DNA of 64,000 nt. Origin: Kineococcus sp. NBC_00420 (lineage in GTDB: Bacteria > Actinomycetota > Actinomycetes > Actinomycetales > Kineococcaceae). The notes under the pieces were generated by a model. It was not told where the DNA came from, did no database searches, and saw nothing but the letters and a program-made list of their open reading frames with translations. The position numbers and the translations under genes were made by a program. Location of the stretch: assembly GCF_036021035.1 (NCBI RefSeq), contig NZ_CP107930.1:5170006-5234005 (forward strand), written 5' to 3'. Every line of letters begins with the position of its first letter. Position 1 is the first letter of the stretch. Of the stretch, positions 1-64,000 are shown one piece after another.

Positions 1-696
1 GAGGTCGTGGGGATCGCCGGGCTGATGGGCGCCGGGCGCACCGAACTCGCGATGAGCGTCTTCGGTCGCAGCTACGGCCGCTACCTCGGTGGGCAGCTGT
101 TCCACCGCGGCAAGCCCTTCCAGACCCGCAACGTCGGCGAGGCGATCAAGCACGGGCTCGCCTACGCCACCGAGGACCGCAAGAAGTACGGCCTCAACCT
201 CATCGACGACATCAAGCGCAACGTCTCCGCGGCGGCCCTCGACAAACTCGCCACCGGCGGTTTCGTCGACGCCAACGAGGAGATCAAGGTCGCCGAGGAC
301 AGCAAGCGGAGCATGAACATCAAGGCTCCGACGGTGACGGCCCTGACCGGGAAGCTCTCCGGCGGGAACCAGCAGAAGGTCGTCCTGTCGAAGTGGATCT
401 ACTCCGACCCCGACGTGCTGATCCTCGACGAACCCACGCGCGGCATCGACGTCGGCGCGAAGTACGAGATCTACACGATCATCAACCGGCTGGTGGCCGC
501 AGGCAAGGCCGTCATCGTCATCTCGTCCGAACTGCCCGAACTGCTGGGCATCTGCGACCGCATCTACACCCTCTCGGCCGGCCGGATCACCGGTGAGGTG
601 CCGATCGCCGAGGCATCGCAGGAGAGCCTGATGGTCCTCATGACGAAGGACCGCTCGCTCACCACCACCCCCACCCCTCAGGAGCACACCGCATGA
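1..696 (+). CDS. Monosaccharide ABC transporter ATP-binding protein, C-terminal part
   Basis: This is the 3' end of a gene whose start lies before the window; the reading frame is open from base 1. It encodes the second nucleotide-binding domain of a two-cassette sugar ATPase (XylG/MmsA/GguA type). The window opens in the [17 protein letters not shown]-like Walker A region of the second cassette, which is degenerate as is usual in this family. The signature LSGGNQQKV and Walker [14 protein letters not shown] follow, then an H-loop replaced by Ser-Glu (ISSELPEL), also normal here. It energises sugar uptake at the cytoplasmic face of the membrane. Its TGA overlaps the ATG of the permease gene (ATGA), so the two are translationally coupled. 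The substrate cannot be read from the sequence; xylose or mixed monosaccharides are likely. Confidence 0.9.
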
Positions 697-1922
697 GCGG
701 CACCAGCACGGTCAAGAAGGCGACGCCGCCGCCGGCGCCGAAGACCGGTTCGGCCAACCCCCTCGTCGCCATCACGGCGAACCTGCGCGAGAGCGGCATC
801 TACATCGCGTTCGTCGTGGTCGTGGCGCTGTTCTGGCTGATCACCGACAACCACCTGTCGCTCAGCCCGGGCAACATCACCAACATCATCCTGCAGTACT
901 CCTACGTCCTGGTGCTGGCCATCGGGATGGTCATCGTCATCGTCGCCGGCCACATCGACCTCTCGGTCGGGTCTGTCGTCGCCCTCACGGGGGCGGTCTC
1001 GGCGAAACTGGTGATCGGTGACGGTCACGCGTGGTGGGTCGGCATCCTCGCCGCCCTCGGGGTCGGGATCCTCATCGGTGCCTGGCAGGGTTTCTGGGTC
1101 GCCTTCGTCGGCATCCCCGCCTTCATCGTCACGCTGGCCGGGATGCTGCTGTTCCGCGGTTTCACGCTGTTCGTGCTGGACAACGTCTCGCTCTCGCCCT
1201 TCCCCGAGCAGTACGGCAAGGTCGCGACCGGGTTCATCAACGGTCTGTTCGGCGGGTACGGCTACGACGCGTTCACCCTCTTCATCGGGGTCGTCGCGGT
1301 CGTCGCCTTCGCCGTGGGTCAGTTCCGCACCCGGTTGGCCAAGGTCCGCTACCAGCAGGTCGTCGAGGCGCTCCCGCTGTTCGTGCTGCGCATCGTCCTG
1401 GTGGCGCTCGTGGTCATGGCCATCGCGTGGAAGCTCGCGCACAGCCGTGGTCTGCCGATCGTCCTCATCATCCTGGCCGTCCTGATCCTGGCCTACTCCG
1501 TGATCATGAAGAGCACGGTGTTCGGTCGTCAGGTGTACGCCATCGGCGGGAACCTCGCTGCGGCGCAGCTGTCCGGCGTGAACGTCCGTCGGGTGAACTT
1601 CTGGATCTTCGTCAACATGGGCTTCCTGGCCGCGGTCGCGGGGGTCATCTTCTCCTCGCGGTCCAACGGAGCCCAGCCGAGCGCCGGCGTCGGCTTCGAG
1701 CTCGACGCGATCGCCGCGGCCTTCATCGGCGGCGCGGCCGTCACCGGCGGCATCGGCAAGATCCAGGGCGCCATGATCGGTGGTCTGCTCGTCGGCGTGA
1801 TCTCCAACGGCATGCAGCTGCTGGGCCTCGACCAGTCCCTGCAGTCGGTCATCAAGGGCCTCGTGCTGCTCCTCGCTGTCGCGTTCGACGTCTACAACAA
1901 GCGTCGCGGTGGGGTGCGCTGA
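693..1922 (+). CDS. Monosaccharide ABC transporter permease (XylH/MmsB/GguB-like)
   Basis: 409 aa integral membrane protein with about ten hydrophobic segments, matching the BPD_transp_2 permease family that partners two-cassette sugar ATPases. The family motif around residues 88-100 (GHIDLSVGS, with the acidic residue in a membrane segment) is present, as is the C-terminal glycine-rich stretch [16 protein letters not shown]. It forms the sugar channel. The ATG overlaps the stop of the ATPase gene. The periplasmic binding protein is not in the window and is probably upstream. The 409 aa length favours the XylH/GguB branch over the shorter RbsC branch (about 320 aa). A strong hairpin follows the stop codon. 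Confidence 0.9.
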
Positions 1923-1939
1923 CCCGCCACCCCCACGAC

Positions 1940-1975
1940 GAAGGGCCCGACCGCAGCGATGCGGTCGGGCCCTTC
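1940..1975. terminator. Bidirectional hairpin terminator
   Basis: Perfect 16-bp inverted repeat (1940-1955 and 1960-1975) closed by a GCGA tetraloop of GNRA type. There is no U-tract on either side, as is common in high-GC actinobacteria. It lies between the permease stop and the convergent small gene at 1998-2144, so it can serve both strands. Confidence 0.85.
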
Positions 1976-1997
1976 GCCGTTCCCCGGCGGTACCGGG

Positions 1998-2144
1998 TCA
2001 GCGACGCGACAACCGGCGCCACAGGCTGTCCCGGCGCCGGTAGTGCGGGCAGTCGCACTCGCTGCAGTCGCTCCCGCGCCGGTAGTGCTGGTGGTGGACC
2101 GCGGGGTGCCCGCAGACGCAGAGGCGTTCGGGCTGTCCGCTCAT
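1998..2144 (-). CDS. Small Cys/His-rich protein, probable zinc ribbon
   Basis: 48 aa ORF with ATG at 2144 and a strong ribosome binding site (GGAGGA, 5 nt before the ATG). Residues 9 and 11 form a CxC pair (LCVCGH). Residues 27-32 are CSECDC, giving CxxCxC, with His at 13, 17, 18, 20 and 34. The rest is arginine-rich and ends in LWRRLSRR. Five Cys in two clusters suggest one metal site, most likely zinc. No family was recognised. It is convergent with the sugar transporter and shares its terminator; coaE starts 54 bp upstream on the other strand. The combination of a good RBS, clustered cysteines and a sensible stop supports a real gene; function unknown. Confidence 0.6.
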   Translation of the reverse strand: MSGQPERLCVCGHPAVHHQHYRRGSDCSECDCPHYRRRDSLWRRLSRR

Positions 2145-2185
2145 CGCTTCCTCCGGCACTCGGGGTTCCAGACTAGGTGATCCGT

Positions 2186-2191
2186 TAGGGT
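2186..2191 (+). promoter_or_regulatory. -10 element of coaE
   Basis: TAGGGT, followed by 6 nt and then the GTG at 2198. Transcription would start at or next to the start codon, giving a leaderless mRNA. No Shine-Dalgarno sequence is visible. Confidence 0.6.
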
Positions 2192-2197
2192 CCGACC

Positions 2198-3349
2198 GTG
2201 CTGAGAGTGGGCCTCACCGGGGGCATCGGGGCGGGCAAGTCGACCGGGTCGCGGTCGCTGGCGGCCCTGGGTGCCGTCATCGTCGACGCCGACCTGCTGG
2301 CCCGGGAGGTCGTCGCCCCCGGAACACCGGGTCTGGCCTCGATCGTCGAGCACTTCGGGACCGGGGTCCTGGGGGCGGAGGGTGACCTCGACCGTCCGTC
2401 GTTGGGGCGCATCGTGTTCCAGGACGCGCAGGCCCGGACGGTGCTGAACGGCATCGTGCACCCGTTGGTCGCGGCCCGGCGGGCCGAGCTGGCCGCCGCC
2501 GCGCCGACCGACGCGATCGTCGTCGAGGACGTCCCGCTCCTCGTGGAGACCGGTGCGGCGCCCGGTTTCCCGCTGGTCGTCGTCGTCGAGGCGGACGCGC
2601 CGGAGCGGCTGCGCCGGCTCGTCGAGGACCGCGGGATGAGTCCGGAGGACGCCCGCGCCCGGCTCGCGGCCCAGGCGAGCGACGACGAGCGCCGGGCCGT
2701 CGCCGACGTCCTGCTGGCGAACCCGCGCCGCCCCGCGGGAGCACCGGACCCCCTCGCGGGGCTCGTCGAGACCCTCTGGCGGGAGCGGCTGCTCCCCTTC
2801 GAGGCCGACCTCCGCGCCCGCCGGTCCGCCGCCCGCGGGCCGGTGGCGCTCGTGGACCCCGACCCGGGCTGGGCGGCCGCCGGCGCGCGCACCTGCGCGC
2901 GGGTGTCCCGGGTGGCGGGGGCGCGGGCCCTCGACGTGCAGCACACCGGCTCCACCGCCGTCCCCGGGCTGGTGGCGAAGGACGTGATCGACGTGCAGGT
3001 CGTGGTGGCCGACCTCGAGACGGCGGCCGCGGTGGCCGAGGACCTGCTCGCCGTCGGGCTGGTCCGCGAGCCCGGGCGCTGGTGGGACCGGTTGCCCGGC
3101 GGGGGCGAGGTGGACAAGGCCCTGGCCTCCAACGCCGATCCCGGCCGGGCCGTCAACTGCCACGTCCGCCCGGTCTCCTCGCCCGCCGTCGCGCACGCGC
3201 TGGCCTTCCGGGACGCGCTCCGGGCCGACGCCGGGCTGCGCGAGCGCTACGTCGCGCTCAAACGGGCCCTCGCAGCGTCCACCGGCGACACCGAGGCCTA
3301 CGCCGCCGGCAAGTCCGCCTTCGTCGACGAGGTGCTCGCGCAGCGCTGA
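2198..3349 (+). CDS. coaE: Dephospho-CoA kinase fused to a GrpB (UPF0157) domain
   Basis: 383 aa, two domains. Residues 1 to about 195 are dephospho-CoA kinase, the last step of coenzyme A synthesis (ATP-dependent phosphorylation of the ribose 3'-OH). The P-loop GGIGAGKS is at residues 8-15, and the acceptor-binding segment [11 protein letters not shown] follows. Residues from about 210 to the end are a GrpB/UPF0157 domain (DPGW, then [10 protein letters not shown], the nucleotidyltransferase-like core). This fusion is usual in actinobacteria, so it is not a local rearrangement; the role of the GrpB part is unknown. The GTG start is set by the -10 element 6 nt upstream. uvrB follows within 40 bp but has its own promoter. 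Confidence 0.93.
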
Positions 3350-3356
3350 GGGGCTC

Positions 3357-3379
3357 GTGTCGGAGGTCCCGCCTAGGCT
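3357..3379 (+). promoter_or_regulatory. PafBC-type DNA-damage promoter of uvrB
   Basis: GTGTCGGAG at 3357-3365, exactly 8 nt, then the -10 TAGGCT at 3374-3379, then 7 nt to the ATG at 3387. This fits the mycobacterial RecA-independent damage promoter, recalled as TTGTCRGTG-N8-TANNNT. The same element stands before uvrA and uvrC. Confidence 0.75.
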
Positions 3380-3386
3380 TCCCCCC

Positions 3387-5516
3387 ATGCGGCCGACGAC
3401 AGACATCGAGCGCCGGGTGGCGCCCTTCGAGGTGGTCTCCGAGTTCTCACCCTCGGGCGACCAGCCCGCGGCCATCGCGGAGCTCGCGAAGCGGGTGAAC
3501 GCGGGGGAGCAGGACGTCGTGCTCCTCGGCGCGACGGGTACCGGCAAGTCGGCGACGACGGCCTGGCTCATCGAGCAGGTCCAGCGGCCCACCCTGGTGA
3601 TGGCCCCCAACAAGACCCTCGCGGCGCAGCTGGCCAACGAGTTCCGCGAACTCCTGCCCAACAACGCGGTCGAGTACTTCGTCTCCTACTACGACTACTA
3701 CCAGCCCGAGGCCTACGTCCCGCAGTCGGACACCTACATCGAGAAGGACTCCTCGGTCAACGACGAGGTCGAACGGCTGCGGCACTCGGCCACCAACTCG
3801 CTGCTGACGCGGCGCGACGTCATCGTCGTGGCGTCGGTGTCGTGCATCTACGGGCTGGGTACCCCGCAGGAGTACGTCGACCGCATGGTCCCGCTCAAGG
3901 TCGGCGACACCATCGAGCGCGACGACCTGCTGCGCAAGTTCATCGTTGAGCAGTACACCCGCAACGACCTCGCCTTCACCCGGGGCACCTTCCGCGTCCG
4001 CGGGGACACCGTGGAGATCATCCCGGTGTACGAGGAGCACGCGATCCGCATCGAGTTCTTCGGCGACGAGATCGACAAGCTCTACACGCTGAACCCCCTC
4101 AACGGGGAGGTCCTGCGCGAGGAGGAGCACGTCTACATCTTCCCCGCCTCGCACTACGTGGCCGGTCCCGAACGGCTGGAACGCGCCATCGGGACGATCG
4201 AGGCCGAACTCACCGAACGCCTCGCCGAACTCGAGCAGCAGGGCAAGCTGCTCGAGGCGCAGCGGCTGCGCATGCGCACCACCTACGACATCGAGATGCT
4301 GCGCCAGGTCGGTTCCTGCTCCGGGGTGGAGAACTACTCCCGCCACTTCGACAACCGGGCCCCCGGGTCGGCGTCGAACACCCTGCTGGACTACTTCCCC
4401 GAGGACTTCCTCCTCGTCATCGACGAGTCGCACGTCACCGTCCCCCAGATCGGGGGGATGTTCGAGGGGGACATGTCCCGCAAGCGGACCCTCGTCGACT
4501 TCGGGTTCCGCCTGCCCAGCGCCATGGACAACCGGCCGTTGCGCTGGGAGGAGTTCCTCGAGCGCACCGGGCAGACGGTCTACCTCTCGGCCACCCCGGG
4601 GCAGTACGAACTCTCCCGCGGGAAGGGCGTCGTCGAGCAGATCATCCGCCCGACGGGACTCATCGACCCGCAGGTCGTGGTCAAACCCACCAAGGGCCAG
4701 ATCGACGACCTGCTGCACGAGATCCGGCTGCGCACCGACAAGGACGAGCGCGTCCTGGTGACGACGCTGACGAAGAAGATGGCCGAGGACCTCACCGACT
4801 ACTTCCTCGACCAGGGCGTCCGGGTCCGCTACCTGCACTCCGACATCGACACCCTGCGCCGGGTGGAACTGCTGCGGGAGCTGCGTCAGGGCGAGTACGA
4901 CGTCCTCGTCGGGATCAACCTGCTGCGCGAGGGCCTCGACCTGCCCGAGGTGTCCCTGGTGGCGATCCTCGACGCCGACAAGGAGGGGTTCCTCCGCTCG
5001 GCCACCTCGCTGATCCAGACGATCGGGCGCGCCGCCCGCAACGTGTCGGGCGAGGTCCACATGTACGCCGACCGCATCACCGCCTCGATGGAGCAGGCGA
5101 TCGAGGAGACGAACCGGCGCCGCGAGAAGCAGGTCGCCTACAACCTCGAGCGTGGGGTCGACCCGCAGCCGCTGCGCAAGCGCATCGCCGACATCACCGA
5201 CCTCATCGCCCGCGAGGACGCCGACACCGCCGACCTCCTCGCCGCTGCGAGCCAGGGCGGCAGCGGACGGTCGCAGTCGCGGGGGAAGGCCCCGACCCCG
5301 GCGAAGGGCAAGGGCCGCAAGACCGCGCAGGGCGAGACGGCGGCCCCGCGCCCGGGCATGGCCCAGGCCGACCTCGCCCAGCTCATCCAGGAACTCTCCG
5401 ACCAGATGCACGGTGCCGCCGCGGAACTGCAGTTCGAGCTCGCGGCCCGGCTGCGGGACGAGGTCGGGGACCTGAAGAAGGAACTGCGGGGGATGCAGGC
5501 GGCTCAGGGCGCCTGA
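3387..5516 (+). CDS. uvrB: Excinuclease ABC subunit B
   Basis: 709 aa DNA helicase-like subunit of nucleotide excision repair; it receives damaged DNA from UvrA and recruits UvrC. Walker A GATGTGKS is at residues 48-55. The beta-hairpin with [12 protein letters not shown], the DESH box, the motif III-VI region ([22 protein letters not shown]) and a C-terminal UVR domain that binds UvrC are all present. A low-complexity Gly/Ser/Lys linker (roughly residues 610-655) separates the helicase core from the UVR domain. The ATG at 3387 is preferred to the in-frame GTG at 3357, because that GTG lies inside the promoter element and the -10 is at 3374-3379. The 3' end overlaps the convergent gene by 13 bp. 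Confidence 0.96.
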
Positions 5517-5884
5517 CCCTGGTCCTTCGTGAGGTGCAGCAGGAGGTTCTCCGGCTTCGGGCCGCCGGTGCGGATCAGCGCGTACCGGCGGGTCCCCCCG
5601 CGCCCGTGCAGGGCGAAGAGGGTGCGGCGCCCGGTGCGGTCCAGCAGTTCCCACCAGCCGGTGTCGGCGATGGCCTTGTCCTCGTCGGTGTAGGTGAGGT
5701 GGGCCAGGTCGTGGTCGGGAACGGCGATCGCCAGCCGGTCGGCGGCCGGCGACGTCGGCAGCCCCTTCGGCAGCGCCCACGAGCGCAGCACCCCGTCCTC
5801 CTCCAGGCGGAGGTCGTGGTGGCGACGGGGTCTGCGGTGCTCGTGCAGGACGAAGGCCGGCCGCCGCGTCACCTCCTGCGCCAC
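5504..5884 (-). CDS. Stand-alone LigD-type 3'-phosphoesterase domain protein
   Basis: 126 aa. The N-terminal part matches the 3'-phosphoesterase (PE) domain of DNA ligase D: FVLHEH, then RHHDLRLE and [12 protein letters not shown]16, H22, D24, R26 and H58 reproduce the spacing of the metal- and phosphate-binding residues recalled for Pseudomonas LigD (H42, H48, D50, R52, H84). The usual later segment with a YGAG-type motif is not recognisable, so the domain is short. PE enzymes trim 3'-phosphates and ribonucleotides at DNA ends. It lies 13 nt downstream of the marR-type gene, probably in one transcript, and its end overlaps uvrB by 13 bp. The GTG at 5884 is the only good start; its RBS is weak. 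Confidence 0.8.
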
Positions 5885-5897
5885 CTCGAGCGCCGCG

Positions 5898-6470
5898 TCA
5901 GGACGCGCCGGGCAGGCCCGGGACGGGGGAGACGCTGCCGGTCTCGGTGAGGTGGGCCATCAGCGTCTCGCCGATCCCGCGCAACTGCTCGAGCTGGGTC
6001 GGGGAGAGCTGGTCGAAGAGATCACGCCGCACGGTCTCCACGTGGCCCGGAGCGGCCTGGGCGAGGGCGGCGAAACCCTCGTCGGTGAGGACGGCGAGGT
6101 ATCCCCGGCCGTCGGTGGGGCAGGCTTCGCGACGGACCCAGCCCCGTTCCTCCATCCGGGCCACGGCGTGCGAGACGCGGCTGCGGGAGGACAACGAGGA
6201 CTCCGCGAGCTCGCTCATGCGCAGCGAGCGGTCCGGGGCCTCCGAGAGGCGCACGAGCATCTCGTAGTACGTGAGGACGATCCCGGAGTCCTGCTGCAGC
6301 TGCCGGTCGAAGCGGTCCAGCAGCAGCTGCATGGTCGACAGGAACGTCCGCCAGGTCACCTGCTCGTCGTCGTCCAGCCACCGGGTGCCCTCGCCCGCCA
6401 CCGGGCCCGGTTCGGCGTCCTGCGACGCGGTGGTGCTCTGGACCTCGATCAGCGTGCCGGATGGTGCCAT
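5898..6470 (-). CDS. MarR family transcriptional regulator
   Basis: 190 aa winged-helix regulator. Residues 1-30 are a polar leader; the MarR fold follows: dimerisation helix (WRTFLSTMQLLLDRF), then the recognition region MSELAESSLSSRSRVSHAVARMEERGWVRRE, split here as MSELAESSLSSRSRVSH and AVARMEERGWVRRE, with a wing containing DGRGYLAVLTDEG. It probably binds DNA as a dimer and responds to a small ligand; the ligand is unknown. It is 13 nt upstream of the phosphoesterase gene. The ATG at 6470 is 6 nt after a TAAGCT -10 element. The 142-bp gap to uvrA holds promoters for both strands. Confidence 0.88.
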   Translation of the reverse strand: MAPSGTLIEVQSTTASQDAEPGPVAGEGTRWLDDDEQVTWRTFLSTMQLLLDRFDRQLQQDSGIVLTYYEMLVRLSEAPDRSLRMSELAESSLSSRSRVSHAVARMEERGWVRREACPTDGRGYLAVLTDEGFAALAQAAPGHVETVRRDLFDQLSPTQLEQLRGIGETLMAHLTETGSVSPVPGLPGAS

Positions 6471-6476
6471 GTCCCC

Positions 6477-6482
6477 AGCTTA
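6477..6482 (-). promoter_or_regulatory. -10 element of the marR-type gene
   Basis: TAAGCT on the minus strand, 6 nt before the ATG at 6470. No damage-type element (TGTCGG) is seen upstream of it, unlike the divergent uvrA promoter. Confidence 0.55.
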
Positions 6483-6583
6483 TGCAGCGCTTTCAACTAC
6501 CGCGTCCGCCGATCGGTTGACCCCGAGGTGGGCGTTCGGCACGGACCGGGTCCCCGAACGCCGTCCGAACACCGCGGAGGCTC

Positions 6584-6606
6584 GTGTCGGAGGTGACGCC
6601 TAGGGT
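6584..6606 (+). promoter_or_regulatory. PafBC-type DNA-damage promoter of uvrA
   Basis: GTGTCGGAG at 6584-6592, 8 nt, -10 TAGGGT at 6601-6606, 6 nt, GTG at 6613. The identity with the uvrB promoter extends upstream into GGCTC and into the spacer (both end in CGCC or CGCC-like bases), although the two genes are 3 kb apart. Confidence 0.78.
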
Positions 6607-6612
6607 TGCCCC

Positions 6613-9591
<2,979 letters not shown>

Positions 9592-9610
9592 GCCCCGCCT
9601 GTGGGCGGCG

Positions 9611-9642
9611 GGTGATCGGGGCTGCTGAGTGCCCCGATCACC
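9611..9642 (+). terminator. uvrA terminator
   Basis: Perfect 12-bp stem (9611-9622 with 9631-9642) and an 8-nt loop, 20 bp after the uvrA stop. No U-tract. Confidence 0.75.
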
Positions 9643-9944
9643 TACTCCCCGTGAAGGTCCGGTGCCCTCCTCGGCAACTGCCGGTCACCGTCGAGAACGC
9701 TTCGTGTTTCTCGCGCGCAGATCGGGGGTTTGCCGTCCCGACGGTCGTCCCGCCTGCCACACTCCTCGTGATCACGCACGGATTCCGGGGGGTCTCCGCG
9801 CGGCACCGACCTGGGGGGGGGGACGTTGAACGACACCGTGACCACGAGCACCGCACCGCCGCGGGGAGCCGCGGTCGAGGGACTCCTCACCGCGGGGACC
9901 ACGGATCGTCTCGGGGAGAAGCACATGGGGCAGAGGAGTACGAC
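9643..9944 (+). other. Intergenic region with a G10 tract and a possible 40-codon leader ORF
   Basis: About 300 bp between the uvrA terminator and the oxidoreductase. A homopolymer of ten G is at 9813-9822. It is followed by a TTG (9826) that opens a 40-aa frame (starts MNDTVTTSTAPPRG, ends GQRSTT) whose TGA (9946-9948) overlaps the GTG of the next gene. The G tract could act as a Shine-Dalgarno sequence for it. Whether the leader ORF is translated is uncertain; composition is polar and no family was recognised. No clear -10 hexamer was found, so the promoter of the oxidoreductase is not located. Confidence 0.35.
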
Positions 9945-11294
9945 GTGAGCGCGCTCGTCGTGGAGGGTGTGACCGGCCGCGCCGGCACCGACCAGCCGGT
10001 TGTCGTCATCGGGGCCGGTCCCGCGGGGCTGGCCGCCGCCGAGCACCTGCTGGACGCCGGGGCCCAGGTCGTGGTCGTGGACGGCGCCCCCGAGGTCGGT
10101 GGTCTGTCCCGCTCGATCGAGTTGTGGGGCCACCGCTTCGACCTCGGCCCGCACAGCTTCCGCTCCGACGCCCACCCGGAGTCGGTGACCCGGTGGCTGG
10201 ACCTCGCCGGCGCCGTCGGCGGGGTGGAACGCACCCGGGCGCGGCGATCCGCCGTCTGGCGCGGACGCGTCGTGGGTTTCCCGCCCCGTCCCGGTCAGGT
10301 CCTGCGCACCGTCGGCGCCGGAGCCACGGCCCGCGCCGCCGGTGCCCGCCTCGCCGCGACGCTGAACCGCCGCGAACCCCGCACCCCCGTCGACGCCTAC
10401 CAGGCGCTCGTCGCCAGCCACGGCCGCGCCGTCGTCGAGGAACTCCTCGCCCCCTACACGCGCAAGTACCTCGGGGCCCACCCCCGCGACCTGTCCCCGG
10501 CCTTCGCCGACGAGCTGCAGGGCACCCGCCGCGCCGGGGAGCGACCCGTCGAACTCCTCACCCCGAGCGAGGGGACCGGCGCCGTCTGGGACGAGCTGGC
10601 CCGTCGGCTGCGCGCCCGCGGCGCCCGGATCCTGCTCGGCACCACCGTGACCGGACTGAGCGCCACCGACGGCCGGGTCACCGCCGTCCGGGTGCGTGAC
10701 ACCTCGGCCGAGTTCTCGATCGCCGCCCGTGCCGTGGTCTCCAGCGTCCCCGCGCCCGTGCTGGTGCGGTGGCTCCCCGGTACCACCGCCCCGAGCGGCC
10801 CGTCGCTGCGCAGCCGCGACACCTACCTCGTCCACCTGCTCCTCGACGGTGACGTCGGCCAGGACAGCCACCACGTCACCGCCTGCGACGAGTCGCTGCG
10901 CGTCGGGCGCCTCTCCAACACCCGGGTCTGGCGGCCCGCCGCGTTCCGCGACGAACCCCGGACCGTCCTCTGCGCGGAGTTCTGGAGCTCCGGCGACGAC
11001 GACCTGTCGGCCCGGACCGACCACGAGCTCGCCCAGCTCGCCATCGCGGAACTCCCCGCCTTCGGGGTGGACCGCGGTGTCCGCGTCCTCGACCACGACG
11101 TGCTCCGCCTGCCGCGCAGCGTGCCCGTGCCGACCCGCGGCGCCGAAGCGGCTCGCGCGCAGCTCGACGTCCAGCTCGACGCGTTCTCCAACCTCGCCCG
11201 GGTCGGACGCCACGGGCGCCACGACGGGATCGGGCCGGAGGACGCGCTGCTCGCGGGCCGCAGCATCAGCGCGCACGTCCTCACCACCGTCTGA
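9945..11294 (+). CDS. FAD-dependent amine oxidase/protoporphyrinogen oxidase-like protein
   Basis: 449 aa. The N-terminus carries the dinucleotide-binding Rossmann motif VVVIGAGPAGLAAAEHLL (GxGxxG) with the acidic end of strand 2 (VVVDGAPEVGGLSRS) and the GHRFDLGPHSF segment typical of NAD(P)-binding amine oxidases and UDP-galactopyranose-mutase-like flavoproteins. The middle has RKYLGAHP, common in the branch often annotated as protoporphyrinogen oxidase or FAD-dependent sugar-modifying enzymes. A C-terminal GxG box (GRHGRHDGIGPEDALLAG) closes the FAD site. The substrate is not known. The start is GTG 9945, chosen for the RBS GAGGAG 6 nt upstream. It is monocistronic and is followed by a convergent chemoreceptor gene. 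Confidence 0.8.
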   Translation: MSALVVEGVTGRAGTDQPVVVIGAGPAGLAAAEHLLDAGAQVVVVDGAPEVGGLSRSIELWGHRFDLGPHSFRSDAHPESVTRWLDLAGAVGGVERTRARRSAVWRGRVVGFPPRPGQVLRTVGAGATARAAGARLAATLNRREPRTPVDAYQALVASHGRAVVEELLAPYTRKYLGAHPRDLSPAFADELQGTRRAGERPVELLTPSEGTGAVWDELARRLRARGARILLGTTVTGLSATDGRVTAVRVRDTSAEFSIAARAVVSSVPAPVLVRWLPGTTAPSGPSLRSRDTYLVHLLLDGDVGQDSHHVTACDESLRVGRLSNTRVWRPAAFRDEPRTVLCAEFWSSGDDDLSARTDHELAQLAIAELPAFGVDRGVRVLDHDVLRLPRSVPVPTRGAEAARAQLDVQLDAFSNLARVGRHGRHDGIGPEDALLAGRSISAHVLTTV

Positions 11295-11321
11295 CGCACC
11301 CACGCGGCAGCGGTCGGGGAC

Positions 11322-12926
11322 TCAGACTTGGAAGCTGCGGACCGCCTCGTCGAGGCGGGCGGCCGAGCGTGCGACCTGCTCGGCCGCGTCCGCCGTGCGC
11401 TGGGCATCACCCGTCGTGCGGTTCACGTCCTGCGCCATCCCCGTGATGGACCGGGTGACGTCGCTGGACCCGGCCGCGATCTCCTCGACGTTGCGGACCA
11501 TCTCCCGCGTCGTCGCGGTCTGCTCCTCCACGGCGCTCGCGATCGTCGACTGGATCGCGCTGATGCGTTCCACGACCTCATCGATGCGCCCGATCGCGAC
11601 GCTGGCCGCAGCCGCGTCCTGCTGCGCCGCAGCGATCTTCGCGACGATCGTCTCCGACGTGCGCGCCGACTCGGTGGCGAGCTCCTTCACCTCGCTGGCG
11701 ACGACGGCGAACCCCTTGCCGTACTCCCCGGCGCGAGCGGCCTCGATGGTCGCGTTCAGGGCCAGCAGGTTCGTCTGCTCGGCGATGGAGGTGATGACCT
11801 TCACGATGTCGCCGATCTCCGCCGACGACCGGGCCAGGCCCTGGACCGTGCGGGCCGCGTCCCCGGACGCCGCGACGGCGTCGTGGGCGACCTGGCTGGC
11901 CTCCGTGGTCGCCGCCGCGATCTGGGCGATGGCCTGTTCCATCTCCGCGCTGGAGTCGGCGACGGAACGGATCGTCACCGAGATCTCCTCCGACGCCGCC
12001 GATCCCGCGTCGGCCTGGGACGCCGTCCCCGCGGCCCGGTCGCGCAGGTCACCGGAGACGCCGGTCAGGTCCGCCGCGGACGCCGTCAGCTCGTCGCTGG
12101 AGCGCGCGACCTGGGACAGCAGGCCCGACATCCGGTCCAGGGCGGTGTTCAACGCCAGGGTCATCCGCCCGATCTCGTCGTGACGACCCACCTCGCCGCG
12201 CTGGTCCAGGCGCCCGTCGGCCAGCGCTTCCAGCACCGTCACCGTCGCGCGCAACCGACGGCGCAACGACGTCACGACCGTGAGCGCGACCACCGCCAGC
12301 AGAGCGGCGACGACGGCGGCCGTGACCAGCGTCAGCAGCTGCGCCTTGCGCCGGGCGCCGTCCGCCGCGGTGATGGCCCCGGCGCGGGCGGTGGACGCCT
12401 GCTCGCGGATCTGCGGCAGTGCCGCGGCGACCTTCGTGGCCTGCGCGGTGAACGCGGGCACGGCCTCGCGGGCCGCGACCTGACCGGGGTCGGTGACGTC
12501 GTGGTTGGCGAGGGAGACGACCCGCTGGCCCAGCGTGACGAGCTGCTCGGACTCGGTCAGCAGCTGCTCGGCGGCTGCGCGCGTCTGCGGGTTGCCCGCC
12601 GCGGCCAGCTCGCGCAACGCGGCCCGGAGCGCGACGGCGTCGTCGCCCAGCGCGGACATCGCCGCCTGCCGGTCGGCGGCGTTCGCGGCCACCACCGACA
12701 CCAGCACGTCCGCGCGCAGGGCGGCCTGCTGCGCGTCGACGGTCTCGGCCAGGGTGGCGGCCCGCTCGGCCCGCACCAGCGTGGTCCGGGCGGAGTCCTG
12801 GCCCGCCGAACCGACGAGGCCGATGGTGCCCACGGCAGCGACACCCACCAGGCCGGTGACCGCGAGCAGCGCGACCCGGGTGGCGAGACTCGTCGAACGG
12901 CGGGGGGCGGCGGTCGTGCTGGACAT
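11322..12926 (-). CDS. Methyl-accepting chemotaxis protein
   Basis: 534 aa chemoreceptor. Membrane helix 1 is at about residues 15-40, followed by a roughly 150-residue helical extracytoplasmic sensor rich in Ala, membrane helix 2 near 195-220, a HAMP domain, and a long coiled-coil signalling domain. The hairpin tip that contacts CheA/CheW is recognisable as [21 protein letters not shown] split around residue 400 ([18 protein letters not shown], then [12 protein letters not shown]). The ATG at 12926 is chosen over upstream in-frame codons because AGGAG lies 6 nt before it and the membrane helix starts soon after. No che genes are nearby, so it works with a chemosensory complex encoded elsewhere. 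It is divergent from a binding-protein gene. Confidence 0.92.
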
Positions 12927-13117
12927 GCGGGGCTCCTGACCGGTCGGTGGGGACCAGACCCCACGAGGTTCGGCATCGGCGTCCCGTCGCGGTGACTGAA
13001 CCGGTTGCGCCGAGGAAGCGACACCCGAACGGGTGAACGGGCCCACCGCCCCAGCTGCCGATGGACACAGCGGGGGCCCCACCGGGCCCCTTCGTCGCCG
13101 GAGTCCGAGGAGCCACC

Positions 13118-13987
13118 GTGCCCGCACCGCTGTCCCGATCCCGGGCGCTCACCGCCACGCTCGTCCTCGCGGCGACCCTGCCGGTCCTGGCCGGCTGCGG
13201 GGGAGACGCCTCCGCCACCGCCCCCGCGTCGACGGCCGCGGTCGACCTCCCCCTGCTCACGCCCGGGACGCTCACGGTGGCCACCGACGCCACCTACGCC
13301 CCGATGGAGTCGATGAACGGCACCGCGTTCACCGGCGCCGACATCGACGTGGTCACCGACCTGGCCCAGCGGATGGGCCTGAAGGTGACCTTCGTCCAGA
13401 CCGGCTTCGACGACCTCATCGACACCGTCGGCGCGCACCGGGCCGACCTCGTCGTCTCCTCGATGACCGACCGCGCCGCCCGCCAGGAGAAGGTGGACTT
13501 CGTCGACTACTTCATCGCCGGCAGCCAGGCCATCGCCGCGGCCGGGAACCCCCTCGGCCTGGCCGCGCCCGACACCTGGTGCGGGCACACCGCGGCCGTC
13601 AACTCCGGTACCACCAACGGCGACCTCGTCGCCGCGCAGTCCGCGCTCTGCACCGCCGCCGGGAAACCCGCCGTGGCGATCGTCGACGTCCCCAACGGCA
13701 AGAGCGCGGACCGGGTCGCGGCGGGTGCCGCCGACTTCGGTGTCGAGGACTACCCCTCGGCCGTCGACCTCGTCACCACCTCGAGCGGGGCGCTCTCCCT
13801 GGCCGGGGACCCGTTGCAGGCGGCGCCCTACGGCCTGGGGTTCGCCAAGGACCGCAGTGACCTGCGCGACGCCGTCCAGGTCGCCCTCCAGCAGTCCATC
13901 GCCGCCGGCCGCTACGACGAGATTCTCAAGGCCCACGGCCTCGAGGCCGCCGCCCTGCGCACCACCGCGATCAACGGCGGCGCCTGA
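13118..13987 (+). CDS. Extracellular solute-binding lipoprotein, family 3
   Basis: 289 aa. Residues 1-27 are a lipoprotein signal peptide with lipobox LAGC (Cys27). The mature part matches bacterial extracellular solute-binding protein family 3, which mostly binds amino acids or other polar ligands: [14 protein letters not shown], then [15 protein letters not shown] and a [23 protein letters not shown] segment, given here as [14 protein letters not shown] and KVDFVDYF. No ABC permease or ATPase gene is adjacent, so it is an orphan binding protein. The start is GTG 13118, from AGGAG 6 nt upstream and the signal peptide. The chemoreceptor gene diverges from the same 191-bp region, so a role as ligand carrier for chemotaxis is possible but speculative. 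Confidence 0.85.
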
Positions 13988-14020
13988 GGTCCGGGGCTCC
14001 GGGGCCCCGGGGGTGAGGCC

Positions 14021-14026
14021 TAGGCT
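14021..14026 (+). promoter_or_regulatory. -10 element of the 14033 gene
   Basis: TAGGCT, then 6 nt, then GTG 14033. Confidence 0.55.
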
Positions 14027-14032
14027 GGGCCC

Positions 14033-14392
14033 GTGAACACGACGTGGTGGCGCACCCATCCGGTGGGGCAGCGGCTCCTGGCCGTCCTGGTCTGCGAGGT
14101 CCTCTACCTGGGTCTCCCGGGCCGCGGGGTCCTCGCCCTGGTCTGGTTCGCGCTGGACCTGTGGCTGCTGCACCGCATCCGGCGCAGCAGCGGTCTGGCC
14201 TGGATCGTGCTCCTCGCCCTCTCGGTCCTCGCCGGCGGCCTCGGGGTCGCCTCGCTCGTGGTGGTGGGGTTCGGGGTCGTGGCCCTGGCCGCCGTCGTGC
14301 TGAACGTCGCCGTCGCGGTCCTGCTCCTCACCCGTCCCGTCCGCGGCTGGGTCGCCCGCTCGGGGTTGATGTCGCTCCCGGGTGAGCACTGA
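14033..14392 (+). CDS. Small integral membrane protein
   Basis: 119 aa, strongly hydrophobic, with three or four predicted membrane helices (about residues 13-30, 32-46, 54-73 and 76-100) and short charged loops (HRIRRSSG between helices 2 and 3). No family was recognised. The leaderless GTG start follows from the -10 element. The gene is 3 bp upstream of a P-loop kinase gene and the two are probably co-transcribed, which gives no firm hint about function. Confidence 0.65.
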   Translation: MNTTWWRTHPVGQRLLAVLVCEVLYLGLPGRGVLALVWFALDLWLLHRIRRSSGLAWIVLLALSVLAGGLGVASLVVVGFGVVALAAVVLNVAVAVLLLTRPVRGWVARSGLMSLPGEH

Positions 14393-14395
14393 GCG

Positions 14396-14881
14396 GTGGG
14401 TGTCCGCAACGTCCTCGTCGAAGGGGTCTCCGGCAGCGGCAAGACCTCGGTCTGCCGGGAGTTGCAGCGGCGCGGTCACCACGCCGTCAACGGCGACACC
14501 GAACTCGCGTACCAGGGGGACCCGGTAACCGGTGAGCCCACGACCGGTCACACCCACGACCACCACCTGTGGCGGGTGGACGCCGTACGGGTGCTGGTCG
14601 CGGACCGGAGCACCCCGGCCACCTTCTTCTGCGGGGGCTCGCGCAACCACGCGACGTTCCTCGACCTCTTCGACGCCGTCGTCGTCCTCGACCTCGACCG
14701 CGCGACCCTGATCGCCCGCCTCGCCGCGCGCGACGACGAGTTCGGCGGGCGGCCCGAGGAGCGCGAGCTCGTCCTGCGGGTGCACGCCACCGGGGAGGAT
14801 CTGCCGCGCGACGCCGTCCGGATCGACGCGACGGCCCCGCTGTCGCGGGTCGTCGACGAGATCCTCCGCCACGCCGGCTGA
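14396..14881 (+). CDS. Small P-loop nucleotide kinase-like protein
   Basis: 161 aa. Walker A is GVSGSGKTS at residues 10-18, followed by RELQRRGHHAVNGD, where the Asp after a short beta strand resembles the second acidic residue of adenylate-kinase-like folds. A Walker-B-like strand is VVVLDLD near residue 97, and RPEERELVLRVHATGEDL, abbreviated here, forms a LID-like arginine region. Proteins of this kind are annotated as AAA family or nucleoside-kinase-like ATPases; the phosphate acceptor is unknown. The GTG starts 3 bp after the membrane protein gene stops, so it is probably translated from the same mRNA. Confidence 0.7.
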   Translation: MGVRNVLVEGVSGSGKTSVCRELQRRGHHAVNGDTELAYQGDPVTGEPTTGHTHDHHLWRVDAVRVLVADRSTPATFFCGGSRNHATFLDLFDAVVVLDLDRATLIARLAARDDEFGGRPEERELVLRVHATGEDLPRDAVRIDATAPLSRVVDEILRHAG

Positions 14882-14898
14882 GGCCTCATCCTGGTGGG

Positions 14899-15195
14899 GT
14901 GCTCTCCCTCGACCTGCACCCCGTCTTCCGCAGCGGCCGCGACATTGACAACGCCCTGCGCACGTTCCTGCTGCGGGCCGCCGCGAGCGGCGGACCGCAG
15001 GCGGAGATCGTGTGTGGCAAGGGGTCCGGGCAGCTGCGTGAGCGGGTGCTGACGTTCCTGACCCAGCCCCACGTCCGCCGGTTGCACGCGGGCGCGGCGC
15101 CCGACCCGCACAACCCGGGTCGGGTCCTGGTGCGCTTCGAGCGCGCGGTCGGTCGTCCGGTCAGTCGTCCGGTCAGTAGGGAGCGACCAGCTTGA
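14899..15195 (+). CDS. Smr domain protein
   Basis: 98 aa, almost entirely one Smr domain: LDLHP at the N-terminus, the long helix region (ALRTFLLRAA), the nuclease loop CGKGSGQLRERV that corresponds to the GKG-x-G-x-LR signature, and VLVRFE at the end. Smr domains of MutS2-like proteins nick DNA or cleave RNA; stand-alone versions are common in actinobacteria. The usual His of LDLHG is kept, although the following Gly is Pro. GTG 14899 is taken as the start; a CATCCT hexamer (14887-14892) ends 6 nt upstream. The last 23 bp overlap the convergent epimerase gene, within a short direct repeat (CGGTCAGT twice). Confidence 0.75.
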   Translation: MLSLDLHPVFRSGRDIDNALRTFLLRAAASGGPQAEIVCGKGSGQLRERVLTFLTQPHVRRLHAGAAPDPHNPGRVLVRFERAVGRPVSRPVSRERPA

Positions 15196-16354
15196 CGATC
15201 GACTCGACGATGACCCGGCTGGCCGACCCGTCGCCGTAGGGCGAGGGAACGTCCAGCAGCGCGCGCGGGTCCTCGGCCAGCGCGGAACGCACCGCGGCAC
15301 CCAGGCGCAACCCGCCCGGGACCAGCGTGGCGAAGGTCCCCAGCACCTCCGGACGTTCGGTGGACCGGCGCAGCACGAGCAGCCGCTTCTTCAGGACGCT
15401 GACCTCCTCCTGCACGCCGCCGGAGTCGGAGACCACGAGGCGCGCCCGGTCCAGCAGCGTCAGGAACTCCGCCGGCGGCTGCGGCGCGATGGTCGTGAAG
15501 GCCTCGAGGAGGTCACCGAGGCCGTTGCCGCGCAGGCGGTCCAGCGTTCGCGGGTGGGCCGGGAAGACGACCTGCAGGCCCTCGGCGACGACGCCGCGCA
15601 GTTCGGCGAGGACCTGACGCAGGACGGCCGGGTTGTCGACGTTCTCCGGCTGGTGGAGCGTCAGGAGGAGGTGGTCGCCGCGGATCCCGAGGCCGGCGAG
15701 GATCCGGTCCTGCTCCTCCTGCGCCGGCAGCAGCTGCTGGACGGACTCCACCACGGTGTTCCCGGTCAGCAGGATCCGGTCGTCGGAGATCCCCTCGGCG
15801 CGCAGGTGCGCGACGGCGGCCGGGGTCGGGGCGCAGCAGAGGTCGGCCAGGTGGTCGATGGTGACGCGGTGGTGCTCCTCGGGCGTCCGCCGGTCGAAGC
15901 TGCGCAGACCGGCCTCGACGTGCACGAGCGGCAGGTCGGCGGCGTTCGCGGCCAGCGCGCCCGCCAGGGCGGCCGTCGTGTCGCCCTGCACGACGACGCA
16001 GGAGGGCCGGTGCCGCGCGAAGGTGGCGTCGAGCGCGGCCACCGCCGCCCCCAGCTGGTGACCGCGCGAGGTCCCGCCCACGCCCAGACCGAGCGGGGTG
16101 GTGGCGAAGCCGAGCTGGGCCGTGACGTCGGACCACATCGCGGCGTCGTGGTGCTGGCCGGTGTGCACGAGCAGTCCGGCCCCGCCGAGCCGGCGCACCA
16201 CGTCGGCGAGCTTGATCGCCTCCGGGCGGGTACCGAGCACGACGGCGACCGGGCCGGGAGCGTCCTCGCCGACGGGGAACCCGAGCGGTCGCCGCAGGCC
16301 CCGCGGACGCTCGGGCGCGGGGAGGTCGGCGGAGCTCATCGTCGGGGTGGCCAC
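15173..16354 (-). CDS. wecB: UDP-N-acetylglucosamine 2-epimerase (non-hydrolysing)
   Basis: 393 aa GT-B-fold enzyme that interconverts UDP-GlcNAc and UDP-ManNAc for cell-envelope polysaccharides. Conserved features: VVLGTRPEAIKL near the N-terminus, HTGQH, VVVQGDTTA, HVEAGLRS, LLTLHQPENVDN, VFPAHPRT and SDSGGVQEE, which are the family's substrate-binding blocks. The start is put at GTG 16354, 6 nt after the -10 TACCGT; an ATG five codons downstream (16339) is a weaker alternative. No other sugar-polymer genes adjoin it, so its polymer is not evident. It is divergent from uvrC. Confidence 0.9.
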   Translation of the reverse strand: MATPTMSSADLPAPERPRGLRRPLGFPVGEDAPGPVAVVLGTRPEAIKLADVVRRLGGAGLLVHTGQHHDAAMWSDVTAQLGFATTPLGLGVGGTSRGHQLGAAVAALDATFARHRPSCVVVQGDTTAALAGALAANAADLPLVHVEAGLRSFDRRTPEEHHRVTIDHLADLCCAPTPAAVAHLRAEGISDDRILLTGNTVVESVQQLLPAQEEQDRILAGLGIRGDHLLLTLHQPENVDNPAVLRQVLAELRGVVAEGLQVVFPAHPRTLDRLRGNGLGDLLEAFTTIAPQPPAEFLTLLDRARLVVSDSGGVQEEVSVLKKRLLVLRRSTERPEVLGTFATLVPGGLRLGAAVRSALAEDPRALLDVPSPYGDGSASRVIVESIVKLVAPY

Positions 16355-16360
16355 GTACGG

Positions 16361-16366
16361 ACGGTA
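16361..16366 (-). promoter_or_regulatory. -10 element of wecB
   Basis: TACCGT on the minus strand, 6 nt before GTG 16354. Confidence 0.5.
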
Positions 16367-16480
16367 GGCCGGTGGACACCCCCGGCGAGGTGCTTCCACC
16401 GCGATCCGGCGAGAGTTCACACCAACTGCGCACCCGTTGTCGCAGAACGTGTTCGGTCAGGAACGAAGCGTGCGTGAGGG

Positions 16481-16500
16481 ACCACGAGGGACCACGAGGG
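16481..16500 (+). repeat. Two tandem copies of a 10-bp repeat upstream of uvrC
   Basis: ACCACGAGGG occurs twice in a row, ending 4 bp before the damage-promoter element of uvrC. The preceding bases (TGCGTGAGGG) are a partial third copy. Confidence 0.6.
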
Positions 16501-16504
16501 GCCC

Positions 16505-16527
16505 GTGTCGGACCCGCGACCTAACCT
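16505..16527 (+). promoter_or_regulatory. PafBC-type DNA-damage promoter of uvrC
   Basis: GTGTCGGAC at 16505-16513, 8 nt, -10 TAACCT at 16522-16527, 7 nt, GTG at 16535. This is the third copy of the element in the window and differs at the ninth base (C in place of G). Confidence 0.72.
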
Positions 16528-16534
16528 CGTACCC

Positions 16535-18559
16535 GTGCCCGACCCCGCCACCTACCGCCCCAAGCCGGGGGAGATCCCGCTCGATCCCGGGGTGTACCGC
16601 TTCCGCGACCCCCAGGGCCGCGTGATCTACGTCGGCAAGGCCAAGAACCTGCGCGCCCGGCTCTCCAACTACTTCCAGGACCTCTCGGCCCTGCACCCGC
16701 GCACGATGACGATGGTCACCACCGCCGCCAGCGTCGAGTGGACCGTGGTCACCACCGAGGTCGAGGCCCTGCAGCTGGAGTACTCCTGGATCAAGGAGTT
16801 CGACCCGCGCTTCAACGTCAAGTACCGCGACGACAAGTCCTACCCCTACCTCGCCGTCACCATGGGCGAGGACGTCCCCCGGGTCCAGGTCATGCGCGGG
16901 GCCAAGCGCAAGGGCACCCGCTACTTCGGCCCCTACACCCACGCCTGGGCCATCCGCGAGACGGTCGACCTGCTGCTGCGCGTCTTCCCCGTCCGCACCT
17001 GCTCCACCGGCGTCTACAAGCGTGCCGGTCAGGTCGGACGCCCCTGCCTGCTCGGCTACATCGACAAGTGCTCCGCCCCCTGCGTCGGCAAGATCAGCCC
17101 CGAGGACCACCAGGCCCTCGCCCAGGACTTCTGCGACTTCATGGCCGGCAACACCCAGAAGTTCGTCCGCCGCACCGAACGCGAGATGAAGGCCGCCGCC
17201 GCCGACCTCGACTACGAACGCGCCGCCCGGCTGCGCGACGACCTCGGCGCCCTCGACAAGGCCCTGGAGAAGTCCGCCGTCGTCCTGCCCGACGCCACCG
17301 ACGCCGACGTCTTCGCCATCGCCGACGACGAGCTCGAAGCCGCCGTCCAGGTCTTCCACGTCCGCGGCGGCCGGGTCCGGGGCCAGCGCGGCTGGATCTC
17401 CGAGAAGGTCGAGGACGTCGGCACCCCCGAACTCGTCGAACAGCTCCTGCTCCAGGTCTACGGCGGCGAGACCGGCGACGGCGTCCCCCGCGAGGTCCTC
17501 GTCCCCGAACTGCCCGCCACCGTCGAGAGCGACGTCGAGGACTGGCTCTCCGAACTGCGCGGCTCCCGGGTGGACCTGCGGGTGCCCCAGCGCGGGGACA
17601 AGCGCGCCCTGATGGAGACGGTGCAGCGCAACGCCTCCCAGGCCCTCGTCCTGCACAAGACCCGCCGCGGCGGGGACCTCACCACCCGCAGCCAGGCGCT
17701 GCAGGAGCTCCAGGAGGCCCTCGGCCTCGACGAGGCCCCGCTGCGCATCGAGTGCTACGACGTCTCCCACACCCAGGAGACCAACGTCGTCGCCTCGATG
17801 GTCGTCTTCGAGGACGGCCTGCCCAAGAAGTCCGACTACCGCCGCTTCGCCGTCCGCGGCGACGAGGGCGGCGTCGACGACACCCGCGCCATGCGCGAGG
17901 TCCTCACCCGCCGCTTCCGCCGGCTGCGCAGCGACGAGGCCGACGACGCCCGCATCACCGAGACCGACGACGGCGCCGAGATCGAGACCTCCGCCCCGGT
18001 CAGCGGGGAGGTCCTCGCCGGCATCGACCCCGACACCGGCCGCCCCCGCCGCTTCTCCTACGCCCCCAACCTCGTCGTCGTCGACGGCGGCCAGCCCCAG
18101 GTCGAGGCCGCCGCCCGGGCGCTCGCGGACGTCGGGATCGTCGACGTCGCGCTCTGCGGCCTGGCCAAGCGCCTCGAGGAGGTCTGGCTGCCGGGGGAGG
18201 CGCACCCGATCGTGCTGCCCCGCACCAGTCCCGGGTTGTTCCTGCTGCAACGGGTCCGCGACGAGGCGCACCGCTTCGCCATCACCTACCACCGCTCCAA
18301 GCGCAGCAAGGCGATGACGACCAGCGCCCTCGACGGCGTCCCCGGCCTCGGTCAGGCCCGCAAGACGGCGCTGCTGCGCCACTTCGGGTCGGTGAAGAAG
18401 CTCCGTGCCGCCTCCGCCGAGGAGGTCGCGGCCGTCCCCGGCATGGGACCGCGCACGGCGCAGGCCGTCGTCGAGGCGTTGCAGGGCGGCGGGACCCAGG
18501 CGGTCGACACCGCGGCGCAGCCCGCGGTCAACACGGCCACGGGGGAGCTCCTCGACTGA
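16535..18559 (+). CDS. uvrC: Excinuclease ABC subunit C
   Basis: 674 aa dual-incision nuclease of nucleotide excision repair. It has an N-terminal GIY-YIG domain ([22 protein letters not shown], shown here as GVYRF and [11 protein letters not shown]), a central UVR motif ([12 protein letters not shown]) that docks on UvrB, an RNase-H-like endonuclease domain with IECYDVSH and VVDGGQPQ carrying the catalytic Asp residues, and C-terminal tandem helix-hairpin-helix motifs ([20 protein letters not shown] and VAAVPGMG). The GTG at 16535 is used rather than 16505, because 16505 is inside the promoter element. It heads the conserved actinobacterial order uvrC-rapZ-yvcK-whiA. Confidence 0.95.
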
Positions 18560-18644
18560 CGGCCGGACCGCCTCGCTGGAACGCAGGGTGATCGGACGAC
18601 AGCGACGAGTGCCAGGCTCGTCGCGGGCGACACGCCCGGGATGA

Positions 18645-18650
18645 CAGGAT
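18645..18650 (+). promoter_or_regulatory. Possible -10 element of rapZ
   Basis: CAGGAT, 6 nt before GTG 18657. The first base departs from TANNNT. A 7-bp hairpin (18607-18613 with 18621-18627 approximately) lies just upstream and might be a weak uvrC terminator. Confidence 0.4.
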
Positions 18651-18656
18651 GGGCGA

Positions 18657-19564
18657 GTGCAGGACGCGGCGGACAGTACGAGCGACGCAGGGGACGGGGA
18701 ACGGCCACGCCGTCCCGAACTCCTGATCATCACCGGCATGTCGGGGGCCGGACGCTCGACCACCGGCAAGGCGCTGGAGGACCTCGGCTGGTACGTCGTC
18801 GACAACCTCCCGCCGCAGATGCTGGAACCGCTCGCGGAACTCGCCGCCCGGGCCGGGCTGACCATCCCGCGCCTCGCCGTCGTCGTCGACGTCCGCGGGC
18901 GCACGTTCTTCGCCGAGCTCACCGGGGCGCTGGCCGCCCTCGACACCCGGCACGTGTCCCCGCGGGTGCTGTTCCTCGACGCCACCGACGACGTCCTGGT
19001 GCGCCGCTTCGAATCCGTGCGCCGTCCGCACCCGCTGCAGGGCGACGACCGCATCGTCGACGGGATCGCCCGCGAACGCGCCCTCACCGGCGAACTGCGC
19101 GCCCGGGCCGACGTCGTCGTGGACTCCAGCTCCTTCAACGTCCACCAGCTCGGCGCGCTGGTCGCCTCGCTCTTCGAGGCCGACCGCGCGGAGGACCTGC
19201 GGGTCACGGTCATGAGCTTCGGGTTCAAGTACGGGACCCCCGCCGACGCCGAGCACGTCGCCGACGTCCGGTTCATCCCGAACCCGCACTGGGAACCCGA
19301 ACTGCGCCCGCTCACCGGTCAGGACGCCCCCGTCTCCGAGTTCGTCCTCGCCGCCGACGGGGCCGCGACGTTCCTCGACCGCTACGAGGCCGCGCTCGCG
19401 CCGGTCTTCGACGGTTACCGGCGGGAGAACAAGCGCTACGCGACGATCGCCTTCGGCTGCACCGGCGGGAAGCACCGATCGGTCGCGATGACCGAGGAAC
19501 TGGGCAAGCGGCTGCGCCGCGACGGAGTGCCGGTGCGCGTCCTGCACCGCGACCTGGGCCGGGA

Positions 19565-19568
<4 letters not shown>
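18657..19568 (+). CDS. rapZ: RNase adapter RapZ (UPF0042 P-loop protein)
   Basis: 303 aa. The N-terminal P-loop is GMSGAGRST, with Arg in place of the Walker A Lys, a substitution I recall as usual in actinobacterial members. It is followed by [11 protein letters not shown] and VVDVRGRTF. The C-terminal domain has the FGFKYG and [11 protein letters not shown] motifs that in Enterobacteria bind glucosamine-6-phosphate and RNase E. In actinobacteria the protein is a nucleotide-binding regulator of unknown target. Its TGA overlaps the GTG of yvcK (GTGA), and the rapZ-yvcK-whiA order is conserved in Gram-positive bacteria. Confidence 0.92.
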
Positions 19569-21731
<2,163 letters not shown>

Positions 21732-21769
21732 GCGCGGACCCCCGTTCACGGGGAACGTGACGCAGGCCA

Positions 21770-22897
<1,128 letters not shown>

Positions 22898-22910
22898 GGT
22901 CCTGACACGT

Positions 22911-22945
22911 CGGCCCGGGCACTCGCGTCACGAGTGCCCGGGCCG
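22911..22945 (+). terminator. Intercistronic hairpin between gap and pgk
   Basis: Perfect 15-bp stem (22911-22925 with 22931-22945) and a 5-nt loop, with no U-tract. It could be a partial terminator, or a stabiliser that uncouples gap mRNA from pgk-tpiA. Confidence 0.7.
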
Positions 22946-22986
22946 TCGTCCGTCCGGATCCGGGCAGTCACGCGAAAGGAACACCC

Positions 22987-24213
22987 GTGAAGACGATCGA
23001 CGACCTCGAGGCCCAGATCGGCGGCTGGGCCGGCAAGCGCGTCCTCGTGCGCAGCGACCTCAACGTCCCCCTCGACCAGTCCGGTGACGCTCCCGTCATC
23101 ACCGACGACGGCCGCATCCGCGCCTCGGTGCCGACGTTGCGTCGTCTCCTCGACGCCGGTGCCCGCGTCGTGGTGACCGCGCACCTCGGCCGCCCGAAGG
23201 GCGCCCCCGAGGCCAAGTACTCCCTGGCGCCCGTGCACGCCCGCCTCGCCGAGCTGCTCGAGGGCGTCTCCGTCGGCTTCAGCCCCGTCACCGTGGGCCC
23301 GGAGGCCAAGGCCGCGGTCGACGCGCTCGCCGACGGCGAGCTCCTCCTCCTCGAGAACATCCGCTTCAACGCGGGCGAGACCAGCAAGGACGACGGGGAG
23401 CGCGGCGCCTTCGCCGACGAGCTCGCCGCCCTCGCCGACGCCTTCGTCTCCGACGGCTTCGGTGCGGTGCACCGCAAGCACGCCAGCGTCTACGACGTCG
23501 CGCGCCGGTTGCCGCACGCCGCCGGTGGCCTCGTCGCCACCGAGGTCGAGGTGCTGAAGCGGCTCACGACCTCCCCGGAACGGCCCTACGCCGTCGTCCT
23601 GGGCGGCTCGAAGGTCTCCGACAAGCTCGGCGTCATCGACAACCTGCTCGGGTCGCTGCTGAGCGAGGGCGATCGCCTCCTCGTCGGCGGGGGGATGGTC
23701 TTCACCTTCCTCAAGGCCCAGGGGTACGAGGTCGGGACCTCGCTGCTCGAGGCCGACCAGCTCGACCGCGTCGCGCAGTACGTGCGGACCGCGAAGGACA
23801 AGGGCGTCGAGCTCGTCCTGCCCACCGACGTCGTCGCCGCGACGGCCTTCGCCGCGGACGCCGAGCACGACGTGGTCGCGGCGGACGCCATCCCCGCCGA
23901 CCGCCTGGGCCTCGACATCGGCCCCGACTCCGGCGCCGCGTTCGCCGCCCGCCTCGCCGACGCGCGCACGGTGTTCTGGAACGGCCCGATGGGCGTCTTC
24001 GAGATGGAGCCCTACGCCCACGGCACCCGCGCCGTCGCGCAGGGCATCGTCGACTCCGGCGCCTTCAGCGTCGTCGGCGGCGGGGACTCCGCGGCCGCGG
24101 TGCGCAGCCTCGGCTTCGCCGACGAGCAGTTCGGGCACATCTCCACCGGTGGTGGAGCGAGCCTGGAGTACCTGGAGGGCAAGCACCTGCCCGGCCTCGA
24201 CGTGCTCGACTGA
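22987..24213 (+). CDS. pgk: Phosphoglycerate kinase
   Basis: 408 aa monomeric glycolytic kinase that makes ATP from 1,3-bisphosphoglycerate. Landmarks: RSDLNVPLD at the N-terminus, the substrate arginine segment [24 protein letters not shown], the linker [12 protein letters not shown], and the nucleotide-binding [10 protein letters not shown] and GGGDSAAAV segments. GTG start with AAAGGA 8 nt upstream. tpiA follows after 32 bp, in the usual order. Confidence 0.96.
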
Positions 24214-24245
24214 CCCGCCCGAACCGACGAGACGAAGGATCGACG

Positions 24246-25031
24246 ATGACCCGCACCCCGCTGATCGCCGGGAACTGGAAGATGACCCTGGACCACCAGC
24301 AGGGCACCCTGCTGGTCCAGAAGCTGGACTGGACGCTGAAGGACGCCAGGCACGACTACTCGGCCGTCGAGGTCGCCGTGCTGCCCTCCCACACCAGCCT
24401 GCGCACGGTGCAGACGCTGATCGAGGGGGACAAGCTGTCCCTCAAGCTCGGCGCGCAGGACGTCTCCGAGCACGACTCCGGGGCGTACACCGGTGAGGTC
24501 TCGGGCGCGATGCTCGCCAAGCTCGGCGTCGCCTACGTGGCCGTCGGGCACTCCGAGCGTCGCCAGTACCACGGCGAGGACGACGCGGTCGTGCGGACGA
24601 AGACGGCGAAGGCGCTGGCCAGCGGGCTGACCCCGATCGTCTGCGTCGGCGAGGCCCTGGAGATCCGCAAGGCCGCGCAGCACGTCGAGTTCACGGTCGG
24701 GCAGGTCACCCAGGCGCTCACCGGGCTCACCGCGGAGCAGGTCGCCGGTCTCGTGCTGGCCTACGAACCGGTCTGGGCGATCGGCACCGGCGAGGTCGCG
24801 ACGCCCGAGGACGCCCAGGAGGTCTGCGCCGCGCTGCGCGCCGCCGTGGCCGAGCAGTTCGACCAGGCGACCGCGGACGCCGTGCGGGTCCTCTACGGCG
24901 GCAGCGTGAAGCCCGCGAGCATCGCGGCCATCATGAAGCAGCCCGACGTGGACGGTGCGCTGGTCGGCGGGGCCAGCACCGACGCCGGGGACTTCGCCGC
25001 GATCGTCCGCTTCCGCGACCACCCCGCGTGA
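24246..25031 (+). CDS. tpiA: Triosephosphate isomerase
   Basis: 261 aa TIM barrel that interconverts dihydroxyacetone phosphate and glyceraldehyde-3-phosphate. Catalytic residues are in family motifs: Lys in AGNWKMT, His in [12 protein letters not shown], and Glu in [12 protein letters not shown]; the phosphate loop is [11 protein letters not shown] start with GAAGGA 6 nt upstream. Likely co-transcribed with pgk. Confidence 0.96.
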
Positions 25032-25062
25032 CGAATCTGCGGGAACACCGCCAGTGATGGCT

Positions 25063-25068
25063 TAGGCT
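25063..25068 (+). promoter_or_regulatory. -10 element of secG
   Basis: TAGGCT, then 7 nt, then GTG 25076; a second GTG two bases earlier is out of frame. Confidence 0.55.
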
Positions 25069-25075
25069 GACCGGT

Positions 25076-25327
25076 GTGAGCGTGCTCCGCATCGTGCTGC
25101 AGGTCATCCTGGGGATCTCCAGCTTCCTCCTGACGCTGTTGATCCTCCTGCACAAGGGCAAGGGGGGTGGGCTGTCCGACATGTTCGGTGGCGGCGTGAC
25201 GACGAGTCTCTCCGGCTCGAGCATGGCCGAACGGAACCTCAACCGCTTCACGGTCGGTCTGGGACTGGTCTGGTTCGCCACGATCGTCACCCTCGGCCTC
25301 GTCGAGCGGTTCACCAACGAGTTCTGA
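25076..25327 (+). CDS. secG: Protein-export membrane protein SecG
   Basis: 83 aa subunit of the SecYEG translocon. Two membrane helices (about residues 3-22 and 56-76) flank the conserved loop LLHKGKGGGLSDMFGGGV followed by SLSGSSMAERNLNR. Length and motifs are typical. It appears to have its own leaderless promoter. rbpA follows 55 bp downstream. Confidence 0.95.
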   Translation: MSVLRIVLQVILGISSFLLTLLILLHKGKGGGLSDMFGGGVTTSLSGSSMAERNLNRFTVGLGLVWFATIVTLGLVERFTNEF

Positions 25328-25382
25328 CCGGCCAGCACCGCAGCACGGCATCCACCGAGACTGAAGCAGGAAGAGGACCGAC

Positions 25383-25733
25383 GTGGCAGGTGGCAACGCC
25401 ATCCGGGGCAGCAGGGTCGGCGCGGGCCCCATGGGCGAAGCGGAACGCGGGGACACCGCGCCCCGCATCCGCATCTCCTACTGGTGCGCCAACGGGCACG
25501 AGACGAAGCCCAGCTTCGCCGAGGAGTCCGGGGTCGAACCGCCCGAGACCTGGGACTGCCCGCGGTGCGGGTTCCCCGCCGGCACGGACCGGGCCAACCC
25601 GCCCGCTCCGTTGAAGAACGAGCCGTACAAGACGCACCTGGCCTACGTGAAGGAACGTCGCTCCGACGCGGACGGCGAGGCCATCCTCAACGAAGCGCTC
25701 GACTCCCTGCGGGCCCGCGGTCTCATCCGCTGA
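25383..25733 (+). CDS. rbpA: RNA polymerase-binding protein RbpA
   Basis: 116 aa actinobacterial transcription factor that binds the principal sigma factor and stabilises the open promoter complex. Order: an N-terminal tail with GGNAIRGSRVGAGPMGEAE that reaches into the active-site region, a zinc-ribbon-like core (YWCANGHET, DCPRCGFPAG; three Cys and one His), a basic linker and the C-terminal sigma-interaction helices (DGEAILNEALDSLRARGL). GTG start with AAGAGGA upstream. A large hairpin follows the stop. Confidence 0.96.
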   Translation: MAGGNAIRGSRVGAGPMGEAERGDTAPRIRISYWCANGHETKPSFAEESGVEPPETWDCPRCGFPAGTDRANPPAPLKNEPYKTHLAYVKERRSDADGEAILNEALDSLRARGLIR

Positions 25734-25742
25734 CCTGTCGAA

Positions 25743-25785
25743 CGAGAGAAGGCCCCCTGCGGTTCCCGCAGGGGGCCTTCTCTCG
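25743..25785. terminator. Bidirectional terminator between rbpA and pgl
   Basis: Perfect 19-bp stem (25743-25761 with 25767-25785) and a 5-nt loop. It sits between convergent genes and is the longest perfect hairpin in the first half of the window. Confidence 0.9.
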
Positions 25786-25796
25786 TCCTCGGTGGT

Positions 25797-26540
25797 TCAG
25801 AGGTCGGAGGCCGCGGCCTCGTCGACGAGCCAGAGCGTCCGCTCGGTCCCAAAGACCCCCGCCGCGGGGGTCTCGGAGACGTCGCCGGCCGCGACCCCCC
25901 GGGCCACGGCGGCCGCCTTCTCGGCCCCGGCCGCCACGAGCCAGACCTGGCGGGCGCGGGCGATGGCCCCGAAGGTGAACGACACCCGCAGCGGCGGCGG
26001 CTTCGGGGACTCCCGGACCCCGACGACGCTGGAGTCGTCGCGACCCAGCCCGGGGTGGTGCGGGAACAACGACGCGACGTGACCGTCGGGCCCCATCCCC
26101 AGGAGCAGGACGTCGAACGCGGGCACCTCGGCCCCGCCCCCGAAGGCCAGCAGCTCGGCCGCGTAGCGGGCCGCGGCCGCGTCGAGGTCGTCCCCGTCCG
26201 GACCGTCGGTGGCTGGCGGCAGGTGCACCGTGGCCGGGTCCAACGGCAGCACGTCGAGCAGTGCGTCGGCGGCCTGGGTCGCGTTGCGCTCCGGGTCACC
26301 GGTCGCGAGGAACCGTTCGTCGCTCCACCACAGGTGGACGCGGGACCAGTCGACGCTGTCGCGCGCGGGGGAGGACCCCACCGCGGCAAGCGCCTTGCCC
26401 CCGATGGTGCCGCCCGTGAGCGACACGTGCGCGATCCCGCGTTCGGCCTGGGCGTCCGCGATGGCCGCGAGCAACCGGCCGGCCGTCGCGGCGGCCAACA
26501 GGTCCGGCGTCGCGTGCCGGACGACGAGCGCCCGGGTCAC
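25797..26540 (-). CDS. pgl: 6-phosphogluconolactonase
   Basis: 247 aa, NagB-like fold. It hydrolyses 6-phosphogluconolactone in the oxidative pentose phosphate pathway. Typical motifs: VSLTGGTIGGKAL (the phosphate-binding strand-loop), VHLWWSDERFL, NATQAADALL and LLLGMGPDGHVASLFPHHP, which carries the catalytic His. GTG 26540 overlaps the TGA of opcA (GTGA). It is the last gene of tkt-tal-zwf-opcA-pgl. Confidence 0.94.
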   Translation of the reverse strand: MTRALVVRHATPDLLAAATAGRLLAAIADAQAERGIAHVSLTGGTIGGKALAAVGSSPARDSVDWSRVHLWWSDERFLATGDPERNATQAADALLDVLPLDPATVHLPPATDGPDGDDLDAAAARYAAELLAFGGGAEVPAFDVLLLGMGPDGHVASLFPHHPGLGRDDSSVVGVRESPKPPPLRVSFTFGAIARARQVWLVAAGAEKAAAVARGVAAGDVSETPAAGVFGTERTLWLVDEAAASDL

Positions 26541-27691
26541 GCCGTGGCCTTCTTCGCGACGGCCCGCTTGCGCGGAGCCGCCTTCTTGGCCGCCGGGGTG
26601 GGGCTGACCGGTGCCGCGAGCGTCAGGTCCCCGCTGCGTTCCGGCTCCGGCGGGGCGCCCTTCATGCTGCGCGAGACCTTGGCCGACTGCTGCTCGGCGG
26701 CGGCCTGGCGCTTCGCGGCGGCCGCCGGGGTCGAGAGCTTGCCGGCGGTCTGCGCGTCGCGGACGGACATGACCTTCTTGTTGACCTGGGGCAGGCCGTC
26801 GGCCAGGACCTCGCCGTAGACGTCGTCCGGGTCGAGACGGCGCAGCTCCTCGGACAGGCAGTCCTTGACCAGCCGACGCGCCAGCGACAGCCGGCGGTCG
26901 GGCTGGCCGGGCTGGGTGAGGGTGGCGACGCTCTGCTCCGGCCGGATGAGTTCCACCGCACCGGACTTGCGCTCCAACCGGACGCTCTGCACCCCGGTCC
27001 CTCGCTTGGTGCGGGCCCGTACGACGGGCGCCTTGAGCTTCGCCGCGAGCCACGCCGCGAGGAGTTCGGTGCTGGGGCTGTCCGGGGCACCGGCCACCGT
27101 GATCGAGGTGACCGGCTCGTAGGGCGGCTGGTCCAGCGCGGCCGCGAGCAGCGCACGCCAGTTGGTCAGCCGCGTCCACGCCAGGTCGGTGTCACCGGCC
27201 CGGTAGCTGGTGCGGCGGGAGTCCAGCGCCTTGGCCGGGTCCCTCGCCTCCGCGGAGTCGGTGATCCGGCGCTGCGCGATGGCCCCGATGGGGTCGGTGC
27301 GCAGGTCGTCGGGCGCGGTCCCGGGCCAGTACGCCACGATCGGCGCGTCGGGCAGCAGCAGGGAGACGATGGTCGTCTCCCCGTGCTCGACGAGCGGGCC
27401 GTAGGCACGCAGCACGATGACCTCGCTCGCGCCGGCGTCGCCGCCGACGCGGATCTGGGCGTCGAGGCGGGCCGCACCGCGCTTGTTGCCGCGAGCCAGC
27501 ACGAGCACCCGGCACGGGTGCTCGCGGCTGGCCTCGTTGGCCGCCGAGATGGCGTCCTCGGCGTGGGCGTCGTCGGTGATGACGACGAGGGTCAGGACCC
27601 GGCCGAGCGCGACGGCCCCGCCGGAGTCCCGCAGGTCGACCATCGCCTTGTTGATGGCGCTGGTCGACGTGCTGGGCAGGTCGATGATCAC
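26537..27691 (-). CDS. opcA: Glucose-6-phosphate dehydrogenase assembly protein OpcA
   Basis: 384 aa. OpcA supports assembly or redox activation of G6P dehydrogenase in cyanobacteria and actinobacteria. The domain covers about residues 1-320 (IIDLPSTSTSAINKAM start; EHPCRVLVL, GPLVEHGETTIVSLLLPDAP shortened here to EHGETTIVSLLLP, VAYWPG). The C-terminal 65 residues are a Lys/Ala/Pro-rich tail (PAAKKAAPRKRAVAKKATA) that is longer than in most homologues and looks like a basic histone-H1-type tail. GTG 27691 is chosen from AGGAG 5 nt upstream. zwf ends 22 bp before it. Confidence 0.92.
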   Translation of the reverse strand: MIIDLPSTSTSAINKAMVDLRDSGGAVALGRVLTLVVITDDAHAEDAISAANEASREHPCRVLVLARGNKRGAARLDAQIRVGGDAGASEVIVLRAYGPLVEHGETTIVSLLLPDAPIVAYWPGTAPDDLRTDPIGAIAQRRITDSAEARDPAKALDSRRTSYRAGDTDLAWTRLTNWRALLAAALDQPPYEPVTSITVAGAPDSPSTELLAAWLAAKLKAPVVRARTKRGTGVQSVRLERKSGAVELIRPEQSVATLTQPGQPDRRLSLARRLVKDCLSEELRRLDPDDVYGEVLADGLPQVNKKVMSVRDAQTAGKLSTPAAAAKRQAAAEQQSAKVSRSMKGAPPEPERSGDLTLAAPVSPTPAAKKAAPRKRAVAKKATA

Positions 27692-27713
27692 ATCAGCTCC
27701 TGGTGGGTCTGGC

Positions 27714-29255
27714 TCACGGGCGCCGCCACTGCCGGCCGGACCGTTCGAGCATGGCGTCGGCCGAGGCGGGACCCCAGTTGCCCGACGCGTAGGGCTCGGG
27801 CTTGCCGTTCTTGGCCCAGAACTGCGTGATCGGGTCCAGGACCTTCCACGACAGCTCGACCTCGGTGTGGCTGGGGAAGAGCGGCGGGTCACCCAGCAGC
27901 ACGTCGAGGATGAGGCGTTCGTAGGCCTCGGGGCTGGACTCGGTGAAGGCGTGGCCGTACCCGAAGTCCATGGTCACGTCGCGCACCTCCATGGCCGTCC
28001 CGGGGACCTTCGACCCGAACCGCATGGTGATGCCCTCGTCGGGCTGCACCCGGATCACCAGGGCGTTCTGCCCGAGTTCCTCGGTGGCGGTCTTCTCGAA
28101 GGGCAGGTGCGGGGCGCGTTTGAAGACGACCGCGATCTCGGTCACCCGGCGCCCGAGCCGCTTGCCGGCCCGCAGGTAGAACGGGACCCCCGCCCAGCGG
28201 CGGGTGTCGATCTCGAGCTCGATCGCCGCGAACGTCTCCGTCGTCGAGGTCGAGGGGATCCCGTCCTCGTCGAGGTAGCCCTTGACGAACTCCGAACCCT
28301 GCCAGCCCGAGGCGTACTGGCCCCGGGCCGTCGACTTCGCGATGTCCTTGGCCGGACGCACGGCGGAGAGGACCTTGGCCTTCTCCGCGCGCAGGTCGGC
28401 GGCGTCGAAGGAGACGGGCTCCTCCATCGCGGTCAGCGCCAGGAGCTGCAGGAGGTGGTTCTGGATGACGTCGCGGGCGGCGCCGATCCCGTCGTAGTAC
28501 CCCGCGCGGCCACCGATGCCGATGTCCTCGGCCATGGTGATCTGCACGTGGTCGACGTGGTTGGCGTTCCAGAGCGGCTCGAACATCTGGTTGGCGAAAC
28601 GCAGCGCCAGGATGTTCTGGACCGTCTCCTTGCCGAGGTAGTGGTCGATGCGGAACACCGAGTCCGGCGGGAACACGTTCTCGACGACGGCGTTCAGCTC
28701 GCGCGCCGACTTGAGGTCGTGCCCGAAGGGCTTCTCGATGACGACGCGTCGCCACTGGTCGCCGTGCTGGGCGCTCAACCCGCTGCGCGCCAACTGCTTG
28801 GCGACGACGGGGAAGAACCGCGGCGGGATCGACATGTAGAACGCGTGGTTCCCGCCGGTACCGCGGACCCGGTCGAGGTCGGCGACGGTCGTGGCGAGCT
28901 GGTCGAACGCCTCGTCGTCGTCGAACTCACCGGGGACGAACCGGAAGCCCTCGGCGAGCTGGGCCCACACGGACTCCCGGAAGGGGGTCCGGGCGTGCTG
29001 GCGCACCGAGTCGTAGACGATCTTGCCGAAGTCCTGGTCGACCCAGTCGCGACGGGCGAAACCCGTCAGCGCGAAACCGGGGGGCAGCAGGCCCCGGTTC
29101 GCCAGGTCGTAGATCGCGGGCATGAGCTTCTTGCGCGCGAGGTCACCCGTCACGCCGAACATCACCATGCCGCACGGACCGGCGATCCGCGGGAGCCGAC
29201 GGTCCCGCGGATCGCGCAGCGGGTTCTCCGCGTGCGTCACCCGCGTCGGACTCAC
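27714..29255 (-). CDS. zwf: Glucose-6-phosphate 1-dehydrogenase
   Basis: 513 aa. It oxidises glucose-6-phosphate to 6-phosphogluconolactone and makes NADPH. Motifs: [15 protein letters not shown] (coenzyme fold), [11 protein letters not shown], and the substrate and catalytic site [13 protein letters not shown]. Length is standard. The GTG at 29255 overlaps the tal stop codon (GTGA), giving translational coupling; opcA follows. Confidence 0.96.
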
Positions 29256-30373
29256 TGGGCGTCGACCTGCGTCTTCACTCGCTCCAGCTCGTCGGTGACG
29301 GTGGTGAGCAGCTCGCCCCAGCTCTTCTCGAACTTGTCGAGACCGTCGGTCTCGAGGAACTCGACGACGTCGGTGTAGGAGACGCCGAGACGCTCGAGGT
29401 CGTCGAGGACGGCCTGGGACTCGCCGTAGGAACCGCGGATGGTGTCCCCGGTGACCTCGGCGTGGTCGATGGTCGCCTCGAGCGTCTTGCCCGGCATCGT
29501 GTTCACGGTGTTCGCGGCGACGAGCCCGGTGACGTAGAGGGTGTCGGGGAGGTCGGGGTTCTTGACCCCGGTCGAGGCCCACAGCGGACGCTGCGCGCGG
29601 GCGCCGGACTCCTTGAGGACCTGCCAGCGCGGGGTCGAGAAGACCTCCTCGTAGGCCTGGTAGGCCAGGCGCGCGTTGGCGAGACCGGCCTTGGACCGCA
29701 GAGCCTTGGCCTCGTCGGTCCCGATCTCCTCGAGACGCTTGTCGATCTCGGTGTCGACGCGGGAGACGAAGAAGGAGGCGACCGACTCGATCTTGGAGAT
29801 GTCGTGGCCGTTCTGCTTGGCCTGCTCGAGCCCGGTGAGGAACGCCTGCATGACGGCGCGGTACCGGTCGAGGGAGAAGATCAGGGTCACGTTGACGCTG
29901 ATGCCCTCGGAGATCGCGGTGGTGATCGCGGCGAGACCTTCGACGGTCGCGGGGATCTTGATGTAGAGGTTCTCGCGGTCGACGGCCTTCCACAGCTTGC
30001 GCGCGGAGACCTCGGTGCCGGCGGTGTCGCGCGCCTGGCGCGGGTCGACCTCGAGGGAGACGCGGCCGTCGAGCCCGTCGGTGCGGTCGAAGACCGGCTT
30101 GAGCACGTCGCACGCCTTGCGGACGTCCTCGGTGGTGATCTGGAAGACGGCTTCCTCGGTGTCGGCGCCGGCGGCGACGAGTTCCTTCACCTGGTCGGTG
30201 TAGCGGTCGCCCTTGCTCAGCGCGCTCGCGAAGATCGTCGGGTTCGAGGTGACGCCGAGGACGCCGGCCTCGACGAGGCGGCCGAGTTCACCGCCGTCGG
30301 TCAGCTCGCGGGAGAGGTCGTCCAGCCAGACCGACACGCCGTGTTCGTGCAGGGTCTCGAGGTTGTTGCTCAT
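29252..30373 (-). CDS. tal: Transaldolase
   Basis: 373 aa, the long type found in actinobacteria. It transfers a dihydroxyacetone unit between sugar phosphates. The Schiff-base Lys lies in LYIKIPAT, and [20 protein letters not shown] and [11 protein letters not shown] are the usual barrel motifs. ATG 30373 has GGAG 7 nt upstream, and is preferred to the in-frame start at 30397. It lies between tkt and zwf. Confidence 0.95.
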
Positions 30374-30431
30374 GAGGTGCTCCGTTCCATCGTCCACTGG
30401 GTGGGTGGGCGCCGGGACGGCGCCCGCAGAA

Positions 30432-30462
30432 CCCCGGGGGTCGCAGGTCGCAACCCCCGGGG
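30432..30462 (-). terminator. Hairpin between tkt and tal
   Basis: About 10 bp of very GC-rich stem (runs of CCCC/GGGGG at 30432-30441 and 30453-30462) with an 11-nt loop. It is an intercistronic structure in the pentose phosphate operon, perhaps an attenuator or processing site. Confidence 0.5.
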
Positions 30463-30467
30463 GTGGA

Positions 30468-32561
30468 TCACTGCAGTCCGGCGAGGGATTCCTGCGCCGC
30501 CGAGAACACGACGTCGTCGGTCAGGCCGAACTCGCGGTAGAGCACGCCGGCGGCCGCGGAGGCGCCGTAGTGCTCGATGCTCACGATGCGACCGGCGTCG
30601 CCGGTCAGGTCGTGCCAACCCTGAGCGATGCCGGCCTCGACCGCGACGCGGGCCTTGACCTGCGGCAGCAGGACGGTGTCGCGGTAGGACTGCGGCTGCG
30701 CGTCGAACCACTCGCGGCAGGGCATCGAGACGACGCGCGTCGGGACGCCCGCCTCCTCCAGCTTGGCGCGGGCGCCGACGGCGATCTCGACCTCGGAACC
30801 GGTGGCGATGAGGATCACCGACGGCGTCGCGGTGGAGGACTCGACCAGGACGTAGGCGCCCTTGGCGGTGCCTTCGGCGCCGCCCCAGCCCTCCTGAGAC
30901 CGGTCGAACGTCGGCAGGTTCTGGCGCGAGAGCGCCAGGCCGGCCGGACGGTTCGTCGTCTCGAGGATCGTCTTCCAGGCCCAGGCGGTCTCGTTGGCGT
31001 CACCGGGGCGGACGACGTCGAGGCCGGGGATGGCGCGCAGCGAGGCGAGGTGCTCGATCGGCTGGTGCGTCGGACCGTCCTCGCCGACCCCGATGGAGTC
31101 GTGCGTCCAGACGAAGGTCACCGGCAGCTGCATGATCGCGGCCAGACGCACCGGGGGGCGCATGTAGTCGCTGAAGACCATGAACGTGCCGCCGTAGGGG
31201 CGGGTGCCGCCGTGCAGCGCGATGCCGTTGAGGATCGAGCCCATGGCGTGCTCACGGATGCCGAAGTGCAGCGTGCGCCCGTAGGGGTTGCCGTCCCAGG
31301 TCTTCGTGGTGCGGTTGAGCGGCAGGAAGCTCGGCTCGCCCTTCATGGCGGTGAGGTTGGACTCGGCCAGGTCGGCCGAACCGCCCCAGAGCTCGGGGAG
31401 GGCGCTCGCGAGGGCGCTCAGCGTGTCGCCCGAGGCCTTGCGGGTCGCGACGGACTTGCCGGCCTCGAAGACGGGCAGCGCCTTCTCCCAACCGGCGGGA
31501 AGGGTGCGGGTCCGCATCCGGTCGAAGAGCTCGACGCGGTCGCCGGCGCCCTTGCGCCAGGTGTCGAACGCGCCCTGCCACTCCTCGTGCAGCGTCTTGC
31601 CGCGCTCACGGGCGGCGCGGGTGTGCGCGAGGACGTCCTCGTCGACCTGGAAGGTCTGCTCGGGATCGAAGCCGAGGACCTCCTTGGTCGCCTTGACCTC
31701 GGCCTCGCCGAGCGCGGAACCGTGGGCCTTGCCGGTGTTCTGCGCGTTGGGCGCGGGCCACGCGATCAGGGTGCGCAGCACGATGATCGAGGGCTTGGAG
31801 GTCTTGGCCTTGGCGGCCTCGATCGCGGCGTGCAGACCGGCGACGTCCTCGGTGTAGGGACCTTCGCCGCCGTTGGTCCAGTCGATGGTCTGGACGTGCC
31901 AGCCGTAGGCCTCGTAGCGTTTGCCGGTGTCCTCGCCGAGCGCGATCGCGGTGTCGTCCTCGATGGAGATGTGGTTCGCGTCGTAGATGACGACGAGGTT
32001 GCCCAGTTCCTGGACGCCGGCGATCGCCGAGGCCTCGGAGGTGACGCCCTCCTGGATGTCACCGTCGGAGGCCAGGACGAAGATGTTGTGGTCGAACGGG
32101 CTCGTGCCCGGTGCGGCCTCGGGGTCGAACAGACCACGCTCACGACGGGCGGCCATGGCCATCCCGACGGCCGAGGCCAGACCCTGACCCAGCGGGCCGG
32201 TCGTCATCTCGACACCGGCGGTGTGTCCGTGCTCGGGGTGCGCGGGGGTCTTCGAACCCCAGGTGCGCAGCGCCTTGAGGTCGTCGATCTCCAGGCCGTA
32301 GCCGGCCAGGTACAGCTGGATGTACAGCGTCAGGCTGGAGTGCCCGCAGGACAGCACGAAGCGGTCACGACCGACCCAGTCCGGGTCGGTGGGGTCGTTC
32401 TGCAGCAGTTTCTGGAACAGCAGGTAGGCCACCGGCGCGAGGCTCATGGCGGTACCCGGGTGTCCGTTGCCGACGCGCTGCACGGCGTCCATCGCCAGGA
32501 CGCGGACGGTGTCTACCGCCTTGTCGTCGAGGTCGCTCCACTCGAGGCTGGGCTGGCTCAC
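30468..32561 (-). CDS. tkt: Transketolase
   Basis: 697 aa thiamine-diphosphate enzyme of the non-oxidative pentose phosphate pathway. Features: N-terminal [19 protein letters not shown], the ThDP/Mg motif from GDIQEG to [23 protein letters not shown] in the pyrimidine-binding domain, and a C-terminal transketolase domain with the IEHYGASA segment. GTG 32561 has the RBS GGGAGGAG 4 nt upstream. It is the first gene of the operon. Its probable -10 (TAGGCT at 32748-32753, minus strand) leaves a leader near 180 nt, unusually long for this window. Confidence 0.96.
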
Positions 32562-32917
32562 GTGTCTCCTCCCGTGCGAACCAGCTGACCGACCAGCGCC
32601 GGGATGGCGGTGGAGGACCGGCCGTGGTCCGCTCTCTGTCTCCGTCGTTCGTCGCCACCGCGTGCGGTGCGACGTCCCGAGGCGTTCGTCTGTGTGCGGC
32701 TCCTCCGTCCCGACACGACGGGCGCGGCGGGAGGATCACCGAGAGCGAGCCTACTCGTACGGGACTCTGGCGCAGCTCGTGAGGGTGGCGCACCGGGAGT
32801 GCTCAGGGGCCTCGTGCGAGGCACCGTCGCCGACACGGGAGGCGGCGCCGCGTACGACACTGCGTAGCAGCGGCGTAAGCTCGTGCTCGCCCGTTGTCGC
32901 CTCGCCCTGAGGACACT
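32562..32917. other. Divergent intergenic region between tkt and ctaB
   Basis: 356 bp without a gene. For tkt, a minus-strand TAGGCT at 32748-32753 would place the transcript start near 32741, about 180 nt ahead of the GTG; the leader has no recognised riboswitch. For ctaB, a plus-strand TAAGCT at 32876-32881 would give a short leader with an SD. No long inverted repeat or small ORF with a good RBS was found. Confidence 0.45.
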
Positions 32918-33937
32918 GTGACCGTCGCCGACCCGCGTCTGACCGACGCCCCCGCGCACTCCCGGACCAGCTTGCTGGGCCGGCGCCGCAAGGGGCGTCC
33001 TCCGCGTTACCCCCGGGTGGCCGCCTACGTGGCGCTCACCAAGCCGCGCATCGTCGAGCTGCTGCTCATCACGACCATCCCGGTCATGCTCTTCGCCGCG
33101 GGTGGCCTGCCCTCCGGCTGGCTCATCCTGACGACGTTCGTCGGGGGAGCGCTGTCCGCGGGCTGCGCGAACACGCTCAACTGCTACTTCGACCGCGACA
33201 TCGACGCGTTGATGAAACGCACCGAGAACCGACCGCTGGTGACGGGTCTGATCTCGCCGAACCAGGCGCTCGTCTTCGCGACGGTCCTGGGGCTCGCCTC
33301 GACGGCGATCTTCGTCGCGTTCGTCAACGTCCTCTCCGCGGCGCTGGCGCTGCTCGCGATCCTGCTCTACGTCGTGGGCTACACGCTGCTGCTGAAGCGC
33401 CGGACCTCCCAGAACATCGTCTGGGGCGGGGTCGCGGGGTGCATGCAGGTGCTCATCGGCTGGACCGCGGTGCGCGACTCCCTGGACTGGGCGCCCTTCG
33501 TGCTGTTCGGCGTGATCTTCCTCTGGACCCCGCCGCACTACTGGCCGCTCTCGGTGCGCTACCGCGAGGACTACGCCAACGCCGGTGTCCCGATGCTCCC
33601 CGTCGTCGCGAAACCCACGACGGTCTCGCGCCAGATCGTGCTCTACACGATCGCGATGGTGCTCTGCTCGTTGCTGCTGGTGCCGCTCGGGAACGCCGGT
33701 GTCGTCTACGGGGTGGCCGCGCTCGTGCTGGGCGTCGGGTTCCTGGTGCAGACGATCGGGTTGCACCGCAGGGCGACCCGCTTCGAGCGGGAGACCGGGG
33801 GGCGTGACGCCGGAACGCTGGAGCAGCTGAAGCAGATCTCCCCGATGGGGGTCTTCCACGGTTCGATCACCTACCTGACGCTGCTGTCGATCGCCGTCGC
33901 GGTCGACCCGTTCGTGAGCGTTGGTTGGCCGTTCTGA
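32918..33937 (+). CDS. ctaB: Heme O synthase (protoheme IX farnesyltransferase)
   Basis: 339 aa UbiA-family prenyltransferase with eight or nine membrane helices. It adds a farnesyl group to protoheme for cytochrome oxidase. The first Asp-rich motif [20 protein letters not shown] carries the Mg-prenyl-diphosphate site, and [16 protein letters not shown] is the second. A charged N-terminal tail precedes helix 1. GTG 32918 (GAGGA 4 nt upstream) is preferred to an in-frame TTG at 32894. It is divergent from tkt, the usual actinobacterial arrangement. SURF1 (48918) is a functional partner elsewhere in the window. Confidence 0.93.
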
Positions 33938-33955
33938 GGGCCTGACCGGACGAAC

Positions 33956-33994
33956 GACGAAGCCGCCGTGGACAGCGTCCACGGCGGCTTCGTC
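33956..33994 (+). terminator. ctaB terminator hairpin
   Basis: Perfect 18-bp stem (33956-33973 with 33977-33994) and a 3-nt loop. GAAC at 33952-33955 and GTTC at 33996-33999 extend it past a single bulged C. Confidence 0.85.
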
Positions 33995-34031
33995 CGTTCT
34001 GGCGCCGCGGCCGCGGTGGGCCGGGCGGGGT

Positions 34032-34084
34032 GGGATCGTTGCCTCCCCGAGGACGCCTGGTGACGTCGGGGAGGCAACGATCCC
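34032..34084 (-). terminator. Second hairpin, facing the ABC permease gene
   Basis: Perfect 19-bp stem (34032-34050 with 34066-34084) and a 15-nt loop, 26 bp beyond the end of the minus-strand permease gene. It probably terminates that operon. Its sequence is unrelated to the ctaB hairpin 38 bp away. Confidence 0.8.
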
Positions 34085-34109
34085 GCGGGCGGGCGGGCGG
34101 GGGCCCGTC

Positions 34110-34874
34110 TCATTCCCAGCGGAACCAGCGCGCGCAGGCCAGGCCCGCGACGAGGCCCCACGCGGCGAGGACGAGCAGCGGGACGACGGCGACCGTGCCG
34201 GTGGCGAGAGCCTGCCGGACGGCGGTCCCCAGGGCCCCCGAGGGCAGCACCCCGGCGAACGCGCCGAGCGGGGACGGCAGCACCAGCCCACCCCCCGCGA
34301 GCAGCAGCACCCAGACGAAGTTGGCGACGGCGAGGGTGCCTTCGGCGCGGACCGTCCCGGCCAGCAGCAGGCCCAGCGACGTGAACGCCGCGACGCCGAG
34401 GAGCACGGCCGGGACGGCCGCGGCCAGGGCGGCGGCGTCGGGGGACCAGCCGAGGAACAGCGCGATGACGCCGAGCACGACGACCTGGACCACCACGACG
34501 GCCAGCACCGAGAGGACCTTCCCCACGAGCAGGCCCGAGCGCGCCAGCGGACTGGCCGCCAGCAGGCGCAGCACGCCGTTGCGCCGGTCGAACCCCGTTC
34601 CGATGGCCTGCCCGGTGAAGGCGGTGGAGACCACCGCGAGGGCCACGACACCCCCCAGGGCCAGCGCCGGGCGGTCGCCGGAGCCGAGGTCGAGGGAGGT
34701 GACGCGGGTGACCCCGACGAGCACCAGGGCGGGCAGGAGGAGGGTCAGCAGCAGCTGCTCGCCGTTGCGCAACGAGACCTTGGTCTCGAACGCGGCCTGG
34801 CGCAGCACCCGGCGGGCCAGCGGCGCCGCGGTCCCGGCGGGCGTGAAGTCGAGGGTCGTTGCACCGGACGTCAT
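34110..34874 (-). CDS. ABC-2 type transporter permease
   Basis: 254 aa membrane protein with about six helices. The first follows an amphipathic N-terminal segment (AAFETKVSLRNGEQLLLTLL, given in part), and a middle segment GFDRRNGVLRLLAASPLARSGLLVGK is the conserved ABC-2 motif before helix 3. It pairs with the ATPase gene upstream, whose stop overlaps its ATG (ATGA). Such pairs export drugs, lipids or peptides; the substrate is unknown. It belongs to the drug-exporter (DrrB-like) type. Its location next to the suf operon is common in actinobacteria. Confidence 0.85.
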   Translation of the reverse strand: MTSGATTLDFTPAGTAAPLARRVLRQAAFETKVSLRNGEQLLLTLLLPALVLVGVTRVTSLDLGSGDRPALALGGVVALAVVSTAFTGQAIGTGFDRRNGVLRLLAASPLARSGLLVGKVLSVLAVVVVQVVVLGVIALFLGWSPDAAALAAAVPAVLLGVAAFTSLGLLLAGTVRAEGTLAVANFVWVLLLAGGGLVLPSPLGAFAGVLPSGALGTAVRQALATGTVAVVPLLVLAAWGLVAGLACARWFRWE

Positions 34875-35833
34875 CGCAGGGTCCTCCCGGTCAGGTCGAG
34901 GAAGACGTCCTCGAGCGTCCGGCGCACCGGTCCGACCCCCTCGGCGAGGACGTCGTGGGTGGCGCACCAGTTGGTCACGGTCGCCACGACCCGCGGGTCG
35001 ACGTCGATGCCGCTGACCAGGTACCGGCCGGTGTCGACCTCGGAGACGTCGGCGCCGACCGGCAGCGCGCGGGCCAGGGACTCGGTGGGCAGTCCCGGCC
35101 GCGAGCGGAAGGCCAGCGAGGCGGGACCGCGGGTGAGCTCGTCGGGGGAGCCGGTGGCGACCGCCCGGCCGTGGTCGACGACGACGACGGAGTCGGCGAG
35201 GCGTTCGGCCTCCTCCATGAGGTGGGTGGTGAGCACGACCGCCACCCCCGCGGCCCGCACCTCGCGCACGACGTCCCAGACGGCGAGCCGCGCCTGCGGG
35301 TCGAGGCCGGCGCTGGGTTCGTCGAGGAAGACCAGCTCGGGCCGGCCCACGAGCGCGCAGGCCGTCGCGAGCCGCTGGCGCTGGCCGCCGGAGAGGCGGC
35401 GCACGCGGGTCTTCGCGAAGGAGGTGAGCCCGAGCCGCTCGGCGAGGGCGTCGACGTCGAGGGGGTCGGTGTGCAGCCCGGCGAGGTGGCGCAGCGCCTC
35501 CAGGGCCCCGACGCCGCTGGGCAGCCCGCCGTCCTGCAGCATCACCCCGACCCGCGGCCGCAGGGTGGCCGCGTCCGCGACCGGGTCCAGTCCGAGGACG
35601 CGGACGGTGCCGGAGTCGGCGCGCTGCAGCCCCTCGCAGATGCCGACCGTCGTCGTCTTGCCCGCCCCGTTCGGGCCGAGCAGGGCGGTCACGCGACCGC
35701 GTTCGGCGCGGAAGGACAGGCCGTCGAGCACGGCGGAGCCGCCGGGGTAGGTCTTGCGCAGGTCGCTCACCTCGACGGCCGCGTCCTTGCGGAAGTCGCC
35801 CAGGGTCAGGGGTGAGGGGGAGCCGATCGCCAC
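34871..35833 (-). CDS. ABC-2 exporter ATP-binding protein
   Basis: 320 aa. Walker A GPNGAGKTTT, Q-loop VMLQDGGLPS, signature LSGGQRQRL, Walker B LVFLDEPSAGLDP and H-loop TTHLMEEAE are intact. The C-terminal 90 residues form the DUF4162-like regulatory domain of DrrA-type ATPases. The GTG at 35833 is used; it comes 8 nt after TAGACT, whereas the in-frame codon at 35920 lies upstream of that -10. It diverges from sufR. Confidence 0.88.
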   Translation of the reverse strand: MAIGSPSPLTLGDFRKDAAVEVSDLRKTYPGGSAVLDGLSFRAERGRVTALLGPNGAGKTTTVGICEGLQRADSGTVRVLGLDPVADAATLRPRVGVMLQDGGLPSGVGALEALRHLAGLHTDPLDVDALAERLGLTSFAKTRVRRLSGGQRQRLATACALVGRPELVFLDEPSAGLDPQARLAVWDVVREVRAAGVAVVLTTHLMEEAERLADSVVVVDHGRAVATGSPDELTRGPASLAFRSRPGLPTESLARALPVGADVSEVDTGRYLVSGIDVDPRVVATVTNWCATHDVLAEGVGPVRRTLEDVFLDLTGRTLR

Positions 35834-35841
35834 GAGGGTTG

Positions 35842-35847
35842 AGTCTA
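35842..35847 (-). promoter_or_regulatory. -10 element of the ABC-2 exporter operon
   Basis: TAGACT on the minus strand, 8 nt before GTG 35833. Confidence 0.5.
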
Positions 35848-35916
35848 CGAGCCCGGGTAGTAGCCGCTGGACCACGTGGGCCAGGTCACCCCGCGGGGTG
35901 GTTGGGCGAGCGACGG

Positions 35917-35967
35917 CCAATTAGGTAACATGGGTGTTGTGCAAATGGTGAGGCCGACCTTAGTTGG
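35917..35967 (+). promoter_or_regulatory. sufR promoter with an imperfect inverted repeat
   Basis: The -10 TAACAT (35926-35931) ends 7 nt before GTG 35939. Around it, CCAATTAGGT (35917-35926) and ACCTTAGTTGG (35957-35967) are near-complementary (one mismatch and one bulge). SufR represses its own operon in other bacteria, so this could be its operator; the two arms are 30 bp apart, which is wide. Confidence 0.4.
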
Positions 35968-36685
35968 TGAGGACGCACGGACCCGTACCCGGGTGCGGGC
36001 GACCGTCGCCGAGTTCGGTCCCGTCACCGCCGCCCGCATCGCCGAGCTGCTGGGTCTCACGGTCGCCGCCGTCCGGCGCCACCTCGACCCGATGGTGGCT
36101 GAAGGGGTGCTCGAGACCCGGGAGCCGCGTGCGGACGCCCGCCGCGGCCGGGGCCGTCCCGCCAAGGACTACGTGGTCGGCTCGGCCGGGCACGACGCCC
36201 TGCCGGCCGGCTACGACGACCTCGCGCTCTCGGCCCTGGCCTACCTCGCCGAGGTCCAGGGACCGCAGGCCGTCGAGGACTTCGCGAACCGGCGCTTCGC
36301 CGCGCTGGAGCACTCCCTCGCCGGTCTGGAGGGGACGGTGCCCGAGCGGGTGCAGGCCCTCGTCGAGGCGCTGGCCGCCCAGGGCTACTCGGCCAGTTCG
36401 CGCCCGGCGGCGCGGGGAACAGCCACCGAAGGGCTCCAGTTGTGCCAGGGGCACTGCCCGGTGCAACGGGTCGCCGAGTCCTTCCCGCAGCTGTGCGAGG
36501 CCGAGCGGCGCACGTTCGAGCGGATCCTCGGCACCCGTGTCCAGCGGTTGGCCACGCTCGCGCACGGCGACCACGTCTGCACCTCGTTCGTACCGCTCGA
36601 GGCGCTGACCCAGAACCAGCACGACCCGCAAGACGACACCGTGGCCACCGCCACGGGGGACCAGACGGAAGGACGACGCTCGTGA
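35939..36685 (+). CDS. sufR: SufR, iron-sulfur-responsive repressor of the suf operon
   Basis: 248 aa. An N-terminal winged helix ([23 protein letters not shown] in part, ending in [11 protein letters not shown]) is followed by a ligand domain. Four cysteines sit in LCQGHCPV, then QLCEAE after 12 residues, and HVCTSF near the C-terminus; these fit the Fe-S ligands of SufR proteins. The loaded repressor would shut off suf genes when clusters are plentiful. The leaderless GTG at 35939 is preferred to ATG 35930, which lies inside the -10. Its stop overlaps the sufB start (GTGA). Confidence 0.92.
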
Positions 36686-38118
36686 CCGACACCGTGTCCG
36701 ACACCCAGACCACCGCGGGCCCGCCCGAACTCGAGGGCATGGGCAAGTACGCCTACGGCTGGGCGGACTCCGACGTCGCCGGCTCGACCGCCCGCCGCGG
36801 GCTCTCCGAGGACGTCGTGCGCAACATCTCCTCGCTCAAGAACGAGCCCGAGTGGATGCTCGCCCTGCGCCTCAAGGCCCTGCGCCTCTTCGGCCGCAAG
36901 CCGATGCCGAACTGGGGTTCCGACCTCAGCGGCATCGACTTCGACAACATCAAGTACTTCGTCCGCTCGACGGAGAAGCAGGCCACCAGCTGGGACGAGC
37001 TCCCCGAGGACATCAAGGCGACCTACGACCGCCTGGGCATCCCCGAGGCCGAGAAGCAGCGCCTCATCGCCGGCGTCGCCGCGCAGTACGAGTCCGAGGT
37101 CGTCTACCACCAGATCCGCGAGGACCTGGAGGAGAAGGGTGTCATCTTCGTCGACACCGACACCGGTCTGCGCGAGCACGAGGAACTCTTCCGCGAGTAC
37201 TTCGGCACCGTCATCCCGGTGGGCGACAACAAGTTCGCGTCGCTGAACACCGCGGTGTGGTCCGGCGGCTCGTTCATCTACGTGCCCAAGGGCGTCCACG
37301 TCGACATCCCGCTGCAGGCCTACTTCCGGATCAACACCGAGAACATGGGCCAGTTCGAGCGCACGCTGATCATCGCCGACGAGGACTCTTACGTGCACTA
37401 CGTGGAGGGCTGCACGGCGCCGATCTACCAGAGCGACTCGCTGCACTCCGCGGTCGTCGAGATCATCGTGAAGAAGAACGCCCGCGTGCGCTACACGACG
37501 ATCCAGAACTGGTCGAACAACGTCTACAACCTGGTCACCAAGCGCGCCACGGCCGCCGAGGGCGCGACCATGGAGTGGGTCGACGGGAACATCGGGTCCA
37601 AGGTCACGATGAAGTACCCCGCGATCTACCTCATGGGCGAGCACGCCAAGGGCGAGACGCTGTCCATCGCCATGGCCGGTGAGGGTCAGCACCAGGACGC
37701 CGGCGCCAAGATGGTCCACGCGGCGCCGTACACCGCGAGCTCGATCATCTCGAAGTCGATCGCCCGCGGCGGTGGCCGCACGTCCTACCGAGGGCTCATC
37801 CAGGTCCTCGAGGGCGCGCACCACTCGGCCTCCACGGTGCGCTGCGACGCGCTGCTGGTCGACACCATCTCCCGCTCGGACACCTACCCCTACAACGACA
37901 TCCGCGAGGACGACGTCGTCATGGGTCACGAGGCCACGGTCTCGAAGGTCTCCGACGACCAGCTCTTCTACCTCATGAGCCGCGGCATGGCCGAGGACGA
38001 GGCCATGGCGATGATCGTGCGCGGGTTCATCGAACCCGTCGCGCGGGAACTGCCCATGGAGTACGCGCTGGAACTCAACCGCCTCATCGAACTGCAGATG
38101 GAAGGGGCCGTCGGCTGA
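36682..38118 (+). CDS. sufB: Fe-S cluster assembly protein SufB
   Basis: 478 aa scaffold subunit of the SufBCD complex. It shows the family core: [18 protein letters not shown] (in part), [40 protein letters not shown] and the C-terminal [18 protein letters not shown]. No intein is present, unlike some mycobacterial sufB genes. GTG 36682 overlaps the sufR stop; GAAGGA lies 11 nt upstream. sufD starts on the last base of its stop codon. Confidence 0.95.
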
Positions 38119-39338
38119 TGACCCTGCTCAACGAAGCCCTCGACGAGAGTCGCGCCGCTCAGCAGGGCGACACCACCGGGGCTCACAGCCACGGTGGCGG
38201 GACCGTCCCCGAGGCGTCCCGCGCCGAGCGCAGGACCTCCTTCGACGTGGCCGACTTCGTCGTGCCCACGGGTCGCGAGGAGGAGTGGAAGTTCTCGCCG
38301 CTGCGTGAGTTCGGCCCGCTCTTCGAGGCCGTGGACGCGGTCGCCGGGAACGCTGCGAGCGTCGAGGTCTCCGGCCCCGCCGTCGTCGAGCACCGCACCG
38401 GCACCCTCGCCGAGGTCGGCGCGGGGTCGGCGTTCGTGCCGGGTGACCGCGCCGCGGCCGCCGGCTGGAGCTCCACCGAGGTCGCGCACCTGGTGAAGGT
38501 GCCGGCCGAGGCCGAACTCGACGAACCCGTCCTCGTCACCATCCGCGGGGAGGCCGGTCGCACCACCGCCGGTCACGTCGTGGTCGAGACGGGGCACCAC
38601 GCCAAGGCGCTCGTCGTGCTCTCGCACCTGGGCGGCGGCGCGCACCGCGGCAACGTCGAGGTCCGCGCGGGCGACGCCTCCGAGGTCACGGTCGTGTCGC
38701 TGCAGGAGTGGGACGCCGACGCGGTCCACATCGGCCAGCACGACGTGCGGGCCGGGCGCGACGCCCGCGTCCGCCACATCAGCGTCTCGCTGGGCGGCAA
38801 GGCCGTCCGGATCTCGGTGAACCTCAGCTACGCGGGCCCCGGCGGCGACGCCACCGCGCTCGGCGTCTACTTCGCGGGTGCCGGTCAGCACACCGAGCAC
38901 CGCCAGTTCGTCGACCACGAGGCCGTCAACTGCAAGAGCTACGTGGAGTACAAGGGCGCGCTGCAGGGCCAGGGCGCGCACGCCGTCTGGATCGGTGACG
39001 TCCTCATCCGCGCCGCGGCCGAGGGCACCGAGACCTACGAGCTGAACCGCAACCTCGTCCTGACCGAGGGGGCGCGCGCCGACTCCGTGCCGAACCTCGA
39101 GATCGAGACCGGCCAGATCGTCGGCGCCGGCCACGCGTCCGCGACGGGTCGCTTCGACGACGAGCAGCTGTTCTACCTGCAGTCGCGCGGCATCACCGAG
39201 GACGAGGCCCGTCGACTGGTGGTCCGCGGGTTCTTCGCGAGCATCGTCGACAAGATCGGGATCCCGGACGTCTCGTCGCGTCTCATGACCACCATCGAAC
39301 GCCAGCTCGCCGAGCGAGAAACCGTTGAGGAGAACTGA
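38118..39338 (+). CDS. sufD: Fe-S cluster assembly protein SufD
   Basis: 406 aa SufB paralogue. N-terminal EEWKFSPLREFGPLF, the beta-helix middle and the C-terminal QLFYLQSRGITEDEARRLVVRGF support the call; an invariant His used in SufBD cluster formation is likely in HTEHRQFVDHEA. The ATG shares its A with the sufB TGA (TGATG). There is a His-containing N-terminal tail (HSHGGG) of no known meaning. Confidence 0.94.
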   Translation: MTLLNEALDESRAAQQGDTTGAHSHGGGTVPEASRAERRTSFDVADFVVPTGREEEWKFSPLREFGPLFEAVDAVAGNAASVEVSGPAVVEHRTGTLAEVGAGSAFVPGDRAAAAGWSSTEVAHLVKVPAEAELDEPVLVTIRGEAGRTTAGHVVVETGHHAKALVVLSHLGGGAHRGNVEVRAGDASEVTVVSLQEWDADAVHIGQHDVRAGRDARVRHISVSLGGKAVRISVNLSYAGPGGDATALGVYFAGAGQHTEHRQFVDHEAVNCKSYVEYKGALQGQGAHAVWIGDVLIRAAAEGTETYELNRNLVLTEGARADSVPNLEIETGQIVGAGHASATGRFDDEQLFYLQSRGITEDEARRLVVRGFFASIVDKIGIPDVSSRLMTTIERQLAERETVEEN

Positions 39339-40097
39339 ATGTCCACCCTGGAGATCCGCGACCTGCACGTGACGGTCGACGAAGCCGACGGCTCCGTGAA
39401 GGAGATCCTGCGCGGGGTCGACCTCACCATCAACTCCGGTGAGGTCCACGCCGTGATGGGGCCCAACGGTTCCGGCAAGTCGACGCTGGCCTACTCGATC
39501 GCGGGCCACCCCAAGTACACCGTCACCGGCGGCAGCGTCACGCTCGACGGCGAGGACGTCCTCGCGATGACCGTCGACGAGCGCGCCCGCGCCGGGATGT
39601 TCCTCGCGATGCAGTACCCCGTCGAGGTCCCCGGGGTCACCGTGTCGAACTTCCTGCGGACCGCGAAGACCGCGATCGACGGCGAGGCGCCCAAGCTGCG
39701 CACGTGGGTCAAGGACGTCAAGCAGGCGATGGACGACCTGAAGATGGACCCCACCTTCGCCGAGCGCAACGTCAACGAGCACTTCTCCGGCGGCGAGAAG
39801 AAGCGCCACGAGATCCTCCAGATGGAGCTGCTCAAGCCCAAGATCGCGATCCTCGACGAGACCGACTCCGGCCTCGACGTCGACGCGCTGAAGATCGTCT
39901 CCGAGGGCGTGAACCGCTCGCTCTCGACCGTGAACCCGGGCGTCCTGCTCATCACGCACTACACGCGGATCCTGCGCTACATCACGCCGCAGTTCGTGCA
40001 CGTGTTCGTCAACGGCCGGGTGGCCGAACAGGGTGGTCCGGAACTGGCCGACGCCCTCGAGGAATCCGGTTACGACCGCTTCCTCACCCACGCCTGA
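39339..40097 (+). CDS. sufC: SufC ATPase
   Basis: 252 aa ABC ATPase that drives SufBCD. Walker A GPNGSGKST, the SufC-type signature FSGGEKKRHEILQ, Walker B IAILDETDSGLDVDALK and H-loop ITHYTRIL are intact. The ATG follows the sufD stop without a gap; GAGGAG stands 7 nt upstream. No Rieske ferredoxin gene separates sufD and sufC. Confidence 0.96.
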   Translation: MSTLEIRDLHVTVDEADGSVKEILRGVDLTINSGEVHAVMGPNGSGKSTLAYSIAGHPKYTVTGGSVTLDGEDVLAMTVDERARAGMFLAMQYPVEVPGVTVSNFLRTAKTAIDGEAPKLRTWVKDVKQAMDDLKMDPTFAERNVNEHFSGGEKKRHEILQMELLKPKIAILDETDSGLDVDALKIVSEGVNRSLSTVNPGVLLITHYTRILRYITPQFVHVFVNGRVAEQGGPELADALEESGYDRFLTHA

Positions 40098-40107
40098 GGA
40101 GGCCCTG

Positions 40108-40467
40108 GTGAGCGAGACAGAAACTTCGGCGACCACCACGTCGGCCAGCGGGCCGACGCCGGCGGCCATCGCCGACATCGAGGAAGCCCTCAAGGACGTC
40201 ATGGACCCCGAGCTGGGGATCAACGTCGTCGACCTGGGCCTCATCTACGGGTTGACGGTCTCCGACGACAACGTCGCGACCATCGACATGACGTTGACCA
40301 GCGCGGCCTGCCCGCTGACCGACGTCATCGAGGACCAGACGCAGCAGGCCCTCGTCGACGTGGTGGCCGACCACCGCATCAACTGGGTGTGGATGCCGCC
40401 GTGGGGTCCCGAGAAGATCACCGACGACGGCAAGGACCAGTTGCGGGCGCTCGGCTTCAACGTCTGA
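40108..40467 (+). CDS. sufT: SufT-type DUF59 iron-sulfur assembly protein
   Basis: 119 aa. After a Thr/Ser-rich tail of about 22 residues comes a DUF59/MIP18 domain: IEEALKDVMDPELGINVVDLGLIYG, given here as LKDVMDPELGINVVDLG, the conserved Cys in TSAACPLTDVI, and a C-terminal VWMPPWGPEKIT. SufT helps mature Fe-S proteins, mainly under high demand. GTG 40108 has TGAGGAGG 5 nt upstream. It directly follows sufC; the cysteine desulfurase sufS and the scaffold/shuttle sufU that normally lie between are absent. Confidence 0.92.
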   Translation: MSETETSATTTSASGPTPAAIADIEEALKDVMDPELGINVVDLGLIYGLTVSDDNVATIDMTLTSAACPLTDVIEDQTQQALVDVVADHRINWVWMPPWGPEKITDDGKDQLRALGFNV

Positions 40468-40485
40468 GCAGGCACGCAGCACCAC

Positions 40486-40522
40486 AGGGGCGCGGCACCG
40501 GGAAACCCGGTGTCGCGCCCCT
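40486..40522 (+). terminator. suf operon terminator
   Basis: 17-bp stem with one G-U pair (40486-40502 with 40506-40522) and an AAA loop, 19 bp after the sufT stop. Confidence 0.85.
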
Positions 40523-40546
40523 CGTGCGTCTGCTTCGCTGACCCTC

Positions 40547-41428
40547 GTGACCGCCCACCCCGCCCCGTCCACCGCCCTCGTCCTCGGGGGCGGCGGCTCG
40601 ACCGGCAACGCCTGGCTGATCGGCGTCGTGGCGGGGCTGTTCGAGGCGGGTCTCGACGTCAGCGACGCCGACCTGACGGTCGGCACCTCGGCCGGGGCCA
40701 CGGTTGCGGCACAGCTGGCCGGGGCGACCCCCACGGAACTGCTGGCCGCCGCGCTCGTCCCCCCGCCCACCCGCACCGGGGGCGGACCGGGCCGCCCGGT
40801 GAGCGACCACCTGCAGCGCCTCCGTGACCTCATCGCCGGGTCGCAGGATCCGGCCGACATGCGTCGGCGGCTCGGGGCCGCAGCGTTGGCGACGGACTCC
40901 GACGCCTCCTGGTCGGTGCAGTGGCGCGACACCGTGGCGGCCCGGTTGCCCCGCCCGGACTGGCCGCAGCGCAGACTCCTCCTCACCGCGCTCGACGCCC
41001 GCACCGGCGAGGGGTTCACCTTCGACCGGAACTCCGGGGCGGACCTCGTCGACGCCGTCGCGGCCAGTTGTTCCAGCCGTCTCCCGTACCGGATCGGGGA
41101 GGACCGCTACCTCGACGGCGGCTACCGCCGCAACGAGAACGCCGACCTCGCCGCCGGGTACGACCGGGTCCTCGTGCTCTCACCGCTCGGCGGCAGGACC
41201 CTGCACCCGCCGGCCTGGGGGATGCAGCTCGCGGCCCAGGTCGAGGAGCTCGAGGCGGGCGGGAGCCACGTCGAGACGGTCGTCCCCGACGTCGAGCACG
41301 AGCACCTCTTCGGCGCGAACGCGATGGACCTCTCGCTGCGCCCGGCCGCGGCGCGGGCCGGTGCCGCACGGGGCCGCGATCTCGCCCACCGCCTCGGCGC
41401 CTCCTGGGCGCAGCGCGGGACCCGCTGA
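40547..41428 (+). CDS. Patatin-like phospholipase
   Basis: 293 aa acyl hydrolase. The oxyanion-hole motif is GGGGSTG at residues 14-20, the nucleophile Ser48 lies in GTSAG, and the catalytic Asp is in YLDGGYR. It has no signal peptide and would be cytoplasmic. The substrate is probably a phospholipid or lysophospholipid but cannot be read from sequence. GTG 40547 is 25 bp after the suf terminator; TTCGCT 7 nt before it is a poor -10. It ends 19 bp from the convergent chemoreceptor gene. A second, unrelated patatin is at 57073. Confidence 0.87.
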   Translation: MTAHPAPSTALVLGGGGSTGNAWLIGVVAGLFEAGLDVSDADLTVGTSAGATVAAQLAGATPTELLAAALVPPPTRTGGGPGRPVSDHLQRLRDLIAGSQDPADMRRRLGAAALATDSDASWSVQWRDTVAARLPRPDWPQRRLLLTALDARTGEGFTFDRNSGADLVDAVAASCSSRLPYRIGEDRYLDGGYRRNENADLAAGYDRVLVLSPLGGRTLHPPAWGMQLAAQVEELEAGGSHVETVVPDVEHEHLFGANAMDLSLRPAAARAGAARGRDLAHRLGASWAQRGTR

Positions 41429-41447
41429 GCCCGCGGGCCCGGGGGTC

Positions 41448-43031
41448 TCAGAAGCGGAAGGTCGAGACGAGGCTCTGCAGGTCGCTCGCGACCCGGGAGA
41501 CGTCCTGGCTGGTCGTCGCGGTGTGCCCGGCGGAGTTGGCGGACTCCACGGCGCCCTGGGCGATGCCGGACATGGTGGCGGAGATCTCGCCGGCGCCGGC
41601 GGAGACCTCGGTGACGTTGCGGACCATCTCCGACGTCGTGGCGGACTGCTCCTCGACGGCCGCCGCGATGGTCGACTGCAGCGCGTCGATGCGGGCGATG
41701 ACCTCGGAGATCTCCGCGATCGCCGCCCCGGCGGCGGTCGCGTCGGCCTGCGTCGAACCGACCTTGGCGACGATCTCCTCGGTCGCGCGGGCCGTCTGCT
41801 GCGCGAGTTCCTTGACCTCCTCGGCGACCACGGCGAAGCCCTTGCCCATCTCCCCGGCGCGGGCGGCCTCGATGGTGGCGTTCAGGGCCAGCAGGTTCGT
41901 CTGCCCGGCGATGGAGGTGATGAGCTTGACGACCTCGCCGATCTCGCGGCTGGAGACCGCGAGGCGGGTGAGGGTCTCGTCCGCGGCCTGGGCGGCGACG
42001 ACGGCGGTGCCGGCGACCTGGCTGGCGTCGGCGGTGGAGGCCGAGATCTCGCGGATCGCGGCGGTCATCTCCTCGCCGGCGGCGGCGACGGTCCCGATGT
42101 TCGCGGAGATCTGCTCGGTGGCCGCGGAGACGACCTGGCTCTGGTGCGAGCTCTCCTCGGCGCCGGCGGACATCTGGGTGGCGACGGTGGTGAGCTCCTC
42201 GGCGGAGGCGGCCAACGTGGAGGAGTTCGCGACGATCTGGGCCATGACCGAGCCGAGACGCTCGGTGGAGGCGTCGAGGGCCTGAGCCATGACGCCGATC
42301 TCGTCCTTGCTGGTGAGGCCGACGCGCTCGTCGAGGTGCCCCTCGGCGAGGCCCCGCACGACCGCCACCACCCGGTGCAGGGGACGGGCGATGCTGCGGG
42401 CGATCACGGTGGCCATGACCAGCGAGGCCACGACGGCGACGGCGATGGTCGCGACCATGAGGACGGCGGCGCGGGCGTAGGCCGTGGCCCCGGCTTGCCG
42501 GGAGGCCTGCGCCGCGGCGAGCTCGCGGTCGTCCATCTCCCGCAGCTGCTGCTCCAGGGAGGCCTCCAGGGGCTTCACCGTCGCGTCGAACCGACCGCTG
42601 AAGGCGCTGGAGTCGAACGACTGGGCGATCCCCTCCAGGTCCTTGCGCGCCGTGAGGTACTGGGCGAGGGCCGTCTCGAAGGCGTCGAGCTGCGCCGGGG
42701 TCTGCACCGGGTCGGTGGCCAGGTAGGCCTTCCAGTCCGCGTCCAGGGCGGCGTCGGCGGCCCGCAGGTCGCCGGCCGCCGCCGTGGTGTGCGTGTCGTC
42801 GGAGGCGATGACGAGGTCGTCGAGGCTCTTCAGGCTCTGCACGAAGTCGGTCTGGACCTGCTGCAGGGTGCTGACCGAGACCACGCTGTTGGAGTACATG
42901 TCCTCGAGCCGGTGCTGGGCCGAGCGCAGGCCGAGGAACCCGACGGCCCCGACGGTGACGATCAGGACCACCACGACGGTGAAGCCGGCGAACAGCTTCG
43001 AGGCGACCCTCAGGTCCCGCAGACGCGACAT
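41448..43031 (-). CDS. Methyl-accepting chemotaxis protein with a four-helix-bundle sensor
   Basis: 527 aa. Membrane helix 1 is at residues 13-34, a roughly 150-residue four-helix-bundle sensor follows (4HB_MCP type, with [18 protein letters not shown]), membrane helix 2 is near 187-211, then HAMP ([18 protein letters not shown]) and the signalling domain with tip [18 protein letters not shown] and [14 protein letters not shown]. It shares the signalling domain with the receptor at 11322 but not the sensor. ATG 43031; upstream GGAGAG is a weak RBS. Ligand unknown. Confidence 0.92.
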
Positions 43032-43170
43032 GGCACAACTCTCCGCTCATGGGTCCCGCCGGAGGAGTCCGCAGGCTCTCCACCACCTGTCGGCAGTCGT
43101 CACCCTCGGTCCTGAGCCCCACAACACCGTGACCACCCGGTCGGCCCAGCGGTGACCGTCCCTCCTGGGG

Positions 43171-43815
43171 TCAGTCGAGTCCCCGGGCGGCCAGCGCCTC
43201 ACCCAGCGCCTCCGCGTGCGCGACCGTGCGGACCAGCGTCGGCACGAGCAGCGCCCGCGGGTCGCCACCGAGTCCGCGGGCGGCCGCGGCCTCGCGCGAC
43301 TCCGCGAGCAGGCGACCGACGACGGGGATGCTGGTGATCGTCAGGGTCAGCCCGAGCGCCAGCCGGTCGGGGTCCACCCCGAAGCGGCGCACTGGCGTGG
43401 CGGCCCGCACGACGGTGTCCAGCACCGCCGGGACGGGCGTCGTGGCGGTCACGACCGTCGCCGCCCACAGGCACGCGAGCAGACCCGCGACGGTGGCGAC
43501 CGCGCGCAGCGGCCCCGCGCTCCACAGCTGCACCAGCGCCAGCGCCAGGAGCAGCACCCACACCCGGCGCACCGGCACGAGCAGCAGCCGCACCCGCAGC
43601 CCGCCACCGCGGGCGAGGACGACGACCAGCACGCCGAGACCGACCGGGACCGCGGCGGCGACCACGTCCGGGGCCACCAGCCGCACCACCCCGATCACCG
43701 TGCCCAGGACGAGCAAGACGGCCAGCTTGACCCCCGGAGCGGTCCGGTGCAGCCAGGAGTCACCCGGTTCCACCACCCCCAGCAGCAGCGGCGCCCCGAG
43801 CAGGCCGCGCCTCAC
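43171..43815 (-). CDS. bioN: Energy-coupling factor transporter T subunit (BioN/CbiQ type)
   Basis: 214 aa membrane protein with about five helices. The C-terminal cytoplasmic part has the EcfT coupling motifs: ARGLGGDPRAL and the last ARGLD, where two Ala-Arg-Gly boxes dock on the ATPases. It transmits ATP hydrolysis to the S subunit BioY. GTG 43815 overlaps the ATPase stop codon (GTGA). The bioY-ATPase-T order supports biotin as the substrate. Confidence 0.85.
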   Translation of the reverse strand: MRRGLLGAPLLLGVVEPGDSWLHRTAPGVKLAVLLVLGTVIGVVRLVAPDVVAAAVPVGLGVLVVVLARGGGLRVRLLLVPVRRVWVLLLALALVQLWSAGPLRAVATVAGLLACLWAATVVTATTPVPAVLDTVVRAATPVRRFGVDPDRLALGLTLTITSIPVVGRLLAESREAAAARGLGGDPRALLVPTLVRTVAHAEALGEALAARGLD

Positions 43816-44504
43816 CCGGCGGCCCGGCGGTAGGCGGCGACGACCTCGGCGGGACCCCCGTCGCCCCGCACCCGGCCGTCCTCGATCCACAGCACCCGGT
43901 CGGCGCGCCCGGCGAGGTCCAGGTCGTGGGTGGCGACGACGACCTGGGCGACGGGGGCCGGCGGGTCCCGCAGGACGTCGCCGACGCGACGGGCGGTGCG
44001 CAGGTCCAGCAGGGTCGTCGGCTCGTCGCAGAGCAGCACCCGCGGACCCGTCGCCAGCACGGAGGTCAACGCCAGCAGCTGTCGCTGCCCGCTGGAGGCC
44101 TCCCGCACCGACCGGTCGGCCAGGGCGCCCAGCCCTGCGGCGGCCAGCAGTTCCCGCGCCCGGGCGTCGTGGTGACGGCGGGGGACCTCCGTGCGGCGCA
44201 ACGACAGGGCCACGTCCTCGACCGCCGTCGGCATGACGAGCTGTGCGTCGGGGTCGGTGAAGACGAAACCGACCCGCCGCCGCAGCGCCTTCAGCTCACG
44301 TTCGGGGTCGAGGCCGTCGACGGTGATCCGACCGTCGTTGGCCAGGACGAGACCGTCCAGCAGCCGCAGCAGCGTGGACTTCCCGGAACCGTTGGGCCCG
44401 ATCAGCGCCGTCATCGGGCTGCTCGCCGGATCGATCTCGAGGTCGAGGTGGTGCAGCACGGTCCGTTCACCGGCCTCCACACGCACCCCCGCCAGGCGGA
44501 TCAC
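43812..44504 (-). CDS. bioM: Energy-coupling factor transporter ATPase (BioM type)
   Basis: 230 aa ABC ATPase. Walker A GPNGSGKSTLL, Q-loop FVFTDPDAQLVMPT, Walker B VLLCDEPTTLLD and H-loop VVATHDLDLA are clear. The signature is SSGQRQLLAL, a variant of LSGGQ seen in this family (Glu/Ala-rich residues before it). GTG 44504 is 13 bp after the bioY stop. It powers biotin uptake with bioY and bioN. Confidence 0.86.
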   Translation of the reverse strand: MIRLAGVRVEAGERTVLHHLDLEIDPASSPMTALIGPNGSGKSTLLRLLDGLVLANDGRITVDGLDPERELKALRRRVGFVFTDPDAQLVMPTAVEDVALSLRRTEVPRRHHDARARELLAAAGLGALADRSVREASSGQRQLLALTSVLATGPRVLLCDEPTTLLDLRTARRVGDVLRDPPAPVAQVVVATHDLDLAGRADRVLWIEDGRVRGDGGPAEVVAAYRRAAG

Positions 44505-44517
44505 GGGACGTGCGACC

Positions 44518-45129
44518 TCAGCGGGCGCTCAGGCGGGGGAAGGCGCGGTGCACCGGGGCGGCGACGAGCACGGCGAGGACGACCTTGACGAGGTCGGCGG
44601 GCACGTAACCGAGGCAGAGCGCAGCGGCCTTCCCCCAGGTCAGGCCGCCGCCCCAGGCCATCCCGGGGATGCCGAAGGCGTAGACGACGAGCAGCCCGCC
44701 CACCACCGTCCCGGCGACCAGCCCGAGGACGGCGCGCCCGCGGCGCACCCCCGCGCGGGTGATCAGCCCGGTGACGAAGGCGGCGAAGGGGTAGGAGAGC
44801 AGGAACCCGGCGCTCGCGCCCGCGAACACACCGAGCCCGGCGCCCCCGTTGGCGAAGACCGGGACACCGGCCGCTCCGACCACGAGGTACAGCGCCGCGG
44901 CCGCCGCCCCGCGCCACGGGCCGAGCAGGGCACCGCAGAGCACGATCCCCAACGTCTGCAGCGTGATCGGGATGGCCAGCAGCCCGATCGGGATGCCCGG
45001 GGTGAGGGCCAGCGCGCACACCAGGGCGGCGAAGACGGCGACGAGGGCCAGGTCCCGGGAGGGTTCGGCGGGACGGCGCAGACCGGCGTCGGGGGCGGTC
45101 GCCGGGCGCCGGCGGGTGGGCGAGGTCAC
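44518..45129 (-). CDS. bioY: Biotin transporter substrate-binding subunit BioY
   Basis: 203 aa, six membrane helices. The family motifs are present: ITLQTLGIVLCGALLGPWRGAAA in the second helix region (given in part as LQTLGIVLCGALLGP), LYLVVGAAGVPVFANGGAGL, and SAGFLLSYPFAAFVTG. It binds biotin with very high affinity. An N-terminal tail of about 25 basic residues precedes helix 1. The leaderless GTG 45129 follows from the TAGGTT element 7 nt upstream. It diverges from the ABC-F gene. Confidence 0.93.
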   Translation of the reverse strand: MTSPTRRRPATAPDAGLRRPAEPSRDLALVAVFAALVCALALTPGIPIGLLAIPITLQTLGIVLCGALLGPWRGAAAAALYLVVGAAGVPVFANGGAGLGVFAGASAGFLLSYPFAAFVTGLITRAGVRRGRAVLGLVAGTVVGGLLVVYAFGIPGMAWGGGLTWGKAAALCLGYVPADLVKVVLAVLVAAPVHRAFPRLSAR

Positions 45130-45136
45130 GGGCCGA

Positions 45137-45142
45137 AACCTA
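45137..45142 (-). promoter_or_regulatory. -10 element of the biotin transporter operon
   Basis: TAGGTT on the minus strand, 7 nt before GTG 45129. No biotin-repressor palindrome was recognised nearby. Confidence 0.55.
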
Positions 45143-45165
45143 GCGGACGGTGCACCGGTACCGAG

Positions 45166-45171
45166 GGCCGT
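45166..45171 (+). promoter_or_regulatory. Likely -10 element of the ABC-F gene
   Basis: GTAGAAT contains TAGAAT (about 45171-45176 on the plus strand if counted from the T); it is upstream of GTG 45220 and would give a leader of about 40 nt. The position is uncertain by a few bases. Confidence 0.35.
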
Positions 45172-45219
45172 AGAATCGTCGTCGACCCCCGTCGTTCGAA
45201 ACCCTTGAGAGCTGCCCTC

Positions 45220-46818
45220 GTGATCGTCGCGTCCGACATCGAACTGCGTGCAGGGGCCCGTCTCCTCATGGAGGGCGTGAACTTCCGTGTCGCCGCCGGC
45301 GACCGCATCGGACTGGTGGGCCGCAACGGCGCCGGGAAGACGACCCTGACCAAGGTCCTCGCCGGGGAGGGGCAGCCCGCCTCGGGCACCGTGACCCGCT
45401 CCGGGGAGATCGGGTACCTGCCCCAGGACCCGCGCGCCGGCGACCCCGAGATGCTGGCCCGCGACCGCATCCTGGCCGCCCGCGGCCTCGACGACGTCAT
45501 CGCCAAGCTGCGCAAGGCCGAGGTCGACATGGCCAGCGAGGACGACAAGGTCCGCGACAAGGCCATGGACCGCTACACCAAGCTCGACGCCCGCTTCGTG
45601 GCCCTCGGCGGCTACACCGCCGAGAGCGAGGCCGCCCGGATCTGCGCGAACCTCAACCTGCCCGAGCGCATCCTCGAGCAGCAGCTGAAGACGCTCTCCG
45701 GGGGTCAGCGCCGCCGCGTCGAGCTCGCCCGCATCCTGTTCTCCGCCAGCGAGACGCTGCTGCTGGACGAGCCGACCAACCACCTCGACGCCGACTCCAT
45801 CGCCTGGCTGCGCGACCACCTCAAGAACTACGCCGGTGGGCTCATCGTCATCAGCCACGACGTCGAACTGCTCGAGGTCGTCGTCAACCGGGTGTTCCAC
45901 CTCGACGCCAACCGCGCCACCATCGACCTCTACAACGTCGGCTGGAAGAACTACCTCAAGCAGCGCGAGACCGACGAGAAGCGCCGCATCCGCGAACGCG
46001 CCAACGCCGAGAAGAAGGCCGGGACGCTGCTGCTGCAGGCCGCCAAGATGGGGGCCAAGGCGACGAAGGCCGTGGCGGCGCAGAACATGGCCAAGCGCGC
46101 CGAGCGGCTGCTGGGCAGCCTCGAGGAGGTCCGCGTCCAGGACAAGGTCGCCAAGCTGCGCTTCCCCAAGCCCGCCCCCTGCGGCAAGACCCCGCTGATG
46201 GCGGAGGGCCTGTCGAAGTCCTACGGCTCGCTGGAGATCTTCATGGGCGTCGACCTGGCCATCGACCGTGGCTCGCGCGTCGTCATCCTGGGGCTCAACG
46301 GCGCCGGGAAGACCACGCTGCTGCGGATGCTCGGTGGGGTCGAGCAGCCCGACACCGGTGAGATCATCGGCGGCCACGGCGTCAAGATCGGGTACTACGC
46401 CCAGGAGCACGAGACGCTCGACGTCAACCGTTCGGTGCTGGAGAACATGCGCTCGGCGTCCCCGGACCTCGACGACACCCGGGTCCGCACCGTCCTCGGC
46501 TCGTTCCTCTTCTCCGGAGACGACGTCGACAAGCCCGCCGGGGTGCTCTCCGGTGGGGAGAAGACGCGCCTCGCCCTGGCGACGCTCGTCGTCTCCAGCG
46601 CCAACGTGCTGCTGCTGGACGAACCGACGAACAACCTCGACCCCGCCTCGCGCGCCGAGATCCTCGACGCGCTGAAGCACTACGAGGGTGCCGTCGTGCT
46701 GGTCACCCACGACGAGGGCGCCGTCGAGGCGCTCGGCCCCGAGCGGGTGGTGCTGCTGCCCGACGGGGTGGAGGACCTGTGGAACGCGGGCTACCAGGAG
46801 CTCGTCTCGCTGGCCTGA
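45220..46818 (+). CDS. ABC-F family ATPase
   Basis: 532 aa, two ABC cassettes with no membrane domain. First cassette: GRNGAGKTTL, LSGGQRRRVELAR, LLLDEPTNHLD. Second: GLNGAGKTTL, LSGGEKTRLALA, LLLDEPTNNLD. The P-site linker between them is Lys/Arg/Ala-rich (residues about 240-310, with RRIRERANAEKKAG). ABC-F proteins act on the ribosome. Length and sequence recall the mycobacterial Rv1473 group. The GTG 45220 start is likely; TTGAGAG is a weak RBS. Its 3' end is overlapped by the antisense hydrolase remnant. Confidence 0.92.
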   Translation: MIVASDIELRAGARLLMEGVNFRVAAGDRIGLVGRNGAGKTTLTKVLAGEGQPASGTVTRSGEIGYLPQDPRAGDPEMLARDRILAARGLDDVIAKLRKAEVDMASEDDKVRDKAMDRYTKLDARFVALGGYTAESEAARICANLNLPERILEQQLKTLSGGQRRRVELARILFSASETLLLDEPTNHLDADSIAWLRDHLKNYAGGLIVISHDVELLEVVVNRVFHLDANRATIDLYNVGWKNYLKQRETDEKRRIRERANAEKKAGTLLLQAAKMGAKATKAVAAQNMAKRAERLLGSLEEVRVQDKVAKLRFPKPAPCGKTPLMAEGLSKSYGSLEIFMGVDLAIDRGSRVVILGLNGAGKTTLLRMLGGVEQPDTGEIIGGHGVKIGYYAQEHETLDVNRSVLENMRSASPDLDDTRVRTVLGSFLFSGDDVDKPAGVLSGGEKTRLALATLVVSSANVLLLDEPTNNLDPASRAEILDALKHYEGAVVLVTHDEGAVEALGPERVVLLPDGVEDLWNAGYQELVSLA

Positions 46819-47086
46819 GGTCGAGGTCGAGGTGGCTCGAGGAAGTCCCGCACCACGGCGGTGAACTCCTCGGTGCGCTCCACCCACGGGTGGTGGCCGG
46901 CGCCTTCCAGGAGGCGCAGTCCCGCGCGGGGCAGCAGCCCGGGATCCCGACCAGCTCGGCGACCGGAGCCAGGTGGTCCCAGCCTCCCGGGCCGCCGGGC
47001 ACGATCACCACGGGCCGGGCGCCCGGACGGATGCGCGACGCCGTCCTCGACCGGGCGCCGTCGCGCAGCTGCACCGTCTCGATCAC
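46791..47086 (-). pseudogene. Alpha/beta hydrolase remnant with an internal deletion
   Basis: On the minus strand the first frame from GTG 47086 reads VIETVQLRDGARS, then PVVIVPGGPGGWDHLAPVAELVG, shown here as VVIVPGGPGG, the N-terminal oxyanion region of an alpha/beta hydrolase. After about 50 codons the similarity jumps to another frame: LPRAGLRLLEGAGHHPWVER, then TEEFTAVVRDFLEPP, the C-terminal end with the catalytic-His motif GAGHHPW. The nucleophile elbow and some 180 residues between are missing. A deletion with frameshift near 46935-46955 explains it. The remnant runs antisense over the last 28 bp of the ABC-F gene. It follows the kinase gene by about 20 bp. Confidence 0.8.
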
Positions 47087-47106
47087 GTCCCTCCCCACGG
47101 GGGCCG

Positions 47107-47646
47107 TCAGCCCCAGCCGCAGTCGTGGAGGACCGTGGCCAGGGCCTGCATCGCCCTGCACGCCGCGTCGAGGGTGCGCTCGTCGACTCCCGTGAGCGGG
47201 TCCCGGTCCCGCCACCAGGAACGCATCTCGGCCTCTCCGAACTCGTGCGCCACGTCCCCCTTCGTCGCGTGCCGGCGCAGCGTCTCCTCGAAGGGGACCT
47301 CGTAGCGGTAGCAGCAACTCGTCCCGACGTGCTCGGCGACCAGGTGTACTACGCCCGCGCCGTTGCCGTGGATCTCCTCGTGGAGGATCCCCTCGACGAC
47401 CACGTGGAGTCCGTGGTCCAGGGCGGAGCGCGCCGTGAGGTCCAGGAGCCCGACGGACAACGCGCCCGGCCGGTCCTCGACGTGCAGCACCTGACGCCGC
47501 AGGACGTCCTGACCCAGGACCGCGACGCCGCGGGGACGCGCCGCCCGGAGCGCGGCGGCCAGCGTCGACCCCTCGCTGCCGGAGTTCCCCCGGACCACGA
47601 TCAGCCGGGTTTCCGAGGTCCCGCACCTCCCCGTCCGCGTCACCAC
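47107..47646 (-). CDS. P-loop kinase-like protein with a damaged Walker A motif
   Basis: 179 aa. The family (small AAA-type kinases of about 170 aa) normally starts LIVLRGNSGSGKST; here the segment reads LIVVRGNSGSEGST, so the Walker A Gly-Lys has become Glu-Gly. The rest is well kept: ALDHGLHVVVEGILHEE, YRYEVPFEETLRRHA, EFGEAEMRSWWRDRDPL. Without the Lys, ATP binding should be poor; the protein may be inactive. Start GTG 47646 or 47643, with GGGAGGG upstream. The next gene on the strand is the hydrolase remnant. Codon use is not visibly different from the neighbours. Confidence 0.7.
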   Translation of the reverse strand: MVTRTGRCGTSETRLIVVRGNSGSEGSTLAAALRAARPRGVAVLGQDVLRRQVLHVEDRPGALSVGLLDLTARSALDHGLHVVVEGILHEEIHGNGAGVVHLVAEHVGTSCCYRYEVPFEETLRRHATKGDVAHEFGEAEMRSWWRDRDPLTGVDERTLDAACRAMQALATVLHDCGWG

Positions 47647-47709
47647 GCCGGTCTGGCGGGTCGACCCTCCCAGGATGAAACGTTTGTGCAGGTCGGAGCG
47701 GTGGTCCGA

Positions 47710-47733
47710 AGATCACGTACGGAGCAGTGATCT
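47710..47733. promoter_or_regulatory. Inverted repeat between the divergent kinase and HTH genes
   Basis: AGATCAC (47710-47716), 10 nt, GTGATCT (47727-47733): a perfect 7-bp palindrome with half sites about 1.6 helix turns apart. It lies in the 171-bp divergent region, a fitting place for an operator. Confidence 0.45.
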
Positions 47734-47817
47734 CCCCGTTCGAGTGGCCGGAACCGCCGGTGGTGGTGACCATGGAGGGGGTCCTGGGGTCTGCGACGAC
47801 GTTGAGGAGAGGTCGGG

Positions 47818-48036
47818 ATGACCGAAACGATCAAGCGGGGAACCCGGTTGAGCGGTTCCGAACGGGAGCAGCTCGCCGGCGAGCTGTCGAAGGGTTACGC
47901 CGAAGGGAAGAGCATCCGCGCACTCGCCGAGGAGACAGGTCGTTCCTACGGTTTCGTGCACCGGTTGCTCAGCGAGAACGAGGTGACCCTGCGCAGTCGT
48001 GGCGGGGCCACCCGCGGCAAGGCCCGGCAGGGCTGA
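47818..48036 (+). CDS. Small helix-turn-helix protein (Rv1473A-like)
   Basis: 72 aa, basic. The HTH is at about residues 30-58: KSIRALAEETGRSYGFVHRL followed by LSENEVTLRSRGG. The Arg/Gly C-terminus (GATRGKARQ) is typical of this conserved actinobacterial family. From memory, the mycobacterial homologue Rv1473A stands next to the ABC-F gene Rv1473; here the two are separated by the decaying pair. ATG 47818 with GAGAGG 7 nt upstream. Target genes are unknown. Confidence 0.85.
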   Translation: MTETIKRGTRLSGSEREQLAGELSKGYAEGKSIRALAEETGRSYGFVHRLLSENEVTLRSRGGATRGKARQG

Positions 48037-48065
48037 GAGGCCGCTGCCGAGCGGGGGCCGGCCGT

Positions 48066-48818
48066 TCACAGCGAGCGGTCGGTTCCTCCGTCCACGGTGA
48101 GCGACGCCCCCGTGATGTAGGACGCCGCGGGGGAGAGCAGGAACACCGCCGCGCGCGCGAACTCGTCGGGGAGTCCGGCCCGGCGCAGCGGGATGTCCTC
48201 CAGCACGTCGGGGGCCAGCTCGGCGGAATCCTCGAACTCCAACGGCGAACTGGCGTCGACGTGCCCGGCGAGCAGGTTGTTGATCCGCACCCCGCGCGGG
48301 CCGAGTTCGTCGGCCAGGGCCTTCGCGGCCATCGCCAGGCCCGGACGCAGCCCGTTCGCGACGCCGGCGTCCATGACGGGCGTGCGGACGGTGCTGGAGA
48401 GCAGCAGCACCATCGAGGCACCCTCCCCGGTCGCGGCCTTGCCGACCGAACGGGCCAGGCGCAGCGGGCCGAGCAGGCTCGACTCGAACGCCTCGCGCCA
48501 CGCCCCGTCGGAGGCCTCCAGGACGGTGGAGGTGGGTGGAGCCCCGCAGGAGATGATCGCGCCGTCCAGGCGCCCGAACCGGGCGTGGGCCGCGGCGACG
48601 AGACGGGTCTCGGTGCCGGGGTCGGAGATGTCGCCCGGGACGGGCAGCAGACGGGACGGTTCGCCGATGCTGGGCATCACCGTGCGCAGTTCGTCCTCGT
48701 CTCCCGCGTGCAGCACGAGGAGTGCACCTTCGTCGGCGAGCACCCTGGCGCAGGAGAGCCCGAGCCCGGTGGACGCACCGGAGACGATGTACACGCGGTC
48801 ACTCAGGCCCAGGTCCAT
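48066..48818 (-). CDS. Atypical short-chain dehydrogenase/reductase
   Basis: 250 aa. Coenzyme motif SGASTGLGLSCAR is intact, and a C-terminal TVDGG is present. The active site deviates: the NNAG motif is replaced by SCGAPP, and in the YxxxK segment the Tyr is replaced (ANGLRPGLAMAAK has Ala four residues before the Lys). This resembles the BKR-like atypical SDR subgroup with SN-x-LR in place of Tyr. The reaction is unknown. The ATG 48818 start is chosen over upstream in-frame codons because homology begins there; AACAAT lies 6 nt before it. Confidence 0.82.
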   Translation of the reverse strand: MDLGLSDRVYIVSGASTGLGLSCARVLADEGALLVLHAGDEDELRTVMPSIGEPSRLLPVPGDISDPGTETRLVAAAHARFGRLDGAIISCGAPPTSTVLEASDGAWREAFESSLLGPLRLARSVGKAATGEGASMVLLLSSTVRTPVMDAGVANGLRPGLAMAAKALADELGPRGVRINNLLAGHVDASSPLEFEDSAELAPDVLEDIPLRRAGLPDEFARAAVFLLSPAASYITGASLTVDGGTDRSL

Positions 48819-48917
48819 GGGTCCATTGTTGCGCAGAGTGGCCGTTGGTACACACAGCATGATCGTTTGCCCCCGAACGGGCGAACCTCGGTGGGGTCCG
48901 CGGACACCCGGGATCTT

Positions 48918-49835
48918 CTAGAACCGCTGGTCAGCGGCGTCCAGTTCGGCGTCCTCCGCCTGCTCGTCCACCCCGGACCGCACCGTGCGCCGGGCCCCCC
49001 GGCGTGGCGCGGGAGCCGCCTCGACCGCCTCGACGGTCTCCTCGATCCGCTCACCCTCCGTGGTCTCCCCGGCCTCCCCGGCCTCCTCGGACTCGACGGT
49101 CTCGCCGGCCCGCAGGTCCAGCTCCCGCCGGCCCGCGACGACCCAGACGACCAGCGCCGTCAGGGCGAACCCGAACCACTGCACCGTGTAGGCCAGGTGC
49201 GGCCCCTCGTCGACGTCGGGCCGCAGCGCCGGAGCGGGGGCGGTGGCCGTGGACGGGTCCTCGGTGGCGAGCACGGCGTACCCGTCGAGCAGTCTCAGCC
49301 CCGGCACGGCCGCCGCCACCTGCGCACGTCCGATGGAGCCGACCTGGCCGGCCGGGACGGTCCCGCGCTTGGCCTCCTCCCACTGACGCAGGCGCGCCAC
49401 GACGGTGACCTCGCCCTGCGCCGGGGTGGGCAGCGTGTCCGGGCGGTCGGTGTCGTCACCGGCCGCCAGCCACCCGCGGTCCACGACCAGGGCGGTGCCG
49501 TCACCGAGCACCAGCGGCACGAGCACCTCGTAGCCGGCGGTGTCGTCGCGCGGCCGGTTGCGCACCAGCAGGGTGTCGGCCACGTCGTAGGTACCGGTGA
49601 CCCGCACCGGCGTCCACACGTCGGCCTTCGCCAGTTCGGAGCCCGCGGGCAGCACTCGGGTGACGTCGACGGGTCGCGCGTCGTAGTTCTGGACCAGGGG
49701 GGCGTTCGCGGCCAGGCGCTCCTCACGGCGGTGCCACTGCCAGCGACCCAGGAGGAGGCAGACGAACGCGATCAGGACGGCGACCGCCAGTCCACGCAGC
49801 CACCGTGGTTCCCGCAGCAGTCGCAGAACGCTCAC
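48918..49835 (-). CDS. SURF1 family cytochrome oxidase assembly protein
   Basis: 305 aa. Two membrane helices (about residues 12-31 and 222-241) bracket an outer domain with RWQWHRREER after helix 1, VRNRPRDDTAGYEVLVPL, VDRGWLA and HLAYTVQWFGFAL, the SURF1 signature. It helps insert heme a into cytochrome c oxidase. The C-terminal 60 residues are a Glu/Ala/Thr-rich cytoplasmic tail not seen in most homologues. GTG 49835 overlaps the stop of the upstream small gene. ctaB at 32918 supplies the heme precursor. Confidence 0.9.
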   Translation of the reverse strand: MSVLRLLREPRWLRGLAVAVLIAFVCLLLGRWQWHRREERLAANAPLVQNYDARPVDVTRVLPAGSELAKADVWTPVRVTGTYDVADTLLVRNRPRDDTAGYEVLVPLVLGDGTALVVDRGWLAAGDDTDRPDTLPTPAQGEVTVVARLRQWEEAKRGTVPAGQVGSIGRAQVAAAVPGLRLLDGYAVLATEDPSTATAPAPALRPDVDEGPHLAYTVQWFGFALTALVVWVVAGRRELDLRAGETVESEEAGEAGETTEGERIEETVEAVEAAPAPRRGARRTVRSGVDEQAEDAELDAADQRF

Positions 49836-50044
49836 GCCCGCAACTGTGCCACTTCGAGAACCTCGCGCAGGAAGCCCCTCGCCCCGAGGAACTCCGACAG
49901 GTGGTCACGGTGCTCGGCACAGGCCAGCCACGTCTTGCGGCGTTCGGGGGTGTGCAGGCTCGGGTTGTTCCACAGCAGGCCGAAGTCGGCGTGGTGGGTG
50001 CACCCCCGAGCGCTGCAGACGGGGTCCGAGGGTGGCTCGTGCAT
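49832..50044 (-). CDS. Small conserved Cys/His protein
   Basis: 70 aa. CSARGCTHHADFGLLWNNP holds a CxxxxC-H pair, and LACAEHRDHLSEFL adds a further Cys-His pair, a likely zinc site. Similar actinobacterial proteins are sometimes annotated, wrongly in my view, as acetone carboxylase. Its TGA overlaps the SURF1 GTG (GTGA), so it is translationally coupled to SURF1. ATG 50044 is used; GTG 50053 three codons upstream is an alternative. Confidence 0.75.
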   Translation of the reverse strand: MHEPPSDPVCSARGCTHHADFGLLWNNPSLHTPERRKTWLACAEHRDHLSEFLGARGFLREVLEVAQLRA

Positions 50045-50196
50045 CGAGACCACGGTCGGGGGGGAGTAGCGCGGCGAGGCATCGCCATGAGTCGTACCGG
50101 GCTGTGCACCAGGTTCCACGTCAGCAGTCTCGCACCGAGCGACGTCCCGTCCAACCCTGTGTGAACGCCGGATGTCGCGTGTCCGGGCCGAGCGGT

Positions 50197-50538
50197 TCAG
50201 CGGGCGTCGTCCCGCGGGGAGCGCACGGACGTGATCGTGGCCTCGATCGCCGGCAGCTGCTCCGGGGGCCGCGGGGCCGGCGCGGTGATGTCGAAGGAGT
50301 CCGGGGCGGGCCCACGGGACTCTCGGCCGGCGTTCGCGAGCACCACGGCGATGTAGGGCAGCACGAGCGCACCACCGACGAAGACCCAGCGGATGGGGTG
50401 GTTGATGAACGCGAAGCACAGGAAGCAGACCGTGCGGATGATCATCGAGATGACGTACTTGCGGTACCGCACCCCCATGTCGTCGGTCTGGGACGTCGGG
50501 GCGGCGGTGATCTGGTAGCTCGGTTCCTGCTCCTGCAC
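50197..50538 (-). CDS. DUF3099 membrane protein
   Basis: 113 aa. It matches DUF3099: ITAAPTSQTDDMGVRYRKYV in the N-terminal part, then two membrane helices (about residues 30-46 and 50-69, with RTVCFLCFAF and WVFVGGALVLPYIAVVLAN), then a Pro-rich tail. No function is known. The leaderless GTG 50538 is 6 nt after TAGCGT. It is divergent from fabG and lies 152 bp upstream of the small Cys/His gene. Confidence 0.85.
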   Translation of the reverse strand: MQEQEPSYQITAAPTSQTDDMGVRYRKYVISMIIRTVCFLCFAFINHPIRWVFVGGALVLPYIAVVLANAGRESRGPAPDSFDITAPAPRPPEQLPAIEATITSVRSPRDDAR

Positions 50539-50544
50539 ACGTTC

Positions 50545-50550
50545 ACGCTA
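50545..50550 (-). promoter_or_regulatory. -10 element of the DUF3099 gene
   Basis: TAGCGT on the minus strand, 6 nt before GTG 50538. Confidence 0.5.
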
Positions 50551-50596
50551 TGCCTGCCCGACGACCCCCACCCGTCCAGTTCACAGCCGGATGCGT

Positions 50597-50602
50597 TATT
50601 TT
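50597..50602 (+). promoter_or_regulatory. -10 element of fabG
   Basis: TATTTT, 8 nt before GTG 50611. It is the most AT-rich -10 hexamer in the window. Confidence 0.5.
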
Positions 50603-50610
50603 CGCCCATC

Positions 50611-51342
50611 GTGTCGCAGCTCACTGCCCCCACCGGCGAACGAACTCCCCGCAGCGTCCTCGTGACCGGCGGGAACCGGGGGATCGGCCTCGCCGTCGCC
50701 CAGGCCTTCGCGGCCGCCGGGGACCGGGTGGCGATCACGTACCGCTCCGGGGAGCCGCCCGCAGGGTTGTTCGGGGTCCGCGCCGACGTGACCGATCCCG
50801 CCTCCCTCGACGCGGCCTTCGCCGCCGTGGAGGCCGAGCAGGGCGCCGTCGAGGTCCTGGTGGCCAACGCCGGCACCACCCGCGACCAGCTCCTGATGCG
50901 CATGAGCGACGAGGAGTTCGACTCCGTCCTCGACGCCAACCTCGCGGGGGCCTGGCGGGTGGCGCGCCGTGCGGTGCGCGGGATGGTGCGGGCCAAGAAG
51001 GGGCGCCTCATCTTCATGTCCAGCGTCGTGGGGCTCTACGGCTCCCCGGGCCAGACCAACTACGCGGCGTCCAAGTCCGGTCTCATCGGCCTGGCCCGCT
51101 CCATCGCCCGCGAGCTGGGCAGCCGCGGCATCACCGCCAACGTCATCGCCCCCGGGTTCATCGACACCGACATGACCCGTGCCCTGCCCGAGGCGACCGC
51201 CACCCAGTACAAGGGCAGCATCCCGGCGGGGCGCTTCGGTGACGTCGCCGAGATCGCGCAGGCCGCGTTGTTCCTCGCCGACGCCGGCTACGTCAACGGG
51301 GCCGTGCTGCCCGTCGACGGCGGCCTCGGGATGGGGCACTGA
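50611..51342 (+). CDS. fabG: 3-oxoacyl-[acyl-carrier-protein] reductase
   Basis: 243 aa SDR that reduces 3-oxoacyl-ACP with NADPH in fatty acid synthesis. TGGNRGIG coenzyme motif, VANAGTTRDQLLMRM, the catalytic Ser in MSSVVG and YAASKSG (YxxxK) are present, with the FabG-type C-terminus LPVDGGLGMGH. It resembles mycobacterial FabG1 (MabA). An enoyl-ACP reductase gene, often next to it in actinobacteria, is absent; a 37-aa membrane protein follows instead. Confidence 0.93.
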   Translation: MSQLTAPTGERTPRSVLVTGGNRGIGLAVAQAFAAAGDRVAITYRSGEPPAGLFGVRADVTDPASLDAAFAAVEAEQGAVEVLVANAGTTRDQLLMRMSDEEFDSVLDANLAGAWRVARRAVRGMVRAKKGRLIFMSSVVGLYGSPGQTNYAASKSGLIGLARSIARELGSRGITANVIAPGFIDTDMTRALPEATATQYKGSIPAGRFGDVAEIAQAALFLADAGYVNGAVLPVDGGLGMGH

Positions 51343-51343
51343 G

Positions 51344-51457
51344 GTGGCGGACCCGAAACCCTCCGGGGGCCGGCGCCTGGCCCTCTACGGCGTCGTGATG
51401 ATCGTGGTCATCCTCGGGCTGGCCGGGCTCTCCACCTGGGCGCTCAACCGCGGCTGA
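51344..51457 (+). CDS. 37-residue single-span membrane protein
   Basis: GTG one base after the fabG stop (TGAGGTG). A charged start (VADPKPSGGRRLA) is followed by one membrane helix of about 20 residues (YGVVMIVVILGLAGLSTWAL) and a final NRG. This is a good small membrane protein by composition and by coupling to fabG. Family unknown. The last 14 bp overlap the convergent serB. Confidence 0.6.
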   Translation: MADPKPSGGRRLALYGVVMIVVILGLAGLSTWALNRG

Positions 51458-52694
51458 GCGCCGCGTCCCCGGGACCGCTCCGTCCGGCCTGGTCGAGCAG
51501 GTCGGCCTCCTCGACGTCGTCGCGGGTGATGCCCAGCAGCGGCAGGACGGCGTCGAGGTAGGGGACGTTGAGGGCCGCGTCGGCCTGTTCGCGCACGACG
51601 GGTTTGGCGTTGAAGGCGATCCCCAGCCCGGCCGCGGCGAGCATGTCGAGGTCGTTCGCGCCGTCGCCGACGGCGACGGTGCGGTGCAGCGGGAGTCCCT
51701 CCGCGGCGGCGAAGTCGCGCAGGGCCACGGCCTTCGCCGCGCGGTCGACGACGGGTCCCGTGACCCGCCCGGTGAGCGTGCCGTGCACCACCTGCAGCCG
51801 GTTCGCCCGCACGTGGGCGATCCCGAGTTCCGCGGCGAGGGGGCCGACGACCTCCAGGAACCCCCCGGACACCAGGGCCAGGGTGAAGCCCAGCCGGTGC
51901 AGCGTCCGGCACAGGGTCCGCGCCCCCGGGGTGAGGACGACGGCCGCCCGGACGGCGTCGATGACCGAGACGTCGAGACCCTCCAGACAGGCCACGCGTT
52001 CGCGCAACGAGGCGGCGAAGTCGATCTCCCCGCGCATGGCGCGTTCGGTGACGGCCGCCACCTCGGCCTCGCGTCCGGCGTGCGCGGCGAGGAGTTCGAT
52101 GACCTCCTGCTGGATGAGGGTCGAGTCGACGTCCATGACGACGAGGCGTCGACCCATCCGGGCCAGGCCGGCGGGGGAGACGGCCGCGTCGAGTCCGTGC
52201 CGGCCGGCCTCGACGGAGAGCGTGCGGCGCAGGGCGAGGAGTTCCTCGGGACCGCCGTGGGTGGAGACGTCGAGTTCCACGCTGGTCACCGGGTGGACCG
52301 ACATCCGCCGGATCCGGTCGACGTTGGCGCCGGCCTCGGCCAGCACCGTGGTGATGCGCGCGATCGCGGCCGGCACCAACGGCGCTCCCAGCAGCGTCAC
52401 GTGCAACCGTCGCGGCCGGGCCGTGACGAGCACTTCTTCCGGTGCGGCGCAGGTCACCTCGAGCCCCTGCAGGCCGGCGACGGTTCCGGGGGAGACGGCG
52501 AGGGCCACCGCCCCGGGAACCGGGTCGGTGACCAGCGCCGACAACGTCAGGATCCCGCCGACGACGACCTGCTCCACGTCCAGCACGTGGGCCGCCGTCC
52601 CGGCGAGGGCGGCGAACAGCGCCGACGTCACCCCGGGCCGGTCGGGTCCGGTGACGGTCACCAGCACCGTGGTCGGGGAGGGGGTGTCAGGCAC
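51444..52694 (-). CDS. serB: Phosphoserine phosphatase with N-terminal ACT domains
   Basis: 416 aa. Residues 1 to about 180 are two ACT-type regulatory domains (TGPDRPGVTSALF, HVTLLGAPLVPAAIARI). The HAD phosphatase follows: nucleophile motif MDVDSTLIQQEVIE, motif II VSGGF, and motif III/IV Lys and VGDGANDLDML. It makes serine from phosphoserine. ACT domains suggest control by an amino acid, as in mycobacterial SerB2. The leaderless GTG 52694 is 7 nt after TAGGGT. Confidence 0.93.
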   Translation of the reverse strand: MPDTPSPTTVLVTVTGPDRPGVTSALFAALAGTAAHVLDVEQVVVGGILTLSALVTDPVPGAVALAVSPGTVAGLQGLEVTCAAPEEVLVTARPRRLHVTLLGAPLVPAAIARITTVLAEAGANVDRIRRMSVHPVTSVELDVSTHGGPEELLALRRTLSVEAGRHGLDAAVSPAGLARMGRRLVVMDVDSTLIQQEVIELLAAHAGREAEVAAVTERAMRGEIDFAASLRERVACLEGLDVSVIDAVRAAVVLTPGARTLCRTLHRLGFTLALVSGGFLEVVGPLAAELGIAHVRANRLQVVHGTLTGRVTGPVVDRAAKAVALRDFAAAEGLPLHRTVAVGDGANDLDMLAAAGLGIAFNAKPVVREQADAALNVPYLDAVLPLLGITRDDVEEADLLDQAGRSGPGDAALSRG

Positions 52695-52701
52695 GCCCGG
52701 A

Positions 52702-52707
52702 ACCCTA
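52702..52707 (-). promoter_or_regulatory. -10 element of serB
   Basis: TAGGGT on the minus strand, 7 nt before GTG 52694. Confidence 0.6.
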
Positions 52708-52730
52708 CCGGGCGTGCCCTGCGGTGACGG

Positions 52731-53534
52731 TCAGGCGTTCTTGCTGTCGCGCCAGGCGATGAGCTCGGCGAGGAAACCCATGTCGTAGTCGGGTCCACCG
52801 GTACCGAAGGTGAACAGCCGGCCGCCGGCGGCGTGCAGCGCCTCCGCCGCCTCGACCCCGTCCTTGGGCTCGACCCCGACGGAGCGCTCGATCTCCAGGG
52901 GGTCCCGGCCGATCTCGGCGCAGCGTTCGTCGAGGATCCCGCTCTTGCGGGTGAACGTCTCGACGTCGCCGAAGGAGTGCCAGATGTCGGCGTGCTTCGC
53001 GACGATGCGCAGCGTCTTCTGCTCCCCGCCGCCGCCGATGAGGACGGGAACCTTGCGGGTGGGCGCCGGGTTCAGCTTCGCCAGCCGGCTCTCGATGCGG
53101 GGCATGTCGTCACGGAGCTTGTTCAGCCTTCCGCCGGCGGTGCCGAACTCGTAGCCGTACTCGTCGTAGTCCTTCTCGAACCACCCGGACCCGATGCCCA
53201 GGATCAGGCGGCCCGATCCCGTGTCGTGGGCGGAGACGTGGTCGACGGTGCGGGCCATGTCGGCGAGCAGTTCGGGGTTGCGGTAGGAGTTGCAGGACAC
53301 CAGCGCACCGATCTCGATGCGCGACGTCGCCTCCGCCCACGCGGCCAACATCGTCCAGGCCTCGAAGTGCAGGCCCTCGGGCTCGCCGTAGAGCGGGTAG
53401 AAGTGGTCCCAGTTGAAGGCGATGTCGGCGCCCATCTCCTCCGCCCGCGCCGCGGCGGCGCGGATCGCGGGGTACTGCGCGTGCTGGGGCTGGATCTGGA
53501 TGCCGATGCGCACCGGGCGCGGATCTGCGGTCAT
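52731..53534 (-). CDS. LLM class F420-dependent oxidoreductase
   Basis: 267 aa TIM-barrel oxidoreductase of the luciferase-like monooxygenase superfamily. Motifs: IGIQIQPQHAQYPAIR, FNWDHFYPLYG (the Asp-His pair is typical of F420 binders), LGIGSGWFEKDYDEYGYEFG and VPVLIGGGGEQKTLRIVAKHAD, given in part. It probably transfers hydride from F420H2 or FMNH2; substrate unknown. The leaderless ATG 53534 is 6 nt after TAGGGT. It is 36 bp upstream of serB and could run into it. Confidence 0.86.
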   Translation of the reverse strand: MTADPRPVRIGIQIQPQHAQYPAIRAAAARAEEMGADIAFNWDHFYPLYGEPEGLHFEAWTMLAAWAEATSRIEIGALVSCNSYRNPELLADMARTVDHVSAHDTGSGRLILGIGSGWFEKDYDEYGYEFGTAGGRLNKLRDDMPRIESRLAKLNPAPTRKVPVLIGGGGEQKTLRIVAKHADIWHSFGDVETFTRKSGILDERCAEIGRDPLEIERSVGVEPKDGVEAAEALHAAGGRLFTFGTGGPDYDMGFLAELIAWRDSKNA

Positions 53535-53540
53535 GTGCTG

Positions 53541-53546
53541 ACCCTA
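53541..53546 (-). promoter_or_regulatory. -10 element of the LLM oxidoreductase gene
   Basis: TAGGGT on the minus strand, 6 nt before ATG 53534. Confidence 0.6.
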
Positions 53547-53578
53547 GGTCCCGCCCGGCGCTGCCACCAGGTCCGGGT

Positions 53579-54817
53579 TCAGGTCGGGATCGTCTGGCCC
53601 TTGCCGACGACCGTGATGCCCGAGTCGGTCACGTGGAAACCCCGGGCGCGGTCCTCGTCGGGGTCGACGCCGATCCGCGCGTCCTCGGGGATGGTGACGA
53701 ACTTGTCGACGATGGCCCGCTGCACGACGGCGTGGCGCCCGACCTGCACCCCGTCCATGAGGACGGACTCGCTGACGTGGGCCCAGGAGTCGAGGCGCAC
53801 GTTGGGCGAGACCACCGACTTCTCCACCAGCGCACCGGAGACGACGGTGCCCTGGGAGATGATGGAGTTCACCGCGTGGCCGTAGGTGCCCTGCCAGCCG
53901 TGGACGAACTTCGCCGGCGGGTAGTAGTCCTGCGCGGTGATGATGGGCCACTCGTAGTTGTAGAGGTTGAACACCGGCAGCACCGAGATGAGGTCCATCT
54001 GGGCCTCGAAGTAGGAGTCCATCGTTCCCACGTCGCGCCAGTAGGCGCGGTCGCGGTCGGTGGCCCCGGGGACCTCGTTGTCCTTGAAGTCGTAGACCGA
54101 GGCCTGCCCGCGCGAGACGAAGTCGGGGACGATGTCGCCGCCCATGTCGTGCTTGGAGCCCTCGTCCTCGGAGTCGCGGGTCACCGCGTCCACGAGCGCG
54201 TCGGCCGTGAAGACGTAGTTGCCCATCGAGGCCAGGACCTCGTGCGGGGAGTCCTCCAGACCCTGCGGGTCCTTCGGCTTCTCCAGGAACTCGGCGATCT
54301 TGTTCGAACCCGGTTCGGTCTGGATGACCCCGAACTGGTCGGCGAGGGAGATGGGCTGGCGGATCGCCGCGACGCTGCACGGCGAACCGGAGGCGATGTG
54401 CGCCTCGACCATCTGCGAGAAGTCCATCCGGTAGACGTGGTCGGCCCCGACCACGACCACGTAGTCGGGCCGCTCGTCCGAGACCAGGTTCAGCGACTGG
54501 TAGATCGCGTCGGCCGAACCCAGGTACCAGCGCTGCCCGACCCGCTGCTGTGCGGGCACGGAGGCGATGTAGGACCCGAAGAGGTTCGACATCCGCCAGC
54601 CCTGGGAGATGTGGCGGTCCAGGGAGTGGGACTTGTACTGCGTCAGGACGACGATCTTGCGGTACCCGGCGTTCACCAGGTTGGAGAGGGCGAAGTCGAT
54701 GAGCCGGTACGTCCCCCCGAACGGAACGGCGGGTTTGGCCCGGTCGGCGGTGAGCGGCATGAGCCGCTTCCCCTCCCCGCCGGCGAGGACGATCGCGAGG
54801 ACGTTCGGTGTGGCCAC
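53579..54817 (-). CDS. glgC: Glucose-1-phosphate adenylyltransferase
   Basis: 412 aa ADP-glucose pyrophosphorylase, the committed step of glycogen synthesis. It has the nucleotidyltransferase loop [53 protein letters not shown] and a C-terminal left-handed beta-helix ([19 protein letters not shown]). The leaderless GTG 54817 is preferred; the in-frame ATG 54829 lies within the -10 hexamer TATGGT. It diverges from glgA with 59 bp between starts. Confidence 0.94.
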
Positions 54818-54824
54818 GAGGGGC

Positions 54825-54844
54825 ACCATAGGCCCCGCTACGGT
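54825..54844. promoter_or_regulatory. Back-to-back -10 elements of glgC and glgA
   Basis: TATGGT (54830-54825, minus) serves glgC 7 nt before its GTG. TACGGT (54839-54844, plus) would start glgA about 26 nt upstream of its ATG. The elements are only 8 bp apart, so the two polymerases should exclude each other. Confidence 0.5.
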
Positions 54845-54876
54845 GGCGTGCCCACCATGTACGGGAAGGAAGTTCG

Positions 54877-56067
54877 ATGCGTGTCGACCTGCTGACGAAG
54901 GAGTACCCGCCGGAGATCTACGGCGGAGCGGGAGTTCACGTCGAGGAACTGGTGAAAGCGCTGCGTTCCGTGCCCGGCGGACCCGAGGTCGCCGTCCGCT
55001 GCTTCGGCGCGCCCCGCACCGAGCCCGGCGCGACGGCCTACCCCGAACCGACGACGCTGGAGGGGGCCAACGCGGCCCTGCGGACCCTCGGCGTCGACCT
55101 CGCGATGGCCCAGGACGTCGCCGGCGCCGACGTCGTGCACTCCCACACCTGGTACGCCAACATGGCCGGCCACCTGGCCTCCCTGCTGCACGGCGTCCCG
55201 CACGTCGTCTCCGCCCACAGCCTGGAACCGTTGCGGCCGTGGAAGGCCGAGCAGCTGGGCGGCGGTTACCGCGTGTCCAGCTGGGCCGAGAAGACCGCCT
55301 TCGAGGCCGCCGCGGCCGTCATCGCCGTCAGCGCCGGCATGCGCGCCGACATCCTGCGCAGCTACCCGGCCCTGGACCCCGCCCGCGTCCACGTCGTCCA
55401 CAACGGCATCGACGCCTCCGAGTGGGTCCCGGTGCCGGGCCGTGACCTGGTGCGGGCCAACGGGGTCGACCCCGACCGCCCCAGCGTGGTCTTCGTCGGC
55501 CGCATCACCCGTCAGAAGGGGCTGCCGCACCTGCTGCGGGCCTGCGCCCAGCTCCCGCCGGAGGTTCAGCTCGTCCTGTGCGCCGGTGCCCCCGACACCC
55601 CCGAGATCGCCGCCGAGGTGGCCGGGCTCGTCGCCGAACTGCAGAAGACCCGCGAGGGCGTCGTCTGGCTCGACCGCCACCTGAGCCGTCCCGAACTCCT
55701 CGAGCACCTCTCGCAGGCGACGGTGTTCGTCTGCCCCTCCGTCTACGAGCCGCTGGGCATCGTCAACCTCGAGGCGATGGCGTGCGGCGCAGCCGTCGTC
55801 GGCACCGCCACCGGCGGCATCCCCGAGGTCGTCGACGACGGCGTGACCGGCTGGCTGGTCCCCATCGAGCAGGTCACCGACGGCACCGGCGCCCCCGTCG
55901 ATCCCGAGAAGTTCGTCGCCGACCTCGCCGCGACCCTCACCGACGCCGTCTCCGACCCCGACCGGGCCCGTGCCCGCGGGGCCGCCGGCCGGGCCCGTGC
56001 GGTGGAGCACTTCTCCTGGGACGCCATCGCGGCCCGGACCCTGGAGGTCTACCGCTCCGTCCTCTGA
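54877..56067 (+). CDS. glgA: Glycogen synthase, actinobacterial GT4 type
   Basis: 396 aa GT-B glycosyltransferase of family GT4. [21 protein letters not shown] near the N-terminus (given in part: [15 protein letters not shown]), [32 protein letters not shown] and the donor-site [23 protein letters not shown], shown here as [18 protein letters not shown]. In mycobacteria this enzyme (GlgM/GlgA) makes maltose-1-phosphate or extends glucan from ADP-glucose; which applies here is open. ATG 54877 with GGAAGGAAG upstream. It is divergent from glgC. Confidence 0.9.
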
Positions 56068-56080
56068 GCACACCTGACAC

Positions 56081-57019
56081 TCACACCGCCGCCGCCCAGC
56101 CGCCCGGGTCCTCGGGACCGGGGACGGCCATCAGCGCTTGCCAGAGCACGAAGACCTCGAGCCAGTGCGCCTCCCCGGGGCTCAGGGGGCGCACCGACTC
56201 GTAGCCCTCGCGCAACGCCGTCCGCACCGCGGGGGGCGTGGGACGCCAGTCGGTGAAGCGGGTCCCGAGGTAGACGCAGGCCTTGGCGAGGTCGCCGACC
56301 CGGTGGTCCACGGCGACCTCGTCGAAGTCGAGCACGCCCACGACCTCGGAGTCCCGCGTCAGCAGGTTCGCGGCCCGGAAGTCGTTGTGGACGAACTGCG
56401 GTGCGTCCTCCAGCGGCGGAACCCGGGTCAGGAGCGCGGACAGGCGCGCCGACGCAGTCGGGACGAGGCCGCGGTCCGAGGTCTCCAGCCACGTCTCCAG
56501 GCGCGGGCGCAGCGGGCTCGTGGACCCGCCGGGGGCAGGTGGGAACGCCGCGTGCAGCTTCGCCAGCCACGCCCCGGCCGAGTGCACGGCGGCGAGGTCG
56601 CCCACGTCCAGCCAGTCGCCGTGCAGTTCCGGGAGGACGGTGACGGAGAGGTCGCCGAGCGGCCCCGCCAGCACGACCCGCTCACGTCCGTCCCGGGTCG
56701 CCAACGGCGCCGCGACCGGGACCCCGCGGCGGTCCAGGGTGCGCAGCATCGATGTCGAGGTGTCCAACCGGGCGAAGCGCGCGGTGTCCCGGGACCACTT
56801 CACGACCAGGTCTCCCCGGTCCGAGGCGGCCCAGGCGATGACGTTCTGGTCGCTGATGGCCAACCGCGGGCACTCGCGGACCGTGACGTCCCAGGTCCCC
56901 GCGAGGGCGGCCGTCACCCACTCCGCCACCGCGTCCAAACCGTCGAACCCGAACCGTTCGCGCAGAGCGGGTTCCGGGTCGCACGACTCCCACAGCATGG
57001 ACACCCCGCTCGGCAGCAC
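56081..57019 (-). CDS. Phosphotransferase of the aminoglycoside phosphotransferase fold
   Basis: 312 aa APH/choline-kinase-like enzyme. The catalytic loop QFVHNDFRAANLL has HxD and Asn, and the metal site is VGVLDFDEVAVDHRVGDLA (DFD). The N-lobe has a Lys-containing strand (LVVKWSRD). Most chromosomal members phosphorylate small metabolites; resistance is not implied. GTG 57019 is 7 nt after TACGGT. It is convergent with glgA, 13 bp apart, and divergent from the large patatin gene. Confidence 0.83.
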   Translation of the reverse strand: MLPSGVSMLWESCDPEPALRERFGFDGLDAVAEWVTAALAGTWDVTVRECPRLAISDQNVIAWAASDRGDLVVKWSRDTARFARLDTSTSMLRTLDRRGVPVAAPLATRDGRERVVLAGPLGDLSVTVLPELHGDWLDVGDLAAVHSAGAWLAKLHAAFPPAPGGSTSPLRPRLETWLETSDRGLVPTASARLSALLTRVPPLEDAPQFVHNDFRAANLLTRDSEVVGVLDFDEVAVDHRVGDLAKACVYLGTRFTDWRPTPPAVRTALREGYESVRPLSPGEAHWLEVFVLWQALMAVPGPEDPGGWAAAV

Positions 57020-57026
57020 GGCTCGC

Positions 57027-57032
57027 ACCGTA
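57027..57032 (-). promoter_or_regulatory. -10 element of the APH-fold kinase gene
   Basis: TACGGT on the minus strand, 7 nt before GTG 57019. Confidence 0.5.
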
Positions 57033-57060
57033 GTGCGTTGTCAGCCCCTGCGGGCGGTGC

Positions 57061-57066
57061 CAGGAT
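57061..57066 (+). promoter_or_regulatory. Possible -10 element of the large patatin gene
   Basis: CAGGAT, 6 nt before GTG 57073; the same hexamer and spacing as rapZ. Confidence 0.4.
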
Positions 57067-57072
57067 CCGACG

Positions 57073-59403
57073 GTGACCACGACGGGTCGGGAGTTGCGCA
57101 TCGCGCTGGTGATGAACGGCGGGGTCAGCCTCGCCGTCTGGATGGGCGGGGTGACCCACGAACTCGACCTCCTGCGCCGCGCGGGTGACCCGGACTGCTC
57201 GGCGCAGGACGTGCCCGACCACGACCGCGAGGTCTGGCGGCGCTGGCGGGAGGCCCTGCAGGGTGCGCGCGTCGTGGTCGACGTCCTCGCCGGTTCCAGC
57301 GCCGGGGGGCTGAACGCGGCGTTCCTGGCCCGGGCGATCGCGAGCGACGGGGCGACCGACTGGGCCGACCCCGACCGTGAGCACCCCTACCTGCGCCACC
57401 TCTGGGAACACGGCGCCGCCCTCGACACCGCGACGCTGCTGCGAGCGCAGCACCCCGAGACCTGGCGGTCGCTGTTCAGCGGCGACTACTTCGAGCAGAT
57501 GATCGGACGCACCCTGCGCGACCTCGCGGCCCAGCGTGACGGTGCGAGCCCGGGGGATCGCCGCGCACCCCGACCGGAGGGCTCCGCACTGCGGCGCGCG
57601 GTGACGCTGTTCACCACCGGGACCGCGCTCGGACCCGCGGCCGGCTCCTACGCCGACGGTTTCGGTCAGGAGTTCGCCGTCCCCGACCACCGCAGGCTCT
57701 ACCGGTTCCGGCACGACCCCGACCACGTCGTCTACGACCCCGGGGAGGGGTTCCGGCGGGCGGTGCTGGACGAGTTCGGCGACCACCCGGTGGAACTCAC
57801 CCGCGCCGTCCGGGCGTCGGCCTCGTTCCCGGCCGCGTTCGTCCCCGTCGCGGAGGTCGGCGCGATGACCGTCCCGCCGGTGCGGATCCGGCCGGCGACG
57901 GGGGGTGGTGCCGCGCTGGTGATGGACGGAGGTGTCCTCGACAACGCCCCGTTCGGCCCCGTGCTGGACAGCATCACCCGCACCCCGCCCGACGCGAGCC
58001 TGCGCCGGTTGCTGGTCTACGTCGTCCCCTCCGCCGGTCGACCCGTCAGCGAGCCGCCTCCCGAGGAGGACCCGGACTGGGTCCACGTCGTCGTGGCCGC
58101 GCTCGGGTTGCCCCGGGAGGCCGATCTCCGCTCCGACGTCGAGGACCTGCAGGCGCTCGTCGACGTCGCGGACGCGGGGGCGCAGGCGCAGGCCCTCCTC
58201 GAGGCCGTGCTGGACCCCGGGCGGCAGGACGGACCGGGTGCGGCGCAGGTCGTCGCCGCCGCGGAGAGCCTGCTGCCCCTCTACCGCGACGGTCGACGCC
58301 TCGGGGGGATCGACGAGGCCAGGTCGCTGGCGGCCGCGGGGGAACGCACCCGACCGCACCGGCTGAACGGCCCGGCCCCCTCCACCGGGCCGACGGAAGG
58401 CCCCGCCCCGGCGTGGACGGTCGGGGCGGGACCGGCCGACCTCGTCGCCGTCCCGTGGGGCTGGGGGCCGGCGACCGCGGAACGGTGTGCCCGGCTGCTG
58501 GCCCGCGACCTGCGGCACCGCCTCGAACGCGGCGAGCCGGTCGAGGCCGCGGCCGTTGCGGTGTCGGCGTTGCTCGGGGACGTCGAGGCGGTCAACGACG
58601 CCCTGGAACGCCACCTCGCGGACCTGCCGGCCGAGGTCGCCGCCGCGTCCGACGCCGTCGTGGTCGGCCACGTCAACGAGGTCTTCACCCGGCTGCGGAT
58701 CCCCGACGTCGTCGGGGACCTGCTGCAGCGGATCGCGACGGTCCACGCCGGGACCCGGGACGGGGCGGGGGCCGCGGACGTCCTGCGGGCCGCCTTCGCC
58801 ATCGAGGTGACCTCCCGGGCGCTGACGGCCCGCACCCCGTTCGCCCGGGGCGCCTCCCTCGAGTTCCTCCGGCTGGGTCCCGACGTCACGACCCCTCTTC
58901 TCCCCGACCTCGGCGTCGATCCCGAGGTGCTGGGCCGGCGCAAGCTGTTCGGGATCCGCGCCGGCCACTTCGGTGCGTTCGGGCCGTCCGGGTGGCGGAC
59001 CTGGGACTGGCGGTGGGGTCGCCTGGACGCGGTCGCCCACCTGGGGCGGGCCCTCGGGATGGACGACGGCTGGGTGGCCGGGACCCAGCGGGCGGTGCTG
59101 CGCAGCGAGGGCGCCGCGGGAACCGCGCCGGAGGTCCTCACCGCCGGGCTCGAGCGCGAACTCCTGGACCTGCTGGCCGTGGACGACCACGAGTTCCTGC
59201 GTGACGTCCGCGAGGGGTTGCGCGAGCACCGGCCGGAGCTGGCCGGGCTCGGCGACAGCGTCGAGGGTGTCCTGCAGCGTGCGGCGGGGGTCCTCGCCGA
59301 CGCGGTCACCGTCCCTCACGTCCCCGTTCCGGACTGGATCGAACGCGCTGTGCTGGAACGGGTCCTGCGGGTGGTGCTCAACCGCTACGTGTCGGGGTCC
59401 TGA
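57073..59403 (+). CDS. Large patatin-related protein (DUF3376, TIGR03607-like)
   Basis: 776 aa. The patatin domain has the N-terminal LRIALVMNGGVSLAVWMGGV, the nucleophile in VLAGSSAGGLNAAFLA and the Asp in VMDGGVLDNAPFGP. After it come a Pro/Thr-rich linker (about residues 430-455) and a C-terminal DUF3376 region, rich in helices. Members are about 750-1100 aa and of unknown substrate; an acyl-ester hydrolase is likely. No signal peptide. The 3' end overlaps the convergent TIGR01777 gene by 26 bp. Confidence 0.85.
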   Translation: MTTTGRELRIALVMNGGVSLAVWMGGVTHELDLLRRAGDPDCSAQDVPDHDREVWRRWREALQGARVVVDVLAGSSAGGLNAAFLARAIASDGATDWADPDREHPYLRHLWEHGAALDTATLLRAQHPETWRSLFSGDYFEQMIGRTLRDLAAQRDGASPGDRRAPRPEGSALRRAVTLFTTGTALGPAAGSYADGFGQEFAVPDHRRLYRFRHDPDHVVYDPGEGFRRAVLDEFGDHPVELTRAVRASASFPAAFVPVAEVGAMTVPPVRIRPATGGGAALVMDGGVLDNAPFGPVLDSITRTPPDASLRRLLVYVVPSAGRPVSEPPPEEDPDWVHVVVAALGLPREADLRSDVEDLQALVDVADAGAQAQALLEAVLDPGRQDGPGAAQVVAAAESLLPLYRDGRRLGGIDEARSLAAAGERTRPHRLNGPAPSTGPTEGPAPAWTVGAGPADLVAVPWGWGPATAERCARLLARDLRHRLERGEPVEAAAVAVSALLGDVEAVNDALERHLADLPAEVAAASDAVVVGHVNEVFTRLRIPDVVGDLLQRIATVHAGTRDGAGAADVLRAAFAIEVTSRALTARTPFARGASLEFLRLGPDVTTPLLPDLGVDPEVLGRRKLFGIRAGHFGAFGPSGWRTWDWRWGRLDAVAHLGRALGMDDGWVAGTQRAVLRSEGAAGTAPEVLTAGLERELLDLLAVDDHEFLRDVREGLREHRPELAGLGDSVEGVLQRAAGVLADAVTVPHVPVPDWIERAVLERVLRVVLNRYVSGS

Positions 59404-60364
59404 GTTCCCGGGCGCGGGACGCGAGGTCCGCCGCCGCGGGTCGCCACCGCGGGTGCGCGAAGGTGAAACCCGCGTCCAGCAACCGGCCCGGGACCACCCG
59501 CCGGCTCTTCAGCAGCAGTTCCGCGTCGGTGCCGAGCACGAACGCGCCGAGCCGGGCCATCGACGCGGTCGCCGGGACCGCGACGCGGGAACCCCACGCC
59601 GCGCGCAGGTCCCGCATCAGCTCCCGCTGCGGCACGGGGTGCGGGGCGCAGAGGTTCACCGGTCCGTCGAGGTCGTCGCGCGCGAGCAGGAACCCCACGG
59701 CCCGCACCACGTCGTCGCCGTGGATCCAGGAGACGTACTGGTGACCACCGGCGACGGCCCCGCCCACCCCGAGGCGGGCCATCCCCGAGAGGTAGTCGAA
59801 GACCCCGCCGCGGTCGGGGGTCATGACCATCGCGGCCCGCAACGCGACCTGGCGGGTGCGTGGGGTGGGGGAGTCGGCCTGGGCCTGTTCCCAGCGGCGG
59901 GCGATGCGCACGCTGTACTCCCAGTAGAGCGGGACGTCGGGTTCCTCACCGCCGATGATCCCGTTCGCCTCGTCGTGCGCGAGGTCGTCGGGCCGGGACC
60001 GCGCGTCGGCGTAGATGGTGGCCGTGCTCATCTGCAACCAGACCCGCGGGGGTTCTCGGGTTTCCGCGATCGCCGCACCGACGACCCGGGTCGAGTCGAT
60101 CCGGGAGTTCATCATCTCGCGCAGGTTCGCGTCGGTGTAGCGGCAGCTGACCGTGCGCCCCGCGAGGTTCACGACGGCGTCGGCCCCCTCGAACTCACGC
60201 GTCCAGGGACCGAGGGTCCGCCCGTCCCAGAGCACGTGCCGCACCCCGGGTTCCAGGACCTCCGGGCGTCGGCTGAGCACCACCACCTCGGCGCCGCGGG
60301 AGACGAAGGCCCGGCGCAGCAGCGCGCCGACCTGACCGGTACCGCCCGGGAGAACGATCTTCAC
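59378..60364 (-). CDS. TIGR01777 family NAD(P)-dependent epimerase-like protein
   Basis: 328 aa. N-terminal KIVLPGGTGQVGALL (GGTGxxG), VVNLAGRTVSCRYTDANLREMMNSRIDST (in part), a STATIYAD segment in place of the typical SER/Tyr site, and a C-terminal DUF1731 domain ending in GFTFAHPRW. Enzymes of this family are related to SulA/YfcH and have no settled role. GTG 60364 overlaps the BadF-type kinase stop (GTGA), and TAGGTT 7 nt upstream could also start a leaderless mRNA from inside that gene. Confidence 0.85.
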   Translation of the reverse strand: MKIVLPGGTGQVGALLRRAFVSRGAEVVVLSRRPEVLEPGVRHVLWDGRTLGPWTREFEGADAVVNLAGRTVSCRYTDANLREMMNSRIDSTRVVGAAIAETREPPRVWLQMSTATIYADARSRPDDLAHDEANGIIGGEEPDVPLYWEYSVRIARRWEQAQADSPTPRTRQVALRAAMVMTPDRGGVFDYLSGMARLGVGGAVAGGHQYVSWIHGDDVVRAVGFLLARDDLDGPVNLCAPHPVPQRELMRDLRAAWGSRVAVPATASMARLGAFVLGTDAELLLKSRRVVPGRLLDAGFTFAHPRWRPAAADLASRARELRTPTRSG

Positions 60365-61260
60365 CCCGACGAACCTAGCCGCCGCACCACCTCGGGTCCG
60401 AGCGGGGCGCCGAGGCGGCGCAGGGCCAGGAACCCGGCCCCGGCCAAGGGGCCCAGCGCGGGTGGCACCAGGCGCACGGGGGTGGCACCGGGGACGTCGA
60501 GCGCGACGGCGAGGCGTGTCGAGAACGCCGGGTCGAGGGCGAGGGAGCCGGCGAGACTCACCGGGACGGGGGTGCGCTGCAGGAGCGGGGCGAGCAGCAG
60601 CACACCGTCGGCGGTGATCTCGGCCAGCCTCCGCAGGGCCCGATCGGCCAGCGGCGAGCAGTCGGCGAGTTCCGTGACGACGGGGGCGACGTTCCCGAAC
60701 ACGCGTTTGACGTCGTTGTGGGCGACGTCGTCCTGCTGCCGGAGCGCGCGGCGCAGGGCGTCGACGTCCGCGGCGCCCCAGTGCCCCAGGATCCGCGTGA
60801 CGAGTTCTCCGTCGGCCGGTTCCGCCCTCCCGGCGAGGACCTGGTGCACGACGTCGAAGGCGACGTGGCGGGCCGCGCCGGCGTAGTGCTGGAACTGCCC
60901 GCTCTCGACCTCGACGCCGTTCTCGTCGATCGCCAGGACCATCGATCCCGTTCCGGCCACCACGACGATCCCGGCCTGGCCGAGCAACGCGCCGCGGTGC
61001 GCCACGACGGCGTCGTTGACGAACGTCCGGGGACAGTCCAGGAGGTCCAGCGGGTAGAACGACGCGGCCCACGCCCCGTCGCGACCGACCCCCTGGTTGG
61101 ACCCGGGCCGACCGATCCCCGCCACCCCGGCGGTGAGGCCCCGCGCCGCGTCGTCGTCGTGGTGCGCCGCACCCGCCGCGCCGGTGGCGCAGGACAGCAG
61201 CGTTCCGTCGAGGGTGTAGCAGCCGACCCGGGGCGCGGTCCCCCCGGCGTCCACCACCAC
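60361..61260 (-). CDS. BadF/BadG/BcrA/BcrD-type sugar kinase
   Basis: 299 aa ASKHA-fold ATPase, probably an N-acetylglucosamine kinase-like enzyme. The phosphate-1 loop is VVDAGGTAPRVG, a GxGxG-type site AGIGRPGSNQG follows, and VVVAGTGSMVLAID is phosphate-2. GLLL-rich helices close the fold. The start is one of three tandem GTG codons (61260, 61257, 61254); none has a clear RBS or -10. It is divergent from the type III PKS gene and coupled to the TIGR01777 gene. Confidence 0.8.
   Translation of the reverse strand: MVVDAGGTAPRVGCYTLDGTLLSCATGAAGAAHHDDDAARGLTAGVAGIGRPGSNQGVGRDGAWAASFYPLDLLDCPRTFVNDAVVAHRGALLGQAGIVVVAGTGSMVLAIDENGVEVESGQFQHYAGAARHVAFDVVHQVLAGRAEPADGELVTRILGHWGAADVDALRRALRQQDDVAHNDVKRVFGNVAPVVTELADCSPLADRALRRLAEITADGVLLLAPLLQRTPVPVSLAGSLALDPAFSTRLAVALDVPGATPVRLVPPALGPLAGAGFLALRRLGAPLGPEVVRRLGSSG
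60372..60377 (-). promoter_or_regulatory. -10 element before the TIGR01777 gene
   Basis: TAGGTT on the minus strand, 7 nt before GTG 60364, within the 3' end of the kinase gene. Confidence 0.45.
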
Positions 61261-61328
61261 GACGACGTCCCGGCCACCGCCGGACCCCAGGTCCTGCGAC
61301 CGGGCGGTGCGGGTGCGAGCATCGCCGC

Positions 61329-62408
61329 GTGACGTCGCGCCCCCGGAACCCCTCCCGCGTGCTGGCCACCGAGCCGGTCCTGCCGGCCCACCGCCACACC
61401 CAGGCCGAGATCACCGACACCCTGGCCCCGCTGCTGTCCCGCCCCGGCCGGCACCGGGAACTGATGCGGCGCCTGCACGGCGCCGCGGGCGTCGACTTCC
61501 GGCACCTGGCGTTGCCGCTGTCGGACTACCCCGAGCTGGTCACCCGGCCCGACGCCTTCGACGCCACCAACGCCGCCTTCGCCCAGATCGCCCTCGACCT
61601 CGCCGAACGCGCGGTCAAGGGAGCCCTCGCCACCGCGGGTCTGCAGCCGGAGGACGTCGACGTCCTGCTCTTCACCACCGTCACCGGCGTCGCCGCGCCC
61701 TCCGTCGACGCCCTGCTCGTCGAGCGCGTCGGCCTGCGCCCCGACGTCGTGCGCTGGCCCGGGTTCGGGCTCGGCTGCGCCGGGGGAGCGGCCGGGCTGG
61801 CCCGCCTCGACGACCACCTGACCGGCCACCCCGACGCCGTCGGCCTGCTCGTCAGCGTCGAACTGTGCTCCCTCACCCTGCAGCCGGACGACCCCTCCAC
61901 GGCGAACCTCGTCGCCAGCGGGTTGTTCGGCGACGGCGCCACCGCCGTCGTCCTCGCCGGCGCCGAGCGCGCTGCGGGGCGCCCCGGCTGGGACGTGCTG
62001 GAGCACACCTCGCGGCTGCTGCCGGGCAGCGCCGACGCCCTCGGCTGGCAGATCGGCTCGAAGGGGTTCCGGATCGTCCTCTCCGCCGGGCTCCCGCAGG
62101 TCCTGCGCGCCCACGTCGGCGACGACGTCCGCGCCTTCCTGCACCCCCACGGCGGGGTCGCCGACGTCGACGAGTGGGTGGTGCACCCGGGTGGCCCGAA
62201 GGTCCTCGACGCCGTCGTGGCGGCCCTGGACCTGCCCGCCGACGCCCTCGACGCGAGCCGGGCGGCGTTGCGCGCCAGCGGGAACCTCTCCAGCTCCGCG
62301 GTGCTGCACGTCCTCGCCGGCACCGAGCGCGTCCCCGGGCGACGGGCCCTCGTCCTGGGCGTCGGACCCGGCGTCAGCACCGAGACCCTGCTGCTGGAGG
62401 CCCGGTGA
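61329..62408 (+). CDS. Type III polyketide synthase
   Basis: 359 aa chalcone/stilbene synthase-fold enzyme. The triad is complete: Cys150 in GFGLGCAGGAAGL, His286 in VVHPGGPKVL and Asn319 in ASGNLSSSAVL. Such enzymes extend an acyl-CoA with malonyl-CoA to alkylpyrones or alkylresorcinols. The stop overlaps the methyltransferase GTG (GTGA). By analogy with Bacillus bpsA-bpsB and Streptomyces srsAB, the product may be an O-methylated alkylpyrone or resorcinol lipid. Starter unit and chain length cannot be told. Confidence 0.9.
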   Translation: MTSRPRNPSRVLATEPVLPAHRHTQAEITDTLAPLLSRPGRHRELMRRLHGAAGVDFRHLALPLSDYPELVTRPDAFDATNAAFAQIALDLAERAVKGALATAGLQPEDVDVLLFTTVTGVAAPSVDALLVERVGLRPDVVRWPGFGLGCAGGAAGLARLDDHLTGHPDAVGLLVSVELCSLTLQPDDPSTANLVASGLFGDGATAVVLAGAERAAGRPGWDVLEHTSRLLPGSADALGWQIGSKGFRIVLSAGLPQVLRAHVGDDVRAFLHPHGGVADVDEWVVHPGGPKVLDAVVAALDLPADALDASRAALRASGNLSSSAVLHVLAGTERVPGRRALVLGVGPGVSTETLLLEAR

Positions 62409-62965
62409 GCACCTGGCTCTTCGCCGCCCTCGTCCTGGCGACGGGGTTCGAGCGCATCGCGGAACTCGTCGTGTCCACCCGCCACGCCCGGTGGTCCTTC
62501 GCGCGGGGCGGCGTCGAGTCCGGCCGTGGCCACTTCCCGCCCATGGTCGTCCTGCACACCGGGCTGCTGCTGGCCTGCCTGGTCGAGGTCCTCGCCGCCG
62601 ACCGGCCCTTCGTCCCCGCCCTCGGCTGGCCGATGCTGGTCCTCGTCCTGGCCGCGCAGGGCCTGCGCTGGTGGTGCATCACGGCGCTGGGGCCGCAGTG
62701 GAACACCCGGGTCATCGTCGTCCCCGGTCTCACCCTGGTCGCCCGGGGTCCCTACCGGTGGCTGCGCCACCCCAACTACGTCGTCGTCGTGCTCGAGGGG
62801 TTCGCGCTGCCGCTGGTGCACACGGCGTGGGTCACGGCGCTCGCCTTCACCGTCCTCAACGCGGTGCTGCTGCTGGGGTTCCGGCTGCCGGCCGAGAACC
62901 GCGCGCTCGCGGCCCTGTCGCGGCCGTCGACGCTGCCGCAGCGATCAGGCACAGCGCCCCGCTGA
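62405..62965 (+). CDS. Isoprenylcysteine carboxyl methyltransferase family protein
   Basis: 186 aa membrane protein with about four helices. The SAM-binding C-terminal motif is GPYRWLRHPNYVVVVLEGF and PAENRAL, typical of the ICMT/PEMT family. In Bacillus, BpsB of this family methylates alkylpyrones made by the adjacent type III PKS, so the same role is likely here. GTG overlaps the PKS stop. The last 110 bp are antisense to the end of the MFS transporter gene. Confidence 0.87.
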   Translation: MSTWLFAALVLATGFERIAELVVSTRHARWSFARGGVESGRGHFPPMVVLHTGLLLACLVEVLAADRPFVPALGWPMLVLVLAAQGLRWWCITALGPQWNTRVIVVPGLTLVARGPYRWLRHPNYVVVVLEGFALPLVHTAWVTALAFTVLNAVLLLGFRLPAENRALAALSRPSTLPQRSGTAPR

Positions 62966-64000
62966 CCAGGAACGCGCCGCGGTAGTCACCGGTCTCGTCG
63001 CGCACCACACCGGCGACGAAGGCCATGACCGCCGCGCCGAGCTGGTGGGAGGCGAAGACCCAGCCGAAGACGACCGGACCCGCGTCGCCGAAGTGCTTGC
63101 GCGCCAACGCGATCGTCGGCGGTACGGTGGCGATCCAGTCGAGTCCGTAGAACACCACGAACACCCACGTCGCCGGCTGCACCCCCGGCGAGAGCACGCT
63201 CGGCAGCAGCAGCAGCGACACCCCGCGCAGCGCGTAGTAGGCCAGCAGCAGGAACCGGGGGTCGACCCGGTCGGTCAGCCACCCCGACGCGATCGTCCCC
63301 GCCACGTCGAAGAGCCCGACGAGGGCCAGCAGCGACGCGGCCGTCGTCGCCGGCATCCCGTGGTCGTGGGCGGCGGAGACGAAGTGCGTGCCGATCAGGC
63401 CGTTCGTCGACGCCCCGCAGATCGCGAATCCCAGCGCGAGGAACCAGAACGCCCGGGAACGCACGGCGACCCGCAGCGCGCCCAGCGCCCCCAGCGGTCG
63501 CACCGGGACGTCGACCGCGCTCGTCCCGCCGTAGGGCAGGACGCCCCGGGCAGCGGGGAACTCGTGCAGGCGCAGCACCACCAGCGGGACCACGACCAGC
63601 GCCACCGCCGCGATGACCAGGCACGGGGTGCGCCAGCCGTGGGCCTGCGCCAGGCGCGCCACCAGCGGCAGGAACACCAGCTGACCCGCCGAGGCCGCCG
63701 CGGCGAGCAATCCCGTCACCAGACCTCGGCGCAGCACGAACCAGCGGCCCACGACCGTCGCCGCCAACGACATCGCCATCGCCCCCGTGCCGAGACCGAC
63801 GAGGACACCCCACGTCGCCACCAGCTGCCAGCGGGCCTCGACGAAGGCCGACCCCGCTGATCCCGCCGCGACCAGCAGCAACGCGACCGCGACGACACGC
63901 TGCACCCCGAAGCGCTGCATCAGCGCCGCCGCGAACGGGGCGATGAGGCCGTAGAGGACGAGGTTCACGCTGACCGCGGCCGAGATCGACGCCGTCGACC
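62856..64000 (-). CDS. MFS transporter (oxalate/formate antiporter-like), 5' end outside window
   Basis: At least 381 codons are in the window; the frame stays open to base 64000, so the N-terminus is missing. About eleven membrane helices remain. Helix 2-3 loop GLIAPFAAALMQRFGVQRV, the helix 4 motif GLGTGAMAMSLAATVVGRWF, LLALVGLFDVAGTIASGWLTDR in the second half and YYALRG support an OFA/monocarboxylate-type MFS member. The C-terminus is an Ala/Pro/Arg tail (ARGSRPAAGTPAAAPR) that overlaps the methyltransferase gene by 110 bp. Substrate unknown. Confidence 0.85.
   Translation of the reverse strand, partial: STASISAAVSVNLVLYGLIAPFAAALMQRFGVQRVVAVALLLVAAGSAGSAFVEARWQLVATWGVLVGLGTGAMAMSLAATVVGRWFVLRRGLVTGLLAAAASAGQLVFLPLVARLAQAHGWRTPCLVIAAVALVVVPLVVLRLHEFPAARGVLPYGGTSAVDVPVRPLGALGALRVAVRSRAFWFLALGFAICGASTNGLIGTHFVSAAHDHGMPATTAASLLALVGLFDVAGTIASGWLTDRVDPRFLLLAYYALRGVSLLLLPSVLSPGVQPATWVFVVFYGLDWIATVPPTIALARKHFGDAGPVVFGWVFASHQLGAAVMAFVAGVVRDETGDYRGAFLVSGALCLIAAAASTAATGPRARGSRPAAGTPAAAPR

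Follow-up and report, generated by a model that had tools for sequence, protein, structure and literature searches.

Kineococcus has a split SUF operon, with sufS-sufU displaced from sufRBDC-T and apparently lost in some species

In Kineococcus sp. NBC_00420 the SUF system is divided between two places on the chromosome. The stretch of DNA analysed here, referred to as the window (64,000 nucleotides, positions 5,170,006-5,234,005 of the single contig of 5,434,400 bases that makes up this genome), encodes the scaffold part of a SUF system of the ordinary actinobacterial kind, i.e., a known system that has been split, and an intact, adjacent sufS-sufU pair is found about 0.7 Mb from sufC. We consider it about 90% probable that this displaced, but still dedicated, SufS-SufU pair supplies the split SUF scaffold.

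The suf genes of the window are arranged in the order sufR-B-D-C-T, all on the + strand. The first gene, sufR (35876..36685, start codon uncertain), encodes a homologue of the SUF repressor, which scores 80.7 bits against TIGR02702 (cut-off 178.8) and 27.1 bits against MarR_2 (cut-off 27). Next are the genes of the scaffold subunits SufB (36682..38118; TIGR01980 718.3 bits, cut-off 346.4), the start codon of which was picked by inspection and overlaps the end of sufR, and SufD (38118..39338; TIGR01981 244.4 bits, cut-off 222), followed by that of the scaffold ATPase SufC (39339..40097; TIGR01978 331.3 bits, cut-off 212.8). SufB, SufD and SufC each score above the curated cut-off and their genes are adjacent on one strand, which identifies a SUF scaffold operon. 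The last gene, sufT (40108..40467), encodes a DUF59-type SUF-associated protein that carries the Fe-S assembly domain PF01883 above the cut-off (72.3 bits, cut-off 23.5) and scores 76.1 bits against TIGR02945 (cut-off 143.4). Because SufR, which displays only a bare MarR_2 match, and SufT fall below the NCBIfam cut-offs of the nearest SUF models, their names rest partly on position.

The sufC stop codon, TGA, is followed by 10 bases (40098..40107, + strand) and then by the sufT start codon, GTG, at 40108, with no gene in between; a GAGGAGG sequence, the ribosome-binding site of sufT, overlaps the sufC stop. In most compared loci this junction is the place of sufS-sufU. An earlier note on this DNA had described the short junction with its ribosome-binding site, the missing sufS and sufU, and a usual actinobacterial order sufR-B-D-C-S-U-T, all of which agree with the data. 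Among the best 80 of 571 confirmed places in a scan with a SufD alignment, i.e., in a sample of near relatives, the order C-S-U-T was found in 65 named loci (63 by script, to which L116 and L129 were added because their matches to sufC and sufS overlap). Another 11 of these best 80 loci, five from Kineococcus, two from Quadrisphaera and four from Arthrobacter/Pseudarthrobacter, have the order C-T and contain neither a SufS nor a SufU match, and contig ends interrupt four more (L059, L066, L084 and L103).

The family was sampled by 12 genomes, 11 of them belonging to the genus, with SufC proteins that are 86-96% identical to that of the window. All of them have sufT next after sufC in a locus that contains neither a SufS nor a SufU match, and in none is sufS-sufU located between the two genes, an arrangement that the earlier note had named as a sign of an assembly error. 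Because the C-T order is found in all 12 family genomes, it is not an assembly error; that sufS-sufU in reality reside between sufC and sufT is so improbable as to be negligible, also considering that the genome of the window consists of one 5.43-Mb contig and that all five named Kineococcus loci, which are from the same 12 genomes, display the C-T order.

The earlier note had left it undecided whether sufS and sufU were lost or moved, and a search of the rest of the genome revealed that they have moved. The pair is found at C1:4,502,040-4,503,816, where sufS (4,502,040-4,503,371, start chosen by inspection) scores 529.6 bits against TIGR01979 (cut-off 475.1) and sufU (4,503,385-4,503,816) scores 153.9 bits against TIGR01994 (cut-off 92.5). 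In a profile search, the genome yielded one SufU match and one SufS above the cut-off; the one NifU_N match is at 4,503,394-4,503,756, with the best Aminotran_5 matches directly before it. The assignment of SufS to the TIGR01979 family is based on the score and on the catalytic GHHCA motif, present as RVGHHCA, and that of SufU to the TIGR01994 family on the score.

At this distant locus (read from the stretch L022, base 1 of which is 4,494,000), the end of a DUF1684 gene and sufS share 4 bp. Two genes that match the model of NtaA/DmoA-family FMN monooxygenases (403 and 211 bits, the second below the cut-off of 279.7) are located upstream of the pair and a GNAT gene downstream. The monooxygenase-type genes and the DUF1684 gene (L022:4754-9817) perhaps indicate a link to the use of organic sulfur, and a rhodanese-domain gene is found further along (L022:12436-12843). 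A scan for SufR sites, using three motif forms with at most two mismatches and covering four stretches (upstream of sufR, of LLM1, of sufS and of sufS in L213), showed only matches with two mismatches, also upstream of sufR.

The motifs to which the reported functional residues of the pair would map are retained. The SufS motifs RVGHHCA and HAHD as well as the SufU motifs CGD, GC and RVKC are found in nine of nine Kineococcus rows; the roles of these motifs are taken from PMC10216065 and PMC8300815, and their mapping to Cys40 and His354 was made in this analysis. The GHHCA motif appears in a table passage of PMC8300815 as the catalytic motif of SufS, and a part of PMC10216065 describes how Cys40 of Mycobacterium (M.) tuberculosis SufU receives the sulfur and how His354 of SufS takes over a zinc ligand position. 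In the same source a zinc ligand of SufU is printed as Cys31, and only once as Cys131. In Kineococcus SufU the position nine residues ahead of CGD is not occupied by a cysteine, and RVKC fits Cys131. We therefore tentatively take Cys131 as the residue intended, and the zinc-ligand match would hold only on this reading.

Gene content, positions, kept residues and vertical descent (see below) are the observations on which the proposed mechanism builds. In this reading the sufS-sufU genes were displaced as an intact pair in an ancestor of Kineococcus, and they are now located elsewhere on the same chromosome. SufS would take sulfur from cysteine and pass it to zinc-bound SufU and further to SufBC2D, as established for SufS-SufU of M. 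tuberculosis, so that the separated pair presumably still serves the SufBCD of the window, and expression of sufSU would no longer be set by the suf operon promoter.

The proposal in the earlier note that sulfur is obtained from an enzyme encoded elsewhere is thus literally true, and the enzyme is most simply the organism's own SufS together with SufU. The suggestion that this enzyme is perhaps an IscS is improbable for the genome of the window (G000): given an intact SufS-SufU pair no IscS is needed, and the two IscS/NifS-type desulfurases of this genome, both below the TIGR03402 cut-off, are not singled out as SUF donors. It does fit three relatives, discussed below, in which neither SufU nor a full-score SufS was detected. 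A stronger version, in which a class I (IscS/NifS-type) desulfurase supplies the assembly complex of G000 and the distant SufSU have another role, would be in line with the presence of two such enzymes, encoded beside nadC-type/NadB-like and mnmA-type genes, and with the three relatives that keep sufBDC without detectable SufSU. We regard this version as very unlikely, because a complete, adjacent SufS-SufU pair is found in nine of the 12 family genomes, with the key motifs in nine of nine; furthermore, a passage of the review PMC8300815 reports no physical interaction between M. tuberculosis IscS and SufU. Because G000 harbors two NifS/IscS-type enzymes and one SufS/CsdA-like enzyme (253.6 bits, below the cut-off), SufS may not be the sole donor. 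Relatives with no detectable SufSU keep sufBDC, which suggests that another donor can function in the genus. SufSU may therefore be inessential in Kineococcus, where three relatives apparently live without the pair.

The adjacent SufS-SufU pair of the nine family genomes is located away from sufC in each case, i.e., on another contig or more than 0.6 Mb distant. SufU was found in nine of the 12 genomes, and SufS above the cut-off in nine of the 11 within the genus set and not in the twelfth genome, that of K. xinjiangensis. Two places are occupied by the pair. At locus B, behind DUF1684, it is found in seven of the nine genomes (G000, G001, G002, G004, G005, G006 and G010), and at a second shared place, locus A, in the other two, K. 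rubinsiae and K. siccus. Only 46 bp separate the matches to DUF1684 and GNAT in K. rubinsiae (G007), and neither SufS nor SufU is matched there, which constitutes an empty locus-B site. No clean empty site was found at locus A, the flanks of which lie apart in G000.

In a tree of SufS comprising 80 rows drawn from 95 loci (a quick method with SH-aLRT values only) all nine Kineococcus rows fall into a single clade (SH-aLRT 98), which is next to the in-operon SufS of a Kineosporiaceae metagenome-assembled genome (MAG), L060 (93); only one other row in the tree carries a Kineosporiaceae title. Two records (L097, L112), titled Xylanimonas cellulosilytica 352_XCEL and Sanguibacter keddieii 250_SKED, have a SufS that groups with that of Schaalia odontolytica, and are possibly mislabelled genomes. 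In a tree of SufD, SufC and SufT combined (19 chosen rows), K. xinjiangensis is outermost, followed by K. rubinsiae with K. siccus, and then by G003 with Kineococcus sp. TRM81007 as opposed to K. vitellinus and six others; these forks are all starred. The SufS tree likewise splits K. rubinsiae and K. siccus from the other seven.

As judged from these trees, SufSU is relocated, not imported, and descended vertically; a gain from outside the family is unsupported by the SufS tree. Most simply, the pair would have left the operon ahead of the diversification of the genus, would have moved once between loci A and B, and would have been lost twice. The two different places of SufSU in the genus and the absence of the pair from three genomes, including the outermost branch, could alternatively reflect loss of sufSU and its later regain by horizontal transfer. 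We assign this scenario a low probability, if a trace higher than that of an IscS-fed complex in G000, because the Kineococcus SufS adjoins an in-operon Kineosporiaceae SufS (93) and its internal splits match those of the combined tree; loss and regain may have occurred within the genus or family.

Three of the 12 family genomes, those of K. xinjiangensis (G011), Kineococcus sp. TRM81007 (G009) and G003, keep sufBDC-T and display no detectable SufSU. None of the three yielded a TIGR01994 match, and TRM81007 and K. xinjiangensis yielded no NifU_N match. No SufS above the cut-off was found, the best scores being 123.5 bits in G003, 258.7 bits in G009 (a SufS/CsdA-like protein) and 178.4 bits in G011. 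When both SufSU loci were used as DNA queries, the matches listed in these three genomes for the SufSU part, limited by length in one search and by E-value in the other, were the CsdA-like gene of G009 and otherwise only short, weak ones. The locus-B region of TRM81007, on a contig of 632 kb, contains an acetyl-CoA synthetase gene followed by a methyltransferase gene, and DUF1684, SufSU and GNAT are all unmatched in the 16 kb read. The G003 assembly is composed of 1060 pieces, and the contig with its locus B stops at the synthetase gene such that the site is not readable there. The locus-A flank is partly present in all three genomes, with no SufSU in the stretches read. The most simple reading of these three absences would be two losses of SufSU, one in K. 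xinjiangensis and one in the lineage of G003 and TRM81007.

A possible replacement donor is found in each of the three genomes, which harbor two NifS/IscS-type desulfurases each. For all of these the top model is TIGR03402, and all score below its cut-off (best 442.8 bits, cut-off 530.75). The six aligned proteins carry GSAC, the class I catalytic cysteine motif. One kind of desulfurase is encoded beside nadC-type and NadB-like FAD-binding genes in G000, G009 and G011, and the other kind has an mnmA-type gene as its neighbour in G000 and G009. SufE (PF02657) was found above the cut-off in all 17 chosen genomes, each with the cysteine of ECQSP (L223:5119-6464; L191-L207), and is thus not a replacement confined to the SufSU-less genomes. 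A SufS/CsdA-like desulfurase was also rejected as a general replacement, because such a protein is found in G009 (258.9 bits) and nothing of similar score in G003 or G011. The SufE gene of G009 adjoins a rhodanese gene. K. xinjiangensis has a class V aminotransferase (L182:2393-3451; 168 bits to the SufS model and 150 to EgtE, both below the cut-offs), which in the alignment has no cysteine at the SufS catalytic position.

The donor in the three SufSU-less genomes is probably an IscS/NifS-type desulfurase, perhaps acting through SufE. We see roughly even odds for the full scenario, in which SufSU was lost twice after leaving the operon and SufBC2D came to run on an IscS/NifS-type enzyme co-opted from NAD or tRNA-thiolation functions, possibly with SufE in between. 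A point against such a donor is that, according to PMC10216065, SufE from E. coli failed to activate SufS of M. tuberculosis. Neither this observation nor the IscS data from M. tuberculosis rules out IscS-SufE or direct transfer.

The M. tuberculosis operon sufRBDCSUT (SufR Rv1460, SufS Rv1464, SufU Rv1465), as outlined in portions of PMC10216065 and PMC8300815, is composed of the same genes with the same order R-B-D-C and T, and its SufS and SufU share their key motifs with those of Kineococcus, except for the Cys31/Cys131 ambiguity in PMC10216065. In contrast to M. tuberculosis, sufS-sufU of Kineococcus is about 0.7 Mb outside the operon and in three relatives was not found. In Arthrobacter/Pseudarthrobacter and Quadrisphaera, too, sufT comes directly after sufC, and SufS and SufU were located elsewhere in five of the six genomes tested (suf loci L070, L085, L090, L109, L114 and L125; distant SufSU L216-L220); in the sixth, a MAG of 2.9 Mb, no SufS or SufU was found. 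The SufS of these groups is not close to that of Kineococcus in the tree, and at least in Arthrobacter the genes therefore probably became split independently of those in Kineococcus. The SufS rows of Quadrisphaera and Arthrobacter/Pseudarthrobacter group on long branches (97), maybe as a result of an artefact or of transfer.

Systems of the SMS type are often found without a dedicated SufS-SufU pair. The SMS, a SUF-like minimal system composed of SmsB-SmsC (PMC12442378), has in common with Kineococcus a scaffold of the SufB-SufC type, to which Kineococcus adds SufD. Kineococcus SufB scores 718 bits against TIGR01980 as compared to 269 bits (cut-off 650) against SmsB, i.e., the state is derived rather than minimal.

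Among the titles and abstract starts of the open-licence literature searched, no description was found of a split or missing sufSU in Kineococcus or related groups, nor of the apparent loss of the dedicated sulfur supply within the genus. In the parts of the M. tuberculosis literature that bear on this supply, the suf operon is described as essential and a tenfold knock-down of sufS spares aerobic survival (PMC10848736), insight into SufS-SufU is offered as guidance for the design of drugs (PMC10216065), and a question close to that of whether an IscS-type enzyme can feed SufBCD is listed as open for M. tuberculosis IscS (PMC8300815). Kineococcus has unlinked SufSU and then apparently lost the pair in some species, which makes the genus a natural experiment around similar SufBCD, one in which it becomes testable whether an IscS-type enzyme can feed this scaffold. 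If the scenario outlined for the three SufSU-less relatives is true, these would be hybrids that combine a SUF scaffold with an ISC-type sulfur source.
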